A stretch of DNA of 64,000 nt, taken from positions 1-64,000 of IMG/VR virus record IMGVR_UViG_3300035189_000033; one strand, given 5' to 3'. The translations under genes and the position numbers were made by a program. Below the pieces are notes generated by a model. That model was not told where the DNA came from. It made no database searches and was given only the letters and a program-made list of their open reading frames with translations. Source of the DNA: a virus. This document shows positions 1-64,000 of the stretch, one piece after another (within the stretch, counting starts at the first letter, position 1; every line of letters starts with the position of its first letter).

Positions 1-2
1 CG

Positions 3-290
3 CCGAATCTGCGGGCGAGGAATGCACCCGCACCAAAGGTCACCTTGCCGCCGATTCAAAGGACTGAACCGCCCCTCGCGCCCCCTCGGGAGGCACCCCA
101 AGCGCCGGTTGTGATCTTCAAGCCCCGCCCGCCCGCCCGCTGCACGTGGCCCATGTGGGGCGCCAAGACCAAGTTCGACGACGACGGCAACCCGCTGCTT
201 TGCGGCGATCCCGCGACGGAGGGGCCGTACTGCGAGGAGCACCGCAAGGTGGCCTTCGTGCGGGCGCCCAGGGCAAGGGCGATGGCGTGA
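3..290 (+). CDS. gcrA: GcrA-family cell-cycle regulator, 3' part (5' end outside window)
   Basis: The frame is open from the left edge, so the N-terminal helix-turn-helix of GcrA would lie outside the window. What is visible is a Pro-rich linker followed by the family's C-terminal signature: C-x-W-P, a short charged stretch ending in L-L-C-G-D-P, then P-Y-C-E-E-H. In Alphaproteobacteria GcrA binds sigma70 and activates promoters carrying methylated GANTC sites. A phage copy could redirect this regulon or act on phage promoters. The stop codon overlaps the next start as TGATG. A TTG at 45 is the first in-window start-like codon but is probably internal. The family call is fairly firm; the function in the phage is inference. 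Confidence 0.75.
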   Translation, partial: PNLRARNAPAPKVTLPPIQRTEPPLAPPREAPQAPVVIFKPRPPARCTWPMWGAKTKFDDDGNPLLCGDPATEGPYCEEHRKVAFVRAPRARAMA

Positions 291-745
291 TGGTCGCCTA
301 CAGCTTCAACCCCATCTTCGTCCATCCGATCCTCGCCGGCACCAAGCGCCAGACCATCCGCGCCGAACGAAAGCGCCACGCGCGGCCGGGCGAGGCGATG
401 CAACTCTACACCGGCATGCGGACCAAGCAGTGCGCGCTGATCGCCCTGGCAACGTGCGAGCGCGTGCTGCCGATCCGCCTGCGGATCTCGGATGCGCCAT
501 ACGCGGCGGTTGACGGACGCTTGCTCGGGCTGCTGGCTGGCCTCGATGACTTCGCCCGGTCTGATGGCTTTGAGGACTTTCGTGCCATGCGGCGCTTCTG
601 GGACGTGCACCACCCCAAGGTCGAGGTTTTCTCCGGCGTGCTGCTCCTGTGGGGCGAGCTGGTCGTGCGGGGAGCACGCCTCCGGCATGACGCCGCGGCG
701 AGACCCGCGCAAGAGATGCGCACGACTAGCGCGGCCGTGTCATGA
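290..745 (+). CDS. ASCH-domain protein
   Basis: A protein of 151 residues. The N-terminal half reads YSFNPIFVHPILAGTKRQTI followed by a basic patch and a short beta-strand segment with Q-L-Y-T-G-M, which is the ASCH (ASC-1 homology) beta-barrel pattern; the family is thought to bind RNA or modified nucleosides. The ATG at 290 was chosen because it overlaps the preceding TGA and begins exactly at the conserved domain; the open frame continues upstream but is only a shadow there. ASCH proteins are frequent in phage early regions, where their substrate is usually unknown. The end overlaps the next gene as ATGA. Confidence 0.8.
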   Translation: MVAYSFNPIFVHPILAGTKRQTIRAERKRHARPGEAMQLYTGMRTKQCALIALATCERVLPIRLRISDAPYAAVDGRLLGLLAGLDDFARSDGFEDFRAMRRFWDVHHPKVEVFSGVLLLWGELVVRGARLRHDAAARPAQEMRTTSAAVS

Positions 746-960
746 GCGACGCATTCGTGGTCAACCGTCTCCGCGCAAAGCCGGTCGAATACACGGTGAA
801 GATCAGTCATTACGTATCAGGTGGCGAGTGGGTGATGGGCGTGAGCGTGCATGACCTGTCCGCGCCTGACGAAGTGCAGAAGGAGCGTGTCGCCGCCGAT
901 TTGCGTTATGCGGCTGAACTTCTGGAAACCGGCGAATGGAGTGAATCCAATGCCGGGTGA
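742..960 (+). CDS. hypothetical protein, 72 aa
   Basis: The ATG overlaps the previous stop (ATGA at 742-745), which supports translational coupling. The product is mixed alpha/beta in character, acidic at the C terminus, with no motif I recognise, no signal peptide and no membrane segment. It lies in an unbroken run of small plus-strand genes, so it is probably a real early gene of unknown role. Confidence 0.6.
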   Translation: MSDAFVVNRLRAKPVEYTVKISHYVSGGEWVMGVSVHDLSAPDEVQKERVAADLRYAAELLETGEWSESNAG

Positions 961-1017
961 AATTCCAACCCCCGTGAGACCCTCGCCAGACCCGCGCACG
1001 ACCGACGTGGTGCCGCC

Positions 1018-1296
1018 ATGAGCGCGGCCGGCAATGATGCGGTCGCCATCCGCGCCCTTGCTGTGAGGATGGCGCAAGAACTCGACGTTCATGTGGATCG
1101 GGCAGAGGCGGCAGCCCGCAACCTGATCGAGCGTGGCTTGGTCGCCCCGCCGCAGTCCCGGGCTCAGATGCTTATGCTTCTGGCAGCGAAATACATTCGT
1201 AAATATGCCCCCGACCATGCGGTCCACTATGACGAAGCGGACTGCGAAGGTTCCTGCTTGGCCGACGATCTGGAGATCGAGGCTGAGAATGTCTGA
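1018..1296 (+). CDS. hypothetical helical protein, 92 aa
   Basis: Starts at ATG 1018 after a 57-base gap that contains nothing obvious. The first 70 residues are strongly helical (Ala/Leu/Arg-rich, with the run RALAVRMAQELDVHVDRAEA), the tail is acidic with two cysteines. The pattern resembles small phage accessory proteins but I do not recognise the family. Its last codons overlap the start of the Cys-rich gene at 1289 by 8 bases, which argues that both are translated. Confidence 0.55.
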   Translation: MSAAGNDAVAIRALAVRMAQELDVHVDRAEAAARNLIERGLVAPPQSRAQMLMLLAAKYIRKYAPDHAVHYDEADCEGSCLADDLEIEAENV

Positions 1297-1540
1297 CCGT
1301 CGCTCAGGGACCACCGCCCCGGCCAACTACTGCCCCCGGTGCAGCCTGTGGCACGACGGCGGCCCCTGCGACCACAACCCCGAAGCCTCGTGCCTGAACG
1401 CCTGCGGGCGCCAGCGCGGCTTCCGCTGGTTGGGTGATGACCGCGCCGAGGTCAAGCCGCGCACACGTTGCTGGACCTGCTGGGCGGTCGGCATGGGGCT
1501 GATCCAGGCGCCCGCTCACCAATCACCCGCAGCCACATGA
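1289..1540 (+). CDS. small Cys-rich (zinc-ribbon-like) protein, 83 aa
   Basis: Seven cysteines at residues 15, 18, 27, 35, 39, 61 and 64, including C-P-R-C and C-W-T-C, are enough for two metal sites, so a small zinc-binding protein is likely. ATG 1289 lies just inside the end of the upstream gene. The stop overlaps an ATG at 1537 (ATGA), one of two possible starts of the ParB-like gene. The function could be nucleic-acid or protein binding; nothing in the sequence decides. Confidence 0.6.
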   Translation: MSDRRSGTTAPANYCPRCSLWHDGGPCDHNPEASCLNACGRQRGFRWLGDDRAEVKPRTRCWTCWAVGMGLIQAPAHQSPAAT

Positions 1541-1557
1541 CCGCGAAGGGAAAGCGC

Positions 1558-2667
1558 ATGACGAGAAAAGCTGCCGTCGCCGAGCCAACGTTGGAGCTTC
1601 CAGAAGTCAACCCAATTCCGAATCTGGTCTGGGTGCGGACCGATGACCTCTCGCGCAACCCGGAATCGCAAATCCGCATCGAAAGCGACACCTCGCTGGT
1701 GCTCGAGTACGCCGAGGCGATGCTTGAAGGTGCGGAATTCCCGCCGGTGATCATTTTCCAGGACGCCGACGGCTGGAAGTATCTTGCCGATGGTCATCAT
1801 CGCGTTGACGCCGCCGCCCTCGCCGCCCTGAAAGATCCGCGCCGCAAGGCCGAGGTGCTCGCTGAGATCCGGCCGGGCGGGTTTGTGGACGCGCTGCGCT
1901 ACGCGATGGGTGCCAATACCCGGCACGGCAAGCGCTTGAACGAGGCCGACTATCGGCGCGCCATCGGATTGGCAATCACCCACAGGATGCTGACATCGCA
2001 GCATGCGAAAGATGTCGTGCCCGAAATCGTGGCTTTGGTCGGCTGTAGCGTGCGCACCGCGCAACATCACTCGGCCGATTACCGCCGCGAAATGATCGCC
2101 AAGCGCGACCGGCTGATCTGCGCAATGCACCGCGAGGGGCGCAGTCAGGAGGCGATCGGGGCCGCGTTGGAAGTGTCGCAGCAAACGGTTTCGGCCGTCG
2201 TGGACATGTTTACCAAAAAACGCAGCGCTGCGTTTTCTGGTGAAACCACGCTTCCGGAGGCGCCAAAAGTCGATTGGCCCGAGGCGGATGATCCCGATGA
2301 CGCCGAGGAGGATGAGGCGCCTGCCGACGACGAGGCCGCTCCGACGCTCAAGTTCGACATGTCGCCCTATCTGCCGCTGCTCGAAAAGATGCGCCCCATC
2401 GACGAAGGCGGCGACGACACGGAAAGCGGAGCCGTGGGGCTTCTGGAGGATGTCGAGGCCGAGGAGCCCGATCCTGTGGCGCTCGCCCTGCTGGCGAAGA
2501 TGGCCGCACGCACCACGGCCTTCCTCAAAATCATGGAGCGTCGGACGGAACGGCTGGCCAAGCATCGTTTCTCCGCCAGCGCATGCGGCCCGCTGATCGA
2601 ACAACTCGACCTCGCCCTGGACTTCTTCGATGCGCTGAAGGCCTACCTGGAGGAGACGGCACCATGA
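1558..2667 (+). CDS. ParB-like nuclease-domain protein with HTH
   Basis: 369 residues from ATG 1558, which has a good Shine-Dalgarno sequence (AAGGGA, 6 bases upstream); ATG 1537, overlapping the previous stop, is the alternative. The N-terminal 130 residues carry a ParB/Srx-type fold: VWVRTDDL, then YLADGHHRVDAA (the G-x-H-R box that in ParB binds CTP), then GANTRHGKRL. A helix-turn-helix follows (LICAMHREGRSQEAIGAAL, then a V-S-Q-Q-T-V recognition helix). Next come a very acidic linker rich in D, E and A and a helical C terminus. No ParA lies nearby, so a partition role is doubtful; phage ParB-like proteins often act as DNA-binding regulators or nucleases. Confidence 0.8.
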   Translation: MTRKAAVAEPTLELPEVNPIPNLVWVRTDDLSRNPESQIRIESDTSLVLEYAEAMLEGAEFPPVIIFQDADGWKYLADGHHRVDAAALAALKDPRRKAEVLAEIRPGGFVDALRYAMGANTRHGKRLNEADYRRAIGLAITHRMLTSQHAKDVVPEIVALVGCSVRTAQHHSADYRREMIAKRDRLICAMHREGRSQEAIGAALEVSQQTVSAVVDMFTKKRSAAFSGETTLPEAPKVDWPEADDPDDAEEDEAPADDEAAPTLKFDMSPYLPLLEKMRPIDEGGDDTESGAVGLLEDVEAEEPDPVALALLAKMAARTTAFLKIMERRTERLAKHRFSASACGPLIEQLDLALDFFDALKAYLEETAP

Positions 2668-3113
2668 ACACGGCACTGGAACCGTATCGCCGCGCCATCA
2701 TCCGACCGTTGCTCAGCAGCGAGACGATGCTCACCGCGAAAGACCGCCAGGCGGCGATCACTGCGACTGTCGCGCTTTGGGGCATCGATATCAAAGCCGA
2801 GGAAGACAATCCCGCCAAACTGTATAGCGCCACGATGGCCGCCGGGCTGTTGGTCTTGGATCAGGCGCCGCAATGCCTGAAGCGGATCGAAAAGAACACT
2901 TTAACCCCGCATCAACTCGAACTGCTGAACGAGACCTATGACATCGATGGCATAAGGTTGCGGCTGGGCAACATGACGCCGCGCCAAGCCACCGACATCA
3001 TCCTGGCCAAGCTGGTCGAGCAGCAACACGCGCTCGCAACGCAGATCCGCCAGATCAAACGGTTGCTGAAACGCTGCCTCCACGAAGACCGGCTGATTTC
3101 CGAGCAAATCTAG
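2664..3113 (+). CDS. hypothetical helical protein, 149 aa
   Basis: ATG 2664 overlaps the ParB-like stop (ATGA) and has GGAGGAG 8 bases upstream. The protein is helical, with a C-terminal basic amphipathic segment (TQIRQIKRLLKRCLHEDRL) that could form a coiled coil or bind DNA. Coupling to the ParB-like gene suggests the two products work together. No family is recognised. Confidence 0.6.
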   Translation: MNTALEPYRRAIIRPLLSSETMLTAKDRQAAITATVALWGIDIKAEEDNPAKLYSATMAAGLLVLDQAPQCLKRIEKNTLTPHQLELLNETYDIDGIRLRLGNMTPRQATDIILAKLVEQQHALATQIRQIKRLLKRCLHEDRLISEQI

Positions 3114-3117
3114 GTCG

Positions 3118-4476
3118 ATGAGCACCCGCCTCATCATCGGCGACTGCCGGGACGTGCTGCCAACGCTGGCCGCGGGCTCGGTGCAGTGCGTGGTGACCTC
3201 GCCGCCGTATTTCGGCCTGCGCGACTATGGCACGGGCGAATGGGCCGGCGGCGATCCGGCCTGCGATCACACCGACCGGGCTTATGGCAAGGGGCGCGGC
3301 GACGGTAAGTGGTTCGATGGTGGCAAGCCGCGCGAACTTGCCGAAGGACGCCCGTCGCTGGGCAGGAGTTGTCCGCGCTGTGGTGCGCAGCGTATCGACA
3401 GCCAGATCGGGCTGGAAGCGACGCCGGCGGAATACGTGGCGGAGATTGTTGCGGTGTTCCGGGAGGTTTGGCGGGTGCTGCGCGACGACGGCACGTGCTG
3501 GCTGAACCTGGGGGATAGCTACTCGAACGACACGAAATGGGGCGGGAGTACGAGCGGCAAGCATGTGACCGCCATGCACGGCGACACCGGCATCGGGCGA
3601 ACCAAGAAGACCACGGGCATGAAGCCGAAAGACCTGATGGGGATGCCCTGGCGCGTCGCCTTGGCGCTGCAAGCCGACGGCTGGTATCTGCGCCGCGACA
3701 TCATCTGGGCCAAGCCCAACCCGATGCCGGAATCAGTCACCGACCGCCCGACCACCGCGCATGAATACGTGTTCCTGCTGACCAAACGGGCGAAGTATTT
3801 CTACGACGCCGAGGCGGTGCGGGAAGATGCTGCGCCCGAAACTGCGACAAGATATGCGGCGGGATACAAAGTATTCGGGAGGGGTCAGTTCGAGGCAAGC
3901 CCCACTGATAAACGCGAGGCAAAGTCTATCCCAGCCGAAAAGTTGGCTCATATTGCCGGCCGCAACCTGCGCTCCGTCTGGACGATTACCACCGCGCCGT
4001 TCGCCGAGGCGCATTTCGCCACCTTCCCGCCGAAGCTCGCCGAGACCTGCATCCTGGCCGGTACGTCCGAACGCGGCGCCTGCCCGCAATGCGGCGCGGC
4101 CTGGGCGCGCGTGACAGAACGGACGACAGTTACCCCGGTCGATTACGAGGGCAAATACCTCGCTGCGGATAAGCAATCGTCAGGCCGTCGTGCCACGGCC
4201 AATGTCCGCGCAAGGCGCATGGCCGGTCAGGGGCACCACGACAATCCGTTCCCGACACCAAAGACCATCGGCTGGCGCCAGACCTGCCACTGCCCGCCCG
4301 CAGATCCCGTCCCCTGCGTCGTGCTCGACCCCTTCTCAGGCGCCGGCACCGTCGGGCTGGTCGCCGATCGCCTGCAACGCAACGCCATCCAGATCGAACT
4401 GAACGCCGACTACGCCGCCATGACCGAACAGCGCATCGTCCGCGACGCCGGCCTGTTCGCCGAGGTGGCGTCATGA
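3118..4476 (+). CDS. DNA methyltransferase, beta class (N4-C or N6-A)
   Basis: 452 residues. Motif IV, TSPPYFGLRDYG, sits at residues 27-38, and the S-adenosylmethionine-binding motif I, DPFSGAGTVGLVADRLQRNA, begins near residue 404. That order (catalytic motif first, FxGxG near the end) defines the beta class. The TSPPY form occurs in N4-cytosine and some N6-adenine enzymes. A middle region holds C-P-R-C near residue 86 and C-P-Q-C near 322, probable zinc ribbons. No restriction partner is visible, so it is likely an orphan enzyme for self-protection or regulation. It is not CcrM-like (that has DPPY). The end is a 26-base segment that recurs almost unchanged at the end of the next gene. Confidence 0.9.
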   Translation: MSTRLIIGDCRDVLPTLAAGSVQCVVTSPPYFGLRDYGTGEWAGGDPACDHTDRAYGKGRGDGKWFDGGKPRELAEGRPSLGRSCPRCGAQRIDSQIGLEATPAEYVAEIVAVFREVWRVLRDDGTCWLNLGDSYSNDTKWGGSTSGKHVTAMHGDTGIGRTKKTTGMKPKDLMGMPWRVALALQADGWYLRRDIIWAKPNPMPESVTDRPTTAHEYVFLLTKRAKYFYDAEAVREDAAPETATRYAAGYKVFGRGQFEASPTDKREAKSIPAEKLAHIAGRNLRSVWTITTAPFAEAHFATFPPKLAETCILAGTSERGACPQCGAAWARVTERTTVTPVDYEGKYLAADKQSSGRRATANVRARRMAGQGHHDNPFPTPKTIGWRQTCHCPPADPVPCVVLDPFSGAGTVGLVADRLQRNAIQIELNADYAAMTEQRIVRDAGLFAEVAS

Positions 4477-4478
4477 CC
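4453..4478 (+). repeat. repeated gene junction, copy 1
   Basis: 26 bases spanning the methyltransferase stop and the radical SAM start. It matches 5355-5380 at all but two adjacent positions (CC here, AT there). Both copies encode a C-terminal L-F-x-E-V-A-S followed by an overlapping ATGA, with GAGGTGG as ribosome binding site 4 bases before the ATG. Confidence 0.75.
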
Positions 4479-5378
4479 GGCTATTCCCTCGGCTCGTGGC
4501 CGGACGGGCTCGCCGAATGGACCGAGGGCGACACCGCCTTTCTGTCGATCGCGTTCACCTGGAAGCTCGATGATGCCTGGAGCAAGGCCGTCTACTACAA
4601 GGCGCTTGGCTATCGCGTCCGCGCCGGCGGGCCCGGCATCTTCACCCGCAGACATTACCTCGCGGATGTGGCGGAACTCGGCGGCGAGATCCCCGACGCC
4701 ATCGGCCGGCACAACCCCATGGCGACGATCGCCAGCCGCGGCTGCCCGGTGGGCTGCTGGTTCTGCATCGTGCCGAAGATGGAAGGGCGCGGATTCACGT
4801 TGCTGCCCGACTTCCCGGTGCGCCCGGTGCTCTGCGACAACAACCTGTCGGCGCTGCCGGCCGACTATCAGGATCACATCGTCGCCCGCTACCACGCCGC
4901 TGGCGTGCCGCTGCTCGATGCCAACTCGGGCTATGAGCCACGCACCTTCGATGCCGAGGTGCTGGCTCGCTGGGCGCCGATCAATCGCGGCCCCTGGCGC
5001 TTCGCCTATGACGACGCCGCCGACGGCCAACACGTCGCCCGCGTGATGCAGATGCTCGACCGGGCGGACGTCCCGGCCCGCCGCCGCCAGGTCTATGTGC
5101 TGATCGGCAATGAGCCGTTCGAGGCGTGCATGCACCGCATCCGCCAAGTCATCGGCTGGGGCGGCGAACCGTATGTGCAGCCGTACATGAAGCTGAACGC
5201 GCTGGTGCAACGCCCGCATGTCCGCTTCGACTGGACCGAGGCGCGCCTGAAAGCCGTGCAGCGGTGGGTCAACGGTCGGTTCTGGCGATACACTGATTTC
5301 AACGGATACAACTCGTCCGCTAAATCCGCGCCGACCGAACACATCACGGCTGATCTGTTCGATGAGGTGGCGTCATGA
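4473..5378 (+). CDS. radical SAM superfamily protein
   Basis: 301 residues, start ATG 4473 overlapping the methyltransferase stop. The motif RGCPVGCWFCIVPKMEG gives Cys91, Cys95 and Cys98 in the CX3CX2C spacing that binds the [4Fe-4S] cluster of radical SAM enzymes. Later segments (LLDANSGYEP, RFAYDDAADG, VYVLIGNEP) fit the strands of the TIM-barrel core. The substrate cannot be read from the sequence. Immediate linkage to a DNA methyltransferase makes a nucleic-acid modification role attractive but unproven. No SPASM or B12 domain is seen. Confidence 0.85.
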   Translation: MTGYSLGSWPDGLAEWTEGDTAFLSIAFTWKLDDAWSKAVYYKALGYRVRAGGPGIFTRRHYLADVAELGGEIPDAIGRHNPMATIASRGCPVGCWFCIVPKMEGRGFTLLPDFPVRPVLCDNNLSALPADYQDHIVARYHAAGVPLLDANSGYEPRTFDAEVLARWAPINRGPWRFAYDDAADGQHVARVMQMLDRADVPARRRQVYVLIGNEPFEACMHRIRQVIGWGGEPYVQPYMKLNALVQRPHVRFDWTEARLKAVQRWVNGRFWRYTDFNGYNSSAKSAPTEHITADLFDEVAS

Positions 5379-5380
5379 CC
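5355..5380 (+). repeat. repeated gene junction, copy 2
   Basis: Second copy of the segment at 4453-4478, at the junction of the radical SAM gene and the HTH gene. The pair suggests that one of the two cassettes arose or moved by recombination at the junction, or that this junction is kept because it sets coupled translation. Confidence 0.75.
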
Positions 5381-5695
5381 CGCTGGACCCCCGAACTCAT
5401 CGCGCAGATCCGCGCCCTCGCCGCACTCGGCTATTCGGCCAAGCAGGTGTCCTTCATCACCCGCACCAACCTCGGCACGCTCAACCACCAATGTCAGGAC
5501 AACGCCATCAGTTTCCAGCGCCTGCCGGCCAGCCGGAGGCCGAAGATCACACCCGACCAGATGCAGTCCGTCGATCCTGTGCTGACGTCGGAGGAGCGGC
5601 TGAGACGCCTCGCCCGCGCCGACCTCGACCACGAGATCGCCCTGGCCCGCGCCGAGGCCGCCACCGCGCCGCTGTTCCGCGGGGGCTTGCAATGA
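5375..5695 (+). CDS. small HTH protein resembling the GcrA N-terminal domain
   Basis: 106 residues, ATG overlapping the preceding stop. The first 45 residues form a probable helix-turn-helix: a W-T-P-E start and a G-Y-S-A-K-Q turn, the same layout as the DNA-binding domain of GcrA (W-T-x-E, G-x-S-A-x-Q). The C-terminal half is charged and helical. It lacks the Cys-rich C-terminal signature of GcrA. It may be a stand-alone DNA-binding regulator; similarity to GcrA is by eye only and could be a generic resolvase-type HTH. Confidence 0.65.
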   Translation: MTRWTPELIAQIRALAALGYSAKQVSFITRTNLGTLNHQCQDNAISFQRLPASRRPKITPDQMQSVDPVLTSEERLRRLARADLDHEIALARAEAATAPLFRGGLQ

Positions 5696-6819
5696 AAACC
5701 AAGCCCTCGGCCTGGATGCCGCTCTATGTCGGCGATTACCTGCGCGACACCGCGCACCTCTCGACCAGCGAGCACGGCGCGTATTTCCTGATGCTCATGC
5801 ACGCCTGGACGCACGGCGGCGAGCTGCCCGGCGACGGGCCGCGTCTGTGCATCATTACCAAGATGAGTGCGAAGGACTGGCGTCATTCGGGTGACATCCT
5901 GATGGCGTTTTTCCAGCGCCACGGCGCCATGCTGCGCCACAAGCGTCTCGATCTCGAACTCGCCAACGCCACGACGCTCACCGAGAGACGGCGAACGGCG
6001 GGGCGGCTGTCAGCAGAGGCTCGCGGCCGTCACCGGCAGAACGGAGAGACCCCACCATCACCCGAAAATAAGGAGGAAAAAATGAATATCTCTAGGAAGC
6101 AAAGCGACCGGGCCGAAAACATCCCTAACGTTAAATTGTGCGAACGATCAGCAAACGGCCAGCAAACCGTCAGCAAAACACGCGAAAAACGTGAACAAAA
6201 CGCCAGACCTTCACCTTCACCTTCACCAAGAAAGAAAGAAAAGAGGGCGGGACTTCGTCCCGTGGTCACCCTGGCGGGCGACCGACACGGAACCGACCCG
6301 CCTGCGAATCGATCGCGTTCGGGTGGCAATCGCGACGAAACCGAAGCCGTCGCCGGACTCGTGCTGCGTCCGCCGGACGCACCGGCGGCCCGCGCCGGCC
6401 CCGGACCGACCGCGATCCTCGAATGGGCGGTCGGCGTCTGGAACCGCGTCTGCGGCGGGCGGCTGAGCCCGGTGGTCAAGATCACCAATGCCCGCCGGGA
6501 TGCGTTCCTGCGACGCTGGCGCGACGATTTCGCCGAGGACGCGCAAGCCTGGGAACGGTTCTGCGAGCGCGTTGCGGCCTCGCCGTTCCTCACCGACGCC
6601 GAGGGCAAAAACCGCGCAAGATGGCGGGCAAACTTCGATTTCGTGCTGGAGCCGCGCAACCTCGTGCGCATCGAGGAAGGCCTCTGGGACCGCGCCGCAG
6701 ACCCGGAAAAAGCCGATCCGTGGGCGATCTTCGACGGAACGCCGGGCGAACCCGAACCCGATTACGACCTGGAGATGACCCGCGATGAGCATGGCGCTTT
6801 CCGCCCCCGCACGCACTGA
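5692..6819 (+). CDS. DUF1376 (YdaU-type) replication-associated protein
   Basis: 375 residues, ATG 5692 overlapping the previous stop. The N terminus (WMPLYVGDYLRDTAHLSTSE, then H-G-A-Y-F-L-M-L-M-H-A-W) is the DUF1376 signature, usually found next to phage replication or helicase-loader genes. Residues about 110-220 are a low-complexity, Lys/Arg/Ser/Pro-rich linker whose DNA is clearly richer in A than its neighbours. The C-terminal 150 residues (WAVGVWNRVCGG, WRANFDFVLEP) look like the partner-binding domain of phage primosome proteins. A role in replication initiation is inferred. Confidence 0.8.
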   Translation: MKTKPSAWMPLYVGDYLRDTAHLSTSEHGAYFLMLMHAWTHGGELPGDGPRLCIITKMSAKDWRHSGDILMAFFQRHGAMLRHKRLDLELANATTLTERRRTAGRLSAEARGRHRQNGETPPSPENKEEKMNISRKQSDRAENIPNVKLCERSANGQQTVSKTREKREQNARPSPSPSPRKKEKRAGLRPVVTLAGDRHGTDPPANRSRSGGNRDETEAVAGLVLRPPDAPAARAGPGPTAILEWAVGVWNRVCGGRLSPVVKITNARRDAFLRRWRDDFAEDAQAWERFCERVAASPFLTDAEGKNRARWRANFDFVLEPRNLVRIEEGLWDRAADPEKADPWAIFDGTPGEPEPDYDLEMTRDEHGAFRPRTH

Positions 6820-7537
6820 GACCCTTCCCGCGCTCGCCTCAGTGCCGTCCCTGTCGGGATCGCTGGCCTACTACGTCGGCGGCGACACCGTCATCGACGG
6901 CGATCTGCATCCCGTCCAAGGCAGCCCAGGCCCGGGCGATGTTGCCGAGGCGCGCCGCGTGCTGCCCCAGGTGCAGCACCTGTGCCGCCCGCCCAGCATC
7001 GCCCTGATCGCCGCATGGTGCCGCAAAATCTCGCCCCACCTGCCGCGCGCGCCGCTCGACGAGCAGGCCGTGCTGGTCGCCGTGCAGGGCTTCGCTGTGG
7101 CCTGCTGCGACCTGCCCTATGCGGTGTGGACGGGCGAGAGTGCAACCGAGGCGCTGCGCACGTACAAATGGTGGCCAACACCCGCCGAGGTGCTCGCGCT
7201 GCTGCGACCTTACGGCGCCCGCTACACCCGGCTGCGGGACCGGCTGACGGCGATTATCGCGGCGGCCGATCGCGCCACCGCACCGCCGCGCAAGCCGCAA
7301 GACCCCACGCCGGAGGCGGTCGAGCATGTCGCTGCGGTGGTGTCAGCGTTCGTCGCAGAGCGGGGTTTCAACGACCCGGCGCACGCGGACGGCCGCAAGC
7401 CGCCCCGGGCCAGGACGCTGGCGCCTGGGCATCTGCTTGCGGTTTACGAGGCTTGGGCGGCCAGCGGCCAACCCGGAGCGGACGCTGCGGCGCAGCGGGC
7501 GGCGCTGATCCGGTCGGAAATGATATGGGCGAAATGA
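6785..7537 (+). CDS. hypothetical protein, probable replication partner, 250 aa
   Basis: Overlaps the end of the DUF1376 gene by 35 bases. The N-terminal 70 residues are Pro/Gly-rich; the middle (WCRKISPHLPRAPLDEQAV, TYKWWPTPAEVLALLRPYG) is helical and resembles phage proteins placed after replication-initiator genes. No Walker motif or zinc site is seen, so it is not a helicase. It ends the early plus-strand operon just before the AT-rich convergent junction. Confidence 0.65.
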   Translation: MSMALSAPARTETLPALASVPSLSGSLAYYVGGDTVIDGDLHPVQGSPGPGDVAEARRVLPQVQHLCRPPSIALIAAWCRKISPHLPRAPLDEQAVLVAVQGFAVACCDLPYAVWTGESATEALRTYKWWPTPAEVLALLRPYGARYTRLRDRLTAIIAAADRATAPPRKPQDPTPEAVEHVAAVVSAFVAERGFNDPAHADGRKPPRARTLAPGHLLAVYEAWAASGQPGADAAAQRAALIRSEMIWAK

Positions 7538-7784
7538 AAAAAACAGGGCATTTTTTTGCGAAACGATTTCATTCGTTGCGATTAGTTTGGGGGTGTTTTC
7601 CAAACCATCGTTGCGATTAAAAACGGCCGGTCGTTGCGCGAAGGTTTTCCTACTTCCGCACCTGTCGTTTCGTCTCGGTCCCCGCCCGCAGGTCGATTGG
7701 ATCGCGTTCTGCCTCGCTCATCAGTGGATGAACAGCTTCACGGCGATGGCCACCTGGAACGCCAGCACCACGTCGTTTCTCGCT
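7538..7784. other. convergent intergenic region
   Basis: Lies between the plus-strand early operon and the minus-strand small-gene cassette. The left part is unusually AT-rich for this genome (A and T runs at 7538-7560). It holds a hairpin-capable segment (GTTTGG at 7585-7590, CCAAAC at 7599-7604) and direct repeats. On the minus strand, ATG 7721 opens a 23-codon frame ending at 7650 (MSEAERDPIDLRAGTETKRQ...), preceded by a 17-codon hydrophobic frame; either could be a further tiny gene of the cassette, but support is weak. A bidirectional terminator is possible. Confidence 0.4.
7573..7619 (+). repeat. 12-bp direct repeat (TCGTTGCGATTA), two copies
   Basis: Perfect copies at 7573-7584 and 7608-7619, 35 bases apart, with a truncated third copy (TCGTTGCG) at 7631-7638. 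The GTTTGG/CCAAAC inverted repeat lies between the two full copies. A protein-binding or terminator-associated site is possible. Confidence 0.6.
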
Positions 7785-7925
7785 CTACGCTTCTACTTCG
7801 TCAGACCAGTCGGGATACGGATCGCTCTCGGTCGGATACCACCGCGCCCGACGCCGCCGTTCGCGCGCCTCGGCCATGTCGGCTTGTGCGTCGCTGTCGC
7901 CATACTCGCGTTCGTCGTCATCCAT
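7785..7925 (-). CDS. small acidic/basic hypothetical protein, 46 aa
   Basis: ATG 7925 overlaps the stop of the upstream minus-strand gene (ATGA). The product is highly charged: D-D-D-E-R-E at the start, an Arg run in the middle and an acidic end. A GTG at 7928 in the same frame is an alternative start. It is accepted mainly because it continues an unbroken chain of overlapping genes. Confidence 0.45.
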   Translation of the reverse strand: MDDDEREYGDSDAQADMAEARERRRRARWYPTESDPYPDWSDEVEA

Positions 7926-8092
7926 CACTGATCTCCGTCCGCGTCTTCTTCGTCCGGCTCGTCGCTGTCGCACATCGGGCAGTTCGCCGGGCCGGGGCAG
8001 CGCCCTGGCATCTCACCGTGACACTGGCACGCGGAACCCTGACCCGGCATCCGGCCGTAGTCGTCCAATTGATCCTCAGGACACCAACTCAT
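7925..8092 (-). CDS. small Cys-rich protein, 55 aa
   Basis: ATG 8092 overlaps the stop of the next upstream gene. The product contains six cysteines, among them C-Q-C and C-P-x-x-x-N-C-P-M-C, and a very acidic tail. The spacing would suit a small zinc-binding fold. Function unknown. Confidence 0.5.
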   Translation of the reverse strand: MSWCPEDQLDDYGRMPGQGSACQCHGEMPGRCPGPANCPMCDSDEPDEEDADGDQ

Positions 8093-8352
8093 GGCAGCAT
8101 CACCTCGAACATACGCAGCGTGCAGCACGACTCGTCGCTGTCATCGCGCCAGACCTGCAAGCGGTTGTCCCACTCGGCCAGCCCGTCGTGATGCTGGTCC
8201 AGCCGCACCATCGCCACCACATCGCGGGCCGTGGGGTCGACCTCGACCAGCACGCCCGTCAGCCCCGTCTGGAAGATGTCGATCGGGAAAATCTCGATCG
8301 GTGCCGCGATCCGGACGCGCGTGCCGATCGGGGTTGAAAGTGTCAGGCTCAC
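8089..8352 (-). CDS. hypothetical beta-rich protein, 87 aa
   Basis: Starts with GTG 8352 in a GTGA overlap with the upstream stop. The sequence alternates hydrophobic strands (TRVRIAAPIEIFPIDIF, GVLVEVDP, VVAMVRLDQ) and short acidic turns, suggesting a small beta-barrel. No family is recognised. Confidence 0.55.
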   Translation of the reverse strand: MSLTLSTPIGTRVRIAAPIEIFPIDIFQTGLTGVLVEVDPTARDVVAMVRLDQHHDGLAEWDNRLQVWRDDSDESCCTLRMFEVMLP

Positions 8353-8681
8353 AGTGCGTCCCTTTCCGTCGTGGTCAGTGCCGCGCGCAGATGCGCCAGC
8401 TCGCGCTCGTACCGGTCGATATCAATCTCGCCGTGCGCGTGCCGGTCGTGCACCTCGGCGTATTGTTTCGTCGCGCGGGCCTCGTCCCGGGCGGCTGCGA
8501 TCCGCAGGTAGCGTGCCGACGACAGATCCGGGCACGTCCGCGCCATGGCATCGAGGACAGCCAAGACAGGCGTTATGTGGGCGAGGGCGCAGCCGTCCCG
8601 GCGCACCCCGGCGGCGATCCGCTCGCGCTCGCACGCGGCCAGGACAGCGGCCAGGATCGGGTTTCGGTTCGGGTGGCTCAT
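8349..8681 (-). CDS. hypothetical helical protein, 110 aa
   Basis: ATG 8681 chosen over an upstream in-frame start because the upstream gene of the chain ends there: a 9-codon open frame (8707 to 8678) begins at the stop of the membrane peptide gene and ends with a TGA overlapping this ATG. The product is helical with a charged C-terminal segment (DIDRYERELAHLRAALTTTE). Function unknown. Confidence 0.55.
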   Translation of the reverse strand: MSHPNRNPILAAVLAACERERIAAGVRRDGCALAHITPVLAVLDAMARTCPDLSSARYLRIAAARDEARATKQYAEVHDRHAHGEIDIDRYERELAHLRAALTTTERDAL

Positions 8682-8706
8682 CGCGCCGCCCTGATTTCGT
8701 CGTCCA

Positions 8707-8859
8707 TCAGATCCTCCCACGCCGTTCGAGTTCGAGGCAGCGCCGGACCTCGGCCATCTCCGCCTGGAAATCTTCGCGCCGACATGCCTCTTGTTCGCGA
8801 TATTGCACCCATTGCACGGCGAACCAGACGGCGCCGATGAGTCCGAGCACGGTCAGCAT
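8707..8859 (-). CDS. single-pass membrane peptide, 50 aa
   Basis: A gene of 51 codons with a strong ribosome binding site (GGAGGG, 6 bases before the ATG). The N terminus (MLTVLGLIGAVWFAVQWV) is one membrane helix; the rest (YREQEACRREDFQAEMAEVR and on) is a charged helix likely to stay in the cytoplasm. The layout suits a small membrane-anchored accessory protein, possibly part of lysis, but it is too short to assign. Confidence 0.65.
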   Translation of the reverse strand: MLTVLGLIGAVWFAVQWVQYREQEACRREDFQAEMAEVRRCLELERRGRI

Positions 8860-8862
8860 CTT

Positions 8863-9126
8863 TTACCCTCCAATCAGTTTGACAAAGCCGGCACCCGCCG
8901 CGAATAGCGCCGCGCCTGCGCCTAGCAGCGTCGCCGCCAGGGACCAGGGCAGGATCGCCCGGTCGCGCCCCAGCTTCGCCGCCTCGGCCCGCATCTTGGC
9001 CTCCTCGGCGATCAGCTTGCGCTGTTCAGCGATGAATTTCTCGCTTTCGGCCCGCAGCTTCGATTGTTCGGCGAGGTCGCGATCGATGCGCGCGACAATC
9101 CCTTGAAGCGTGGTGGCGTCGCTCAT
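8863..9126 (-). CDS. coiled-coil protein with C-terminal membrane hairpin, 87 aa
   Basis: ATG 9126 overlaps the upstream stop (ATGA) and follows GGAGG. Residues 10-55 are a heptad-like coiled coil (LAEQSKLRAESEKFIAEQRK); residues about 58-85 are hydrophobic and Gly/Ala-rich, enough for one long or two short membrane helices. It sits directly before the 50-residue membrane peptide. A spanin- or holin-accessory role is possible but only inferred. Confidence 0.65.
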   Translation of the reverse strand: MSDATTLQGIVARIDRDLAEQSKLRAESEKFIAEQRKLIAEEAKMRAEAAKLGRDRAILPWSLAATLLGAGAALFAAGAGFVKLIGG

Positions 9127-9347
9127 CACGCCTCCCCCCGCGCCGCGCGTATCGCAGCCTCGACGTCAAACTTCTCGATGCCGTTCTCGGTGCGCGTGGC
9201 GATCAGCATCTTGGTTTCGCGGCCGTATTTGCACCACCACGCCTGCGCCCCCACAGGGCGCCGCTTGAGTGCTGCCAGCACGCCCGCCTCGGTCGCGTAG
9301 ACCGGACGGGTGTGCTCGCCGTGCAGCAGCCTGATCACGTAGGCCAT
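9126..9347 (-). CDS. hypothetical protein, 73 aa
   Basis: ATG 9347 is preceded by GGAGGAGG with 7-8 bases spacing and overlaps the upstream stop (TGATG). The compact sequence MAYVIRLLHGEHTRPVYATE, then a basic strand and an acidic helix, suggests a small alpha/beta domain. No recognised family. Confidence 0.6.
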   Translation of the reverse strand: MAYVIRLLHGEHTRPVYATEAGVLAALKRRPVGAQAWWCKYGRETKMLIATRTENGIEKFDVEAAIRAARGEA

Positions 9348-9847
9348 CAGGCGACCTCCTCCGGGAAGATGTCTGCCAAGGTGCAGCCTGTCACCGTGAT
9401 CTTGCCGACGCCATCGTCGGACACCGCGTAGTGGCTGCCGAGCGTGGGGTGGCGGCCAATCATGCGCTGCGGCCAGTTCTGCGCCGTCCAGATCGAGGGG
9501 AAGCTGCGCGTCTCCGATACGCCGTCAATCGACTGATACCGCACCGTGATCGGCTCGGCCGCACCCTTCGGCATCAGCGCGGCCTCGGTCTGTGCGACCA
9601 CCAGAGACGCCCGGTAATCCGTCGTGGGGTAGTTGTCGCCGACGAAGCTGGTGAACGTGGCGCCCGGCTTCACCGTGTGGAACGCGCCGGATGCCTCAGT
9701 GATCGCGATCGGCCACGCCTTGACCAAGATGCCAACCACGCCTTCGGACGCCACCACCAGCACATCCCCGTCGTGGATGGCGTCGTCACACTGGCTTTCG
9801 TCGTACGCCTCGCCAGTGCTGTCAAACCGGTGAATTTCAACTGCCAT
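9347..9847 (-). CDS. hypothetical protein, 166 aa; first gene of minus-strand cassette
   Basis: The promoter-proximal gene of the cassette. Several beta segments (GDVLVVASEGVVGILVKAWP, RASLVVAQTEAALM, GKITVTGCTLADIF) and few charged helices suggest a compact beta-rich protein. Function unknown. Its start faces the 9848-10028 control region. Confidence 0.6.
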   Translation of the reverse strand: MAVEIHRFDSTGEAYDESQCDDAIHDGDVLVVASEGVVGILVKAWPIAITEASGAFHTVKPGATFTSFVGDNYPTTDYRASLVVAQTEAALMPKGAAEPITVRYQSIDGVSETRSFPSIWTAQNWPQRMIGRHPTLGSHYAVSDDGVGKITVTGCTLADIFPEEVA

Positions 9848-9958
9848 TTTCGTATTCCAACCCCAGGATCGGCGAGGCGCCCGTTACCGATCTGTCAACT
9901 AGGCGCGTCACGCACCACATTCAAGACCGAAATGGTGTCACGTAAACCGGCGCTTTGC

Positions 9959-9989
9959 TTGCTAAGACAATGGCGTGCTGACTATTGTC
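9959..9989 (+). promoter_or_regulatory. candidate promoter with overlapping inverted repeat
   Basis: In the divergent gap between the minus-strand cassette and the packaging operon. TTGCTA (9959-9964), 18 bases and TATTGT (9983-9988) resemble -35 and -10 boxes. GACAAT (9966-9971) and ATTGTC (9984-9989) form a perfect 6-bp inverted repeat with a 12-base spacer overlapping them, as an operator might. The packaging operon starts 40 bases downstream. Match quality is modest. Confidence 0.35.
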
Positions 9990-10028
9990 GCGTGTTCGAT
10001 CAACCGGCTAAACACTCAGGAGAGCATC

Positions 10029-10211
10029 ATGGCGGGGCCACTCGGCACACCATCCCAGGGCGGCACGAAAGCGCCGGAGCAGACCAGCGCGACGCAGGGC
10101 ACGTCGGTCGGCAGCGGCTCGCGCCCAGGCGCAGCGAAGATGCCCATCGAGACCAGCGCCCCACCCGACGCGCACAAGATCAGGCCACCGCCGGACGGCT
10201 GGCTGAAGTAG
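10029..10211 (+). CDS. small Gly/Ser/Pro-rich protein, 60 aa
   Basis: ATG 10029 with GGAG 6-7 bases upstream. The product is low-complexity and probably disordered (MAGPLGTPSQGGTKAPEQTS...). It is the first gene of the packaging operon. Function unknown. Confidence 0.6.
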   Translation: MAGPLGTPSQGGTKAPEQTSATQGTSVGSGSRPGAAKMPIETSAPPDAHKIRPPPDGWLK

Positions 10212-10231
10212 CACCGAGTAGTCATCGTTGC

Positions 10232-10504
10232 ATGGCTGGCAGCAAGCCGGGAGAGCGCAGAGGCGGTCGCGCTCCCGGCGTTCCGAACAAAAAAACCGCT
10301 GATGTCGCCGAGAAGCTTGCCGCGCTGGGCTGCGATCCGATTACCGGCATGGCGCACATCGCGATGGACAACAAAAATCCCCTCGATATTCGCGCGCGGA
10401 TGTATAGCGAACTGGCGCAGTACATCGCGCCCAAGCGCAAGGCGCTGGAACACTCGGCGCAGCCGGGCTTGATCGAGGCGCTGCTGGCGCGGATCGACGA
10501 CTGA
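10232..10504 (+). CDS. probable terminase small subunit-like / DNA-packaging protein, 90 aa
   Basis: The N terminus, KPGERRGGRAPGVPNKKT, is the G-R-x-x-G-x-P-N-K-x-T motif typical of short phage proteins encoded just before large terminases (DUF5681-like). A helical region follows (LDIRARMYSELAQYIAPKRK). Location four genes before the large terminase supports a role in genome recognition. At 90 residues it is shorter than most small terminases, so an accessory role is also possible. Confidence 0.6.
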   Translation: MAGSKPGERRGGRAPGVPNKKTADVAEKLAALGCDPITGMAHIAMDNKNPLDIRARMYSELAQYIAPKRKALEHSAQPGLIEALLARIDD

Positions 10505-10530
10505 CGGAGTAGACTGAGGAGCTGACACCG

Positions 10531-10698
10531 ATGTCCCTGCTGCTGATAATTGTCGTGCTGTTGCTGCTGTTCGGCGGAGGTGGCTTCTACGGCTACCGAT
10601 CGGGGTATTTCGGCGGCGTCAGTCCGCTGGCGATTGTGCTGGTGGTGGTGGTGCTGCTGCTGGTGTTCGGCGGCATCGGCTACCGGGGCGGCTGGTGA
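10531..10698 (+). CDS. two-helix membrane protein, 55 aa (copy 1)
   Basis: Starts MSLLLIIVVLLLLFGGGGFY, then G-Y-R-S-G, then a second hydrophobic helix rich in Val and Leu ending FGGIGYRGGW. Two membrane helices joined by a short Gly-rich turn resemble DUF3309-type proteins and small class II holins. The next gene begins with a nearly identical first helix, so this is a tandem duplication. TGATG overlap with that gene. Confidence 0.7.
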   Translation: MSLLLIIVVLLLLFGGGGFYGYRSGYFGGVSPLAIVLVVVVLLLVFGGIGYRGGW

Positions 10699-10985
10699 TG
10701 TCCCTGCTGCTCATCATTGTCGTGCTGCTGCTGCTGTTCGGCGGTGGCGGTTTCTACGGCTACCGCTCAGGCTGGTATGGCACGCCACCACCGCCGCCGC
10801 TGCCGCCCTATCCCGGCACCCAGACGCAGCCGCTGCCCGGCACCGCGCAGCCGCCGCCGTTGCCTGACAACCGCTACGGCGGCGAGGGCGGCATCAGTCC
10901 GGTCCTGGTGATCCTGCTCGTGCTGCTGCTGCTCGTGCTGCTGGGCGGTGGCTACGGGCTGTTTTATCACCGGGGGATGTACTGA
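10698..10985 (+). CDS. two-helix membrane protein, 95 aa (copy 2, with Pro-rich insert)
   Basis: The first 25 residues repeat copy 1 almost exactly. A Pro/Gln/Thr-rich loop of about 40 residues (PPPPPLPPYPGTQTQPLPG) then separates it from a second helix of Val/Leu. The loop is long enough to cross into or span the periplasm. Start ATG 10698 overlaps the previous stop; a GTG at 10695 is in frame. Possible lysis or envelope role by topology only. Confidence 0.7.
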   Translation: MSLLLIIVVLLLLFGGGGFYGYRSGWYGTPPPPPLPPYPGTQTQPLPGTAQPPPLPDNRYGGEGGISPVLVILLVLLLLVLLGGGYGLFYHRGMY

Positions 10986-10986
10986 G

Positions 10987-11220
10987 ATGCCTGTTCAATA
11001 CATAGCCAGCATGATGTGGTCGACTGACGCGCCAGCTGTGACGACGTGGCACGGCCCCGGCACGCTGGCGACTGTATCGGCTGACGGCGCCGTCGCGATT
11101 GACTGGCCCGCCGTCGAGGCCACCGCCGAAGATCCTGCGTCCGACAAGATCACCTGGGGCGTCGCTAAACTGCTGCTGGCGGCGCGGGACGGCACCGCGA
11201 AACCGCTCGAAGCCCAATGA
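10987..11220 (+). CDS. hypothetical protein, 77 aa
   Basis: ATG 10987 lies 2 bases after the previous stop. The sequence has short beta strands (TLATVSADGAVAIDW) and an acidic, Ala-rich end. It sits immediately before the large terminase. Not recognised. Confidence 0.6.
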   Translation: MPVQYIASMMWSTDAPAVTTWHGPGTLATVSADGAVAIDWPAVEATAEDPASDKITWGVAKLLLAARDGTAKPLEAQ

Positions 11221-11261
11221 GCAAGGATTTGGCGCCCGACGAACTCGCGCGGCTGCTGTGA
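11217..11261 (+). CDS. 14-codon linking open frame before the terminase
   Basis: ATG 11217 overlaps the stop of the previous gene (ATGA), and the TGA at 11259-11261 overlaps the GTG at which the terminase frame can start. It reads MSKDLAPDELARLL, which resembles a terminase N terminus. It may be a coupling peptide, or the true N terminus separated from the rest by a one-base shift. Confidence 0.35.
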   Translation: MSKDLAPDELARLL

Positions 11262-12838
11262 CGGCGAGTGACACCGACGCCGCGCTGGTCCGCCGGCTCC
11301 GCCGCCTGCGTGGCGACCTGCCGCTCTACGCCGCCGAGTGTCTGCGCATCCGCGACAAAGCCGGCGCGCTGGTGCCGCTCGAACTGAACGCCGCACAGCG
11401 CTTCCTCCACGCGCGGATGGAGGACCAAAAGCGGCGCACCGGCAAAGTGCGGTGCCTGATCGGCAAAGGGCGACAGACCGGCGGATCAACCTATGTCGGC
11501 GCGCGGTTCTATCACCGCACCTCGATGCGCCCGGGCGTCAAATGCTACATCCTCTGCCACGAGCAGGAAGCGTCCGACACGCTGTTCGACATGGTCGACT
11601 GTTTCCACGCCAACAACCCCCTGGCCCCGTCCACGGGCGCCTCCAACGCCAAGGAACTGATCTTCAATAAGCTGGGCAGCGGCTATTCCGTCGGCACCGC
11701 CGGCACCAAGGCGGCCGGGCGCAGCTCGACCAACCATCTGCTGCACTGGTCCGAGGTCGCCTACTCGCCGAACGCCGCAGGCCACTCCGCCGGGCTGGTG
11801 CAGACCGTGCCCGACCTGCCCGGCACCGAGATCGTCAAGGAGAGCACCGGCAACGGGCCCGAGGGCGAATTCTACGAGTCCTGGCAGGTCGCGGAAGCCG
11901 GGATGGGCGACTACGAGGCGCTGTTTCTGCCGTGGTTCTGGAGCGAGGATTACGCGCGCGACGTCGAGACAGGGTGCCATCTCGACGAAGAAGAACGCCG
12001 CTACGCCGGCCTGCACAAGCTGTCGCTGGGACAAATGGCGTGGAGAAGGGCGAAGATTTCCGAACTGAAAAGCGAGATCCTGTTTCGGCGGGAATATCCA
12101 GCCACCGCGACCGAGATGTGGGCAGCGACTGGCCGACAATCCTACATCGACCCCGAAACCGTGCTGACCGCGCGCAAGCACAGTGCCGAGGGGCTCGGCC
12201 CGCTGGTGATCGGCGTCGACCCCGCGAGATTCGGGGATGACCGATTCAGCGTGGCATGGCGGCGCGGGCGCAAGGTCAGCAAAGTGGAAAGCCGGATCCA
12301 CATCGGCACGACTGAGGCTTTAGCTTGGCTGCGCGACATCATCGACCAGGACAAACCCGCGCGCATGTTCATCGATGCGGGCGGCGGCGGTGACCGGCTG
12401 TTCGACCTGCTGCACGCCTGGGGCAAGCCGTATTCCGACGTGGTCGTGCTGGTGAACTTCGGATCGAGCCCGCAGACCGAGGTCTTGATCGCCGAGGACG
12501 GCACGCGCCGGGCCGGGCCGAAGAACCGGCGCGCGGAGATGTGGATGCGACTCAAGGAGTGGCTGGGCCAGACCGGCGGTGCCGACATCCCCGACAGCGA
12601 CGCGCTCCAGGCCGACGCGATCGGGCCGGGCTATCACTACTCGACCACCGACCAGCGCCTCGTGCTGGAGAGCAAGGAACAGATGCGGGCGCGCGGCGTG
12701 CGAAGCCCGGACGAGGCCGATGCGGTGGTGCTGACGTTCGCCGAACCGGTGAAGGAACGACCGGCCGACCGACGGCCGCCGATGGTGCGCACCGTGCAGG
12801 CATCGGGCGAGGCGTCAACCGCGTGGCTGGGGGCGTAG
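11258..12838 (+). CDS. terL: terminase large subunit
   Basis: 526 residues from GTG 11258. ATPase domain: deviant Walker A GKGRQTGGST at 69-78, then H-W-S-E at 163-166 as the Walker B/glutamate region. RNase H-like nuclease domain: VIGVDPARFGDD with Asp321, RMFIDAGGGG with Asp373 and SPDEAD with Asp488, giving the expected acidic triad. It would drive ATP-dependent packaging into the procapsid at the portal and cut the concatemer. The start is uncertain because no ATG is available in frame; see the linking frame at 11217. Gene order before the P22-type portal fits. Confidence 0.92.
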   Translation: MTASDTDAALVRRLRRLRGDLPLYAAECLRIRDKAGALVPLELNAAQRFLHARMEDQKRRTGKVRCLIGKGRQTGGSTYVGARFYHRTSMRPGVKCYILCHEQEASDTLFDMVDCFHANNPLAPSTGASNAKELIFNKLGSGYSVGTAGTKAAGRSSTNHLLHWSEVAYSPNAAGHSAGLVQTVPDLPGTEIVKESTGNGPEGEFYESWQVAEAGMGDYEALFLPWFWSEDYARDVETGCHLDEEERRYAGLHKLSLGQMAWRRAKISELKSEILFRREYPATATEMWAATGRQSYIDPETVLTARKHSAEGLGPLVIGVDPARFGDDRFSVAWRRGRKVSKVESRIHIGTTEALAWLRDIIDQDKPARMFIDAGGGGDRLFDLLHAWGKPYSDVVVLVNFGSSPQTEVLIAEDGTRRAGPKNRRAEMWMRLKEWLGQTGGADIPDSDALQADAIGPGYHYSTTDQRLVLESKEQMRARGVRSPDEADAVVLTFAEPVKERPADRRPPMVRTVQASGEASTAWLGA

Positions 12839-12856
12839 TGACAAGTCAGTAGCTGT

Positions 12857-13117
12857 TCATTTCTGGCCTTTCCTGTCGGCACGGCACGCATCGACGCCGG
12901 CCCGAATTTCCGATCGACGCCAGCGCGGACATCGCTTCGAAACGTAATAAGCTGGTGGTACCACGCCGGCCTTGACGTCGCGCCAGAACGTGCTCAATGC
13001 CTGGCGCCGTTCGACCGCGGACTCCTCTGGTGTCAACAGCGGGTCATCGGGCACGTATTTGGGCTTGCGCCGAGCGGGTTTGTCATCGATCGGTGCAGGA
13101 GTATCGTCCTCGTCCAT
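12857..13117 (-). CDS. AlpA/excisionase-like winged-helix regulator, 86 aa
   Basis: The second half, STFWRDVKAGVVPPAYYVSK, then R-C-P-R-W-R-R-S-E-I, is the AlpA/MerR-type pattern in which a helix-turn-helix is followed by a basic wing that contacts DNA. The N terminus is a charged, Pro-rich arm. A perfect palindrome (13128-13147) lies 11 bases upstream of its ATG, suggesting autoregulation. Could act as an excisionase or a transcription regulator; no integrase is present in the window. Confidence 0.75.
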   Translation of the reverse strand: MDEDDTPAPIDDKPARRKPKYVPDDPLLTPEESAVERRQALSTFWRDVKAGVVPPAYYVSKRCPRWRRSEIRAGVDACRADRKGQK

Positions 13118-13429
13118 GTTGGGATCACTGCGTTCATTTGAACGCAGATACCTATGTTTAAGTTTTCAAATGTGCCAGATAGAATAATGCGGCCTTTAGC
13201 GACCGCTAACGCGCCATTTTCTCCCTACGGGAACTACCAAATCTACCGAACAGGACTCCGTCCCTGAATATTTTTGCTACCTTCAGCGCCCTGTTGGCTC
13301 GTTGGGACCACCGGGTTCAACGGACGCGGATCTGATTATGCGTCATTCTCCGTCGGATCGGTGTGGTGTAATTCGGGCTTTTTGCCACATGCCGTGCCCC
13401 ATTTCTCCCGGCCGAAACTGTACGACGAT
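13118..13429. other. non-coding stretch of the regulatory island
   Basis: 312 bases without a convincing gene. It contains the palindrome at 13128-13147 and is richer in A and T than its surroundings. The remaining sequence has short open frames on both strands, none with a credible start. Confidence 0.5.
13128..13147. promoter_or_regulatory. perfect palindrome, candidate operator
   Basis: CTGCGTTCA and TGAACGCAG are exact reverse complements separated by TT. The site lies just upstream of the AlpA-like gene on the minus strand, where an autoregulatory operator would be expected. It has no T-run on either side, so a terminator is less likely. Confidence 0.55.
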
Positions 13430-13624
13430 ATGAATCCCACTAACCGACCTGCTGCGAAACATCCCTGGCCGTTCCCGCGTCGGATGCAGGTGACCGACCA
13501 CCGAACGGGCGTCTCGCAACGTTTGGAAATGGATCGGAACGGGATAACCACGGTGGTCGAGACGTGGGACAAGGAACGCCGGTGCTGGATACCCGCCGTT
13601 GACTCGGGAATGTCCACACGTTGA
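13430..13624 (+). CDS. hypothetical protein, 64 aa
   Basis: Reads like a real small domain: a basic start, then RMQVTDHRTGVSQRLEMDRN followed by G-I-T-T-V-V-E-T-W-D. ATG 13430 is the most plausible start, but no strong ribosome binding site is seen. Its end lies in a 22-base tandem repeat, so the C terminus may be recently altered. Confidence 0.45.
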   Translation: MNPTNRPAAKHPWPFPRRMQVTDHRTGVSQRLEMDRNGITTVVETWDKERRCWIPAVDSGMSTR

Positions 13625-13642
13625 CTCGGGAATGTCCACACG
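13599..13642 (+). repeat. 22-bp perfect tandem duplication
   Basis: Identical units at 13599-13620 and 13621-13642, each starting TTGACTCGGG. The stop codon of the 64-residue open frame lies at the start of the second unit. A recent slippage or duplication event is likely. Confidence 0.8.
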
Positions 13643-13691
13643 CAGCGTAACGAAACGCCAAGGCACAGCCGACCGCACCGGCGGGGGGGGG

Positions 13692-13988
13692 TCAGGTTTC
13701 ACGCGTTTCGGCAGTTCGGCGGCGTCCGCCCATAACCAAGGGCGCGGCGGCCAGCTTCGCGTATGCGACCTCGAACAACTTCTTCGTTTCGATCACGGCT
13801 TTCCCGTTCACGTGCCGCGTCGGGAGCGGCCAAGCCTCAAGAGTGCGAGGCGAGACTGGAAAGATGTGTTCAGATACAAGTCCAGCACCTTTGTGCCTGG
13901 CGACACGGGGTGGCTGCTTCGCCAAAACTTCTAGCAGCTCGGGCGGCAGTGTCTCAGTTCCAGAAAGCCGCGTTTCACAATCGGTCAT
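13692..13988 (-). CDS. excisionase/AlpA-like HTH protein, 98 aa
   Basis: ATG 13988 chosen; a GTG at 14021 would add 11 residues. The core VSPRTLEAWPLPTRHVNGKA, followed by V-I-E-T-K-K-L-F-E-V-A, has the L-E-x-W-P-L-P-x-R turn typical of small phage DNA-binding proteins of the excisionase group. A run of TGTCG elements lies 56 bases upstream. Together with the gene at 12857 it forms a pair of divergent-island regulators. Confidence 0.65.
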   Translation of the reverse strand: MTDCETRLSGTETLPPELLEVLAKQPPRVARHKGAGLVSEHIFPVSPRTLEAWPLPTRHVNGKAVIETKKLFEVAYAKLAAAPLVMGGRRRTAETRET

Positions 13989-14043
13989 ATGGGTCAGTCC
14001 CGTTACGTTGCTCAACGCCACGCAATCTGCCGATGCATTTCCT

Positions 14044-14085
14044 TGTCGCTATTTGTCGTTTGTCGGAATTTGTCGGAATCTGTCG
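14044..14085. repeat. array of five TGTCG elements
   Basis: TGTCG begins at 14044, 14054, 14061, 14071 and 14081: spacings of 10, 7, 10 and 10 bases, close to one helical turn. Two consecutive units are TGTCGGAATT and TGTCGGAATC. The array lies between the minus-strand HTH gene and the portal operon, the usual place for cooperative binding sites. Confidence 0.6.
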
Positions 14086-14183
14086 CCGGGGCATCCGAAG
14101 CCGCACCGACAACCTTAAATTGCGGAAATGGCGGGCAAATGCTACCGGATCAGGCCACGTAACGGCGCGATAGGTGCTCAACG

Positions 14184-14408
14184 ATGCCAGCCGCCTACCT
14201 CAAAGCCCCGGCCGTCGAGCCGCCGCCTGCGCCGCCAGACTTCTGCGACGCGGGCATTCAATACCCGACAGCGATGCACGCCACGCGCATCGCGCGCACC
14301 CGGCCGGGCCGCAGCAACCGCCGCAAACCCGCCGTCTATCTCTGCGACAAGTGCGACAGCTACCACATCGGCGTCGGGTGGGTGATCGATCTGGACGGGG
14401 ACAACTGA
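14184..14408 (+). CDS. small zinc-ribbon-like protein, 74 aa
   Basis: The C-terminal half contains TRPGRSNRRKPAVYLCDKCD, then S-Y-H-I-G. One C-x-x-C plus His could bind a metal. The stop overlaps the portal start as TGATG, suggesting co-translation. Function unknown. Confidence 0.65.
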   Translation: MPAAYLKAPAVEPPPAPPDFCDAGIQYPTAMHATRIARTRPGRSNRRKPAVYLCDKCDSYHIGVGWVIDLDGDN

Positions 14409-16804
14409 TGCCGCAAGACACCGCCCGCCCGCGCGACGACGGCCGCATCCGGATGCCCCCCGTCGATGGCGCGATGAACAAGATCGCCCCGCCGTTCAAG
14501 GTGGACGACAAAGGAACGATGCTGGGCGCGCCGAAGGGCGAGAAGGCCAAAGACGAAAAACTGCTGGAGCGCGTGCGCAAGCGGATGGAGCGCGCAATCG
14601 CCGCTGAATCCGACAACCGCAAGGCCGGCATGGATGACCGCCAGTTCGTCGGCGGCAACCAGTGGCCGTCCGATATCGTCGCACAGCGCAACCTCGACAA
14701 GCGGCCCTGCCTCACGTTCAACAAATTCCCCACGCTGATCGCGCAGATCACCAACGCGCAGCGCCAGTCGCGGCCCTCGATCAACGTCAGCGCCACGGGC
14801 GAGCGGGGCGATGTGCAGGTCGCCAAGATGTACCGCGGCATGATCCGGTTCATTGAACGAGATTGCGGCGCGAACAGCCCGAACGGGCCGTATGACACGG
14901 CGTTCGCCGACGCCGTGACGATGGGCTGGGGCTACTGGCGCATCCTGACCGAATGGGAGTCGCCCACCAGCTTCAACCTCGTGCTCGTCGTCAAGCGCAT
15001 CCGCAACCCGCTCTCGGTCTACCTCGACCCGTCGGCACAGGAGATCGACGGCGCGGACGCCAAATGGGGCGTCGTGTCCGAAATGATACCGCGCGACGAG
15101 TTCAAGCAGAAATACCCCAAAGCCGACCCGATGCCGTTCACCCAGGGCGGCATCGGCGAGGGGGCGAAGCAGTGGATCACCAACGACGAAATCCGCGTCG
15201 CCGAGTATTTCGAGGTCGAATACAAGACGCGCACGCTGATCGAACTCTCCAACGGGCACACCGGCTGGGCGGATGAGCTGGACGAGATCACGCTCGCCTA
15301 TATCGACCGTGGCAAACTGCGCATCACCGACGAACGCGAAAGCCGGGTGCCCGAGGTGATGTGGTATAAAGTCACCGCCAAAGACGTGCTGATGCGGCGC
15401 GAGTGGCTGGGCTCGACCATCCCGATTGTCAAAGTGACGGGCCGCGAACTCGACATCGAAGGGCGGGTGAAGCTGAAAGGCATCGTGCGCGACGCCAAGG
15501 ATGCGCAGCGTATGATAAACTATTGGGATACCAAAAAGACCGAAGCGGTCGCGCTCGCCCCGAACACCCCCTACATCGGCGAAGAGGGGCAATTCGAGGG
15601 CCACGAGGACGAATGGTTAATGTCCAACGTCCGCTCGACCCCGTATCTCAGCTACAAGGGAACGTCGATCGCCGGCACGCCGGCCCCGCCGCCGCAGCGC
15701 GTGCCGTTCGCTGGCGTCCCTGCGGGCATCGTCGAGGCGTCGCAGTCCGCGCAGCAGCATCTGATGGGCATCACCGGCATAAGGTTCGATTCGACGCTGC
15801 AAGAGCGAACCCAGGACGAGTCCGGCAAGGCGCTGCGGGAGCTGCGCCAGTCCGGCGACATCGGGGCGTTTGATTTCATCGACAATCTGACCCAGTCGCT
15901 GCGCCGGACGGGCGAAATCCTGCTCGAAATGATCCCCAAGATCTACAGCGATGCCCGCGTCGTGACGATCCTGCGGGAAGACGACCAGGAGGAGCAGGTC
16001 AAGATCGACCCGGCCGCGCCGAAGGCGATGGGCGAAATCGCCAAGCCCGACGGCAAGAAGATGAAGGTTTTCAACCCGATCATCGGCAAATACGGTGTCA
16101 CGGTCACGATCGGGCCGAACTTCGCGACCAAGCGCATCGAGGCCGGCGAGAACATGATCGCCTTCGCCAAGGCGCTGCCGCAGACGGCGGGAATGATCGC
16201 CGATCTGATCGCGAAGAACATGGACTGGCCGGGCGCCGAAGAGATCGCCACACGGCTGGCCAAGACGCTGCCGCCGCAACTGCTGATGCCGGACCAGAAA
16301 GACCTCTCGCCGCAGGTGCAGGCGCTGCTGTCCTCGATGGACCAGCAGATCAAGCAACTGACCGAACAACTCAAGCAGGCGATGGCCGCCGTCACCGACA
16401 AGACGGCGGACCGCGCGGTTGTCGCCGACAAGGTCAACAAGGACTTCGAGGCCAAACTGCTGAAAATCGTGGCCGATCTGGAAGCCAAGATGGCGGCGAC
16501 CGAGGAAGCGGCCACGTCGAACTTCAACACGCATATTGGCGCGCAGGTGCGTGAACTGGGGACCGACACGGCGGCGATGATGCAGGCGCTGGAGCATCCG
16601 CCGAAGGGCGAGACCGCAAGCCCCGGGGGCGAGGCCGACGCCGCCGGCCCGGGAGGACAGGCTGCGGCGGCGGGTGGCGCGACGCCCGAACAAACGCCGC
16701 CTCCAGCCGCGCTTCTACACCTCAAGGAAGGCCGCAACACCACCTTTGCGAACGGGCAGACCTGGACACTTTCGAACGGCCAGCCGGTGCAGGTCAAAGC
16801 ATGA
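14408..16804 (+). CDS. portal protein, P22-type
   Basis: 798 residues (P22 gp1 has 725). Characteristic segments: FVGGNQWPSDIVAQRNLDKR, then P-C-L-T-F-N-K; NAQRQSRPSINVSATG; DAVTMGWGYWRI; and RNPLSVYLDPSAQEIDGADA. The first 25 residues before MNKIAPPF may be an extension; ATG 14408 was chosen for its overlap with the previous stop. The C-terminal 150 residues are coiled-coil then Gly/Ala/Pro-rich. It forms the dodecameric channel to which terminase and the gp4-like adaptor bind. Confidence 0.92.
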   Translation: MPQDTARPRDDGRIRMPPVDGAMNKIAPPFKVDDKGTMLGAPKGEKAKDEKLLERVRKRMERAIAAESDNRKAGMDDRQFVGGNQWPSDIVAQRNLDKRPCLTFNKFPTLIAQITNAQRQSRPSINVSATGERGDVQVAKMYRGMIRFIERDCGANSPNGPYDTAFADAVTMGWGYWRILTEWESPTSFNLVLVVKRIRNPLSVYLDPSAQEIDGADAKWGVVSEMIPRDEFKQKYPKADPMPFTQGGIGEGAKQWITNDEIRVAEYFEVEYKTRTLIELSNGHTGWADELDEITLAYIDRGKLRITDERESRVPEVMWYKVTAKDVLMRREWLGSTIPIVKVTGRELDIEGRVKLKGIVRDAKDAQRMINYWDTKKTEAVALAPNTPYIGEEGQFEGHEDEWLMSNVRSTPYLSYKGTSIAGTPAPPPQRVPFAGVPAGIVEASQSAQQHLMGITGIRFDSTLQERTQDESGKALRELRQSGDIGAFDFIDNLTQSLRRTGEILLEMIPKIYSDARVVTILREDDQEEQVKIDPAAPKAMGEIAKPDGKKMKVFNPIIGKYGVTVTIGPNFATKRIEAGENMIAFAKALPQTAGMIADLIAKNMDWPGAEEIATRLAKTLPPQLLMPDQKDLSPQVQALLSSMDQQIKQLTEQLKQAMAAVTDKTADRAVVADKVNKDFEAKLLKIVADLEAKMAATEEAATSNFNTHIGAQVRELGTDTAAMMQALEHPPKGETASPGGEADAAGPGGQAAAAGGATPEQTPPPAALLHLKEGRNTTFANGQTWTLSNGQPVQVKA

Positions 16805-17418
16805 GCGCAACGCTTTCTGCAAACGATCCCTGGAAGCCGCTGCACCACGCGGACGCGGCGAGCCCGGCGTGGAAGCCGAAGGTCGTCACTGACAAGAAGC
16901 CGGACAACAGCGAGGGCGGACCGAACGAACCGGTCAAGAAGAGCAAAGCGATTGGGGCTGAGCCCGAAGCGGACGACAGCGCCACAAAGATGCAAGCGCG
17001 GCTCACCGTTTCCAGCCCGATGGACGTCCAACTGATGGTGCCGGCAAAACTGGTGCAGGAAATGGCCGCCCTCGCCGCCGCGCAGCGCGAGCTGTCCGAT
17101 CAGGTGGCTGCGCTGGTGACCAAACTGGCAGACTGGACCGGCGACGTGCACGCAACGATGCACACCGCCCAGCAGCCCGTGATCGAGGCGATGCAGACAA
17201 CGCAGGCCAAGGTCATCGACGGGCAGCGCGTGCTGAGTGATCAGGTCAAGGCGCTGGCCGAGGCGCAACCCGCCCTGATGCGCAGCATCGGCACATGGTC
17301 GCAGAACATCGAGGCCGCCATCCGCGCGCCCCGCCACGTCAACCTCGAACGCGGCGCGGACGGGCTGGCGACCGGCGCGGTGTCCACCGTCGTTTCACCA
17401 AGGAGATCCCCGTCGTGA
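16801..17418 (+). CDS. hypothetical coiled-coil protein, 205 aa
   Basis: ATGA overlap with the portal gene. The N-terminal 65 residues are charged and probably disordered; residues 75-180 are helical with repeated L-S-D-Q-V segments (RELSDQVAALVTKLADW, RVLSDQVKALAEAQPAL), suggesting a coiled coil. The position after the portal is where P22 has its scaffold, but a better scaffold candidate lies before the coat. Probably a virion-assembly or structural protein. Confidence 0.6.
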   Translation: MSATLSANDPWKPLHHADAASPAWKPKVVTDKKPDNSEGGPNEPVKKSKAIGAEPEADDSATKMQARLTVSSPMDVQLMVPAKLVQEMAALAAAQRELSDQVAALVTKLADWTGDVHATMHTAQQPVIEAMQTTQAKVIDGQRVLSDQVKALAEAQPALMRSIGTWSQNIEAAIRAPRHVNLERGADGLATGAVSTVVSPRRSPS

Positions 17419-18509
17419 CCGTTCATGCCGACGAAATCAACATCTACGGGTCGGCCAACATGCCCGAAGCCGACGGCGTCACGGTCGGCGGCGCGGTCGA
17501 CCTGACCAAATCGATCACGTTCTCGGACCTCGCGGCGAACGGAACGATCGATTTCCTGTCTTCATCGGCATCCGACACCGCAACCCGGATCCAGGTGGCC
17601 GGGCGCGACGGGGCGGGCATTATCCAGACACCGGCCTATGTGACATTGACCGGCACAACCAAGGTGCTGGGAGCGCAGACCTTTGGCCGCCTGCTGTACG
17701 GCGCGACCTCGGGCGCCAGCGCCAACGGACCGCTGTCCAACCCGGGCGGCACCGCAGCGGTGGGCGACGTGGCGGCCATGGCGCACACGCTCACGATCAC
17801 CGCGCACACCTGTCAGGCCGGATCGGCGAACCATTCAGGCGTCACGCCGCCGACGATCAAGCTCCAGGCGGGCGACGGCGCCTCGATCACGCTGGGCATG
17901 ATCATCCACCTGACCGGCGGGACCGGATCGGGGCAGATCAGGCAGGCGTGCAGCCTGTCGGGCACCGCGTCGGGGCAATACGGAACCGACGTGATCGCGG
18001 TCAACCGCGACTGGACCACGGTGCCGGACGCGACCACGACGTATGAGGTGGCGACGGGGATGCTGTTCCCGATCCTGCCCAACCCCGTGACGGCGGTGAT
18101 CCGCCCGTTCGCCACCGCCGCGTCGGATGTCGTCGGCGGATCGACGCGGATTTACTATGAAAAAGGCTTCGTGCTGAACACCGACACCGCCACCGCGCTG
18201 ACGTCACAGACGCTGATCAAGCAGATCGACCCGGCCGGGCTGTATTCGGGCGGCGGCGCGCTGGATATCGCCCCGTGCACGACGCTGAATGACACGGTGA
18301 CCGCAACCAACCGCCAGACCGCTCCAGGCTCGGGCGTCGGGTCGTACTCGAGCGGGGCGGCACCGCAGACGGTCACACCGCCAGCGCAGACGGCCGCCGC
18401 GAACGCCGCGTCACAGGCGCAAGGCTTCTGGCTGCGCCTGACGCTGCCGCCCGCGCTGGCCCCGGCCAACGGGTATTTCGATCTGCGGTCGTACGGCACC
18501 TCCACCTGA
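17415..18509 (+). CDS. probable virion structural protein, 364 aa
   Basis: GTG 17415 overlaps the previous stop and has AAGGAG 9 bases upstream. The product is rich in Gly, Thr, Ser and Ala with repeated beta segments (TVGGAVDLTKSITFSDLAAN, GMIIHLTGGTGSGQIRQACS), typical of phage decoration or fibre-attachment proteins. It lies between portal and tail fibre. No homologue is recognised by eye. Confidence 0.65.
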   Translation: MTVHADEINIYGSANMPEADGVTVGGAVDLTKSITFSDLAANGTIDFLSSSASDTATRIQVAGRDGAGIIQTPAYVTLTGTTKVLGAQTFGRLLYGATSGASANGPLSNPGGTAAVGDVAAMAHTLTITAHTCQAGSANHSGVTPPTIKLQAGDGASITLGMIIHLTGGTGSGQIRQACSLSGTASGQYGTDVIAVNRDWTTVPDATTTYEVATGMLFPILPNPVTAVIRPFATAASDVVGGSTRIYYEKGFVLNTDTATALTSQTLIKQIDPAGLYSGGGALDIAPCTTLNDTVTATNRQTAPGSGVGSYSSGAAPQTVTPPAQTAAANAASQAQGFWLRLTLPPALAPANGYFDLRSYGTST

Positions 18510-18535
18510 TCTAGCCGCCAAGCGGGGGGATCACC

Positions 18536-21500
18536 GTGGCGAACACATACGTCGACCGGGCGCGCATGAGCACCGCCACCACCGGCACCGGGACAATGAC
18601 CCTGGGATCGGCGGCGACCGCCTATCAGACGTTCGCGGCGGCGGGCGTGACCACGGGCGAGACGGTCGAATATCTGATCGAGGACGGCACCGCCTGGGAG
18701 ATCGGCACCGGCACTTACAACGCGACCGGGCCGACGCTGTCGCGCTCGCTGCGCAGTTCATCGACCGGTTCGCTCCTGGTGCTGGACGGCGCGGCGATCG
18801 TGACGGTGGTGCTAACGGCGCAGACGATTGCAAACCTGGCGCCGCTCGCCTCACCGATCTTCACCGGGTCCGTCGTGATCCCGGGCGGGTCGGTGGATGG
18901 CACGACGGTTGGGCTGACGAACCCCAGCACCGGGGCGTTCACCACGCTTTCGAGCATCGTGGCGCCGGTGTGGGCGGCCGGCGCGGGGGGGATCAATGGT
19001 GTCGGTGGTAGCGCGAAGGGCGTCTGCTTTGGCGGTGGCACCTTCGTCGCGGTCGGATACACCGGCAATCCAATCACCGGATCGGGCACCCAGGCTGCGT
19101 ACTCGACCAATGGCGGCAGCACCTGGACCGCCGCGACACTGCCCGCCGCACGCCGCTGGGTCGGCGTCGCCTACGGTGCAGCCACCTTTGTCGCCATTGC
19201 CGCGACCAGCGGCACCATTGCGGCCTATTCGACCAACGCAGGCGCCACATGGACCACCGCAAACCTGCCAACGACGGCCACATGGGGGGCTGTGACTTAT
19301 GGCGGCGCGCTCTTTGTGGCCACGGCCACGAACAACGCCGCGGCGGCTTACTCCTCGGACGGCATCACCTGGACGGCGGCGACGCTGCCGGCCTCCGCCA
19401 GCGGAGTCACCTATGGGAATGGGGTGTTTGTCGCGGTTGGCACCGGCACCGGAACCGCTGCGATGTATTCGACCAACGGCAGCACCTGGACCGCGGCGAC
19501 ACTGCCCGTCAGTCAAAACTGGAGCAGTGTCGCCTACGGTAACGGGGTGTTCGTGGCGGTGGCCAGCAGCGGTAGCGCCGTGGCCGCCTACTCGACCAAC
19601 GGCATCACCTGGACCGCCGCGACGCTGCCGGCCGGTCTGGGGTGGATCGCGGTCGCCTACGGTAACGGGGTGTTTGTCGCCATCAGCAACGACGAAGCGG
19701 GGACACCCGCGTATTCGACTGATGGCATTCACTGGGCCTGCATAGCCCCAAGTGCGGTGTTGTCGGTTTCTTCTACGCCCGCAATCGCCTACGGAAACGG
19801 CAGTTTCGTTGCCGTTGGCGCTATGTCCTTCCCCGCCATGATCGCCACGCTCTCAGGCATCACCGCGGCGCTCGCGTCGTGCTCGGTGTTGATTGCCACC
19901 AGCGACATCCAGATCGGCACCGGCGGCACGACGCTCACCGGGCCGTTGCTGCAAGCGACCGGATCGTCGGCCAACACGCAAGAAATCGCGGTCCAGAACC
20001 TGCTCAACGGCGCCAATTCCAGCAGCGATTTCGTCGCCACCGCCGACGACGGCACCGCGACCACCAATTTCGTGGATCTCGGCATCAATTCGTCGGGCTA
20101 TTCGGACGTCACGTTCACGGTCTGCGGGCCGAACGACGGGTACCTCTACACCGAAACGTCGAACCTCGCGATCGGCGCCGGGGCGAGCGGGAAGAACCTG
20201 TTGTTGTTCGCGGGCGGGCAGTTGGCGGCCAACATCGTCGCCACGGTGAGCGCAACCGGTGTTGCGGTGGCAGGCGGGGTTTACGGCAACCCGATCGAGG
20301 CCGGAAGCTCCAGCCTCGCAGCGACGGCGCAGATGACGCTCGCGGCCCTGGCCGGAAACTCGCGCCAGATCGTGTTCTATTCCGGCGCGGCGGCAAGGTG
20401 GGGCATTGCAGCATCCGGCGACACCGAGAGCGGCTCCAACGCAGGCAGCAATCTCGTCATCACCGGCTTCAACGATGCCGGGACGTCCGTCATTGATGTG
20501 ATCACGGTCAACCGCGCGAGCGGCGCCGTCGCGCTGCCCGGGGCGCTGGCGGTGGGCGGCACGACCACGCTGAGCGGGGCGACCAGGATAAACCTCAATG
20601 CCAGCCCCACCGCTGGCGGCGCGCTGGCATCGGGAACCACGCTGCAACTGACTGGGCCGGATACCACCTTCAACCGGATCATATTGGACGCCTTTGGCGC
20701 CAATTCTTCGGTCATCTTTCGTCGCGCAGATGGCACCGGAGCGGCACCGACCGCGCTGCTAGCCAACGAGAGCATCGGCAGCCTTAACTGGGTCGGGTAC
20801 GGCGCAACGGGTTACGGCGGCGGGAGATTATTTATCAATGGCTTTGCCGCCGCCGCCTGGACGGACACCGCGCAAGCGGCCTATTTGACCTTCCAAACAA
20901 CACCGCTCGGCACCGTCACTTCGATCGAGCGGATGCGTATTCAGGCTTCGGGTAACGTCTCCATCGGCAGCGCGACCGATGACGGCGTTAATGCCCTTCA
21001 AGTCACGGGATCGGGCATATTCTCGGGCGGCCTCACCGTCACCGGCGAAGTAACCCTGGGCGCAGGCAACGCCGGTCAGACCACCATCGGCGGGTCCGGC
21101 TCGTTCATCGGCTCAAACGCGATCTATTCGGGCGGTTGGAAATACATCGCCACCGACTATGCGTGGTTCCTCCGGGGCGATGGCGCCACGAGCGATGTGG
21201 TGTCTCTCTATGTGGCACCGTCCGGCACGGCAGGGGCGGCCATGTCGCAGGTGGCGGCATTCACCGCGAGCCAGGCCGGTTTGATGACGTTCCCGAACGG
21301 CATCAGTGTCAGTGGCAGCGCATCCGTGGCCGCTTTAACTGCAAGCGGCATCACCACGCTCAACAACAACGTGTTTGTCAACTCCAGCAGTGGTACAGCG
21401 CTGATAGTGCAAAATACCGGTTGCGGTTATGTTGCTCTGGCACCAGGGCTTAGCACCAATACTGGCTATCTTGCGTTCTACAATGCAGCGGGTGCGCGCC

Positions 21501-22291
21501 AAGGTTATGTGGGATTTGCTGCCGCATCTGGGCTGATACAGCTTGAGAGCGAAGGCACCGCAACTGGCTATAATGTAACTGGTACGTTGACAGCAGCAGG
21601 CGGTATCATCAGCACGGCGATCGGGGCTTCATCGCCCTCAACTGGCGCGTTCACCACGCTTTCCGCCAGCACCAGCCTCACACTCGGTTCGAACACCGCC
21701 GCCGCCTCCGAAATCATCATGGTCAACGCCGCCGCCGGCCAGACCAAGGGCGTTGAATTCCTGACCGGCGGCGTAGAACGGTGGCTGCTGCAATGCACCA
21801 ATGATGCGGAAACCGGCAGCAATGCCGGCAGCAACCTGATCCTGCTGGGCGTCAACGACACCAACAGCGCGATCACCGCCCAGCTCACCATCAACCGCGC
21901 CAGCGGGCTCGCGACATTCGCAGGGGCGGTGACGGCGGCCGGAACGCTGACCAATGGCGGCGTGCGCATCGACACCGCCACCGCCACCGCGACACCGACA
22001 ACCGGCGGGACGGTGGCGATCGCCGCGGGTGTCTCGAAGCAGATCATCAATCCGGCCGGCACGCTGGCAACCTTGACGGTGACCAGCCCGCCCGCGCCGT
22101 CGAACGCCGCCGGCAGCATCCAGACGCTCGAAATCACCTTCACCCGCGCCATCACCGCGATCACCTGGACGTCGGGCTCGGGCGCGAGCTACGCCGGTGC
22201 CACGATGCCGACAACGGTCGCCGTGGGCGCGCTGGTGCGGCTGTGGTGGGTGCAGAGCCTGTCGAGCTGGATGCACATGGTCCCGGTCTGA
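18536..22291 (+). CDS. tail fibre / receptor-binding protein with beta-propeller, 1251 aa
   Basis: GTG start after a G-rich binding site. The N terminus (ANTYVDRARMSTATTGTGTM) is a common fibre attachment module. Residues about 160-435 contain seven F-V-A-V/I strands and six copies of Y-S-T-N-G-x-T-W-T, a seven-bladed kelch/BNR-like propeller. The rest is Gly/Ser/Thr-rich fibre sequence in which a module (E-x-G-S-N-A-G-S-N-L ... V/L-x-I-N-R-A-S-G) occurs twice, near residues 625 and 1085. No S74 autoprotease is seen. Host attachment is the likely role. Confidence 0.8.
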   Translation: MANTYVDRARMSTATTGTGTMTLGSAATAYQTFAAAGVTTGETVEYLIEDGTAWEIGTGTYNATGPTLSRSLRSSSTGSLLVLDGAAIVTVVLTAQTIANLAPLASPIFTGSVVIPGGSVDGTTVGLTNPSTGAFTTLSSIVAPVWAAGAGGINGVGGSAKGVCFGGGTFVAVGYTGNPITGSGTQAAYSTNGGSTWTAATLPAARRWVGVAYGAATFVAIAATSGTIAAYSTNAGATWTTANLPTTATWGAVTYGGALFVATATNNAAAAYSSDGITWTAATLPASASGVTYGNGVFVAVGTGTGTAAMYSTNGSTWTAATLPVSQNWSSVAYGNGVFVAVASSGSAVAAYSTNGITWTAATLPAGLGWIAVAYGNGVFVAISNDEAGTPAYSTDGIHWACIAPSAVLSVSSTPAIAYGNGSFVAVGAMSFPAMIATLSGITAALASCSVLIATSDIQIGTGGTTLTGPLLQATGSSANTQEIAVQNLLNGANSSSDFVATADDGTATTNFVDLGINSSGYSDVTFTVCGPNDGYLYTETSNLAIGAGASGKNLLLFAGGQLAANIVATVSATGVAVAGGVYGNPIEAGSSSLAATAQMTLAALAGNSRQIVFYSGAAARWGIAASGDTESGSNAGSNLVITGFNDAGTSVIDVITVNRASGAVALPGALAVGGTTTLSGATRINLNASPTAGGALASGTTLQLTGPDTTFNRIILDAFGANSSVIFRRADGTGAAPTALLANESIGSLNWVGYGATGYGGGRLFINGFAAAAWTDTAQAAYLTFQTTPLGTVTSIERMRIQASGNVSIGSATDDGVNALQVTGSGIFSGGLTVTGEVTLGAGNAGQTTIGGSGSFIGSNAIYSGGWKYIATDYAWFLRGDGATSDVVSLYVAPSGTAGAAMSQVAAFTASQAGLMTFPNGISVSGSASVAALTASGITTLNNNVFVNSSSGTALIVQNTGCGYVALAPGLSTNTGYLAFYNAAGARQGYVGFAAASGLIQLESEGTATGYNVTGTLTAAGGIISTAIGASSPSTGAFTTLSASTSLTLGSNTAAASEIIMVNAAAGQTKGVEFLTGGVERWLLQCTNDAETGSNAGSNLILLGVNDTNSAITAQLTINRASGLATFAGAVTAAGTLTNGGVRIDTATATATPTTGGTVAIAAGVSKQIINPAGTLATLTVTSPPAPSNAAGSIQTLEITFTRAITAITWTSGSGASYAGATMPTTVAVGALVRLWWVQSLSSWMHMVPV

Positions 22292-22295
22292 TCTG

Positions 22296-24035
22296 ATGTA
22301 CGGCTCGTCCGGCTACAGCGTCGAATGCTACTCGAACGGGCTGCCGCGGTACATCGTGGTGGTCGACGCGCTGGTGCCGGATTCCAGCCTTGCCAGCGTG
22401 CGCACCGACGCGAACCTGCCGGATTCCAGCAGTGTCAGCGTGGCGGTCACCGGCGCGACGCCGCAGGAACAGGCGGGAACGCCGGCTGGCGCTGTCGTCA
22501 TCACCGACGAACACGCGGCGGCGCTGCGGGGCGACGGCGCAACGTCGCTCGAAGACCTGCAATCACTGGCCCGCGACGCAGCGGCGGACCTCGAACACAC
22601 CGCAGCGCAGCAAACCACCGCCCAGCTTGCGGCCGAATCGCTGGCGGCGCTGCGGGGCGACGCAGCGGCATCGCTCGAAGCCCTGGCCGGGCCGCAATCC
22701 ACCGGCGCAAGCCCGCTGGAAACGCTGGCCGGACTGCGCACCGACGCCAACGAACCGGCCGAAAACCTCGCTGCGGAAGCGACGAACGCAGCGATCGGGC
22801 AGGAAAACACCGGCACCGTTCGCGGTGACGAAGCGATCCCGCTCGAATCGCTGGAGGGCTTGGCGCGCGACAGTCAGCCACCCCTTGAACACCTGATCGG
22901 CGCACAAAGCGACGCAGCGAGCCCAGACGAAGCCAACTCTGCGCAGATATCGACCGGCGCGATCGCGGTTGAGCACCGCGCCAGCGAGCGGGCAGATGCG
23001 ACCGCGCCGCTGGAAAACCTCGGATCGGTCGTCACCGATGCAACCAACCCGCTCGAAAGCAAGGCGGGACTGAGCAGCGACGGGGCCATCGCCGCGGAAC
23101 AGAGCGCGGCGCAGCAGACCACCGGCGCGAGCCCGCTGGAAAGCCTGAGCAACCAGCGCGCCGATGCCGCAGAACCGGCAGAAACACTCGCTGCAGAAGA
23201 AACCGATGCCGCCAGCCCGACAGAGTCCACCCAGGGGCTTGCCACCGATCAGGCATCGCCGATCGAAACCCTGGCGGGCGAACAGACCGACACCGAAGCA
23301 ACGTCGGAAAGCGGGCAGACCGTTGCGGCTGATACAACGACACCGGCCGAGACACTCACCGGGCTGCAAACCACCCAGGTCAATCCGCTGGAATGGACCG
23401 GCTCGGTGGTCGCGGTCAGCACCACGCAATCGATGCCGATCGAATGGACCGGCACGGTCGAGGCCGACGCAGCGACCGGCGCTGAATTTGTTGCATCGAC
23501 GGCCGGGGGCGCGGCGCAACCACTGGAAAGCCTTGCCGCAACCGCAACCGACACCGCGCCATCGCTAGAGTCCTCGGCCGCAGTCACCAAAGACACCGCA
23601 AGCCCGGTGCAGCCCGCCACGACCACGCCGGCCTACGGCGGTGCGACCGATGACACGCTGGCGGAACCGCCGCCCGGCTACCGGCGGATGCTGGACACCA
23701 GCGGGATCAACCTGCGTGAACTGCAAGAACAACGACTTCAGCAGGCGCGCCGTGAAATCGGGCTGTTGCAGGGTGATGAGGTGCCGCTGCTGCCGGCGCC
23801 GATCGCAGCCGTGCCGCTGGCGGAGCGCATCGCGTTTGCCGAATTGCCGGTTATTCAGATCCCGGAACTGCTGCGCGACATGTACGCAGAAGAGATCGCC
23901 GCCGCGCTGCTGGCCGCGATCCGGGCGGATGATGCGGCGGAACTGGCGCGGATCGAGCAGGCGCGTGCGGCGCGGTTACTGCGGATCAATCGTGACGACG
24001 CCGACGTTCTGCTGTTGCTTTCGGCACTGATCTGA
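22296..24035 (+). CDS. protein of 14-residue tandem repeats, 579 aa
   Basis: Residues 55-435 (22458-23600) break into 27 units of 14 residues (one has 17). Position 4 is Glu in every unit; examples are SPLETLAGLRTDAN, EPAENLAAEATNAA and IPLESLEGLARDSQ. Two degenerate units precede the array. The C-terminal 145 residues are helical (GINLRELQEQRLQQARREIG). The protein is strongly acidic. Such regular short repeats suggest a solenoid or fibrous shaft, probably in the virion since neighbours are structural. No family name is known to me; similar repeats ending P-I-E-W occur in other alphaproteobacterial phage proteins. Confidence 0.75.
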   Translation: MYGSSGYSVECYSNGLPRYIVVVDALVPDSSLASVRTDANLPDSSSVSVAVTGATPQEQAGTPAGAVVITDEHAAALRGDGATSLEDLQSLARDAAADLEHTAAQQTTAQLAAESLAALRGDAAASLEALAGPQSTGASPLETLAGLRTDANEPAENLAAEATNAAIGQENTGTVRGDEAIPLESLEGLARDSQPPLEHLIGAQSDAASPDEANSAQISTGAIAVEHRASERADATAPLENLGSVVTDATNPLESKAGLSSDGAIAAEQSAAQQTTGASPLESLSNQRADAAEPAETLAAEETDAASPTESTQGLATDQASPIETLAGEQTDTEATSESGQTVAADTTTPAETLTGLQTTQVNPLEWTGSVVAVSTTQSMPIEWTGTVEADAATGAEFVASTAGGAAQPLESLAATATDTAPSLESSAAVTKDTASPVQPATTTPAYGGATDDTLAEPPPGYRRMLDTSGINLRELQEQRLQQARREIGLLQGDEVPLLPAPIAAVPLAERIAFAELPVIQIPELLRDMYAEEIAAALLAAIRADDAAELARIEQARAARLLRINRDDADVLLLLSALI

Positions 24036-24065
24036 TCGCAAAACCGATACGCTCGCGGCAACATA

Positions 24066-24093
24066 TTGACGACACACGATGATATCCCATAAG
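24066..24093 (+). promoter_or_regulatory. candidate sigma70 promoter before scaffold-coat genes
   Basis: TTGACG (24066-24071) and CATAAG (24088-24093) are separated by 16 bases, in the 104-base gap before the scaffold gene. Five and four of six bases match the consensus. A dedicated promoter for the most abundant head proteins would make sense; not tested. Confidence 0.4.
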
Positions 24094-24139
24094 AGTCGCT
24101 CCGCGAACCTACGACGCGACCCGATGGAGACCTGTTTCC

Positions 24140-25297
24140 GTGGCATCTACTGCCGTTTCGCGACCGCCTGACATCCTGATCCGCGCCGCGCCGGCGCTGT
24201 CGGCGACGGCGGACGGGCCGCTGGAACAGGCTCCACGGCCGCCCATTTCTGCGTCGAACCATGCGGACGACCAGGACGCGGGCATCCCGGCGGAGATGAC
24301 GCTGGAAGAGAAAGCCGCCGCAGACGCCGCCAGAACCACCCCGGCGCTAAGCGCCAACAACCCTAAGAAGCAAAGCGACTGGCCTGAACCGGGATCGGAG
24401 CCAGGACGCGAACCGGCCGCGAAGCCTGGAGACAAGCCCGCAGCGGAATCGCAAAACGCGACGGAAGACGACGACGTCGATGTGTCGGACCTGCCGCCCG
24501 AAACGCAGGCTTTCGCGGTGCGCGAAATTTCCAACGCGCGCAAGGCCGCACGCGCAAAGGTCAGGGAAGCCACCGCTGCGGCGGACGCTGCCAGGGCTGC
24601 CGCCGAAGCCGCACAGGCCGAACTCGCCGAGATGCGCGCCAAGATTGCTGACGCCAGGCCGGCCGAACCGCCGAAGCTGGATCCGCGTCCGACGCGAGAC
24701 GGTTTTGACGATCCCGACAGCTACGACAGCGCGCTGACCGACTGGGCCGAGCGCGAGGGTGCGCGCAAGGCGGAGGCGAAGATCGCCGCAGAGGCCGCCG
24801 CCGCCCGCGCGGCCCAGGAAACCGCCGCACAGGCCGCACAGGCTGCCGCCGCCGAAGCGCAACGTGAGGCGCTGAACGCGGACTGGACCGCCAAAGTCGC
24901 CGCTGCCTCCGCCAAATATCCCGATTATATCGCCGTCGCCGAGGGCAATCATCCGGTCTCCATGCCGATGGCCGAAGCGATCATGCGAGCCGATAACGGC
25001 GCGGACATCGCCTATTACCTCGGCAAGAACCCCGAAGAGTCGGCGCGGATCGCCGCGTTGCCCTACTTCGCGAGTCAGATCACCGAGATCGGCAAAATCT
25101 CCGCCCAGCTTGCCGCCCCACAAAGCCGCCGGACGCGATCGCGCCCGATCGAACCGGTCGAGAGCGGCGCCGCGCCAGCCGACATCGGCACGCGCGAGCC
25201 GTCGATGGACGAATGGGGTGCCAAGCGGACGAAAGAAATTCTCTCTGCCCGACGGCCGTTCTTCCAGGTGGCAGAGCAGATCGCTAACCGGCACTGA
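24140..25297 (+). CDS. probable scaffolding protein
   Basis: 385 residues, GTG start. Directly before the coat gene. The N terminus is acidic and disordered; residues 130-260 are an Ala/Glu/Lys/Arg coiled coil; the C-terminal half holds a segment seen in phage scaffolds (ADNGADIAYYLGKNPEESAR, I-A-A-L-P-Y-F). The basic C terminus would bind coat subunits. Function is inferred from position, composition and this motif. Confidence 0.75.
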   Translation: MASTAVSRPPDILIRAAPALSATADGPLEQAPRPPISASNHADDQDAGIPAEMTLEEKAAADAARTTPALSANNPKKQSDWPEPGSEPGREPAAKPGDKPAAESQNATEDDDVDVSDLPPETQAFAVREISNARKAARAKVREATAAADAARAAAEAAQAELAEMRAKIADARPAEPPKLDPRPTRDGFDDPDSYDSALTDWAEREGARKAEAKIAAEAAAARAAQETAAQAAQAAAAEAQREALNADWTAKVAAASAKYPDYIAVAEGNHPVSMPMAEAIMRADNGADIAYYLGKNPEESARIAALPYFASQITEIGKISAQLAAPQSRRTRSRPIEPVESGAAPADIGTREPSMDEWGAKRTKEILSARRPFFQVAEQIANRH

Positions 25298-25309
25298 CGC
25301 CGTGAGGGC

Positions 25310-25385
25310 CGAACCGGACGGCATATTCCGGGTGGCTGAAGCCTAAAACCCGAACCGGACGGGATATTCCGGGTGGCTGACGCCT
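25310..25385 (+). repeat. 35-bp direct repeat between scaffold and coat
   Basis: Copies at 25310-25344 and 25351-25385 differ at two positions. A third, degenerate copy lies at about 25409-25445. Each contains ATATTCCGGGT, and ACCCG/CGGGT inverted pairs can form. The 210-base gap holds no gene; the repeats could regulate the mRNA between scaffold and coat, for example by structure or stability. Confidence 0.75.
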
Positions 25386-25507
25386 GAAAACGCCACCGGC
25401 GCGACGAAGCCGGGACCGCCACCGGGGCATATCCCGGGTCGAGGAACCATCACTCATGCAAACAACCAGATAGCCGCTCCGCGTGCGGGGCGCGCAGGAG
25501 TTTAACC

Positions 25508-26692
25508 GTGGCCTCGAACGCCCTTCTCACGCCTGCCCTGATCTCCAAGGAAACTCTGGTGATCCTGGAAAACAATCTGGTTGCGGCTGGCAAGGTGAAC
25601 CGCCAGTTCGAAAATCAGTTCGTCAAAATCGGCACCACGCTCACCATACGCAAGCCGAACCGGTTCAAGATCAGCCTCGGACCCGCGCTCCAGATCCAGG
25701 ACATCAGCGAGCCCTCGACCTCGATCGCCATCTCGACCCAGGCGCACGTCGATTTCCAGTTCTCCAGCCAGGAACTGACGCTGACGATCGAGGAATACAG
25801 CGAGCGCTACTGCAAGCCGGCAGCCGTCACCATCGCCAACACGATCGACGTGTCCGTTCTGGCGAACTTCACCTCGGTCTACAACGAAGTCGGCACGCCC
25901 GGCACCTTGCCGGCGAACTTCCCCGCACTCGCCGCCGTCGGCCAGCGGCTCGATGAATCCGCCGCTCCGCAGGACGGGCGCGTGCTGATCCTCAACCCCG
26001 CCGCGTACTGGTCACTGGCGAGCGGGCTGTCGAACCTGTTCACCCGTTCGGTTGCCGAACCGGCGCTAAAAGGCTTCCTGGCCGCGATCGCCAACTTCGA
26101 AATCTACGAAGACCAGAACGTCCAGTCGCAGACCGTCGGCGCACAGGGCGGCACACCGACCGTCAACGGCGCCGGCCAGACCGGGGCATCGCTGATCACC
26201 CAGGGATGGTCGAACAACATCACCGGTCTGCTGAACGTCGGTGATGTGTTCACCATCGCCGGCGTCTACGCGATCAATCCGCAAAGCCGTCAGTCCACCG
26301 GCACGCTGATGAACTTCGTCGTCACCACGGCGGCCAATTCATCGGGCGGCGGTGCGGCGACGCTGGCCATCGCGCCGGCGATCACCACCACCGGCGCCTA
26401 TCAGAACGTCTCGGCTGCACCGGCCAACAACGCCGCGATCACCGTGTTCGGCACAGGTGGATCGACGTATTTCCAGAACATCGGATTTACCCGCGATGCG
26501 TTCGGTCTGGTGAGCGTGCCGATGGAGCTGCCGGGCGGTGTCGACTTCGCGGCGCGCGAGATGTGGAAAAACATCTCGATGCGGATCGTTCGGGCGTTCG
26601 ACATTTTCAACGACGTCACCCCGTGCAGAATCGACGTCCTGTTCGGAACTTCCTGTTTTTACCCTGAGTTGGCTTGCAGGCTGACCAACTGA
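25508..26692 (+). CDS. major capsid (coat) protein, P22-type
   Basis: 394 residues, GTG start with AGGAG 8 bases upstream. The N terminus (LISKETLVILENNLVAAGKV) and C terminus (DVLFGTSCFYPELACRLTN) match the P22 coat family (HK97 fold; P22 gp5 has 430 residues). Residues about 210-320 are Gly/Thr-rich and probably correspond to the inserted domain. The start of the gene follows the 35-bp repeats, so its expression may be set separately from the scaffold. Confidence 0.88.
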   Translation: MASNALLTPALISKETLVILENNLVAAGKVNRQFENQFVKIGTTLTIRKPNRFKISLGPALQIQDISEPSTSIAISTQAHVDFQFSSQELTLTIEEYSERYCKPAAVTIANTIDVSVLANFTSVYNEVGTPGTLPANFPALAAVGQRLDESAAPQDGRVLILNPAAYWSLASGLSNLFTRSVAEPALKGFLAAIANFEIYEDQNVQSQTVGAQGGTPTVNGAGQTGASLITQGWSNNITGLLNVGDVFTIAGVYAINPQSRQSTGTLMNFVVTTAANSSGGGAATLAIAPAITTTGAYQNVSAAPANNAAITVFGTGGSTYFQNIGFTRDAFGLVSVPMELPGGVDFAAREMWKNISMRIVRAFDIFNDVTPCRIDVLFGTSCFYPELACRLTN

Positions 26693-26695
26693 GCC

Positions 26696-27004
26696 ATGAC
26701 CAGCCGCCAGATACGCCGCCTGCGCCGCCAGTTCGCCGAACAGGTGGACCGCGAACGCAACGGCGCGCCAATTCCGGGCGATATCCTCGAACGGATGACC
26801 AAGCCGAAGTCGCCGGATGTGTTGTTTCAGGTGGTGGTGACGGTGCGCGAGAACCGCGCGCTGTTGCCGGTTGGTCCGGCGATGAACCGCGACGCCTGCG
26901 GCTTGATGGCGGAAGCGGTCAACAAGCAGATTGCGCTAGGCCGCGAACGCACCTGGATGAATGCCGCCGTCGTTCCCCTTACCCCGATAACAGGAGTACA
27001 CTGA
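26696..27004 (+). CDS. hypothetical protein, 102 aa
   Basis: Follows the coat by 3 bases. Basic N terminus (TSRQIRRLRRQFAEQVDRER), then a central strand (VLFQVVVTVRENRALLPVG) and a helix. No family recognised; position suggests a head protein. Confidence 0.6.
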   Translation: MTSRQIRRLRRQFAEQVDRERNGAPIPGDILERMTKPKSPDVLFQVVVTVRENRALLPVGPAMNRDACGLMAEAVNKQIALGRERTWMNAAVVPLTPITGVH

Positions 27005-27007
27005 GCC

Positions 27008-27316
27008 ATGTCCGGTTCAAACAACGAACCCGTCACCGTGGGCACCGTCACCACCACGACCAACGCGCGGAACCTGTCGGACGGCAACCCGGTCGGCACC
27101 GTGTTCGGCCTGAGCCCGACCGATCTGATCAGCCATTACGGGGCGGCAGCGGTGCCGCAGTTCAGCCAGCCGGGTGCGCCCAACACCACGACCGGGGCGG
27201 CGGGCAGCGTGACGGCGGCGTTCACCAACACCACCTTCACCGGCGGCATCGGCACCTCCGCCTACAGCATCGGCGACATCGTGACGGCGCTGAAGCGATA
27301 CGGGCTGCTGGCGTAA
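27008..27316 (+). CDS. probable small structural protein, 102 aa
   Basis: ATG 27008 with GGAG upstream. Ser/Thr/Gly/Asn-rich, ending with a helix (YSIGDIVTALKRYGLLA). The composition is like that of phage decoration proteins or small fibre-type subunits. Function unknown. Confidence 0.6.
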   Translation: MSGSNNEPVTVGTVTTTTNARNLSDGNPVGTVFGLSPTDLISHYGAAAVPQFSQPGAPNTTTGAAGSVTAAFTNTTFTGGIGTSAYSIGDIVTALKRYGLLA

Positions 27317-27412
27317 CCCGGCCGAAACGCGAGGGGAGCCTGGCGGGTGTGCCTACCAAGCGCCCGCCGGTTGCGGTAATCGTGTCTGGATTGACACGGG
27401 GACGAGGCGGCA

Positions 27413-27787
27413 ATGGGCACGGTCGAGATGGTGGCGCGGGCGATGTGCTTCTCGGAAGGCGAAGACCCGGACACGCCGCTGGTGCCGTGGCATGTGCCGA
27501 TCATTGGCCCGCGCGGCTATTGCGTGGCACCGCCAAACGAACAGGTGATTGCGGCGTGGATGGTCTACGCGCGTCAGGCACGCGCCGCCATCGAAGCGAT
27601 GCACGAACCGTCCGGGGCGATGATCGAGGCCGGCATGAGAGCGATTCTGCTGCGGAACACGGGGGAGTCCGGCGAGGTGGTGCGTGAGGTCTGGCGCGCG
27701 ATGACCGCTGCCATGATGGAACAGCCAACCAAGCCGGGCGAGGCGCCGGACCGGGGCTTCGGCATACGAGAAAAGGCTGCGGGATGA
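27413..27787 (+). CDS. hypothetical protein, 124 aa
   Basis: ATG 27413 with GAGG upstream. Helical middle (NEQVIAAWMVYARQARAAIE, then A-M-H-E-P-S). The last bases overlap the next small gene as ATGA. Similar proteins with M-x-x-P-S-x-x-M occur in phages, but the role is unknown. Confidence 0.6.
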   Translation: MGTVEMVARAMCFSEGEDPDTPLVPWHVPIIGPRGYCVAPPNEQVIAAWMVYARQARAAIEAMHEPSGAMIEAGMRAILLRNTGESGEVVREVWRAMTAAMMEQPTKPGEAPDRGFGIREKAAG

Positions 27788-27963
27788 AGAAACCACCACC
27801 CAAGAAACCGTTGGCCGCGGCAAAACCGCCGAGTATTCCGATAAACCAACGATACGACGCGCAAGCGGCATTGCCCCGCATTCGGGCGGGCTTGGCTCGC
27901 CGCAACCGAATGCGTAGAACACACTCAAACGTGCGCATGAGATCAAGCAAGATCCGAAACTAA
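27784..27963 (+). CDS. small basic protein, 59 aa
   Basis: ATG 27784 overlaps the preceding stop. The product is strongly basic (MKKPPPKKPLAAAKPP at the start, many Arg in the second half), suggesting nucleic-acid binding or a capsid-internal peptide. It is followed by a 67-base gap before the next gene. Confidence 0.55.
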   Translation: MKKPPPKKPLAAAKPPSIPINQRYDAQAALPRIRAGLARRNRMRRTHSNVRMRSSKIRN

Positions 27964-28030
27964 TGCACCACGTACGCTTGCACGCCAAGCAAGAAAGAGC
28001 GGCGTTAACCAAGGTCATCGGGAGAAAGTA

Positions 28031-28969
28031 ATGGCGATCCTACAGCAGCACGCAGACGCAATTGTTCGAGGCGCACCGCCGGAACGGGTGCACCAGAAAT
28101 ACCCGCGGCACATGACGCATCCGGCCTATACGCCGGGCTCGATCGGCACTGAGGTCAAGTCGCCGGGCGGCTTCACCTATCATGTCGGCGGCACACCGAT
28201 CCGCTACGCGCCGGTGCTCGTTATGGATGAGGGCCAGGAAGAATACTACAAGTCACAGGGGTATGTGACCCAGGGCGAATCTGATCCGGCCGCGTTCGCC
28301 GCTGCCGTCGCCACGATGCGCCCGGCGGGCGAGGAATACGAACCGCAGGAATATCCGAAATGGGTCGGCGGCAAGCTGGTGCAGAACGCCGAAGAGGAGG
28401 CGCGGGCGGCGCGTGAGCGGCGGGTGCAGTTGGGCATCGAAGAACCGGCTGAGAAACCGGGCGACGATCCGACGCCAAAGGAGCCACCTCCGCAAGAGTC
28501 CACACCACCAGCGCCCGAAAAGACGACCCCGCCGGACGAGCCCGAGCCGCAGCCAGCCGCCGCGCAGTCTGCGGTCACTGAGCGCATTGCCGCGCTGGAG
28601 GGATCGCTGTCGGAGATCAAGCTGATGCTACGCGCTCTGACACGGTCGGCGGCAGAAGCCGACCAGCCGGTGCAGGTGCTGGCGGCTCAGGGCCCGGGGC
28701 CGCAATCCGCGCCGGTTGCGCCGCCTTGGGACGAACCCGCCGGTGCCAATGAACCGACCGACGTGACGGCGGAAAAACCCCCCGAAATAGCGGAAAAACC
28801 CCCCGAAAAGACTGCAAAACCCGAGAAAAATGCGGTCGCAGCACATGACAAACCCATCAAACAGCGCAAGGCCCGCCCGCCCTCAAAGCGCAAGATGGAG
28901 GAGCAGCACCGCGCGCAGGACGCCGCCCGCCGGGTCGCCGCGGTCATGCACCCCTCGCACGCGCACTGA
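28031..28969 (+). CDS. hypothetical protein with Pro/Lys/Glu-rich tail, 312 aa
   Basis: ATG 28031 has GGAG 6 bases upstream. The first 120 residues look folded (YTPGSIGTEVKSPGGFTYHV, EYPKWVGGKLVQNAEEEARA). The remainder is disordered, with A/V/K-E-K-P-P-E repeats and a very basic C terminus. A short coiled coil is near residues 185-210. Probably virion-associated. Not recognised. Confidence 0.6.
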   Translation: MAILQQHADAIVRGAPPERVHQKYPRHMTHPAYTPGSIGTEVKSPGGFTYHVGGTPIRYAPVLVMDEGQEEYYKSQGYVTQGESDPAAFAAAVATMRPAGEEYEPQEYPKWVGGKLVQNAEEEARAARERRVQLGIEEPAEKPGDDPTPKEPPPQESTPPAPEKTTPPDEPEPQPAAAQSAVTERIAALEGSLSEIKLMLRALTRSAAEADQPVQVLAAQGPGPQSAPVAPPWDEPAGANEPTDVTAEKPPEIAEKPPEKTAKPEKNAVAAHDKPIKQRKARPPSKRKMEEQHRAQDAARRVAAVMHPSHAH

Positions 28970-28987
28970 TCGGCGGTCTAAGCAACG

Positions 28988-29713
28988 ATGACCACCGCGC
29001 TTGATCTGATCCAGGACAGCCTCGAAATGCTCGGCGTCTACGGCCCGGGCGATACCATCAGTGCGGCCGACCTCGACCGCTCATTGACCGCACTGAACGA
29101 CATGATCGACTCGTGGTCCAACGAGTCGATGACGTGCTTTGCGTGGCAGCAACTGAGCTTCGCGCTGCAACCCAACATCACGCAATACACCTGCGGCACC
29201 GGCGGCTCGATCAGCACGATCCGCCCGCTGCGGGTGTCCGACGCCGCAGGGTCCGCCTACCTGCTCGATGCGGACAACAACAAATACCCGATGGACGTGC
29301 TGGGTCAGCTCGCGTTCAATCTGCGCACCACGGCGGCAGTGAGTTCCAATCTGCCGGACACGCTGTTCTACGATCCGCAGTTTCCGCTTGGGATCGTCAA
29401 CATCTGGCCGACGCCCTGCCAGGTTTATCAGTGCTATTTCTACTCGTACCTGCAACTCGGCGACTTTCCGACGCCCGAAACCAACGTGTTGCTGCCGCCC
29501 GGCTACAATCTGGCGATCAAGACCAATCTGGCGATCGCACTCAAGCCCTATTTCACCGCCGCCCAGCTTGATCCCATCGTGGTCAGCCGCGCGGCGGAAT
29601 CGAAGGGCAACGTCAAGCGCAACAACAACCGCACGCAGCGGTCGGTGTTCGATCCGGAAATCATCGCCCGCGGGCAATCGACCTATAACATCAGAAGTGA
29701 CCGGAACTACTAG
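28988..29713 (+). CDS. P22 gp4-like tail accessory / head-completion protein
   Basis: 241 residues (P22 gp4 has 166). The N terminus DLIQDSLEMLGVYGPGDTIS, then D-x-x-R-S-L-T-A-L-N-D-M-I-D-S-W-S, is the signature of the family that binds the portal and closes the head. The middle contains the LWP-like segment NIWPTPCQVYQCYFYSYLQL. The order portal, scaffold, coat, gp4, gp10 is that of P22. Confidence 0.85.
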   Translation: MTTALDLIQDSLEMLGVYGPGDTISAADLDRSLTALNDMIDSWSNESMTCFAWQQLSFALQPNITQYTCGTGGSISTIRPLRVSDAAGSAYLLDADNNKYPMDVLGQLAFNLRTTAAVSSNLPDTLFYDPQFPLGIVNIWPTPCQVYQCYFYSYLQLGDFPTPETNVLLPPGYNLAIKTNLAIALKPYFTAAQLDPIVVSRAAESKGNVKRNNNRTQRSVFDPEIIARGQSTYNIRSDRNY

Positions 29714-29731
29714 CGTTTTGAATGGGTTAAC

Positions 29732-32065
29732 GTGGCGCAATCCCCGATCCTCGGCGGCTTCTCCAGGTCGCGCTCAACTTCGGCCAGCGATAACGAGGCC
29801 TACAACCTGTATCTGGAAGTGATTGAAACCAAGGACGGCAAGGTTCCCGGCGCGCTGTATCTGACCGCCGGGCTCGACCTGATCGGCACCCTCGGGCCCG
29901 GCCCGGTCCGCGGCGTGAAACGCCTCAAGGACGTGCTCTACGTGGTGTCCGGCAACGAGGTCTACAGCCTGACACCGAACGGCACCGCCACTCTGCTAGG
30001 GCAGGTGGTGATCGGCAGCGCCCCCGTTTCGATGTTCGAGAACGGCCAGCAGATCATGATCGTCGATGGCGTCGGCGGCTGGCTCGCACCCGGCGGCTAT
30101 CCGGTCACCGGCGGCACTATCACCGGCCAGACGACCAATCCCTCGACCGGTGCGAAGGTGACCCTGACCGGCCTCGCCGGCGGGCTCTATGCGGTGGATG
30201 ACACGATCACCCTGCAATCGGCAAGCGGCACACAGACCAGCTATCCAATCCTCACCGTGACCGCGGTCGCCAACAATCCGGTCACCGTCTACACGCTGGT
30301 CAATCCCGGCACGACATACGCCAGCACGGCCAGCGCCAGCACCACCGGCATTAACGGCCAGGTCGGCGCCGGTAGCGGCCTGACCCTCAATGTCACCGCA
30401 GCCGACGGGGTTGTGACGGCGGCCACGGCCGCCGCAGGCGGCGCCGGCTATGCCGTGGGTGACACCGGGCTGATCAATGTCTACTCGGAGGATGCCGTCT
30501 ACCAGGTGACCGCCGAAAGCGGCGGCGCCGTCAGCGCCGTGCAGATCATCTACGGCGGGACCGAGTACGGCACCGCCAGCGCCCAGGCGACCAAGGCCGC
30601 CCCCGGCGTGCCGGCCAGCGTCGGCACCGGCCTGACGTTCGCTATCACCGCCAGTTCGGGGCCGATCACCGCCTCATCGATCGTCAGCGGCGGCAAGAAC
30701 TACGTCATCGGCAATGTGGGCAAGATCAACGGCGGATCCGCCGATGCGATCTACCGGGTGAGCGCGGTGGGCGCGACCGGCATGGTGACCGGCTTCACCG
30801 TCACCCAAGGCGGCACGGTCAACGACAAGGCCGCCACCTTCACACAGAAATCGACCTCGGGATCGGGTGCGGGCCTGACCCTGACAGCCCCGACTTATGG
30901 CGCGTGGCTGGGCCTCGTGCCGGTCATGCTGCCGTTCGCCAACCCCCTTGTGGGGGGCATCTCGGACGGCTTCGGCGTGCTGGTGTTCCAGGGCACGCAG
31001 TATCTGGCCTCGTCCGACGAACTGGACCTCTCGACCTGGGAAGCGCTGGCCTACGGGGTGTCTGACTCATCGCCCGATCAGTGCATGTCGCTCGCGGTGA
31101 TCCATGACGAAATCTACCTGATCAAAGAAAAGCATACGGAGATCTGGATCGATGCGGGCCTCGTGCCGTTCCCCTTCCAACTGGTCACGTCGGCGCGGAT
31201 GGAGTCTGGCACCATCGCGCCGTTCTCTGCGGCGGCTCTCGGCGAACATCTCTTTTTCCTGTCGCGCAATGACCAGGGCCAGGGCATCGTGGTGCGCGCG
31301 CAAGGCTACAATCTGGTGCCGGTTTCGACGCAGGCGCTGATTGCTGAATTTGACACCTATCCGAACCTCGGCGATGCCATCGGCTACGGCCGCCAGCAGG
31401 GCGGGCATCAGTTCTATGTGCTGACCTTCCCCGAGGCGAACAAGACCTGGGTGCATGACCTGACCGCGAGCGAGATGGCCGGGTTTCCGCTGTGGCACCG
31501 GATCGCCGCCTGGACCGACGGGGCATGGAACCGCCACGCGGGCAACTGCTTCACGCCCTGGCAGGGCGCGGTCACGCGGGTCAACACCACGACCGCCTAT
31601 CAGGCGCAGTCGGTCAAACTGACCACCGAGACGCTGGCCACGGCATCGGGGCTGGTGGGGCTGCCGACAGCGTTCTTCAGCGCGGTGTTCTCGGTCTGGC
31701 TCAATCTGCCCGACACCGGCGCGGCCGGTGTGGTGTTCTCCAATCAGGGCGGATCGGCAACACCCGGCTTGTCCCTCACCATCAAGAACGACGCCGCCGG
31801 ATCGCCGCAGATCACGGTCGAGGCGTGGGACTCTGCTGCCGCGCCGATCGTCGCGGCAACGTATGATTTCACCAATTGGGTCGCCTGGGTGAACATCCTG
31901 ATCTCGATCGACACCGCCACGCAGCAGTTGCAGGTCTACGCCAACACGCTGGTTGCCAACGTGCTGACCGAAACGCTGCTGACGGCGGCCTCGATCACGT
32001 GGTCATCCTCGCACGCGATTGCGCCAGCGGCCACGCAACCGTGGTCACTGGTGGCGGTGGCATGA
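29732..32065 (+). CDS. P22 gp10-like packaged-DNA stabilisation protein, N-terminal part with inserts
   Basis: 777 residues, GTG start. Residues 1-118 and about 395-605 match gp10-type tail hub proteins: LDLSTWEALAYGVSDSSPDQ, IYLIKEKHTEIWIDAG, HLFFLSRNDQGQGIVVRAQG, DAIGYGRQQGGHQFYVLTFP. Residues about 119-390 are an inserted Gly/Thr/Ala-rich beta module, and 610-777 a lectin-like beta domain (FSVWLNLPDTGAAGVVFSNQ). The match breaks off at HAGNC, where gp10 homologues go on to G-D-Y-x-S-G-N-x-Y. That segment is instead in the gene at 33126. gp10 of P22 has 472 residues. Confidence 0.8.
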   Translation: MAQSPILGGFSRSRSTSASDNEAYNLYLEVIETKDGKVPGALYLTAGLDLIGTLGPGPVRGVKRLKDVLYVVSGNEVYSLTPNGTATLLGQVVIGSAPVSMFENGQQIMIVDGVGGWLAPGGYPVTGGTITGQTTNPSTGAKVTLTGLAGGLYAVDDTITLQSASGTQTSYPILTVTAVANNPVTVYTLVNPGTTYASTASASTTGINGQVGAGSGLTLNVTAADGVVTAATAAAGGAGYAVGDTGLINVYSEDAVYQVTAESGGAVSAVQIIYGGTEYGTASAQATKAAPGVPASVGTGLTFAITASSGPITASSIVSGGKNYVIGNVGKINGGSADAIYRVSAVGATGMVTGFTVTQGGTVNDKAATFTQKSTSGSGAGLTLTAPTYGAWLGLVPVMLPFANPLVGGISDGFGVLVFQGTQYLASSDELDLSTWEALAYGVSDSSPDQCMSLAVIHDEIYLIKEKHTEIWIDAGLVPFPFQLVTSARMESGTIAPFSAAALGEHLFFLSRNDQGQGIVVRAQGYNLVPVSTQALIAEFDTYPNLGDAIGYGRQQGGHQFYVLTFPEANKTWVHDLTASEMAGFPLWHRIAAWTDGAWNRHAGNCFTPWQGAVTRVNTTTAYQAQSVKLTTETLATASGLVGLPTAFFSAVFSVWLNLPDTGAAGVVFSNQGGSATPGLSLTIKNDAAGSPQITVEAWDSAAAPIVAATYDFTNWVAWVNILISIDTATQQLQVYANTLVANVLTETLLTAASITWSSSHAIAPAATQPWSLVAVA

Positions 32066-32094
32066 CCACACGTAGTGGGAATAGGTATTAAACC

Positions 32095-33126
32095 ATGGGT
32101 ATCTACTTTGTCGGGGCCGAGGATTGTGACTTCCTGAATTTTGGCGGTGGGGTGGTCACCACCGATGGCAGCCATTTCCGTTCCGCCTATGCCCGATGCG
32201 CCTTGCAGATCAACGTCACGACACCGACGAGTTATGGGCTGTCGTCCTACTGGGCGTCACCAACTGGTGCTTTTACGCAATCGTCATTCTGGATGACCGC
32301 CCGCTACTACGACGCTTCAATTTCAAATGGAGGCGATGCTGGCTATCTCGTCCGCTGGAATGATTCCTCCGGGAACGCCCGCCTCCTCGTCGGCTATGAC
32401 TGTCAGAGCAATGACACCGGACCATCGACGTGGCTGTATCAATTAAAAACCGTGGACAGTTCAGGGAATGTCACCATCCTCGCCAATTCGGTAGCCGGTA
32501 TCAACAGTGGCTATGTCGCCAAGCTGGATTTTTATGTCGATTATGCCAGTGCCGGCTCATTCCAAATGTATGTTGATGGCGTGCCGTTCCTCTCCTACAC
32601 CGGCAACCTCACCACCAACGGGCTGACCACGTTGGCTGGCTTCAATCTCGGGCAATCCACACAGGGTAATGATAATGCGGGAATCGTGGCATGGTCGGAA
32701 GTGATCGTATCGTCATCAGACACCCGCTCCATGTCGCTTGAGACGCTTCCGCCGAATGGACAGGGCGCGACCTCGCAATGGACCGGTGATGCGACCGGCA
32801 ATTCCGTCAATGAAGTGGTGCTGAATGACAGCAGCGGGATCTCCTCGGACACCGCCGATCAGATCGAACTCTTTACCCAGCCCGGCACCTCTGTTGCCCC
32901 GTTCATCGCCGCCGTCGCTGTTACCGCCAGGGCGATGACGGCGTCCGGTGCCCCGCAGAACATTGGTCTCCTGCTCCGTTCGGGCGGTGTCACCGGCAGC
33001 TCACCGCCAGAGGCACTGGCAAATTCGTTTGGCTTCCATCAGTACATCTGGACGACCGATCCCGCGACCGGAAATCCCTTTGCCAGCCTCTCTACCGTGC
33101 AGACTGGCATTGAAAGCCTGGCGTAA
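32095..33126 (+). CDS. inserted lectin-like structural protein, 343 aa
   Basis: Starts MGIYFVGAEDCDFLNFGGGV. The segment KLDFYVDYASAGSFQMYVDG, then V-P-F-L-S-Y-T-G, is typical of concanavalin/LamG-type beta sandwiches; the second half is another beta domain. It lies between the two parts of the gp10 homologue, so it may be a surface-exposed, sugar-binding addition to the tail. The end overlaps the next gene as TAATG. Confidence 0.7.
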   Translation: MGIYFVGAEDCDFLNFGGGVVTTDGSHFRSAYARCALQINVTTPTSYGLSSYWASPTGAFTQSSFWMTARYYDASISNGGDAGYLVRWNDSSGNARLLVGYDCQSNDTGPSTWLYQLKTVDSSGNVTILANSVAGINSGYVAKLDFYVDYASAGSFQMYVDGVPFLSYTGNLTTNGLTTLAGFNLGQSTQGNDNAGIVAWSEVIVSSSDTRSMSLETLPPNGQGATSQWTGDATGNSVNEVVLNDSSGISSDTADQIELFTQPGTSVAPFIAAVAVTARAMTASGAPQNIGLLLRSGGVTGSSPPEALANSFGFHQYIWTTDPATGNPFASLSTVQTGIESLA

Positions 33127-33950
33127 TGACCGGCGTTGGCGTCAGCAAACTCAACACCTACGCCGCCATCGTTCCGCAGATCACAAGTCTGTCGAAATTC
33201 AACACTTACATCATCGGCAGCACCATGGCGCCGCCACCCGTCACAATCGCCGATCTGTTCTTCACGCCGACCGCGGAATTCGTCGATCTGACCGTGCTGG
33301 CGAACCGCCGCGCCTTCATCTCGGCCGCCGGCGGGGCACAGCTCCTTAGAGCGGACGGATCAGCCCCGTTCGGCGTCACCCCGCCGGTGTTCCTCACCTC
33401 GAACGGCACGCCTGCCACCTTCGCCGACAACAACGGCCGCGGCGGCGCCTTCTCGATCTCGGGCGGGACTCTGACAGCAGGCCCATCCAACCCGCCCGGA
33501 TCGTCGCAGACCGTCGTCACGTCGCAACAGAACTCGCCCGGCGCCGGCGTGCTGGGCGACTACGCCTCGGGCAACCTCTATGCGTTCAATGTCAACAGCC
33601 TGACCGACAACGGCATCCGCCGCCGCTGGCTCCGCCGCTGGCGGGCGCTGCCCAAAGCCAGCATGGCCGCTGACCGGTTCTACTCGCTGTCGGTGGCGAT
33701 GCAGACCGGCCAGGGTGTGCCGAACGGCGTCGAACCGCAGGTGGTGCTGCGGTGGAGCGATGACGGCGGGCGAACCTGGTCCGATGAACGCATCGTCGCG
33801 GCCGGGCCGCTGGGTGCGACGACGCAGACCGTGAAGTTCAACCGGCTGGGCGCGACGCGGCGGTTTGGCGGATCGGACAGGATTTTTGAACTGTCATCCT
33901 CGGACCTGTTCCTGGTAGCGATCCTGGACGCAGATGTGGACGTCGGATGA
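33126..33950 (+). CDS. gp10-like C-terminal part fused to a fibre-type module, 274 aa
   Basis: Residues 1-135 form a common phage module (VSKLNTYAAIVPQITSLSKF, then VLANRRAFISAAGGAQLLRA). Residues 137-274 match the C-terminal propeller of gp10 homologues: VLGDYASGNLYAFNVNSLTD, then R-R-R-W-L-R-R-W-R-A-L-P; LRWSDDGGRTWSDERIV; RLGATRRFGGSDRIFELSSS. With the gene at 29732 it would complete the gp10 fold. TAATG and ATGA overlaps on each side support co-translation. Confidence 0.75.
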   Translation: MTGVGVSKLNTYAAIVPQITSLSKFNTYIIGSTMAPPPVTIADLFFTPTAEFVDLTVLANRRAFISAAGGAQLLRADGSAPFGVTPPVFLTSNGTPATFADNNGRGGAFSISGGTLTAGPSNPPGSSQTVVTSQQNSPGAGVLGDYASGNLYAFNVNSLTDNGIRRRWLRRWRALPKASMAADRFYSLSVAMQTGQGVPNGVEPQVVLRWSDDGGRTWSDERIVAAGPLGATTQTVKFNRLGATRRFGGSDRIFELSSSDLFLVAILDADVDVG

Positions 33951-34534
33951 TGCCAATCCCGTTTCTGATCACCGGACTGCCGCGCTCGCGGACGGCCTGG
34001 ATGGCGGCGGCGGCGTCCAACGACCTGTCTATCTGCATCCATGAACCGCTGCGCTATGTCGAACGCTGGCAGCATGTGTTCGAGACCGTATGGGGCATGT
34101 CGGGTTTCCGGTATGTCGGCGCCTCTGACCATGGCCTGGGCTTCCATCTGCCTGAAATCTTCCGGCGCCTGACCCCGCGCACCCTGATCATCGAACGCCC
34201 GATCGCCGAGGTCGAGGCGTCGCTCGCGCGGATCGGCATTCCAGGGAGCAATTTCTGCGAGCTGCTGATGGAGGCGCTGAACGGGTTTGATCATCCACTG
34301 ATCATGCGCGTGCCCTATGCCGATCTGGCGGACACAGAGGTCGTGGGGCGCTGCCTTGCCCACCTGATGCCGTTCAATCCCGTCTCAGCGGCGCGCATCG
34401 AGGCACTGCAGAAGATGAATATCCAGGCACCGAACCTGAATGCGGTGGTCGCGGAGGGCATTCGGCGCGGCCAGCAAGGCGATGCCGCCGCGCTGGTCGG
34501 TGAGGATGTTGTGGCGCGGATCCGCCTGCATTGA
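33947..34534 (+). CDS. sulfotransferase-like P-loop protein
   Basis: 195 residues. The N terminus IPFLITGLPRSRTAWMAAAA has the G-L-P-R-S-x-T/S-x-W loop that in sulfotransferases binds the 5'-phosphosulfate of PAPS; IIERPIAEVEASLARIG matches the later 3'-phosphate-binding region (R-x-P-x-x-x-x-x-S). Such proteins occur within phage tail gene clusters; a substrate is unknown, and a nucleotide-binding but non-sulfating role cannot be excluded. Confidence 0.75.
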   Translation: MMPIPFLITGLPRSRTAWMAAAASNDLSICIHEPLRYVERWQHVFETVWGMSGFRYVGASDHGLGFHLPEIFRRLTPRTLIIERPIAEVEASLARIGIPGSNFCELLMEALNGFDHPLIMRVPYADLADTEVVGRCLAHLMPFNPVSAARIEALQKMNIQAPNLNAVVAEGIRRGQQGDAAALVGEDVVARIRLH

Positions 34535-35307
34535 CCGAAAAGCCCGTCATCCTCGCCCCGCGCGAGCCGCTCGTCGACCGCTCCGGCCAGATTTCGCGGT
34601 CCTGGTGGCGCGCATTGAACGGGCTGTTTGAGCAGTCCGGCACCTTGGCAAAGGCGCTGGTAACCAATCCCTCCGCGGTGCTGGCCTCGGTCGACGTCAG
34701 CAGCGGCGGCACGATTTCCGCACCCGACCTCGCCGCGAAAAGCCTGATCGGCAATCCGGCCGACACCACGGCGCAACCCGTGGCAATCGCGGTATCTGAC
34801 TCGTTCGCGCTCAATTCCGGCACGCTCGATCTCGCCTCGCTGGCGGCTGGCACGCTGTCGGGCAACGGCGGGCTGTTCAGCGCCCCACCCGGGGCTGTCA
34901 GGGTCGGCAGCAACCTCACCCTCGCCAACGGCACGCTCGACGTGTCCTCGACCAGCGACATGACAGACCAGACCTATGCCTATTCGATCCGCGACACGCG
35001 CGGGCCGGTCAACACCGCCGACCGGGCTGCGGCCGATGCGCTGACCCTCGCACTGCTGGGGGGATCGACATCATCACCGAGCGCGGCGCCGATCACCGTG
35101 GCCGCCGACAGCCTGTTCGGTAACGCCGGCACGGTGGCCGCCAGCGGCAGCAGTATCGCCGTCGGCACCGGCCTGACGCTCTCGCCCGCCGGCACGCTCT
35201 CGGCCACCGGCGGCGGGATCTACGCCCCGCTGGTCAACGGCGACCTGCCAAGCCCGGGGCTGATCGCCGATCCGTTCGGCCAGTGCATCATGGTGCAAAT
35301 CCGATGA
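34531..35307 (+). CDS. probable tail fibre/virion protein, 258 aa
   Basis: TTG start overlapping the previous stop (TTGA); no ATG is usable. The N terminus PREPLVDRSGQISRSWWRAL is a motif often seen at the start of phage tail-associated proteins. The rest is Ser/Thr/Ala/Gly-rich with repeated D/L-x-L-A-x-G-T-L segments, as in fibres. Confidence 0.65.
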   Translation: MTEKPVILAPREPLVDRSGQISRSWWRALNGLFEQSGTLAKALVTNPSAVLASVDVSSGGTISAPDLAAKSLIGNPADTTAQPVAIAVSDSFALNSGTLDLASLAAGTLSGNGGLFSAPPGAVRVGSNLTLANGTLDVSSTSDMTDQTYAYSIRDTRGPVNTADRAAADALTLALLGGSTSSPSAAPITVAADSLFGNAGTVAASGSSIAVGTGLTLSPAGTLSATGGGIYAPLVNGDLPSPGLIADPFGQCIMVQIR

Positions 35308-35822
35308 CCTCCAGCATTCTCACCGACTATCTCGGCCAAGGGCCTGCGGCATCGCGGCCGGCGACGCCACCGATCGGCACTGCGGCGCTGGCGTTCTACT
35401 ACGCCGACGATACCGGCGTGCTGTCGCTGTGGGACACCGCGACCAGCGCCTGGGTAACGGCGGGCGGCGCCGGCCTGTCGACCTCCAACACCTGGACGGC
35501 GGCACAGATCGGCGCCGTCGTGACGCTGACCGACGGCGCGACGATCACCGCGAATTTCAGTCTGGGCAACAACTTCGCGGTCACGCTTGGCGGTAACCGC
35601 ACGCTGGCCAATCCATCCAGCGTCAATGCCGGGCAGGGCGGGCAGATCGTCGTCACCCAGGACGGCACCGGCGGCCGGACGCTCGCCTATGGCTCGGACT
35701 GGAAATTCCCCGGCGGCACGGCTCCTGTGCTGTCGACCGCGGCCGGTGCGACCGACATCCTGAGCTATTACGTCGTCAGCTCGACGTTTATTGCTGTCAG
35801 TCCGGCGCTGGCCTTCGCTTAA
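35304..35822 (+). CDS. probable tail fibre protein, 172 aa
   Basis: ATG 35304 in an ATGA overlap. Beta-rich with the segment TWTAAQIGAVVTLTDGATIT, then N-F-A-V-T-L-G-G-N-R-T-L-A-N-P, common in phage fibre-tip proteins. It ends TAATG with the next gene. Confidence 0.7.
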   Translation: MTSSILTDYLGQGPAASRPATPPIGTAALAFYYADDTGVLSLWDTATSAWVTAGGAGLSTSNTWTAAQIGAVVTLTDGATITANFSLGNNFAVTLGGNRTLANPSSVNAGQGGQIVVTQDGTGGRTLAYGSDWKFPGGTAPVLSTAAGATDILSYYVVSSTFIAVSPALAFA

Positions 35823-36298
35823 TGGCCGCGCACCGTTACTGGCGGATCAATATAACCGCGGTGCTGCCAAGTGCGACCAACGTCAATCTTGCTGAGATAC
35901 AAATGGCATCTTCGGTCGGGGGCGCCGATCTGTTCGGCTCAGGCACGGCTTTGGCGTCGTCTACGCAGGGCGGTATCTATGAGCCGTCTGCCGCCTGTGA
36001 TGGCAATCTAACGACATTCTGGAGCAGTGCGCCCGCGGATTCGTTGCCTCAATGGTGGGGCTATGACTTCGGCGCGGGCAACAGCGTGGTGGTGAATGAG
36101 GTTCGGATCTACCCGCTCGACTACAGTAGCGTTCTCTACGCACCCACCGCCTTCACGCTGGACTATTCGGACGACGCATCGGCCTGGACGGCGGTGCAAG
36201 CCTTCACCACGGCCGGCTGGTCGGTCGACACGTGGCAGAGCTTTGACGTGACCGTGGCGCCGGCTGCGGTAAGGTTTCGCGGCTTGTTGGGGTTCTAG
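35822..36298 (+). CDS. F5/8 type C (discoidin)-like carbohydrate-binding protein, 158 aa
   Basis: The layout YWRINITAVL ... LAEIQMA ... ACDGNLTTFWSSA ... WGYDFGAGNSVVVNEVRIYP ... FTLDYSDDASAWTAVQAF is the galactose-binding-like (F5/8C) fold: an A-x-D-G-x-x-x-T-x-W turn followed by paired strands. In a phage tail cluster this points to binding of surface glycans. No signal peptide. Confidence 0.75.
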   Translation: MAAHRYWRINITAVLPSATNVNLAEIQMASSVGGADLFGSGTALASSTQGGIYEPSAACDGNLTTFWSSAPADSLPQWWGYDFGAGNSVVVNEVRIYPLDYSSVLYAPTAFTLDYSDDASAWTAVQAFTTAGWSVDTWQSFDVTVAPAAVRFRGLLGF

Positions 36299-36317
36299 CG
36301 TCGTAAGGGGACTTTCC

Positions 36318-36659
36318 GTGACCGTTCAAGTCATTCAGATGTTCACCCCGACCGTGCTGACCACCACGGCGGCGACGCTGTACACGGTCGACACCGGCAA
36401 CGTCGCCACGGTGCTGGCGCGCGGGCGGATCCGCTTCACCAACACCTCGGCGTCGGCGGTGACGGTCACCGCCTACGGTGTGCCAAGCGCCGGCACGGCG
36501 GGCAGCGGCAACGACTTCTGCCCGGCGCTGACTGTTCCGCCGAGCAGCAACCTCGACATCGACGTGCCGGTGCTGTCGACCGGCGGGCTTATTCAGGCGC
36601 TTGCCTCGACCGCCGGCGTGGTGGTGGCGCACGCGATGGATGGGGTGCTGTTCAGCTAG
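36318..36659 (+). CDS. small structural protein, 113 aa
   Basis: GTG 36318 with AAGGGG upstream. Thr/Ala/Val-rich with predicted beta strands (TLYTVDTGNVATVLARGRIR, then F-T-N-T-S). Typical of phage neck or decoration proteins. Converges with the minus-strand coiled-coil gene (4-base overlap). Confidence 0.6.
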   Translation: MTVQVIQMFTPTVLTTTAATLYTVDTGNVATVLARGRIRFTNTSASAVTVTAYGVPSAGTAGSGNDFCPALTVPPSSNLDIDVPVLSTGGLIQALASTAGVVVAHAMDGVLFS

Positions 36660-37042
36660 TGCGTCAACAGGCGGAACAGCACGCCCGCCGTCAGCACGAG
36701 GTTGGTGCCGCACATCCAACGCAACAGGTTGATTTCACCGCGGACTTTGGCGAATTCCTGATCCACGCGGGCAAACTTCTGGTCAACGCCAGCAAACCCC
36801 TCGCGCATCTCGCCGCGCACCTTGGCGAACTCCTGATCCACGCGGGCAAACCCCTCGCGCATCTCGCCGCGCACCTTGGCGAACTCCTGATCCACGCGGG
36901 CAAACCCCTCGCGTATCTCGGAGCGCAAGCCTGAGAACTCTGCGTTGTAAGCGGCCAGTTCCTCCGCCGCCGCGGCGGCTTTCGCCTCTGGCACGTTCGC
37001 CGCGAGGAACGCATCCCGGACCGCACCCAACTGCAATGCCAT
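36656..37042 (-). CDS. coiled-coil protein with 18-residue repeats and C-terminal membrane helix, 128 aa
   Basis: ATG 37042. Residues 40-100 contain repeats of E-G-F-A-R-V-D-Q-E-F-A-K-V-R-G-E-M-R (18 residues), then LLRWMCGTNLVLTAGVLFRL as a membrane anchor. This resembles DUF1640 / Bdr-like membrane-anchored coiled coils. It is the only minus-strand gene in the 14-53 kb structural region and so may have its own promoter in 37043-37253. Confidence 0.7.
   Translation of the reverse strand: MALQLGAVRDAFLAANVPEAKAAAAAEELAAYNAEFSGLRSEIREGFARVDQEFAKVRGEMREGFARVDQEFAKVRGEMREGFAGVDQKFARVDQEFAKVRGEINLLRWMCGTNLVLTAGVLFRLLTH
36801..36908. repeat. 54-bp tandem repeat inside the coiled-coil gene
   Basis: Two identical 54-base units at 36801-36854 and 36855-36908, with diverged partial units on both sides. 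The period equals 18 codons, so length changes keep the frame and lengthen or shorten the coiled coil. Confidence 0.85.
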
Positions 37043-37253
37043 TACGCGAACGCCTCGATAATCAATGGTGCCACGCCGCCAATCCCGTAGTATCGGCACC
37101 GTTTCGGTGATTTCACATACCGCGAGGCCGAGGGCACGGCAAATCGCAATAAAGTATGGACCTCGCGCTGTTCAGCTAGAAGTTGTGGGATCGTTGCGGC
37201 TCACAGCCCGAGGGTGCTAGTCCTGTCAGTGTCTTAGCGCAGGAAGGTGTGTC

Positions 37254-38096
37254 ATTCCCTACATCGCTGCCTCGATCCTGGGCGCTGGTGCTCTCTCTTC
37301 CGGCGGATCACTGCTTTCCGGCCTGATGGGATCGAACGCCTCCAAACAGGCGGCCAACGCGGAGCAATCCGCCTACGCCCGCGCCACCGGGCTTGAGCAG
37401 GCCAACTACGAGCAGGCGCAGGGCCAGTTCGCGCCCTATGTGGCGGCTGGCGGCAATGCGCTCAGCGCACTGCAGAAGCTGCTGGGCATCGGACCCGGCA
37501 CCAGCGGCGGTGCCACCAACCCCATTCTGCAAATGCTGGGCATCGGGGGCGCGGGCGGCGGCGGCACCGGGAGCATCAATCCGGCGACGTTCCAGGCCTC
37601 GCCGGGCTACCAGTATGCGTTGCAGCAGGGGATGCAGGGGGTGACCAATCAGGCCGCCACGCAAGGCGGGCTCGGCGGCAATCAGTTGAAGGCGTTGCAA
37701 GCCACCGGGCAGGGGATGGCGAACCAGAACTTCAACCAGTATCTGAACAACGCGAACTCTGCCTATCAGGGGCTGGTCGGCAACGTGTCGAATCTGGCAT
37801 CCAACGGCCAGAACGCGGTCGGCACGCTGGCGGGGCTTGGCGCCAACGTGGGCGCGCTGGAGGGCGCCAACGCGATCGGCGCGGGCAGCGCGCAGGGATC
37901 GGGCATCATGGGCTCGGTCAACGCTCTGACGGGCGGGATAAACCAGGCGGTGGGCAACGCCGGCAGCACCGGCATCTACGGCACCGACAACCCCGGTTTG
38001 GCGAACAACCAGAACATGATCGCCGCGCTTATGTCGTTGTTCGGCAGCGGCGGGGGCGGGTCGGGCGGATACGGCTCAATGGGCGGCGCGGCCTGA
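37254..38096 (+). CDS. Gly/Ala/Asn-rich DNA-ejection-type virion protein, ATT start
   Basis: 280 residues if translation begins at ATT 37254, which has AGGAAGG 6 bases upstream and begins a typical N terminus (IPYIAASILGAGALSSGGSL, then L-S-G-L-M-G-S). No ATG, GTG or TTG is in frame between the stop at 37218 and ATG 37326, and that ATG has no ribosome binding site and would remove the hydrophobic N terminus. The rest has A-Q-G-Q-F-A-P-Y-V-A-A-G-G-N-A-L (a motif of phage internal proteins), then Asn/Gln/Gly-rich sequence. Probable internal or neck protein. Confidence 0.65.
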   Translation: MPYIAASILGAGALSSGGSLLSGLMGSNASKQAANAEQSAYARATGLEQANYEQAQGQFAPYVAAGGNALSALQKLLGIGPGTSGGATNPILQMLGIGGAGGGGTGSINPATFQASPGYQYALQQGMQGVTNQAATQGGLGGNQLKALQATGQGMANQNFNQYLNNANSAYQGLVGNVSNLASNGQNAVGTLAGLGANVGALEGANAIGAGSAQGSGIMGSVNALTGGINQAVGNAGSTGIYGTDNPGLANNQNMIAALMSLFGSGGGGSGGYGSMGGAA

Positions 38097-38099
38097 TCC

Positions 38100-40235
38100 A
38101 TGGGCCTCGATCCGACCCTCGTGCACGGGTTCCAGCCGACGCAGAATGTCGGGCCGAACCTCGGCGGCATGCTGCAAGACGCGAACTCGATGCTGCAAAT
38201 CGGCGAGCAGAAGCGGGTGTTGCAGCAGCAGAACGCGCTGCGCGGCATCCTGGGGACGCCGGACGCGCTCGATGCGCAGGGCAATCCGACCGACGCCACG
38301 CTGAAGCGGGTTTCGGGCGTGGACCCCGCGATGGGCATGCAGTTGCGCCAGAACATGCTGGTCTCGCAGCAGCGGCAGCTTCAGACCGAGTCGATGCAGA
38401 GCAAGGCCATGCAGGACAAGATGGAGCTGCTGGCCAAGACGTATGAGCCGATTTGGGACGACTACAATGACGCGATCAAGCATGGCGCCACGCCCGAGGA
38501 GGCGAAGCGGGCGGCGCAGGAGGGGGTGACCGAGGGCAACAAATTTCTGACGCAGCACGGGCTTCTGGCGCCGCATGAGGTCGCCAACCTGCCGACTCAA
38601 TTTGACCCCATCCAGTTCGGGCATTTCATCAAAGGATCGCAGACTTACCGCGAGGATATGACGGCGCGGGCGGCTGCGGAGCAGAAGGCGAGAACCGAGC
38701 AACAGCGCGAGCGGCAGCTCGATATTGAGCAGCAGCGGGCGGATCAGGAAAAAAGCAAAGAACAGCCCACAATGGGGCCTGATCCAAATGACCCGAGCAA
38801 GCTGGTGCCGGGTGTCGTGCGGAGCAACGCCGGCAGCAACGACCCGCCGGTCTTCATTCCTTATCCGACCGGCGTGCAGGCGCCGGCCGGCAAAACCGCC
38901 CCAGCAGGATCAGTTGCGGCGGAGCGGTCAACACGGTTCGAGGAAGAAAAGCGCAACCAGCAGGCCGCCGGGACCTATAAGAACGACAGCGGGGTCTACG
39001 ACGTCGTCGATGCGAAGCTGAAGACGATCAAGGATAACCACTTCCCGCCCGGCACCGCGAAAGTTCTCGTCCAGCGCGCGCTTGCCGGCGATTTTTCAGG
39101 CATGACCGGCTTTAGCCGCTCGCCCGGGCTTTTGGTGGAACTCGACACCGAGCTTGCCAAGCAGATGGCGGAGCACGATCCGCCGCTGACCGGCTTGGAT
39201 CTGGCGCGAATGAGGGCCGGATTTGCCGCCTACACGCAGGGCGTCAAAGCGTTCGAGGCGGGCGGCAAGCTGGAACAGCCGGTGCGCAGCCTGTCGGTCG
39301 CGGTGGATCACCTGGACCTGCTGAAACATGCGGCGACGGCGGTTTCCCAGCATGACAGCGCGACGCTCAACAGACTCCAGAACGCGCTGAAGACAGAGTT
39401 TGGTTACACCGGGCCACCGACGTTGGACGCGATCAGGGGCACGGTTGCGGCCGAAATCGAGAAGGCCGTATCGGGCAGCGCTGGTGCTGTGTCAGACCGC
39501 GAAGACCTGAAGGCCAACCTCAACAAATCGCTGCCCCCTGCCGCGCTGATGAGTGTGATCGACGGCTACGAGGGGCTGATGAGCGGCCAGCTTGGCGGCT
39601 TCCGGAAGACCTATCAACGGCTGCAAGGGATCGAGCAAGGCAGCGGTGAGGATTTTGACAAGAAATTCCTCAGTGACCGGGCGACCGCGGTCCTGACCAG
39701 ACGCGGACAGATGGGCGCCGCGGGCGGCACGAATGAGAAGCCCCCCGCTGCGACCGCGCCGGCGGCAAAGGCAGATCAAGCCGCGATTGCCGTTCCGACA
39801 ACGCCGGCCGAACTTGCCGCACTGCCGCCAGGGACCAAATACCGCAGACCGACCGATGCGCCTGGCGTGGTTCGGCATGCGGCGGCGGCGACTGCGACGC
39901 CGGAGGCGGCCAAGCCAGCCGCCGCGGCGCCCGCAGCAGCAGCGGCACCCGCAGCAGCGACGCCGGCAGCCGCGCCCCCGCCCGGAGCCTACACGGTGCC
40001 GAAATCTCGCGCGGACGATCCGGACGGCACCACTTACAACAACGGCAAGCTGGTCAAACAGGGTGGCTTCATCGTGCCGGTGAAACCGGCCGAGGCCGCA
40101 CGCAAGGATGCAACGCCGCCTGCGGGCGGTCGACCGCTGCCGAAGTCGCGGGCCAGCGATCCCGACGGCACGACCTATAACGACGGAAAGTGGGTCAAGC
40201 GGGGCGATTTTGTCGTTCCTGTAGGAGCACAATAA
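38100..40235 (+). CDS. probable internal virion / ejection protein, 711 aa
   Basis: Helical, Gln/Ala/Glu-rich for the first 230 residues (RAAAEQKARTEQQRERQLDI), then a folded middle (RALAGDFSGMTGFSRSPGLL; LSVAVDHLDLLKHAATAV) resembling phage internal proteins. The C terminus is an Ala/Pro linker carrying two copies of a 29-residue module starting P-K-S-R-A-x-D-P-D-G-T-T-Y-N. Neighbours are the Gly/Ala-rich gene and the giant gene, so it is likely ejected with DNA. TAATG overlap with the giant gene. Confidence 0.7.
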   Translation: MGLDPTLVHGFQPTQNVGPNLGGMLQDANSMLQIGEQKRVLQQQNALRGILGTPDALDAQGNPTDATLKRVSGVDPAMGMQLRQNMLVSQQRQLQTESMQSKAMQDKMELLAKTYEPIWDDYNDAIKHGATPEEAKRAAQEGVTEGNKFLTQHGLLAPHEVANLPTQFDPIQFGHFIKGSQTYREDMTARAAAEQKARTEQQRERQLDIEQQRADQEKSKEQPTMGPDPNDPSKLVPGVVRSNAGSNDPPVFIPYPTGVQAPAGKTAPAGSVAAERSTRFEEEKRNQQAAGTYKNDSGVYDVVDAKLKTIKDNHFPPGTAKVLVQRALAGDFSGMTGFSRSPGLLVELDTELAKQMAEHDPPLTGLDLARMRAGFAAYTQGVKAFEAGGKLEQPVRSLSVAVDHLDLLKHAATAVSQHDSATLNRLQNALKTEFGYTGPPTLDAIRGTVAAEIEKAVSGSAGAVSDREDLKANLNKSLPPAALMSVIDGYEGLMSGQLGGFRKTYQRLQGIEQGSGEDFDKKFLSDRATAVLTRRGQMGAAGGTNEKPPAATAPAAKADQAAIAVPTTPAELAALPPGTKYRRPTDAPGVVRHAAAATATPEAAKPAAAAPAAAAAPAAATPAAAPPPGAYTVPKSRADDPDGTTYNNGKLVKQGGFIVPVKPAEAARKDATPPAGGRPLPKSRASDPDGTTYNDGKWVKRGDFVVPVGAQ

Positions 40236-43200
40236 TGCCACTCGACGGTGCTGATGACGGCGCATGGCTGGTGCCGGATAAGCCGGTTGGCAAAGCACCG
40301 CGAGCGCCGGACTTCGACCTGATCCCCGACCCGCCGGCGAAACAGGCGGCAGCGGATGATTCGGGGGATTGGCTCGTGCCGGATCGGCCGCGAGCGGCCG
40401 TCGCGCAACCGGCGGCGCAGCCAGCCGCACTCGCACCGGCACAGCCCGCAGCGCGCCCTGCATCAGCACAGACAGCCCCGGTTCAGCAGATGCCGCCGCT
40501 CGATGAGTTGGGTATCGGCCAACTCGGACCGCAAACCGGCGCACCGCCAGGGCAGAAACCGGTCGAGGTGGGACAACCGGGCGTCAATATGCTCGCCGCG
40601 ATCGCGCAGGGCGCCAAAGCGGGCTGGCAGGGCGGCGCGTTCCAGGAACAGCCGGGCCTGGTTGACGCTGAACTTCAAACCCTGAAAACGCCGGTCTATG
40701 GCTCCGGTCCGACGGCTATGCCGGGCTTCGCTGCTGTCCCCGCCGTGACTGGCCTAGCCGGGCACGTCATCAACCAAGCGCTCGGCGCACTCGGCGGTGG
40801 CTTCACGTCTGGCGTCGTGCAAGCTGGCGAAGAAGTCGGGCCGAAACTGGGCGGACCGCAACTCGCACGAGACTATCTCGGCTACCTACAGGCAATCGGC
40901 AATGAGATCGGCATGGGGGGCGTGTTCGCGCCCAAAACGATAGCCGAAGCGGAATCAGGTGCGAACACGCGGATCTTCCGGGGTGGAAGCCCCGGGCCAG
41001 GCGATTCGCCTGGGCGGGTGCTCAATTGGGATGTGATCGAACAACGGCCGCCGGCGCCGCCAGCGCGTTCTGTGCCCGGCGTCAAACGGAGCGAAGTAGA
41101 CATTCAGCTTGAGTCTGATGCGTTCCTGATCGCCCATCCTGAAACCGCGGCGATCTACGACAAATACCATGGCGAAGGTGCCGCACAGAAGGTGCTCGAC
41201 GCCGCTGCCAAGAAGCCCGAGGGCGGCAAGCCGCAGGCGACGACGCCGACTGCCGCGAGCGCGGCCCCCGCGAAACCAGCCGAAGAACCGCCGAAACCCT
41301 CTGCGTCCGACGATACGGTTAAAACAGCCACCAAACCCACCGGTCCAACGGCGCCCAAAATCCGCACGATCTCGCAAATCCAGAAGGAAGACGGCGTCGG
41401 CTACAACGAGGCGGCGCGCCGCCGGGATGCTGAAAAGCTGGTGGCACAGCTGGTCTCGTCCGCCGCCGCGCCGACCGCAGCAGATGCAGGCACCCCTGCG
41501 CCGGATGGTGCGCCTGCCGCTGGCGACACCGGAACTGTGACCACTAGCGAAACACGACCCACCAAACTTAAACCGGGGCAACGATTTCACGAGTACCCGG
41601 ACTCCGCGCTTGTGGCTGATGGGCTGCGTGAAGGCGACGAGATAACCACCAGCGCAGGAGATAAATTCACCGTACTTGGGGTCTTCGCCCATAACAGGAA
41701 TCGGCCTGACTTGGGCAACAGGATCGACATCCGCTGGGATAATGGAAAAGAAGTCTCCTTCAAACCACGCGACCTCGAATCCGTCCTCGTGCCGCACTAT
41801 TATTACGACGCCAACACTGGCGAGCGAAAGCTGGGCGAGGGAGCGACGATCCAGCGGGCCAAGGCTGCGGCCGAAGACGCGGCTACTGGCGGCAAGGGCA
41901 CGTCCGATGAACCGCCTGTGGCGACGGCCGCCGATTCCGCCACCACGGCACCGGCCCCGGCAGATGCAGGCACCGCACCGCCCGCTCCTAGACCCGTCAG
42001 CCAGATCCAGGCCGAGGACGGCGTTCCGCTCGGGACGGCGGTGCAAACCCATGAGGCGGAGAAGCTGGCAGCCGAACAGGCGCTCACCACAACCGAACAG
42101 CCCAAAGCCGATGAGCCCGACCTCGAAAACGCCCATGAGGGACCATGGGAAGCCGCCGGCACCAACGCCGAGGGCGAGACGGTCTACCGCAACCCCAAGG
42201 GCCGGCTGGCGACATTCGATGCCGGCGTGCCGTGGCTGGGTGCGGCGGACGGCTCGGACGACGACAACAAGCGGCTGAAGGTGGTCAAGCCCGTTGAGGC
42301 GGCGGCGGCACCAGAACCCCGCCCGGTCGAGCAGATCCAGGCCGAGGACGGTGTTGGCCTCGGTGCTGCGGTGCAGACGCACGAGGAGGAGAAGGAAGCG
42401 GCGAAGAAGGCTGAACAGGAGGCGGCAGGCGAAACCGAAAAGCCCGAGAAGAAGCCCGCGGCGAAGAAAGCCAAGCCCGCCGCGGCCGAACCGGAGGATG
42501 AGGCGCCCGCCGAACCGGCCGCCGAACCATCCGGCGATCAAAAGACTCCGGGAAAATCCGGGATTAAAGCGAACGAGAAACCGCAACAAACGCAGCCCGC
42601 CCAGTCGCCCTCGGGCTCCTTAGTGATGGCGCCGATCGGGGACGACTATTTCCCGCCCGTCCAGTCGGGGCAGAAGTTGCGCACACAATCGGGCCGCGAC
42701 ATCACGGTCCCGACGTTCAGCAGCGGGTCAAACCGGGCGGACAATCTCGCCCGCCGCAAGCTCAACGCCTGGCTGGCGGACGAGACGCGCAAGGAAGTCG
42801 CCGCGAGCGGGGCTGACAGCTATCTGGCCGGCATTGTGGCCGGAATGAACCCCAAGAACATGTCGCAAACCGACCGCGACACCGCGAGCGATATCCTGTT
42901 CGGGGCGGATGGTCCGAAAGCCGCTCCCAAGGCGGAACCGGCCAAGAAACCGGCGGCTGCACCCGAAGCCGCAGCGCCGGCGACGCCGGTCACGAAACCC
43001 TTCACGTCGCAAGACATCGGAACGAAGGTGCGGCCGAAGCCGGGCAGTGGCCTCGATCCGGTCAAGAACGCGGGCATTATCTCGCACGTCCAGACATCGC
43101 CGCAGGGGCCGAAAATTTCGGTCAACGGCGGCCCGCACTTCCTGGGATCGGACTTCGAGCGCGTGCCGGAAGCGATCCCTGTGACACCCGAGGCGCTGCA

Positions 43201-46200
43201 CGACCGTATCATCGCCCAGCTTCAGGCCGACACCAGGCTGCAAGCGGTTTTGTCGAACGCCGAGGAAAGCCCCGATGGCGCGCGCGAGACGGTTCGCAAG
43301 GCATACCGCGCCGCGCTGGGCCAGATGCTGGCCGACGCGGATATGCCAGACCTGCACGCTATCGCTGCCGCGTCGGATGCGTTGCGCGACAGGCCGATCG
43401 GCATGGATGACGTGCGCGAGATCACGGCGGCCCGCCCGGGAGCCGCACCCGAACCGGCTGCAGAAGCCACCGGCACGCCGACCACCGACGCGAAACCCGC
43501 CGCACCCGCGCCAGCCGCAACGCGCACGATCACACCCGAAGAGCCAACTTACGATCCCAAAGACGAAGATCAGCGGAACGCCCCGGTTGGGGAGTTTGGC
43601 TGGAGAGACCTCGGGGGAGGATACGATTATCGCTTTGGCGAAACGGGTGATGATCGTGTCCGGCGCCGATTTATCCAGGTCAGAATTCTCGACAACTACA
43701 ACGACCCAACCGATTGGTTCACTTGGAACACGGTTCGCGCGGAATCGCTCGACATGACACTTCAGGCGCCCCTGGTGCACAGCTACGTGCGCAAGGGTCG
43801 GGACGGCGAGATGGAGCCGGATGAGGTCTGGCCGGAGCACGGCCCGGAGATCGAGCACCGTTTACGCGAAGCGGCGAAGCAACAAGGTGACCAGCAAGGT
43901 CTACCCGCACCTGATTTGCAAACGCCGGGCGGAAGCGCCATATCGGAAACTCAGGAGTCCGCAGATGGCGATCGACCCGACAGTGCTGAAGTGGGTGAAC
44001 CGACAGGTGGCGGACCTCGCGCATCGGGGGCTGGTGCCCGGAAGCCCAAGGGAAACCGACCTGCTGCAACACTGGCTCCAGAATCGGCCGAAGATGATGC
44101 ACCGGCTGGACTCAGCGGGGATGGCGGAGAAGCTGGCGTTCGTCCTGGATCAGAAGCGGTGGGAGGCGCGCCAGCAGTACATAGCGGCGGGGATGCCGCC
44201 ACCGGACGCGGAGGAACAGGCGATGAGGGAGTGGTGCCTGATGGAGCCGGAGGACGAACCCCAAACCCAGCCGTTACCCGCCCCAATTTCCACATTGACG
44301 ACCCAAAGCGAATAATCGGCGGCACTGGACCTAAGCAGCGTTTCGCCCGCAACCGGGCCGCTTTAAAGGCGCTTGAAGACATCCAGGCAGAAGGCCGCGA
44401 TCCGACCCAGGAAGAATTGGAGACCATGGCCGGGTTCATCGGCTGGGGCTCGTTTGGCCAGGAGGTCTTCCAGGGCAGTTTCGAACGGCAACCCTACCGC
44501 GATGGATGGGAAGAAGAAGGCCGTTGGCTGCGCGAGCACCTGGGCAAAGAGGCGTGGGACAGTGCCCGCGACTCCATCCGCAACGCCCATTACACCGACC
44601 CGCCCACCGTCGCCGCGATGTGGGACATGGTTCGCCACATGGGTTTCTGGGGCGGGCGGGTGCTCGAACCGTCCATGGGCGTCGGCAACTTCTTCGGCCT
44701 GATGCCGCGCGACCTGATGGGTCAAAGCGATCTGACCGGCATCGAGAAGGAAAAAACCACCGGCGAAATGGCTAAGCTGCTGTATCCGCACGCCGGTATC
44801 CACGTGCGGGGCTACGAGGAAAGCAAAACCGCAGATAATTTCTACGATCTGGTTATCGGGAACTGGCCGTTCGCTGCGCAAAGCCCGCCCGACCGACGCT
44901 ATGACAGGCTCTCGCCAAGCCTGCACAATTACTTCTTCCTCAAGGCGCTGGATCAGGTCCGCCCCGGCGGGCTCGTGGTCGGCATCACCAGCAACGGGAC
45001 GATGGACAGCGCCGGCCGCGCCGCCCGGCTGGAAATGGCGAAGAAGGGCAAGCTGATTGCCGCGTTCCGCCTGCCGTCTGGCGCGTTCAAGGATTACGCC
45101 GGGACTAGCGTCGTCGCCGACATCATCATCCTGCAGAAGCGGGCGCAACCGCTGGCGAATGCCGTCGATGAGCCATGGATCGATGCCACGGAGATGAGCA
45201 CCGGGCACGGCGACATCCGGGTGAACCGGTATTTCCAGGATCACCCCGAAAACGTGCTGGGCACCCTCGATTGGGGCCACGGCACCACCTCGGGGCGCCC
45301 GGGGATGATCGTGCATCGTCCGGACGACCTGGAGCAACGGCTGCAAGCTCTGGCGGCAACGCTGCCAACAGACGCCTATCAGCCAGTGATCCGGGGCAAG
45401 GAACCGCGCTTTCTGGTCAACAACACGACCGACCGGCACGGCAGCATCGTCATTGGCGACGACGGCCATCTCTACCAAGTCCAGGGTGAGCGGCTGACCC
45501 GGCTTGACGACCTGAAAAGCGGGATGACAACAGGGCCGGCCAAGGTGGTGAAGGCGCGCGAAGATCAGGTTCGCCGCATGGTCGCGATGCGCAAGGCGTA
45601 TGGCGCGCTGATCGACGCCGAGCGGGACGGCAAGCCGGAAGCCGACACGCTGCGCAAGTCGCTGAAGGCGCAGTACGACCAGTTCCGCGCCGAGCACGGC
45701 CCGATCGGTAAATCCGATGGCTTGCGTGTGCTTGACCGGATGAAAGACCCTGGCCGTTCGGCGGTTGAATCGCTGGAACGGCCGGACGGGACGCCTTCAC
45801 CCATTCTGACCGAGCCGACGGTGCGTTCGAGGCGGAGCCTGGAAAACCCCTCGATCGCCGACGCATTTGTCCTGGCGCGAAACGAGCAGGCAAATTTCGA
45901 CCTCGACCGCGTCGCCGAACTGACCGCCAAGCCGCGCGCCGCGGTTGAGGATGTGTTGCTCGACCAGGGCGCCATCATGCGAACGCCGGGCGGCGGTTTT
46001 GAGGCGACCGACGATTATTTGTCAGGCAACGTCCGGCGCAAACTGCGTGAGGCCAAGGAAGCCCTGGCCGCTGGCGATGAGAAAATGCAGCCGTCGATCG
46101 ATGCGCTGACCAAAGTTCTGCCGCCAGATACGCCGTATTACAACATCGAGGCGAAGCTGGGCGCCACCTGGGTCGGCGATGACGCCTACCGGTCGTTTAT

Positions 46201-49200
46201 CGGCGACCTGTTGAACCTGACACCCGATCAGCGCGCGGGCGTCGATGTCCGCTTCACCGGGAGCCGCTGGCGGGTGCGGTTCGGTGACCGTGCCATCAAC
46301 GGCAAGGCCGAGGCCAGGACTGTCCACGGGCACGAAGATTACCCGTTCAACCAGTTGATCATGGCGGCGATGGGCAACCGCTCCGTCAAAATCACGTACC
46401 GGGACGATGACAACGTCAAGCACACCGACGACAAGGCGACCGAAGAGGTCAACGCCAAAGTCCAGGATCTGAAAGAGAAGTTCACCGACTGGGCGTGGTC
46501 GGACCCGGAACGCAAGGTGGCGTTCGAACAAGCCTTCAACGAGACGATGAACGCCATCGCCAAGCCGCGCTTTGACGGCTCGTTCATGGATATGTCGGGG
46601 ATGGCGCTGCGCCGCGGCAATGACCCGTTTTCCATGCGGCGGCATCAGCTTAACGCCATCTGGCGCGGCGTGGCGCTTGGGCGCGGACTGTTCGCCCATG
46701 AGGTCGGCACCGGCAAGAGCTACACCATGGCCGGGATCGCTGTTGAAGGCCGCCGCTATGGCAAATTTCGCAAGCCCGTGGTGTTCGCGCACGGCGCCAA
46801 CAGCGCCGCCGTCGCCCAAGAGTTCCAGGACATGTATCCGGGCGGCAAGTTCTTCTACATCAGCACGCTAAAGCCCGACCAGATCGCCACCAGCCTGCGC
46901 CGCATCGCCAACGAGGACTGGGATGCGGTGATCATGCCGCACAGCCTGATCGACCGCATGGCGCTGACCAAGCCGACCCTGGTGGCATTGGCGGCGGAGC
47001 AAATTGCCGAACTGGAAAACGCGGCGATCGAGGCGGCGGCGGAAGATGACATTACGCTTACGCCCGAAGAAATTTACAGCCTGATCGAAGAGTCCAAAAC
47101 GGACAAAAAGGCGATGGGCCGTCTGCGCAGCCCGACCGCGAAGGATGTTGTCCGGCAAATCCAGTCGCTTCTGAACAACATCGAGAAGCAGGCCAGCCGT
47201 GCCTCGAAAGAGGACGCCGTGCCGTTCGAGCAACTGGGCATCGACGCAATTCTTGTCGACGAAGCGCACGAGTTTAAAAAGCCGCCGTTCGCCACGGCGA
47301 TGAAGATGCGCGGGCTGAACACCCAGTCCAGCGACCGCTCCATCGCGCTGGACTTCCTGACCAAATACGTCAAGGCCAACAATGCCGGGAAGGGCGTGTT
47401 CCTGTTCACCGGGACGCCGGTGACCAACACGTTGAACGAAATCTTCAACATGGCTCGCTACTTCATGGATGACCGGATGGCAGATGCCGGCATCAAGGAG
47501 TGGGACGCATGGTTTAACACTTTCGCCGACGCGACCAACGACATCGAACTGACCAGCACCGGCGAGATTGAGCCGGTGAAACGGCTGGCCGCGTTCAACA
47601 ACGTCGATGAACTGGTGCGCCAGATGTCGGAGTTTGTTGACGTCGTCCAGGCCAAGGACATGCCCGAGTTCAAGCCGCGACCGACGCCGTCGGGCAAGAC
47701 CCTGACATCGCCCGACCTCACCGCGGAAGAGCTTGATTTCCTGATGAACGGCCGGACCCTCAAGCCCGAGGGCCGCCCCTACGTCAAGGTGATGACCGAC
47801 GTCGGCGAGATGTCGCCCGCCCAGGTGGACATCCTCGACGAACTGCGTGAACTGGCCCGAGAGTTCAAGACTGCTGACGGGAAGCAGAAAAAGGAGTGGA
47901 TGCAGGAGGGTGACGAGCGGGTGCCGATCCGCATCGAAACCAACTCCGCCAACACTGGTATCGACCCGAGGCTGTACAACCCGGACGCGCCGGACACCGA
48001 AGACAGCAAGATCAACCGCATTGTGCGCAACGTGCTGCGCCACTATGGCGAGCCGGACGCCGCGCAGGCGATCTTCCTCGATCGCGGCTTCAATCCTGTG
48101 AAGTCGTCCGAGGGGCGGGCGAGCCGTTTCGTGGTGGTCGATGAACTGATCGCCAAGCTGGTCGAGGGGGGCATCCCGCGCGAGCAAATCGCCGTCGTCG
48201 CAGGCGGGATGAAAGCGGAGAAGAAGAAAGAGATCGCCGACGGCATGAACTCGGGCAAGTACCGGATTGCCATCGGCCAAAGCGGCACGTTGGGCGTTGG
48301 CGTGAACATGCAGGAACGGCTGCGCGCCATCCACCACTTTGATGCGCCCTGGCGTCCGGGCGATCTGGAGCAGCGCAACGGCCGCATGAACCGCCAGGGC
48401 AACACCTGGAACATGGCCTACGAATACCGCTACGTGACCGAAGGCATCGACGGCCGCCGCTGGCAGGTTCTTCAGGTTAAAGACAAGTTCATCAAGGCGT
48501 TCATCGCCGCGTTCAACGACACCAGCGGCAAGCGCATCGGCAATATTGAGGGCGATGCGGCGGATATGTCGGAAGATGAGGACTTCTCGAAGACCTTGTC
48601 GGCCGCTGCCGGCGATCCGAGGATTATGATCAGGGCCAAATACAAGGCCGATGTGGAGCGTTTGCAGCGCCGCGAGCGGTTGCACACCAGGGGTCAGGCC
48701 GAGGCGATACAGCTTGCCCGCAGTCGGCGGCCGATCGCCCAGCGTTTGCAAGAGCAGGCCGCAGCGCAAGGCCGTTACGCCGATCGCTGGGAAGCATCGG
48801 TTGCCCGTGCGGCGAAGGCTGCGGAGGCCGATGGAGACGACCGCAAGTGGTATGAGATTGACGGCGACAAAGCCCAGGCGGCGGCCAAAATCGCTAACCT
48901 GGAAACATCGCTCGCGGGTTGGGACGATCAAATCGCCAAGGCGCGGAAGGCGCTGCAAGAGGCGAAGACGGCAAACAATCGGTTCGAACATATCGAACGG
49001 CGCCTTGACCGGCTGATTGGCGCCAAAAACCGGGCGCAGGCCGCTGTTGAGACCGTCAGGTCCACCGGGCGCTGGTTTGATACCGGCGCCGATCTTCAGG
49101 ATACGCTTGACAAGGCGATCACTGAGGTCGCCAGGGGCGAGAAGCGGAAACTCGCGACCGTGGGCGGTTTTGATATCGTCGGTAACTGGAGCAGCCCGTT

Positions 49201-52200
49201 CAACTTCTTCGAGGCGCCGCGCATTGAGATCTACGACCCCGCAAGCGGGGAAGTGGTAGACTGGGTAACCGGATTGACGGTGCTGCGCATCGCCAATGAA
49301 CTGAACCAGCGGCGCCAAAAACAACAATCCTGGGCGACTGACGCCGCCGAGAAAATGGCGTCGATCCCCGCGCTGGAAGCCGCTGGCAAGCAGGATTTCC
49401 CGCAGCAGGAAAAGCTGACCAAGTTGCGCCAGCAGCTTGCCAAGCTGGAAGACGACCTACAGGCCAATCCAAACCCGCCGCCGTCCTGGCTGCGCAACGG
49501 CGCGCCGATCGACACCGATATCTACGTGGATGGAGAGCCCCGCACGGTGCGTGGGCATCGGGTGGTGGACGACTATTTCCTGGTCACCGACGAGGGCGAA
49601 GTGCCCTACCTGGCGGCGATGGACGCCAACGGGCTGCGGATGTTCACGGTTCACGAGCCGCCGCAGGTCGTGTCGCGGGAAACGCCAGACTGGGTGAAGC
49701 CGCATCTCGAAGCGACCAAGGGCGTCTCCGAGGGTGACCCGCATGTCTGGCACGGCGAACTGGTCTGGCACAACCGCGACCTGGCGCTGATAAGGGGCAC
49801 CACGAACCTGTGGGGGCCGGACGAAACGGCGTTCCTGGGGTTCAAGAAGGGCGTTCCTGCCGAGCCGGGCCGCAACCTCATCGGCATGATGTCGCCGAAG
49901 GGTTTCAAGCCGCAGGAGTGGGAGCGGCTGGGTGAAGCGCGCGACGACTACGTTGCCCGCGAGGCGAACAAGGCGGCGCTGGCGGCCGCGGCACAGCCGA
50001 CGCCCGCGAGCGGGTTCCAGCCGACGCCGGGCCTGGACTGGACGGTGGATGAGACTGAGCGTTGGGTGCGCGGGCTGCCGCGGGGCGGGCTGGCCGAGGG
50101 ATCTGGGGGCATCTCCGTGCCGCTCTACAGCGCGGTGCAGCGGGCGGCCGACGCGCTGAAGCAGGCCAAGGGCACCGGCCAGCAGATGCTGGCGCAGATC
50201 GTCAAGACGCCCGGGGTGAAGCCGGAAGAGATCGAGTGGATGGGGCTCGATGATTGGCTGAAGTCGCAGCCCAGCGTGACCAAGCAGCAGATCCAGGATT
50301 TCGTCGCGGCGAACCGGCTGGAGGTGCGGGAAGTCACCAAAGGCGACTATCGGGCCCGGCTTGAACCGGCGCACACAGCGGTCAGTGAAGCTGCCGACCG
50401 GCGACAGATCGCGGCCGAACGGCTGGAGCGCGGCGTGGATCAGAACGGCTACACGGTCGAGATCGACGGCGAGCGCTTGTATCATGACGAGATCATGCGC
50501 GGGCTTGCTGATGGCGCAATCAAGCCGGGCGATTTGCCCGTGGCGCACGGGTTACGTTCCCGTGCCGCGCTTTTTGTCGAGGCTGTCGCCGACGAAGCGC
50601 AGGCCGAGGCCAAGCTGAAGCAGGCGCAAGAGCGGGTCAGAGCCAACCCAGACCCAACCAAGTTCGGAGGCTGGCTGGCGCCGTTCCAGCCCACGGACCA
50701 ATACCGCGAGATCGTATTCACTTTGCCGGCGCCAGAACCGTCGCCTGCTGGCGACATTGAGAGGCTACAGAACGGTAAGTTTCGGGTTACTTACGGCGGA
50801 TCGGGTGACGTGTTTGCTACGCGGGCTGAAGCCGAAGCGGAAACCCGGCGACTGGGCGAAATCTTCAACAAAACAAATGATTCACGGGTTTTTCGTGGTG
50901 GGCATTGGAGCGAACGGAACGTCGTGGCGCATGTCCGCTTCGATGTAGTCGAGGCGCCGGACGGCGCGCGCGTGCTGATGGTCCACGAGGTGCAAAGCGA
51001 TTGGCATCAGGCGGGTCGAAAGAAAGGCTACCAGACTGGCGAAAAGCCCAAGGGCGCGGGCAATTTCATGGACTGGACCGCGCGCCAGGGGATCAGCGCG
51101 GACGACGCGGGCCGGATCTGGGAATACCGAGAAAAGGGCGACCCCAACACGCCTGACAACGTGATCTACGCGCGCTGGCGGCAAGAGAGCGACGCGGCGA
51201 TCGCCGCCATCGATCGCTGGAACCATGCGGTGCCGGATGCGCCATACAAGACCACGTGGCCTACGCTGGTGATGCGGCGGACGATCAAATACGCCGTGGA
51301 CAACGGCTTCGACCGGATCGCGTGGTCGCCGGGTGCGGTGCATGCGGATCGCTACGACCTGTCCAAGCAGATCAGCCGCGTCGAATATGACCAAAGCCCC
51401 AACAACCCCGAGGGGGGCTCATTCAAGGCGTTCGATAAGAGCGGCAGAGCGGTTATCAACCGCTACGCCAAGACGGCCGAACTGCCAGACATGATCGGCA
51501 AGGCGGCGGCTGACAAACTGCTGGCGCAAAAGCCCGAAGGCGACGGCATCACACGGGGCAACAGTCTGAAGCGAACGCTTCGCGGCCTCGATCTGAAAGT
51601 CGGCGGCGAGGGGATGACCGGCTTCTACGACGACATTCTGCCCAAGACGGTGCAGAAGATCGTCGGCAAATACGGCGCCAGGGTGGGCAAGAGCGAGATA
51701 CCGACGGGCGGCGGCAATGCTGCGGCGCGTGCCGAGTATGCCCAGGAGATTGAGGACATCGAGGCCGCTATCGTCCACAACGAAGCGGCCGGCGCCGAAG
51801 AGCACTACCTCGACCAACTGCGGGACCAGTTGGCAGAGGTTGAAGCCCAGATGATGCAGGACACAATGGATCGTTCCGCGCAGCCCGGCGCGTCCGCCGT
51901 CCACTCCTTCGACATCACGCCGGCGCTGCGTGACGCGGTGCGGACTGAGGGGATGGCGCTGTTCGAGCGCAAGCCGGGTGGTGCGGATAGGCCAGCCAGC
52001 CCGGCGCCGGCGACGAAACCAACCTGGGCGACGCCGCTGGCCAGCGATATCAACGGCACTGTGGCATGGCAGAGCAAGGGGCTGGCGCTAATCCAAGGGC
52101 ACTCGATCAGCGGCAAACGCATCTACGTGCCGGCCAAGGAAGGCATCGGCCGCGCCAGCGTGGATCTCGACAGCTACACCGGGAAGCACTTCACGCCGGA

Positions 52201-53284
52201 CGAACTTGCCCGCCTGAAAGCGGCGCGTGACAAGGTCGCCGCCGCCGAAGCAAGGCAATTGGCGAAACGCCAGTCAGCCAGCAACCGCGTTTCGCCATGG
52301 CCCGACGGTGGCGCCAACTTCACCGATCTGCTGCATGAAGCGCCCGAGCAGGGCCACGGCGAAGCCGGTGACTGGACCCGCCAGAAGGGCATCGACACCA
52401 ACCACGAGCACATCGCGGTGGTGGATAATGCGACTGGGCGGATTGTGCATGCCGGGACGAACAATCAGCGCCGTGAGGTGGATTTTCCGCACGCCAATGT
52501 CGCCGGCACCACCGACACCGTCACCCTGCATCACAACCATCCGAACAGCACGGGACAGTCGCGGGAAGATACCGTGTTCATGGCAAACCCCGGCGTGAGC
52601 CACATGGTTGTGCATGGGCACGACGGATCAACATCGATCACGACGCTGGGGCCGAATGCCGGGTTTGTGCGGTCCGCTGATGATATCGCCGCGAACGGCA
52701 AGACCCTGGGTGCGGCGTATGACCGGGCTGACGCGACATCCCACCAAGTGCTGCGCGAGCGGGTTATCGCGGGCGACGTCAGCGAAGATGTGGCCGGACA
52801 GTTCCGCGCGGAAGTTGCCAACCGCTTGCTGAACGCAGAGGGTATAATCAGCTACGTGTCTACCCGAGAACTGGTGCCCGCGATCAAACTGGCTGTGGGC
52901 AAGAAACTAAGGAGTCTAGGCTACGATGAGCGGCAGATTGATCGATCCACCGGACGAGTTCGCCCCGAAGAGCGAGTTGCAAGCCTTCCTCGACCAGTAC
53001 AAGGCGGACCCGGACCCGAACGTGAAGCGGATGGTGCAGCAGGTAACGGGGTACTTGCAGGACAAGGACAAACCGATGTCGCAGCGCCGCCAGATCAGCC
53101 CAGCAGACCAGATGCAGCCCCGCAAGAGGCGGTAGGCGGCGACAAAAGCGGTATCCGCAACGCGCTGCGCTGGATCACCGGCCGTGCGCCGAAGCGTGGC
53201 GGGCTTGCCGAGACGCCGAACGCCCTGGCCGCTATAGCCGCACGCCCGGCGCGTCCCTCGAACAATGCCCTCGCGAGGCTGTGA
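40235..53284 (+). CDS. giant polyvalent protein: methyltransferase-helicase with accessory domains, 4349 aa
   Basis: ATG 40235 with AGGAG 8 bases upstream. Order: residues 1-1200, mostly linker with D/A-W-L-V-P-D repeats and three copies of R-x-V-x-Q-I-Q-x-E-D-G-V (near 377, 586, 696); 1390-1600, N6-adenine methyltransferase-like (GFIGWGSFGQ, VLEPSMGVGNFFG near 1475, motif IV as I-G-N-W-P-F near 1540); 2130-2750, SNF2-type helicase (AHEVGTGKSYTM near 2157, VDEAHEFKK near 2342, FTGTPVTNT near 2391, DAPWRPGDLEQRNGRMNRQG near 2710); 2790-3050 coiled coil; 3550-3960 a polyvalent-associated domain (EVQSDWHQ); 4060-4150 a JAMM-like region. This plan resembles DarB-type antirestriction proteins injected by phages. 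Whether all activities are present is inference. Confidence 0.85.
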   Translation: MPLDGADDGAWLVPDKPVGKAPRAPDFDLIPDPPAKQAAADDSGDWLVPDRPRAAVAQPAAQPAALAPAQPAARPASAQTAPVQQMPPLDELGIGQLGPQTGAPPGQKPVEVGQPGVNMLAAIAQGAKAGWQGGAFQEQPGLVDAELQTLKTPVYGSGPTAMPGFAAVPAVTGLAGHVINQALGALGGGFTSGVVQAGEEVGPKLGGPQLARDYLGYLQAIGNEIGMGGVFAPKTIAEAESGANTRIFRGGSPGPGDSPGRVLNWDVIEQRPPAPPARSVPGVKRSEVDIQLESDAFLIAHPETAAIYDKYHGEGAAQKVLDAAAKKPEGGKPQATTPTAASAAPAKPAEEPPKPSASDDTVKTATKPTGPTAPKIRTISQIQKEDGVGYNEAARRRDAEKLVAQLVSSAAAPTAADAGTPAPDGAPAAGDTGTVTTSETRPTKLKPGQRFHEYPDSALVADGLREGDEITTSAGDKFTVLGVFAHNRNRPDLGNRIDIRWDNGKEVSFKPRDLESVLVPHYYYDANTGERKLGEGATIQRAKAAAEDAATGGKGTSDEPPVATAADSATTAPAPADAGTAPPAPRPVSQIQAEDGVPLGTAVQTHEAEKLAAEQALTTTEQPKADEPDLENAHEGPWEAAGTNAEGETVYRNPKGRLATFDAGVPWLGAADGSDDDNKRLKVVKPVEAAAAPEPRPVEQIQAEDGVGLGAAVQTHEEEKEAAKKAEQEAAGETEKPEKKPAAKKAKPAAAEPEDEAPAEPAAEPSGDQKTPGKSGIKANEKPQQTQPAQSPSGSLVMAPIGDDYFPPVQSGQKLRTQSGRDITVPTFSSGSNRADNLARRKLNAWLADETRKEVAASGADSYLAGIVAGMNPKNMSQTDRDTASDILFGADGPKAAPKAEPAKKPAAAPEAAAPATPVTKPFTSQDIGTKVRPKPGSGLDPVKNAGIISHVQTSPQGPKISVNGGPHFLGSDFERVPEAIPVTPEALHDRIIAQLQADTRLQAVLSNAEESPDGARETVRKAYRAALGQMLADADMPDLHAIAAASDALRDRPIGMDDVREITAARPGAAPEPAAEATGTPTTDAKPAAPAPAATRTITPEEPTYDPKDEDQRNAPVGEFGWRDLGGGYDYRFGETGDDRVRRRFIQVRILDNYNDPTDWFTWNTVRAESLDMTLQAPLVHSYVRKGRDGEMEPDEVWPEHGPEIEHRLREAAKQQGDQQGLPAPDLQTPGGSAISETQESADGDRPDSAEVGEPTGGGPRASGAGARKPKGNRPAATLAPESAEDDAPAGLSGDGGEAGVRPGSEAVGGAPAVHSGGDAATGRGGTGDEGVVPDGAGGRTPNPAVTRPNFHIDDPKRIIGGTGPKQRFARNRAALKALEDIQAEGRDPTQEELETMAGFIGWGSFGQEVFQGSFERQPYRDGWEEEGRWLREHLGKEAWDSARDSIRNAHYTDPPTVAAMWDMVRHMGFWGGRVLEPSMGVGNFFGLMPRDLMGQSDLTGIEKEKTTGEMAKLLYPHAGIHVRGYEESKTADNFYDLVIGNWPFAAQSPPDRRYDRLSPSLHNYFFLKALDQVRPGGLVVGITSNGTMDSAGRAARLEMAKKGKLIAAFRLPSGAFKDYAGTSVVADIIILQKRAQPLANAVDEPWIDATEMSTGHGDIRVNRYFQDHPENVLGTLDWGHGTTSGRPGMIVHRPDDLEQRLQALAATLPTDAYQPVIRGKEPRFLVNNTTDRHGSIVIGDDGHLYQVQGERLTRLDDLKSGMTTGPAKVVKAREDQVRRMVAMRKAYGALIDAERDGKPEADTLRKSLKAQYDQFRAEHGPIGKSDGLRVLDRMKDPGRSAVESLERPDGTPSPILTEPTVRSRRSLENPSIADAFVLARNEQANFDLDRVAELTAKPRAAVEDVLLDQGAIMRTPGGGFEATDDYLSGNVRRKLREAKEALAAGDEKMQPSIDALTKVLPPDTPYYNIEAKLGATWVGDDAYRSFIGDLLNLTPDQRAGVDVRFTGSRWRVRFGDRAINGKAEARTVHGHEDYPFNQLIMAAMGNRSVKITYRDDDNVKHTDDKATEEVNAKVQDLKEKFTDWAWSDPERKVAFEQAFNETMNAIAKPRFDGSFMDMSGMALRRGNDPFSMRRHQLNAIWRGVALGRGLFAHEVGTGKSYTMAGIAVEGRRYGKFRKPVVFAHGANSAAVAQEFQDMYPGGKFFYISTLKPDQIATSLRRIANEDWDAVIMPHSLIDRMALTKPTLVALAAEQIAELENAAIEAAAEDDITLTPEEIYSLIEESKTDKKAMGRLRSPTAKDVVRQIQSLLNNIEKQASRASKEDAVPFEQLGIDAILVDEAHEFKKPPFATAMKMRGLNTQSSDRSIALDFLTKYVKANNAGKGVFLFTGTPVTNTLNEIFNMARYFMDDRMADAGIKEWDAWFNTFADATNDIELTSTGEIEPVKRLAAFNNVDELVRQMSEFVDVVQAKDMPEFKPRPTPSGKTLTSPDLTAEELDFLMNGRTLKPEGRPYVKVMTDVGEMSPAQVDILDELRELAREFKTADGKQKKEWMQEGDERVPIRIETNSANTGIDPRLYNPDAPDTEDSKINRIVRNVLRHYGEPDAAQAIFLDRGFNPVKSSEGRASRFVVVDELIAKLVEGGIPREQIAVVAGGMKAEKKKEIADGMNSGKYRIAIGQSGTLGVGVNMQERLRAIHHFDAPWRPGDLEQRNGRMNRQGNTWNMAYEYRYVTEGIDGRRWQVLQVKDKFIKAFIAAFNDTSGKRIGNIEGDAADMSEDEDFSKTLSAAAGDPRIMIRAKYKADVERLQRRERLHTRGQAEAIQLARSRRPIAQRLQEQAAAQGRYADRWEASVARAAKAAEADGDDRKWYEIDGDKAQAAAKIANLETSLAGWDDQIAKARKALQEAKTANNRFEHIERRLDRLIGAKNRAQAAVETVRSTGRWFDTGADLQDTLDKAITEVARGEKRKLATVGGFDIVGNWSSPFNFFEAPRIEIYDPASGEVVDWVTGLTVLRIANELNQRRQKQQSWATDAAEKMASIPALEAAGKQDFPQQEKLTKLRQQLAKLEDDLQANPNPPPSWLRNGAPIDTDIYVDGEPRTVRGHRVVDDYFLVTDEGEVPYLAAMDANGLRMFTVHEPPQVVSRETPDWVKPHLEATKGVSEGDPHVWHGELVWHNRDLALIRGTTNLWGPDETAFLGFKKGVPAEPGRNLIGMMSPKGFKPQEWERLGEARDDYVAREANKAALAAAAQPTPASGFQPTPGLDWTVDETERWVRGLPRGGLAEGSGGISVPLYSAVQRAADALKQAKGTGQQMLAQIVKTPGVKPEEIEWMGLDDWLKSQPSVTKQQIQDFVAANRLEVREVTKGDYRARLEPAHTAVSEAADRRQIAAERLERGVDQNGYTVEIDGERLYHDEIMRGLADGAIKPGDLPVAHGLRSRAALFVEAVADEAQAEAKLKQAQERVRANPDPTKFGGWLAPFQPTDQYREIVFTLPAPEPSPAGDIERLQNGKFRVTYGGSGDVFATRAEAEAETRRLGEIFNKTNDSRVFRGGHWSERNVVAHVRFDVVEAPDGARVLMVHEVQSDWHQAGRKKGYQTGEKPKGAGNFMDWTARQGISADDAGRIWEYREKGDPNTPDNVIYARWRQESDAAIAAIDRWNHAVPDAPYKTTWPTLVMRRTIKYAVDNGFDRIAWSPGAVHADRYDLSKQISRVEYDQSPNNPEGGSFKAFDKSGRAVINRYAKTAELPDMIGKAAADKLLAQKPEGDGITRGNSLKRTLRGLDLKVGGEGMTGFYDDILPKTVQKIVGKYGARVGKSEIPTGGGNAAARAEYAQEIEDIEAAIVHNEAAGAEEHYLDQLRDQLAEVEAQMMQDTMDRSAQPGASAVHSFDITPALRDAVRTEGMALFERKPGGADRPASPAPATKPTWATPLASDINGTVAWQSKGLALIQGHSISGKRIYVPAKEGIGRASVDLDSYTGKHFTPDELARLKAARDKVAAAEARQLAKRQSASNRVSPWPDGGANFTDLLHEAPEQGHGEAGDWTRQKGIDTNHEHIAVVDNATGRIVHAGTNNQRREVDFPHANVAGTTDTVTLHHNHPNSTGQSREDTVFMANPGVSHMVVHGHDGSTSITTLGPNAGFVRSADDIAANGKTLGAAYDRADATSHQVLRERVIAGDVSEDVAGQFRAEVANRLLNAEGIISYVSTRELVPAIKLAVGKKLRSLGYDERQIDRSTGRVRPEERVASLPRPVQGGPGPEREADGAAGNGVLAGQGQTDVAAPPDQPSRPDAAPQEAVGGDKSGIRNALRWITGRAPKRGGLAETPNALAAIAARPARPSNNALARL
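43965..44315 (+). CDS. gene overprinted within the giant gene, 116 aa
   Basis: In the +1-type alternative frame of the giant gene, ATG 43965 has AGGAG with a 7-base spacer. The product reads like a normal helical protein: MAIDPTVLKWVNRQVADLAH, then L-L-Q-H-W-L-Q-N-R-P-K-M, D-x-A-G-M-A-E-K-L-A-F-V-L-D, E-Q-A-M-R-E-W. Across the same bases the giant protein is low-complexity Gly/Ala/Glu/Pro linker, which suggests that this frame, not the giant one, is under constraint. I recall similar stand-alone small proteins in phages of this group, but no search was possible. Confidence 0.6.
   Translation: MAIDPTVLKWVNRQVADLAHRGLVPGSPRETDLLQHWLQNRPKMMHRLDSAGMAEKLAFVLDQKRWEARQQYIAAGMPPPDAEEQAMREWCLMEPEDEPQTQPLPAPISTLTTQSE
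52926..53135 (+). CDS. second gene overprinted near the 3' end of the giant gene, 69 aa
   Basis: ATG 52926 follows AAGGAG with an 11-base spacer. The product is hydrophilic and helical: MSGRLIDPPDEFAPKSELQA, then F-L-D-Q-Y-K-A-D-P-D-P-N-V-K-R-M, with a basic end. The giant protein over this stretch is Gly/Pro/Glu-rich and non-descript. As with the gene at 43965, the alternative frame looks more protein-like. Confidence 0.5.
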   Translation: MSGRLIDPPDEFAPKSELQAFLDQYKADPDPNVKRMVQQVTGYLQDKDKPMSQRRQISPADQMQPRKRR

Positions 53285-53318
53285 ATAACGCCGGCGACGG
53301 CGAGCCGGTCGAGGCGGC

Positions 53319-53735
53319 TTAGCCGTCCGCTATCGCCTCGTCGAACGTCCACGGGCACTGGGCCGGGAAGGTGCCTTCCGCCAGTCCGGTCTCGCGTTCC
53401 GCGATCATCACTGCATCGCCGTAGGCATCGGTGATGATGGCATCGAGAACGCCGCGCAGGCCGGGGTTCTGCGCCAGCACACGAGCGGCCCGGCGGCGCT
53501 GTTCGCGGATGGTGAGCCGCCAGATGTTGCCGCGCAGTCCCGGCTGGAACTGCCACTTCAGGAGATGCGCAAGCAGCACGGCGAGGCGGTTGGTCAACTG
53601 GTTCCGCTCGCTGCGGCCCATGCTCTCGATCTCCTCGGCAATGTTGGACCAGTCCAGTTCCGCGGCCTGCCCGGCGCGCAGCAGATGCGCCTGCTCGATG
53701 GTCCAACTGTAGAAATCGTCGTCATAGCTGGGCAT
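53319..53735 (-). CDS. DUF29 family protein, 138 aa
   Basis: ATG 53735 has AGGAG 9 bases upstream. The sequence YDDDFYSWTIEQAHLLRAGQ, then L-D-W-x-N-I-A-E-E-I-E-S-M-G-R-S-E, followed by L-L-x-H-L-L-K-W-Q-x-Q-P, is the DUF29 signature. Function unknown; the family is widespread in cyanobacteria, alphaproteobacteria and phages. It faces the giant gene tail-to-tail, 34 bases apart. Confidence 0.85.
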   Translation of the reverse strand: MPSYDDDFYSWTIEQAHLLRAGQAAELDWSNIAEEIESMGRSERNQLTNRLAVLLAHLLKWQFQPGLRGNIWRLTIREQRRRAARVLAQNPGLRGVLDAIITDAYGDAVMIAERETGLAEGTFPAQCPWTFDEAIADG

Positions 53736-53822
53736 ATTTGAGAACTCCTGGCGCTTGCTGTCGGTGTCGGCGCGCAACTGCTCCTGCTGGATGCGCAGCG
53801 TGGTCGGCAGGAGAGGTGGCGC

Positions 53823-54191
53823 TCAAGGCAGTTTCCCCAGGATCGCGGCCAGCGTTTGCTCGATCCCGCCGAGCCGCTGGTCGATCGCGCCGAGCCGCTT
53901 GTCGATCGCGCCGAGCCGCTGGTCGATCGCGTCGAGGCGAACCGTGTGCTCCGATTGCGTGTCGGCAATTCGCATGATGGCCAGCGTATGAGCGCCTTGC
54001 CCGGCATACAGCGCCGACAGCCGCGCCTCGATGCCAACCAGCCGGCCCTCGACACTGCCCATTCGGATCTCGATGCCGCCCAGCCGATGACCGGCCTCGG
54101 ATTCCAGCAGTTTCGCCGACGCTGCGGCTGCCTCTGCCGCATGCTGCGCCTTTTGCAGTATGAGCAGGGGTAAATCCACGAGATCGCTCAT
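53823..54191 (-). CDS. heptad coiled-coil protein, 122 aa
   Basis: ATG 54191 preceded by GGAGGGACG. Helical throughout; residues 85-115 are exact heptads (L-D-A-I-D-Q-R, L-G-A-I-D-K-R, L-G-A-I-D-Q-R, L-G-G-I-E-Q-T) encoded by 21-bp repeats at about 53860-53938. A trimeric or dimeric coiled coil is likely. A 492-codon frame extends upstream, but only this part is credible. Divergent from the lysozyme gene. Confidence 0.65.
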   Translation of the reverse strand: MSDLVDLPLLILQKAQHAAEAAAASAKLLESEAGHRLGGIEIRMGSVEGRLVGIEARLSALYAGQGAHTLAIMRIADTQSEHTVRLDAIDQRLGAIDKRLGAIDQRLGGIEQTLAAILGKLP

Positions 54192-54260
54192 CGTCCCTCC
54201 AAAACGGTAATATCGCCCAATCCCGTTGTTTCTCCTACTCACAAGACGCAAAGTTGCCCG

Positions 54261-57200
54261 ATGTCCGAGACCGATAGCATCCCGACCATGACGATCCGCC
54301 CCCGGCCCAAACAGGAGGGCGATGGCGGCACCAGCCCAACCGGCAAGCTGTCCTACGGCAACATGGTCCAGAAATGGAAAGCCCTCGGCTACTCCGACGG
54401 CGGGGCCCGCGGCATAGCCGACAACATGACCCGCGAGTCCGGCGGCGACCCCACCGCGATCGGCCCGGGCGGGGCGGCCATCGGCCTGTTCCAGCACGAA
54501 GGCCCACGCCGCGAGGCACTGGAGAAATTCGCCAAGGACCGTGGCACCAAGCCGACCGACCCCGACACGCAGATCGCGTTCGCCGATAACGAACTGAAAA
54601 CCGATTACCCGACGCTGCGGGAGCAACTGCAGAAGTCCACCGACCGCGCCGCCTCGGAAAACAGCTTCAAGCGGGTGTTCGAGCGGCCGAAATCGGTGCT
54701 GTGGGGCGAGCGGCCAAAGACCGAAACGCCCGATTTCCGGTTCTCGCCCTATGCCATGGCCGAGCACGCCAAGCGGCCGAACACCGACGTCGTGCTGATG
54801 GCGCCGGATGATTACCTCGACCTCGCACCGGCGCTGGGCGGGCGGCCGTTCGCCAATCCGGCCGGGCGCTCGCTGCTGGCCTCGGTGGACAAAGGCGAGC
54901 CGATCGAGGCGATCCCGACGCTGGATGTGGACGTCAAGGGCAACACCGGCACGGTGACCGACCAGGACGGGCGGCACCGGGCGTTGCTCGCCAAGCATGC
55001 GGGTGTCGATGCGATCCCGGTGGCGATCCAGAAGAACGGTGAGGGTGAGCCGACCGAACTGGCGGGCATGTCGGGGAAGGTGCTGCCCAATCGCTTTCCG
55101 AAGGTGCAGCAGCAGAAGCCCCAGCAGCGTTCGCTGCTTCAGCGCGCCGGAGACGCGATCATCCCGCGCGCCGAGGCGGCGGAACCGTCTGCCGGCGCGA
55201 CTGGACCGGCGGCAGAGGCATGGCCGGACGATCCGATCGTTGAGGGCGGCCCGCAGCAAGGCGCTGCTCCGCATGCGCCGGCTCCAGACAGCAACGAGCA
55301 ATGGCCGGATGATCCAATCGTTGAGGGCGGCGACAGCGCGGCGGCGGCCAAACCCGACGGGATGGCCCTCTCAGCGCTCAAGGGCGCGGGCTACGGTGTG
55401 GGCAAGACGGCGCTCGCCGGGCAGGAACTGCTGGGCGAGGGCTTGCGGGCGGTGGGCGTATCGAGCGTGGGCGGCTGGCTGGTCGACGATGCGCGCAAGG
55501 GCATGAAGCAGCTCGACCAGGACATCGCTCCGGATCAGGCGGCGCATCCCTACGCGACCGGCGCGGGCGAATTCGCCGGCGGCATGGCGGTGCCGATGGG
55601 TGCCGTCGGGCTTGGCGGCAAACTGCTTGGCCGCTATGCGCCCGCTATCGCGCGTGCCGGCGGCAATGCTCTCAAAGGCGCCGCGGCCGGCGGGGTGGTT
55701 GGCGCGCTGCAACCGGGCGATCCGGAGCATTACTGGGCCGACAAGGCCGGCGAAACCGCCCTCGGCGCTGGCCTCGGCGCGGCCGGCAACGCGCTGGCGG
55801 CGCAGGCATCCAGGCTGATCGCGCCGCGCATGCGACCAATCTATGAGTTCGTCGAGCGCGTCACTGGCAAACCCGCGTCGAAAAGCCCGGGCGCGATGTC
55901 GGTGATCAAGCGCATGGAGAGCGACCAGCGAGCCGGCGGGTCGACGGCGCAGGACATGCTCGACCTCGCGAACCAGACACCGGATAAGCCGCTGACCCTG
56001 GCTGATCTCGGCGGCCCGGAGGTGCGGGCGCTGGCGGGGCGTGTCGCCCGAGGACCAGGGGATGGCCGGGCGGTGATGACCAACTTCCTCAATGAGCGCG
56101 ATCGGGGCGCTGGCGCGCGGCTGGCGGGCGACGTCGACCGCGAAATCCAGCGCAAGTCAGCCTATGAGCAGGGCAAAGCCCTCGATCGCAGCCGTAAGAT
56201 CGCGGCGCAACCGCTTTACGACGGGGCGTACGCGCATCCGCCGATCAATCCCGATGAGATGCAGGGCAACGGGCGCATCGGCCGGCTGATGAACCGCCCG
56301 TCGTTCCGCGCAGGGATGCAGAATGCCATCAAGATATCGGCCGAAGAGGGGGTGCCGTTGAAGACGCTCGGGATTGATCTCGATGCGCAAGGCGTGCCGT
56401 TCTTCACCGAGGTTCCAACCTGGCGCACGCTCGATTACGTCAAGCGCGGGATGGATGACGTGATCGAGGAGTTCCGCAGTGACGTGACCGGCAGGCTGAA
56501 ACTGGACACCTATGGCCGCGCCGCAAACAACACCCGGACCGATTTCCGGGACACCCTGCGCGACCTCAATGGACCCTATGCCGCCGCTCTCGACGCTTAC
56601 TCAGGCCCCTCCACCAGCCTCGATGCGTTGCACGCCGGACAGGACTTTTTGCTGCGCAGCCCGGAAGAAATCGCCGACCGGATTGGGCGCTTCGGCGCAG
56701 GCGACCGCGAGTTTTTCAAGATCGGGGCGGCCGATACACTGCGCACCCGGATGGAAAAGAAGGGGGTTACGGCTGACGAAGCCAAGGCGATCGTGAACAG
56801 CCCGTACATGGCCCGCCAACTTAGACCCTTGTTCGAGAGCGATGCCGCGTTTAAGCGGTTCACGAACGCGGTGCAGGCAGAGGCTAAGATGTACGCCACC
56901 CGCTTCGATGTGCTGGGCGGATCGCAGACCGCCGCCCGCCGGGGCGAGGACACCTCGCCGGACCTCGAAGCGCTGGTCCAAATCGGGCGGGGCGCCCTGC
57001 ATGCCAAGACCGGCAACCTGCCCGCCGCCATGCAAAGCCTTTGGCGCGGGGCGAAAGCCTGGAAGTCCGGGCGTGATCCTGCGGTCAATGCCGGCATCGC
57101 CGATATCCTGACTCACCCCATCGCATCCGGCACAACCGGGCAGCGGATGAACGACTTCAAGACGTTCATGGCGGCGCTGCCGACCACCCGGGCGCACATG

Positions 57201-57320
57201 ACGCGGAACGCCTTGGCGGACATGACGCGCGCCGCCGGGCCGGCTGCCGGGGTTGGTCTCGCGCAGATCCCGTCTATGACGGTGCGGCCGGGTGACCAGC
57301 AGAATGGTCAGGGTCAGTAA
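54261..57320 (+). CDS. virion-associated lysozyme / ParB-like polyvalent protein, 1019 aa
   Basis: Residues 28-130 match phage tail lysozymes: SYGNMVQKWKALGYSDGGAR, then N-M-T-R-E-S-G-G-D-P with Glu59 as likely catalytic residue, and A-I-G-L-F-Q-H. Residues 165-250 look like a ParB-type domain (DGRHRALLAKHAGVDAIPVA). Two copies of WPDDPIVEGG lie near 320 and 350, followed by Gly/Ala-rich, possibly membrane-active helices (410-530) and a long helical C terminus. This plan suits a protein ejected to open the cell wall and accompany DNA into the cell. Start ATG 54261; binding site weak. Confidence 0.8.
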   Translation: MSETDSIPTMTIRPRPKQEGDGGTSPTGKLSYGNMVQKWKALGYSDGGARGIADNMTRESGGDPTAIGPGGAAIGLFQHEGPRREALEKFAKDRGTKPTDPDTQIAFADNELKTDYPTLREQLQKSTDRAASENSFKRVFERPKSVLWGERPKTETPDFRFSPYAMAEHAKRPNTDVVLMAPDDYLDLAPALGGRPFANPAGRSLLASVDKGEPIEAIPTLDVDVKGNTGTVTDQDGRHRALLAKHAGVDAIPVAIQKNGEGEPTELAGMSGKVLPNRFPKVQQQKPQQRSLLQRAGDAIIPRAEAAEPSAGATGPAAEAWPDDPIVEGGPQQGAAPHAPAPDSNEQWPDDPIVEGGDSAAAAKPDGMALSALKGAGYGVGKTALAGQELLGEGLRAVGVSSVGGWLVDDARKGMKQLDQDIAPDQAAHPYATGAGEFAGGMAVPMGAVGLGGKLLGRYAPAIARAGGNALKGAAAGGVVGALQPGDPEHYWADKAGETALGAGLGAAGNALAAQASRLIAPRMRPIYEFVERVTGKPASKSPGAMSVIKRMESDQRAGGSTAQDMLDLANQTPDKPLTLADLGGPEVRALAGRVARGPGDGRAVMTNFLNERDRGAGARLAGDVDREIQRKSAYEQGKALDRSRKIAAQPLYDGAYAHPPINPDEMQGNGRIGRLMNRPSFRAGMQNAIKISAEEGVPLKTLGIDLDAQGVPFFTEVPTWRTLDYVKRGMDDVIEEFRSDVTGRLKLDTYGRAANNTRTDFRDTLRDLNGPYAAALDAYSGPSTSLDALHAGQDFLLRSPEEIADRIGRFGAGDREFFKIGAADTLRTRMEKKGVTADEAKAIVNSPYMARQLRPLFESDAAFKRFTNAVQAEAKMYATRFDVLGGSQTAARRGEDTSPDLEALVQIGRGALHAKTGNLPAAMQSLWRGAKAWKSGRDPAVNAGIADILTHPIASGTTGQRMNDFKTFMAALPTTRAHMTRNALADMTRAAGPAAGVGLAQIPSMTVRPGDQQNGQGQ

Positions 57321-57498
57321 CGCAGCGACAGGTTTAAGAAGCGAAGCGACTGGCTGGCGCACCACCGGCCAAAACGAAAGGCAAGGCTGGGAAGACCGAG
57401 CGCGATGCGCCGCTGTCGCCGCCGGCGCAATACGTCGAAAACATAAGTGAGCACCCCGCACCCCATCGCTTGCAGGGGCGCCAGCGAGTGAGGATCAG

Positions 57499-57858
57499 AT
57501 GGCATTGTCGAAAATCATCATAGAGTACCTGCCTCAAGACCGGATGCGGTACGACACCACGGGGGATTGGTTTTTCGACGCGGAAGGCAACCTGGTCATC
57601 CAGGTCGTCGGCGGCGATCCATTCGATCAGGATGAGGCGTTTCTGGTCGCCTTGCATGAACTGGTGGAAGTCAAACTGTGCCACTCAGCGGGCATCACTC
57701 AAGGGGCGGTGGACGCCTTTGATTTCACATTCGAAGGAGAGGGCGAGCCCGGCGATCATCCCGACGCGCCGTATCGCGAGCAGCACCGCCGGGCCATGCT
57801 GATCGAGCACCTGATGGCGAACTTCCTGGGCAAGACGGATTACGGCCGCGTGGAGTAA
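57499..57858 (+). CDS. hypothetical protein with HELVE motif, 119 aa
   Basis: Residues 48-62, FLVALHELVEVKLCHSAG, place H53-E54-L-V-E57 on a helix, reminiscent of zinc peptidases, though the usual second His is Glu. The C-terminal part has D-A-F-D-F and E-P-G-D-H-P-D-A-P-Y-R-E-Q-H. Common in phage genomes; enzymatic activity is not shown by the sequence. Its 3' end overlaps the minus-strand gene at 57840 by 19 bases. The gap 57321-57498 before it holds no convincing gene. Confidence 0.7.
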   Translation: MALSKIIIEYLPQDRMRYDTTGDWFFDAEGNLVIQVVGGDPFDQDEAFLVALHELVEVKLCHSAGITQGAVDAFDFTFEGEGEPGDHPDAPYREQHRRAMLIEHLMANFLGKTDYGRVE

Positions 57859-58043
57859 TCCCGGCCTCGCTGCTGGCGCCTGAGTTCGCACACGTTGCAG
57901 ACCACCGGCTTTGTGCCGTCATCATCGGCATCGGCCATCCAGGTGCCGCCGCAGCGCGGGCAGATATAGCGATAGGGCCGCTCGTTCTGCCCACTTGGCA
58001 CGCGCCAGGGCTTCAGATGATCTTTCGGGGGCGGCTGGCTCAT
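57840..58043 (-). CDS. zinc-ribbon protein, 67 aa
   Basis: C-P-R-C near residue 29 and C-N-V-C near residue 49 give a classic four-Cys zinc ribbon. Start ATG 58043 overlaps the stop of the upstream membrane peptide gene. A DNA- or protein-binding adaptor is likely. Confidence 0.7.
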   Translation of the reverse strand: MSQPPPKDHLKPWRVPSGQNERPYRYICPRCGGTWMADADDDGTKPVVCNVCELRRQQRGRDYSTRP

Positions 58044-58138
58044 CGGTGGGGCCGGCGGATCACGATCAACACGCCAAGGATGATGGCGGCCGTTCCGAGC
58101 CCCAGCATCACGCGGTAGATCAGGTCGAGTGTCGTCAT
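58040..58138 (-). CDS. single-pass membrane peptide, 32 aa
   Basis: ATG 58138 to a TGA that overlaps the next start (ATGA). MTTLDLIYRVMLGLGTAAII, then L-G-V-L-I-V-I-R-R-P-H-R: one membrane helix with a positive C-terminal anchor. Too short for family assignment. Confidence 0.55.
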   Translation of the reverse strand: MTTLDLIYRVMLGLGTAAIILGVLIVIRRPHR

Positions 58139-58155
58139 CGCCCGTAAGCCCTTAG

Positions 58156-58199
58156 CAGAACTGTCAGGACTGGGGCACCAGAACTGTCAGGACTGGGGC
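58156..58199. repeat. 21-bp direct repeat
   Basis: Perfect copies at 58156-58176 and 58179-58199, each starting CAGAACTGTCAGGACTGG; the repeat step is 23 bases. The pair lies in the only gap within an otherwise overlapping minus-strand operon, upstream of the membrane peptide gene, where a promoter or operator could be. Confidence 0.8.
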
Positions 58200-58206
58200 G
58201 CCTTTG

Positions 58207-58470
58207 TTACAGCGGGTCGATGTTCTCGCGCAGCGCCATCTTCATCCACTCGTTGATGTTCGCCTGCGTGGTGATTTCTTCGATCTTCGAGCGCAGCGGG
58301 TCAATCATCGGGCCGGCCCAGTCGGCTTGCATCCACTGCCGCAGATAAGCGCGCATGGCGCCGATCTGGTTGGGCGTCATCGGCTCGCGGCGCAGATACG
58401 CCTCGACCGCAGGCCGCAGCACGCCGCTGGTCTCGTTCATCCAGTAGCCGGGAACGATCGGCATCGGCAT
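58207..58470 (-). CDS. hypothetical helical protein, 87 aa
   Basis: ATG 58470 overlaps the stop of the YkgJ-like gene by one base. RREPMTPNQIGAMRAYLRQW, then M-Q-A-D-W-A-G-P-M, is a helical pair; similar phrases are frequent in phage accessory proteins. Function unknown. Confidence 0.65.
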   Translation of the reverse strand: MPMPIVPGYWMNETSGVLRPAVEAYLRREPMTPNQIGAMRAYLRQWMQADWAGPMIDPLRSKIEEITTQANINEWMKMALRENIDPL

Positions 58471-59084
58471 CAGCGGAAGTCCCGGAGCACCGCGGCCTCC
58501 TCGGCGTCGCGTGCCTCGATGGTGCCGTCTCTGATTTCATGCCACTGGCGATCGGAACTGATCGGCGGCGGGAAGATCGTCATGGCGTCGCGGCTGTTCC
58601 AGCGGACGATGGTGGCGATGCCGCCCTTCTCGGCCTGTGAAAGCATGTAAGCGCGAAGCTCCGGCGCGCGGTGCGCGTCCGGGAAGGCCGGATCCACCCA
58701 GACTTGCAGCACCGTGATCTTGGTGCTGACGCCGGTCTCGTGGTTGATCATGGTGATATAATCGTAGGACAGGTCGATGACGTAGTGACAGCGATCCGGG
58801 CGCGGCATTGCGGCGGTGAGCGGGTCCGCGAGCCAGCGGCACGACCATGCCCGGCAGACATTCGGCCGGCGTGCATAGATGGTGCAGCCTTTGCCGTACT
58901 TGGCGTGCTGGCATTTCTTCCCGGCTGGTTTGGTGAGCTGCGGCACCGGCACAAGTTTGCAGCAGAGCGTGCATTCGCCGCACCTGCGTCCGGTGCCCTT
59001 GTTGTCCCAGGTGATGCTGGCGGAGCCGTCGGGGTTTTCGGTCAGCCGCATCTGGTCGCCGGCAAAACTAAGTTTGTCGCTCAT
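58470..59084 (-). CDS. YkgJ-like CxxCxxCC metal-binding protein, 204 aa
   Basis: ATG 59084 with GGAGGAG 6 bases upstream. Cysteines at 35, 38, 41, 42, 58, 67, 77 and 82 in the order C-G-E-C-T-L-C-C ... K-K-C-Q-H ... K-G-C-T-I-Y-A-R-R-P-N-V-C-R ... S-C-R-W match the YkgJ family, proposed to bind zinc or an iron-sulfur cluster. The C-terminal half (YVIDLSYDYITMINHETGV) is an additional domain. Role in the phage unknown. Confidence 0.8.
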   Translation of the reverse strand: MSDKLSFAGDQMRLTENPDGSASITWDNKGTGRRCGECTLCCKLVPVPQLTKPAGKKCQHAKYGKGCTIYARRPNVCRAWSCRWLADPLTAAMPRPDRCHYVIDLSYDYITMINHETGVSTKITVLQVWVDPAFPDAHRAPELRAYMLSQAEKGGIATIVRWNSRDAMTIFPPPISSDRQWHEIRDGTIEARDAEEAAVLRDFR

Positions 59085-59266
59085 GCACGCTCCTCCGCCG
59101 CCCGGACTTTGCGGGCCAAGTCGCAGAGCGTCTTGGTTGTGGCATCGCTCTGGCCAGTCAGGACGACCCACATCTCGCGGTCGTACGGTGTCCATTCTCC
59201 GCCGCGATGAAACAGCAGCACCGCCCGCGCAAGCTTTTCCGCGTCGCTGATCGGGGTTTCGCTCAT
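59081..59266 (-). CDS. hypothetical protein, 61 aa
   Basis: ATGA overlaps at both ends. SDAEKLARAVLLFHRGGEWT, then P-Y-D-R-E-M-W, predicts a compact helical domain. Not recognised. Confidence 0.6.
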   Translation of the reverse strand: MSETPISDAEKLARAVLLFHRGGEWTPYDREMWVVLTGQSDATTKTLCDLARKVRAAEERA

Positions 59267-59514
59267 GCCTCTGGCCCGTGGATAATCGCGGCGTTGATCG
59301 GCACCAATTCCCGCACCAGTCCCACGTGACTCGCGAGGATCTTTTCGCGGATGTCATTGGTTGCGGCCGGATTGCCGCGCACGATGTGACCGGCCAAAAA
59401 AGTCGCCAGCAGGTCGGCCAGGATCGCGGATTGAATCTCCGGCGGCCGGCCAGCAAGCACCACGGCGATCATCTTGACGACCGTTGCAAAGTCTTTCGGA
59501 CGGCTATCGCTCAT
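59263..59514 (-). CDS. hypothetical helical protein, 83 aa
   Basis: ATGA overlaps at both ends. Hydrophobic helices (IQSAILADLLATFLAGHIVR) and a polar start; might be a small soluble helical bundle. Not recognised. Confidence 0.6.
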   Translation of the reverse strand: MSDSRPKDFATVVKMIAVVLAGRPPEIQSAILADLLATFLAGHIVRGNPAATNDIREKILASHVGLVRELVPINAAIIHGPEA

Positions 59515-59675
59515 CGCGGCTCATCCTCCCGCCGAAGCGCGATTTCGGTCATCCGCTGCTTCACGAGAAGCACGAAATCCCGAGCCTCGTCGTCGGACAC
59601 GTTGTGCATGAGCGCGGCGCGCCATTCCTCCAGGAACAGTTCGAGCGCGATCGGCAGGACGGGCGGAATGGTCAT
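59511..59675 (-). CDS. hypothetical protein, 54 aa
   Basis: ATG 59675 to TGA 59511, overlapping its neighbours as ATGA. Reads MTIPPVLPIALELFLEEWRA, then a charged helix (LLVKQRMTEIALRREDEPR). Accepted because it exactly fills the gap in the overlapping chain. Confidence 0.6.
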   Translation of the reverse strand: MTIPPVLPIALELFLEEWRAALMHNVSDDEARDFVLLVKQRMTEIALRREDEPR

Positions 59676-59911
59676 CGGGCTTGATCCGGCAAGCTTTGCA
59701 TGATTTTGGCGGCCCAGCGTCGGGCAGCCTCCGCGTCGGGCGGTGGGATCGACACCAGGCCTTCGGCCACGGCCTCGGACTGACCGCCGAACGCCACCGC
59801 CGTTACGAGGGCGATCACCGGGTTACCTGCATCGTCCGTGCCTTGCCACATCCGCACCATCACCTCGTCCGCCATGAAGAAATGTTCGGTCGGTGTGATC
59901 GTCAGTTTCAT
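59672..59911 (-). CDS. hypothetical protein, 79 aa
   Basis: ATG 59911 overlaps the upstream stop. Beta-rich: MKLTITPTEHFFMADEVMVR, then VIALVTAVAFGG and a C-terminal helix (AARRWAAKIMQSLPDQAR). Not recognised. Confidence 0.6.
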   Translation of the reverse strand: MKLTITPTEHFFMADEVMVRMWQGTDDAGNPVIALVTAVAFGGQSEAVAEGLVSIPPPDAEAARRWAAKIMQSLPDQAR

Positions 59912-60258
59912 CGGGTTTGCTCCTGCACCACCACCGCGGCATGCCCGGCCAGCGCCGCCGCATGGGTGTGATAGCGGATCAGCCGGGTCGGCACGCCGTC
60001 GGCGGTGAAACACATGGTTTCAAAACAAATTGGCGGTTCCCCCTCGCGCCTTGCGCTGCAATCGACGCCGAGAAACACCGTGGAGACGACAACGGGCGGA
60101 TCGCCGACAGAACTGAGCGCAAGCTGGCTATCATGATCTCCCATCCACAGCGCCCAATCGACGATATGAGCGGCTTCGGGCTCGTTGTCGGCGTTGAGCA
60201 CGTAAAACCGCGGACGAACGAAGTCGCCAAGCGACCGGCCTTTCGGCGGGACGTCCAT
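59908..60258 (-). CDS. hypothetical protein, 116 aa
   Basis: TAATG overlap upstream, ATGA downstream. YVLNADNEPEAAHIVDWALW, then P-P-V-V-V-S-T-V-F-L-G-V-D and PPICFETMCFTADGVPTRLI suggest a small alpha/beta domain ending in a helix (H-T-H-A-A-A-L-A-G-H). I have the impression of similar proteins in other phages of alphaproteobacteria; function unknown. Confidence 0.65.
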   Translation of the reverse strand: MDVPPKGRSLGDFVRPRFYVLNADNEPEAAHIVDWALWMGDHDSQLALSSVGDPPVVVSTVFLGVDCSARREGEPPICFETMCFTADGVPTRLIRYHTHAAALAGHAAVVVQEQTR

Positions 60259-60515
60259 TATTCCCAGCCTTCTGCAGGGGCGTCGCGGAATTCGGCGCGG
60301 TAAGCATCGCGCATGGTCTCGATGTCTTCCAGCCGCACCGGCAGATCGGGCAGAACGCCATGCCGCGCCCCATGACCGGGAATAGCGCGGGCGCAGATGC
60401 CCAGCGCCTCAGTGCGCGAGAACGGCGCCGCTTCGGAGAGTCTGGCGGTGTAGCCATGCCGCTTCAACCACCACATACGATGTTCGACCGACCAGACCAG
60501 ATAGGTTTCTTCCAT
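60258..60515 (-). CDS. hypothetical protein, 85 aa
   Basis: ATG 60515 with GGAGATACGAG upstream. MEETYLVWSVEHRMWWLKRH, then G-Y-T-A-R-L-S-E-A resembles small phage proteins with a W-W core that accompany replication or recombination genes. The gap 60516-60597 holds nothing convincing. Confidence 0.6.
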   Translation of the reverse strand: MEETYLVWSVEHRMWWLKRHGYTARLSEAAPFSRTEALGICARAIPGHGARHGVLPDLPVRLEDIETMRDAYRAEFRDAPAEGWE

Positions 60516-60597
60516 CTCGTATCTCCGCCGCTTCCATTCGCTGAGTCGCCCGGTCAGCTTCTGCAGTGGCCGCTGGAATGGCGCTATGCCGGGTCGA

Positions 60598-60906
60598 TTA
60601 TCGTTCCCCAAAAATGCGTCCTATGGCGGCTTGCTCGCGTTCGCTCTGCCGTAATGCCGGTGCGGCTTCCTCCATCGAGGTGAACCGGGTGCGACCGAGT
60701 TCGTACAGCCAGCAATCGCGGGGCGAGTGGCACAGTCCGCACCACGGATCAATCGTACCGCTTCCTATCATCCTCGCGACGTGCGTGCGGAGCGGTTCCA
60801 GCGCCGCCTGTTCGGCAGCGTCCCGATCTTCAGCGACGACAGCCGCGGCCAGGATGGCGTGACGCCTGGGGCCACAGAGGCATTGGGCGATCCAAACCGC
60901 GCTCAT
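60598..60906 (-). CDS. hypothetical Cys-containing protein, 102 aa
   Basis: ATG 60906 overlaps the upstream stop. MSAVWIAQCLCGPRRHAILA at the start and W-C-G-L-C-H-S-P-R-D-C-W in the middle give five Cys, so a metal site is possible. Similar start segments are common in phages of this host group. Function unknown. Confidence 0.6.
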   Translation of the reverse strand: MSAVWIAQCLCGPRRHAILAAAVVAEDRDAAEQAALEPLRTHVARMIGSGTIDPWCGLCHSPRDCWLYELGRTRFTSMEEAAPALRQSEREQAAIGRIFGER

Positions 60907-61127
60907 TTGCCGTCCTCTTTGCGGGGGGGAATTTCCGTGCACTCTCTCGCGCGGCGGATATGTCGGCCGAGTGACCAGATCACGCGATCAAGCGAGTGTG
61001 CGCCATCGCGCAGATCGCACCTCAAATCATGGGAGGCGTTCTCGCAGAGCGGTTGCACCGTGCGCACGATCGCCAGGGCATCTTCCAGCCGTCTATAGGC
61101 GGAGAGCCATTCGCTTTCGTGGCTCAT
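60903..61127 (-). CDS. hypothetical helical protein, 74 aa
   Basis: First gene of the 61127-to-57840 minus-strand run. SEWLSAYRRLEDALAIVRTV and later LDRVIWSLGRHIRRA predict a two-helix protein. The upstream region carries an octanucleotide repeat and so may vary in promoter spacing. Confidence 0.6.
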   Translation of the reverse strand: MSHESEWLSAYRRLEDALAIVRTVQPLCENASHDLRCDLRDGAHSLDRVIWSLGRHIRRARECTEIPPRKEDGK

Positions 61128-61235
61128 GACATACCGAGCCTGCGCAGGCGGCCGGGAACGCGCGCATCACGTTGTGAGTCCGCGCTCCATACCGCTTCGG
61201 TTACGGCTGTGATAGGATAAGGGTTAGAGAAGGGG

Positions 61236-61281
61236 GAGTGCCTGAGTGCCTGAGTGCCTGAGTGCCTGAGTGCCTGAGTGC
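61236..61281. repeat. octanucleotide tandem repeat GAGTGCCT, 5.75 copies
   Basis: Five perfect copies from 61236 to 61275 and six bases of a sixth. The unit length is not a multiple of three, so gain or loss of a unit would shift any frame crossing it or alter promoter spacing upstream of the operon starting at 61127. Confidence 0.9.
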
Positions 61282-61365
61282 ACATCCGAGACCAACGGCT
61301 TGGCCGCACGCTCGCAACAGGGGGGCAAAGGTAGGCACGCATCGGGCTTCCCTCCCAGGCAGAAA

Positions 61366-61383
61366 GATACTCATACGAGTATC
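61366..61383. promoter_or_regulatory. perfect palindrome, candidate operator
   Basis: GATACTC (61366-61372), a four-base ATAC spacer, GAGTATC (61377-61383). The site lies between the two minus-strand operons. It has no T-run and is AT-richer than its surroundings, so a repressor site is more likely than a terminator. Confidence 0.5.
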
Positions 61384-61524
61384 ATTCGTTACGCCGTCGC
61401 TGATCGGTTGCGGCGGCGGTGTTCGGCACTACCAAAACGGCAAAGTCACCGAACTGTCAAGTCCGGATCTGTCGAATATCACACATGCCAAAGCCGTGAT
61501 CGGGTCTTGCGAAGTCGAAATTGT

Positions 61525-61749
61525 TTAATTGTCCGTTATGACTTCGCCCGGCTCCAGCCCCGCCTCGATGGCCTGCTGGATCAGGCTTAAAGCCTCATCG
61601 ACCATCAGCCGCCGCGCGCGGCCGGGTGCGGGCAACGGGCGCTTGCACCAGAATTCGCCGCGTCCGCTGAAGCCCGAGATCCGCACGCAGACGGCGTCGG
61701 TGGACGGGTCATAGTAGCGAACCGACTGCCAAGCGTTCATGGACGGCAT
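61525..61749 (-). CDS. hypothetical protein, 74 aa
   Basis: ATG 61749 follows the upstream stop directly (ATG 61740 is an alternative). YYDPSTDAVCVRISGFSGRG, then E-F-W-C-K-R-P-L-P suggests strands, followed by a helix (LMVDEALSLIQQAIEAG). Last gene of the operon that starts beyond the window's right end or at 63.7 kb. Not recognised. Confidence 0.6.
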   Translation of the reverse strand: MPSMNAWQSVRYYDPSTDAVCVRISGFSGRGEFWCKRPLPAPGRARRLMVDEALSLIQQAIEAGLEPGEVITDN

Positions 61750-62061
61750 TCACTCGTCCGGCCACGTGCGCTCGGTATAGGTGGTTTCCATGCGACGAAT
61801 GAGGCCGAGAACGTGATGCTCCTCGCCATCCGCCCATGCCTTGGACGCCTCGATGCACTTCTGGCGGTTGCCGTCCTCGGTTTCGATAGTGGCCACGATG
61901 GCATAGCCGGCGACCTTGCCGGCACGCGCCTCGGCGATCAGCCATATCAGCGTAGATATGAAGTTGGTGTCGTCGGGCTCGGGCGGGGTGTTCAGCACCG
62001 AGATCGAGGCGCCGCCGGTCTTGTAAGTGACCTTACTGATCCGAACGCGCGCGGCGCTCAT
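61750..62061 (-). CDS. hypothetical protein, 103 aa
   Basis: ATG 62061 overlaps the upstream stop. VRISKVTYKTGGASISVLNT, then ISTLIWLIAEARAGKVAGYA and I-V-A-T-I-E-T-E-D look like an alpha/beta fold. Not recognised. Confidence 0.65.
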   Translation of the reverse strand: MSAARVRISKVTYKTGGASISVLNTPPEPDDTNFISTLIWLIAEARAGKVAGYAIVATIETEDGNRQKCIEASKAWADGEEHHVLGLIRRMETTYTERTWPDE

Positions 62062-62309
62062 GCCGCGCTCAATGGCCCGCCGGGCCGCATCGGCTGGTCG
62101 GGGGCGAGCATCAGCGCCTTGATCCGGTCGATCAGCCAGTTGCATTGCGCCATTGTCAGATCGCTGTCGAGGAACACAAGGCTGCCGTCGGCCAGCTCGG
62201 ACAGCACCAGCACGTTGGGCAGGTCCATCCGCTGGGCGACGGCCAGCACATCGACGACGCTGTGAAACTGACGCGGCACCCGCAGCAGCGTCACCTCGCC
62301 GTCACTCAT
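62058..62309 (-). CDS. hypothetical protein, 83 aa
   Basis: ATG 62309 overlaps the upstream stop. VTLLRVPRQFHSVVDVLAVA, NVLVLSELADGSLVFLDSDL and a C-terminal helix (NWLIDRIKALMLAP) make a plausible small alpha/beta protein. Not recognised. Confidence 0.65.
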   Translation of the reverse strand: MSDGEVTLLRVPRQFHSVVDVLAVAQRMDLPNVLVLSELADGSLVFLDSDLTMAQCNWLIDRIKALMLAPDQPMRPGGPLSAA

Positions 62310-62599
62310 TGCAGTGTGCCGGCGATCTCTCGCGCGCCCATGCGGAGCTTCCGCAACCGTTCCTGCAACGCCGCGTGCTCTTCCGTGACAGCCTGGCGCA
62401 ATCGCCCGTACGACGCCGCAACCTCGGCCATCTGATCGATGTCCAACTGGGTCGGTTCGCGCCATTCGTCGGTCTGGATGTCGTAAATCCGCAGCGCCAT
62501 GCTCGCCTCCTCTGTGCCGGGTTTCGCCCAGCCGCAATAGACGCATGTTTTTGCGTTCGAGCGGTACAGGCACCAGCTATTGCACCGCTCGATCCGCAC
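62306..62599 (-). CDS. small zinc-finger-like protein with possible internal start, 97 aa
   Basis: GTG 62599 directly follows the upstream stop. The N terminus RCNSWCLYRSNAKTCVYCGW carries four Cys, so a zinc finger is likely. Within the same frame, ATG 62500 has a strong AGGAGG 7 bases upstream and would give a 64-residue protein without the finger (MALRIYDIQTDEWREPTQLD, then a coiled helix). Both forms may be made. Confidence 0.6.
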   Translation of the reverse strand: MRIERCNSWCLYRSNAKTCVYCGWAKPGTEEASMALRIYDIQTDEWREPTQLDIDQMAEVAASYGRLRQAVTEEHAALQERLRKLRMGAREIAGTLQ

Positions 62600-62761
62600 T
62601 CACATTTTCTGTGTCTGGCTCGGCTTGCCGTAGCGCTGCTTCATGTCGACCTGCGGCACCTTTGCCTTTGTGACCGGCATGTTGATGCCGGAACCCGTGT
62701 GCGCCTGCTTGCGCTCCTTGGTCGACTTGCCGCCGCCCTTCTTGTCCGCATTCTTCTTCAT
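62600..62761 (-). CDS. small basic protein, 53 aa
   Basis: ATG 62761 overlaps the upstream stop (ATGA). Lys-rich (MKKNADKKGGGKSTKERKQA), probably disordered. Could bind nucleic acid. Adjacent gene products are also basic. Confidence 0.55.
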   Translation of the reverse strand: MKKNADKKGGGKSTKERKQAHTGSGINMPVTKAKVPQVDMKQRYGKPSQTQKM

Positions 62762-62937
62762 GACAGATCCCCTAGCTTGTTGCGCATCGTCGACGGCTTC
62801 TTGCCGCCACCCAAACCCGCGGCAATCGATTGGTCCTGTCGCGTTTCGTCCCGCATCATCTTGCCGGGCGTCGGCATTTTCGGGACCGGGCCTTTGATGG
62901 GGGCCGCGCGCTTGGGCTTGTGTATTCCCTTCTTCAT
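62758..62937 (-). CDS. small basic protein, 59 aa
   Basis: ATG 62937 with AGGAG about 10 bases upstream. MKKGIHKPKRAAPIKGPVPK, then M-P-T-P-G-K-M-M-R and an end in G-L-G-G-G-K-K-P-S: basic and Gly/Pro-rich. The two basic genes in a row resemble duplicated or co-acting peptides; role unknown. Confidence 0.6.
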   Translation of the reverse strand: MKKGIHKPKRAAPIKGPVPKMPTPGKMMRDETRQDQSIAAGLGGGKKPSTMRNKLGDLS

Positions 62938-62965
62938 GTCGGCTGTTCTCCTGCTGGTGGCGCGT

Positions 62966-63334
62966 TTATCGGCGCCGCGGGTTTGACGACGCTTTTGCCG
63001 GGATCTTGCCTTTGTTGATCATCGCGAGCGCGTTCGGGCCAAGCTTGGCGACGGCGGCCTTCTTGACGACGTATTCGCCCTTTTTGGCAGGGATCATGCC
63101 GTCGTCCTTGCCGACCTTGGGGCCCGCCACCTTGCGGATAAGGCCGCCTTTGGCCTTGCCATCTCCGGCCATCGCTTTCGCCGCGTTGTCCAAAAACATC
63201 TGCTTCATCTTTGGATCGGTTTCTTGTGCGGCTTGACCCTTGAGGAATCGCTGCACGTCTGGGTCCGCACGGTAGGTTCCGCCAGCGGCGCGAAACTCAG
63301 TTTCGATCTCATCGTCAGGAGGTTTTCTTGCCAC
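62966..63334 (-). CDS. hypothetical basic protein, 122 aa
   Basis: GTG 63334 with AGGA upstream. The C-terminal half is a Lys/Gly/Ala-rich run (KGGLIRKVAGPKVGKDDGMI, then P-A-K-K-G-E-Y-V-V-K-K-A-A-V-A-K) resembling a basic DNA-interacting or structural segment. N-terminal half helical. Not recognised. Confidence 0.6.
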   Translation of the reverse strand: MARKPPDDEIETEFRAAGGTYRADPDVQRFLKGQAAQETDPKMKQMFLDNAAKAMAGDGKAKGGLIRKVAGPKVGKDDGMIPAKKGEYVVKKAAVAKLGPNALAMINKGKIPAKASSNPRRR

Positions 63335-63340
63335 GGGGCT

Positions 63341-63691
63341 TTATCCTTTTCCGATGACTTCCAGCTGGTCTTTTGGTGTGTATCCGGCCTCGAACGCTTC
63401 CTTCGGCGAGACGGAGCAAAACCCGTCGGCGTAGACGACTGCATAGCCGCCAATCTCGGCGCGGGCGGCCATTGCCGGTTCGGACGGATAGAACCGTTCG
63501 ACCCGGTCATCGCCGTAGGGTTTGACCAGGATGGCAACGCCGCTGTCCCCGACCCCGCATTCGGGTCGGCCTAAGCCGTGGATGACCGCCGCTGCCACGA
63601 TCTTGTGGGAAACGTAGCGTGGCCAAAGTTGAAACTGCGCTTTGGCTCGGGTGTCGTCATCGGGCTGATAAGCCAACGGCTCGATGGACAT
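63341..63691 (-). CDS. hypothetical protein, 116 aa
   Basis: ATG 63691. WPRYVSHKIVAAAVIHGLGR, GVAILVKPYGDDRVERFYPS and GYAVVYADGFCSVSPKEAFE form a coherent alpha/beta protein. An upstream in-frame start at 63754 is less likely. Such short proteins with Y-V-S-H-K-x-V-x-A-x-x-I are common in phage genomes. Function unknown. Confidence 0.65.
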   Translation of the reverse strand: MSIEPLAYQPDDDTRAKAQFQLWPRYVSHKIVAAAVIHGLGRPECGVGDSGVAILVKPYGDDRVERFYPSEPAMAARAEIGGYAVVYADGFCSVSPKEAFEAGYTPKDQLEVIGKG

Positions 63692-63779
63692 AGCGGGCAC
63701 GCCTTTCGCGATCGTCGATAAGTCATTGCTAACAGAGCGCTTGCGCGCTCGCAAGAAAACGGTCTGGCGTCAGACAGGC

Positions 63780-64000
63780 TCACCGGCGCCGCATTTCATC
63801 TTCCAGTTTGCTGATGCGCTGACTGAGCGTGAGGTTTTCTTGCAGTCCGTACAGCACATGCGCCCGCGTGGTGTCGGCATCGGTTCGCAGCGCCGGCATC
63901 TTATCGAGGATATCGTCCAGCTTGTTGTTCAGTTGCTCGCGCAGCCGGGTTTGCTCGGCTTCCACCGCCACCATGCGGGTTTCAACGCGGCTAAGGCGTT
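63780..64000 (-). CDS. coiled-coil protein, 3' part (5' end outside window)
   Basis: The frame remains open to the window's right end (RLSRVETRMVAVEAEQTRLR and on), so the gene starts beyond it; ATG 63974 is the only in-window start. Leu/Glu/Arg heptads throughout indicate a coiled coil, of the same kind as the minus-strand genes at 36656 and 53823. Confidence 0.55.
   Translation of the reverse strand, partial: RLSRVETRMVAVEAEQTRLREQLNNKLDDILDKMPALRTDADTTRAHVLYGLQENLTLSQRISKLEDEMRRR

Follow-up and report, generated by a model that had tools for sequence, protein, structure and literature searches.

The radical SAM gene and its surroundings

The window, a 64,000-nucleotide stretch of DNA comprising positions 1 to 64,000 of IMG/VR virus record IMGVR_UViG_3300035189_000033, contains a radical SAM gene that begins within the last codons of a DNA methyltransferase gene. 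The relevant features are as follows.

1468..2667, plus strand: ParB-like protein (phrog_1033, E 7.1e-15)
3118..4476, plus strand: N6/N4 DNA methyltransferase, 452 aa (PF01555, E 3.4e-36; phrog_67, E 1.3e-61)
4462..4478, plus strand: junction repeat, copy 1, GAGGTGGCGTCATGACC, at the methyltransferase/radical SAM boundary
4473..4476, plus strand: ATGA overlap of 4 nt, methyltransferase stop/radical SAM start
4473..5378, plus strand: radical SAM protein, phrog_9298-type, ATG start, 301 aa (ORF, profile and fold matches)
4743..4766, plus strand: CPVGCWFC, the CX3CX2C motif predicted to bind [4Fe-4S], residues 91-98
5346..5375, plus strand: radical SAM C-terminal tail TADLFDEVAS, at the site of the clamp-motif-like QxxLF of relatives; Q absent
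5364..5380, plus strand: junction repeat, copy 2 of GAGGTGGCGTCATGACC, at the boundary of the radical SAM gene and the next ORF
5375..5695, plus strand: next ORF, 106 aa, without a family match
5692..6819, plus strand: DUF1376/primosomal-type replication protein (PF07120, E 4.2e-18)
11138..12838, plus strand: large terminase subunit, which served as the control anchor (phrog_2, E 4.2e-29)

An earlier note on this DNA had claimed an intact CX3CX2C motif, radical SAM identity and an overlap with the methyltransferase gene. These claims are borne out by CPVGCWFC within the 301-residue ORF, by profile and fold matches and by the shared ATGA, respectively. The methyltransferase itself scored 125.7 bits against PF01555 (N6_N4_Mtase), above the cut-off of 26.7, and the 3' end of the radical SAM gene is joined to the next ORF by an overlap of the same kind as that at its 5' end.

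The frame at 4473-5378 is a real gene, as judged from its 78 viral relatives in IMG/VR (47-86% identity), dN/dS of 0.03-0.45 in the listed pairs with finite dS (2 of 11 pairs with the window gene were saturated) and an AF2 model with a mean pLDDT of 91.5. The gene is under purifying selection, and the three Cys of CX3CX2C are invariant in 64 aligned sequences, namely the window protein and 63 of the 78 relatives (alignment A1; truncated, over-long and near-duplicate rows were excluded by hand). We rejected an ordinary chromosomal gene, with matches at E 1e-3 found in 4/397 genomes of one order and 17/398 of the phylum. Three of these matches (order) and two (phylum) were full-length, all in genomes already identified as carrying the gene; the rest comprised short stretches around the Cys motif, a remnant in one genome (G570) and a partial copy in another (G550). 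Bacteria whose genomes carry the gene include Rhizobium sp. BK313 and Methylobacterium haplocladii. A prophage setting of the genome copies found no support, as a search of 11 genomes gave no match to the phrog_2 terminase within 10 kb. A plasmid search gave no match to the gene.

Family assignment and predicted fold

Profile search, proposed in the earlier note as a check of superfamily, matched the phrog_9298 'radical SAM domain protein' profile at E 3.7e-13. The PF04055 radical SAM model misses divergent members of the superfamily; here it matched at E 0.0032 and 18.1 bits, below its cut-off of 29.5 bits. The window protein is a compact member of phrog_9298, a large phage family with records from phages of Bacteroides, Phocaeicola, Marinitoga, Methanomassiliicoccales and Oscillospiraceae. 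Comparison of the window clade with the wider family by hhalign gave 99.7% and E 1.8e-25 over 243 columns, and F28, G53, D75, G90, the three Cys, D122, N124, G153, D180, Y208 and R222 are common to 11 aligned rows. The two differ in the stretch before the common FLS-AFTW strand, which spans approximately 22 residues in the window clade versus approximately 29-60 in six distant proteins, and in a QxxLF-type tail that is not typical of the wider family. On the poor characterization of radical SAM enzymes in phages, the earlier note is right. Among the matches listed in open-literature text searches, whose scope excluded most subscription papers, no paper dealt with the phrog_9298-type family or with a clamp-bound radical SAM enzyme.

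Fold comparison aligned residues ~5-285 of the AF2 model with AprD4 (Z 15.7), MgmA (14.9), TsrM (14.7) and MiaB (13.5), where rows within Z 1 of each other count as tied. Foldseek matched MgmA at E 9.6e-6, and MgmA was also the single weak match (E 0.08) in a sequence search of solved structures. By its modelled fold, the protein lies near the B12-type/methylthiotransferase branch. Likeness to AprD4 and to the B12-type enzymes MgmA, TsrM and OxsB extends over residues ~5-285, but their chains have 417-729 residues as opposed to 301, the N-terminal domain of the window protein is short, and no B12-binding Pfam family was among its matches up to E 1. MiaB/RimO methylthiotransferases resemble it in fold (Z ~13), and the motif stretch weakly matches TIGR00089 and TIGR01125, although at 9.9 and 10.9 bits, far below cut-offs of 251 and 357. 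In MiaB/RimO enzymes, three N-terminal Cys hold an auxiliary cluster. The window protein has no Cys before residue 91 and thus no second cluster of this type.

Enzymes acting on sugars, proteins, amino acids and RNA are all found among the fold matches, and consequently the fold names no substrate. It does bear on one specific role, that of a DNA-repair enzyme, photoproduct-lyase-like in role and borne to lesions by the sliding clamp. Such a role would fit the clamp docking proposed below and the replication-type neighbours, but spore photoproduct lyase comes only 50th among the fold rows with Z 7.5, far below the B12-type and MiaB rows. We consider repair highly improbable. A PADLOC search aimed at viperins and known defense proteins matched the radical SAM protein to 0 families at E up to 0.1 and gave a known defense system no support.

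The methyltransferase is not a conserved partner

The earlier note had described the enzyme as directly coupled to the methyltransferase and raised a two-step nucleic-acid modification. Under such a scheme, both enzymes would act sequentially on the same base. Coupling as a conserved unit did not survive comparison with other phages. A methyltransferase of any kind lies within 1.5 kb in 6/78 viral relatives, with several classes represented, and conversely a radical SAM relative was found in 0/80 loci with a homologue of the window methyltransferase (fetched flanks of up to 6 kb). We reject the methyltransferase as an obligate partner in this clade, and an obligate two-step modification with it is not supported.

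Home-made iterated profiles detected a methyltransferase-like ORF within 1.5 kb in 5/78 relatives besides the window, one being a weak fragment; simple profile searches did so in 2/78 loci, and blastp with the window methyltransferase found homologues in 2/78, both underestimates. The N6/N4 kind occurs near the radical SAM gene in just one of the 78 relatives (L074), approximately 0.35 kb upstream. Anywhere in the record, PF01555 was matched in 9/50 records. The searches for PF01555, PAPS reductase and the clamp gene covered the 50 longest of the 78 relatives' records; two further record searches covered 37 records, namely G002, that of the window and 35 from the 80 terminase loci. The nearest relative among phages (L004/G002) carries the radical SAM gene and has no PF01555 match; an insert in L004 gave two Rfam matches, both under gathering scores. 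Directly upstream of the gene, home-made profiles found a methyltransferase in 1/62 clade members, the window itself, versus a background of 11/828 (p = 0.58). They missed one relative (L011) in which Pfam identifies a D12-class methyltransferase directly upstream. The overlap of both genes in the window is of a common kind: a 4-nt upstream overlap is present in 28/70 loci, the window counted, whatever the upstream ORF (chosen mechanically, with nine near-duplicates left out by eye); by itself it is therefore weak evidence of partnership.

Among the 25 families listed for upstream neighbours in the wider family, N6_N4_Mtase (8/132), PAPS_reduct (8/132) and C5 methyltransferase (7/132) lead, with the next families at 2. 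Methyltransferases occupy the -1 position in 15/152 non-redundant loci versus 50/2310 at offsets 3-12 (p = 5e-6), and a FastTree tree needs 20 changes or more to account for the 23 rows in which a methyltransferase is the +1 or -1 neighbour. The stricter anchor control, in which methyltransferase neighbours of the radical SAM genes (21/152) were set against those of other families that recur in these loci (17/203), gave p = 0.07. Methyltransferases and PAPS reductases are thus the commonest neighbours of the wider family, above the locus background and not clearly above other recurrent genes. The set comprised 152/234 loci after an 88% identity filter, and the Pfam census covered 132/152 upstream neighbours, 115/140 listed downstream neighbours (all but one on the opposite strand left out) and 131/223 at offset 6, a same-strand control, for which strands were selected otherwise than for the upstream neighbours. 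Two candidate partners were dropped. A +1 family present at six loci (for example, L491 6424-7452) seemed clamp-like and had no Pfam match, and PAPS reductase as a partner in the clade was matched in 3/51 records, one above cut-off, and in 1/62 upstream neighbours (E 0.0004).

For sequential action on one base, then, the overlap, the wider-family excess at -1, the D12-class neighbour in L011 and an Oscillospiraceae phage (PV036431) with the same methyltransferase-radical SAM order and a 20-nt overlap can be cited. Set against them are the absence of a -1 excess in the clade, the sparse co-occurrence and the anchor control. Moreover, the methyltransferases beside wider-family members belong to unrelated classes, and this speaks against a single fixed reaction in two steps. 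We regard the two-step scheme as very unlikely.

The same neighborhoods could mean that the gene is a metabolic or host-modifying accessory gene. Its product would then act, in lysogeny or infection, on a protein or small molecule and have no link to DNA, and its neighbours would have been assembled by chance phage mosaicism. Overlapping frames of the gene itself aside, no neighbour cluster occurs in more than 10/78 clade loci, and Pfam families of immediate neighbours are shared by at most 3/62 upstream and 4/63 downstream. The gene stands alone in a Marinitoga virus and a Methanomassiliicoccales virus, and a sugar enzyme has the top Z among the fold matches, in a tie with MgmA. This explanation, somewhat unlikely in our estimation, leaves the wider-family excess of methyltransferases and PAPS reductases directly upstream unexplained, as it does the tail statistics that follow.

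C-terminal tails resembling sliding-clamp motifs

Clamp-binding proteins share a published consensus, QL[S/D]LF, and E. coli Pol II carries QLGLF, according to PMC3716654; PMC4549789 describes the motif as usually C-terminal, with a looser fit in an alphaproteobacterium. Like the IS1634 transposase (PMC4549789) and E. coli Pol II (PMC3716654), many clade members have a C-terminal, loosely conserved Q-x-x-L-F-like stretch; they differ in that the exact consensus is found in 0/59 clade tails, clamp binding is only predicted and there is no catalytic relation.

Within the last 20 residues, the strict pattern Q.[SDG][LM]F is present in 20/59 non-redundant clade members and the relaxed pattern Q..[LM][FILVMWY] in 31/59, both patterns having been picked after viewing the tails. 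Shuffled clade tails averaged 0.04 strict and 1.2 relaxed matches, and control genes of the same loci gave 0/544 and 12/544. These controls came from a crude ORF caller and include frames that are not genes (467 at >=100 aa, 544 at >=80 aa). Sixteen different words occur, among them QQGLF, QIPLI, QASLF and QTDLW, and with one member per 70%-identity cluster the motif still appears in ~7.6 of 14.8. Rows are related, and as few as 11 changes on the clade tree account for the tail state. Counts were made on 59/63 non-redundant rows (88% identity filter) after removal of split, fused and cut-off rows (L004, L023, L066, L075 and L077, where present); the tail tree (n=58) also omitted L072. The tail would be disordered, with pLDDT of 53-59 in the AF2 model.

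Another origin of the motif was considered, in which QxxLF would arise incidentally from the ribosome-binding site of the following gene (AGGGG/AAGGA in CAG-GGG codons) or from an inherited C-terminus and would not be a clamp motif. Many tails do encode a Shine-Dalgarno-like stretch ahead of an overlapping start (15 loci were left out of this junction listing), and the strict motif is commoner with an overlapping next start (16/39) than without (4/20). The relaxed motif, however, is about equally frequent with (21/39) and without overlap (10/20), and 255 other genes with overlapping junctions yielded 0 strict and 8 relaxed matches. One relative (L016, CAA TCT GGA TTA TTT) has the motif without a G-run, and divergent words such as QIPLI and QTDLW also argue against this origin. 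In addition, the motif codons vary silently, Q1 being 10 CAA/10 CAG. We judge a by-product distinctly unlikely.

Clamp docking cannot be essential, because the window tail TADLFDEVAS lacks the conserved Q, the motif is missing entirely from several clade members and the wider family shows 0/151 strict and 4/151 relaxed tails. The clamp gene PF00712 was matched in 1/51 records, and that one is not the window's.

Proposed activity

We tentatively favor, at somewhat less than an even chance, a stand-alone phage radical SAM enzyme that acts on DNA and, in this clade, is docked on the clamp, with the methyltransferase as a neighbour and not an obligate partner. In the radical SAM superfamily, a [4Fe-4S] cluster held by CX3CX2C cleaves SAM to a 5'-deoxyadenosyl radical, which abstracts hydrogen from the substrate; the window protein is predicted to follow this course. 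Given its short N-terminal domain and lack of Cys for a second cluster, simple abstraction or rearrangement would be likelier than methylthiolation or B12-dependent methylation. The disordered tail, with its clamp-motif-like stretch, may tether the enzyme at the replication fork through the beta clamp of the host. Most likely, it would act on DNA near the fork, which we infer from the clamp-like tail of about half the clade and from the frequent position of the wider family beside methyltransferases and PAPS reductases. Its purpose might be anti-restriction or repair. The gene adjoins different genes in different phages and, in the window phage, lies in an operon with the methyltransferase. 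Of the earlier reading, an intact radical SAM gene beside a DNA methyltransferase stands, and tails and wider-family neighbours give some reason for action on DNA; conserved direct coupling does not stand.

A bolder proposal, which we consider unlikely, is that the enzyme of alphaproteobacterial phages docks on the host clamp through QxxLF and alters bases of fresh phage DNA by radical chemistry, as one of several clamp-riding DNA modifiers that works beside any methyltransferase. If the whole clade were tethered to the sliding clamp, the substrate would be narrowed to DNA at the fork and the question would become directly testable.

As a separate observation, phage methyltransferases of these contexts carry clamp-motif-like tails more commonly (13/93) than other genes (49/2053), which would suggest a general phage way of placing DNA-modifying enzymes on fresh DNA.

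Radical SAM gene, family and predicted fold

The window, which covers the opening 64 kb of an IMG/VR virus record of 86,538 bases, carries the following features.

3118-4476, N6/N4 DNA methyltransferase ORF (PF01555, E 3.4e-36), upstream of the radical SAM gene
4473-5378 (+), radical SAM gene encoding a 301-aa product, with CPVGCWFC at residues 91-98
4462-4478 and 5364-5380, two exact copies of a 17-nt repeat, one spanning each boundary of the radical SAM gene

An earlier note had described an intact CX3CX2C radical SAM gene, and both the gene and its family assignment were borne out by the cysteine motif and by profile search. The protein matches the phage family phrog_9298 (E 3.7e-13) and scores 18.1 bits against PF04055, below the 29.5-bit cut-off. 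Purifying selection acts on the gene (dN/dS 0.03-0.45 among listed pairs with finite dS). A viral-contig scan yielded 78 relatives at 47-86% identity, which together with the window's protein are termed the clade; the window's protein is a compact member of phrog_9298. Profile comparison links the clade to distant phage relatives (99.7%, E 1.8e-25), which have a longer stretch before the shared FLS-AFTW strand, whereas that of the clade is shorter. Residues common to the window's protein and these relatives are F28, G53, D75, G90, the three cysteines, D122, N124, G153, D180, Y208 and R222.

An AF2 model built from 64 alignment rows (pLDDT 91.5, pTM 0.85) matched MgmA (E 9.6e-6) and RimO (E 1.8e-4) by Foldseek, and AprD4, MgmA, TsrM and MiaB among VIA fold matches (Z 15.7 to 13.5). 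Unlike methylthiotransferases, which have a second cluster, the protein lacks any cysteine before residue 91; a second cluster of that type is therefore disfavored. Bacterial genomes hold copies at 12 loci, 10 with names we take to be alphaproteobacterial, one labelled only "bacterium" and one in a Dehalococcoidia MAG. This last copy (G096:C2:717820-718688) is spread over two frames that overlap, one matching profile positions 4-156 and the other 151-286, and is therefore broken or misassembled. In L004, the locus of the nearest phage relative, an IS200/IS605 element (L004:8765-10409; Y1_Tnp PF01797 and TnpB-like PF01385/PF07282) splits the radical SAM gene after approximately codon 245, and the C-terminal part resumes at 10463-10629.

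Among the papers listed by open-literature searches, none was a study of the phrog_9298-type radical SAM family. Excerpts of PMC2853527 count 11 and 12 radical SAM proteins for a pair of Campylobacter phages, a number called highly unusual, and excerpts of PMC10783043 mention one such protein in the alphaproteobacterial phages assigned there to cluster K, which also carry QueC.

Association with DNA methyltransferases

The methyltransferase stop and radical SAM start overlap as ATGA, so the "directly coupled" genes of the earlier note are coupled in the window, but they are not a conserved pair. By blastp, 2 of 78 clade loci contain a homologue of the window's methyltransferase. With iterated home-made profiles, 6 of 79 loci (window included) have a methyltransferase-like ORF within 1.5 kb of the radical SAM gene; the number rises to 11 for a limit of 4 kb and to 16 without a distance limit. 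A D12-class gene immediately preceding the radical SAM gene in relative L011 escaped these profiles, so the recount within 1.5 kb is 6/78 relatives (2/78 by a less sensitive count), the ORFs being one weak fragment and members of the C5, D12 and N6/N4 classes. In reverse, homologues of the window's methyltransferase were taken as the starting point: the flanks of 80 such loci, up to 6 kb long, contained no radical SAM relative.

Immediate Pfam neighbors in the clade are diverse. Upstream (n=62), the commonest family is RusA (3), with one N6_N4 (the window) and one D12 methyltransferase; downstream (n=63), it is DUF1376 (4), with C5, N6_Mtase and MTS once each. PF01555 occurs anywhere in 9/50 clade records versus 3/37 terminase-matched records, the window's own included. 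The nearest phage (L004/G002), 86% identical in radical SAM protein and 76% in terminase, has no PF01555 match. As the radical SAM gene is present in only 2/37 terminase-matched records, including the window's own, it is accessory. Thus, the coupling is real but local; methyltransferases are not as a rule partners of clade radical SAM genes, and pairing is a minority state of mixed classes. Directly downstream of the L056 radical SAM gene lies a DUF5131 gene (L056:2436-3428; PF07505, E 5.2e-85), from another phage cysteine-motif family that is radical SAM-like.

The wider family is large, with scans giving 485 to 537 relatives, of which the best 80 were kept each time. A methyltransferase occupies position -1 in 15/152 and +1 in 8/149 non-redundant loci, versus 50/2310 at offsets 3-12 (p = 5e-6 and 0.02, respectively). 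Pfam families at -1 (n=132) include N6_N4_Mtase (8), PAPS_reduct (8) and C5 DNA_methylase (7); at +1 (n=115), C5 (5), N6_N4 (2) and D12 (1); and six genes away (n=131, among the best 25 of 72 families), MT-A70 (2), PAPS_reduct (2) and C5 (1). Adjacency on either side requires at least 20 changes for 23 rows of a 215-row FastTree tree. The radical SAM frequency (21/152) exceeds that for all other genes of at least 120 aa used as anchors (81/1970; p = 5e-6). When the anchors are instead other gene families that recur in these loci, the rate is 17/203 (p = 0.07); therefore, much of the excess may be a property of the region. The link is thus recurrent and loose, and is made with unrelated methyltransferase classes. 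PAPS reductase family genes also lie directly upstream of some radical SAM genes (e.g., L430:9150-9989 and L499:9022-9990). The gene of a distant radical SAM relative from an Oscillospiraceae phage (L094:6782-9128; PV036431.1) shares 20 nt with the DNA methyltransferase gene before it, and another methyltransferase-like ORF follows.

Gene junctions

The 17-nt repeat, GAGGTGGCGTCATGACC, contains both the ATGA overlap and a sequence resembling a Shine-Dalgarno site, and similar codons precede its copies (LFAEVAS and LFDEVAS). Searching with a 16-nt form and up to 3 mismatches returned two matches, both exact and both junctions. Chance expectation is 1.0 match and 27/100 shuffles reach two or more, so the count alone is unremarkable; the exactness and positions are remarkable. 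Among 39 clade loci with a 4-nt 3' overlap, likeness between a gene's own start and stop junctions averaged 5.90/16 versus 4.96/16 in shuffled loci, with the observed value reached in 0/2000 shuffles. This likeness could partly be due to base composition. Junction repeats would fit a mode of insertion in which genes enter singly at short conserved boundaries. Elsewhere in the window, neighboring short membrane-type ORFs (10531-10698 and 10695-10985) have nearly the same start (MSLLLIIVVLLLLFGGGGFYGYRSG) and are therefore likely a tandem duplication.

A clamp motif-like C-terminal tail

The radical SAM C-terminus is disordered in the AF2 model (pLDDT 53-59), and many clade relatives end in YDEQQGLFV or variants. 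Bacterial beta sliding clamp-binding motifs have the consensus QL[S/D]LF, with QLGLF in Pol II (excerpts of PMC3716654). Excerpts of PMC4549789 describe C-terminal QLxLF, with Q kept and positions 4-5 hydrophobic, and E. coli motifs closer to consensus than those of the alphaproteobacterium Acidiphilium. With patterns set after inspection of the tails, strict Q.[SDG][LM]F was found in 20/59 and relaxed Q..[LM][FILVMWY] in 31/59 clade tails, versus averages of 0.04 and 1.2 in shuffled tails and 0/544 and 12/544 in other genes of the same loci. Tail words were QQGLF (15), QEGLF (2) and 14 singletons such as QIPLI, QTDLW, QASLF and QMELV; exact QL[SD]LF occurred in 0/59. The wider family nearly lacks the motif (strict 0/151, relaxed 4/151). 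The window's own tail, TADLFDEVAS, has no Q, like several tree neighbors, and tail state requires 11 changes on a clade tree built without the tail.

The tail could instead be a by-product of the Shine-Dalgarno sequence of the next gene, and the strict form is indeed commoner where the next start overlaps (16/39 versus 4/20). However, the motif's codons vary silently, the relaxed motif is found in 10/20 non-overlap and 21/39 overlap loci, and 255 control genes with overlapping junctions yielded 0 strict and 8 relaxed matches. As only 1/51 records, which may be fragments, encodes a clamp, the tail would target the host clamp. A radical SAM enzyme acting on DNA, docked on the clamp in many relatives, is the mechanism we tentatively consider likeliest.

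Methyltransferases of the same contexts also carry the relaxed motif (13/93 versus 49/2053 other genes; p = 1.2e-6) and, less clearly, the strict one (2/93 versus 7/2053; p = 0.05). Homologues of the window's methyltransferase have it in 11/69 distinct tails (strict 0). Similar tails, namely QLGLF, QTNLF, QISLF, QGALF, QGVLF and QGTLF, end phage DNA methyltransferases of several classes, with examples at viral loci L451, L435, L395, L383, L480 and others, and at L011:7087-7992.
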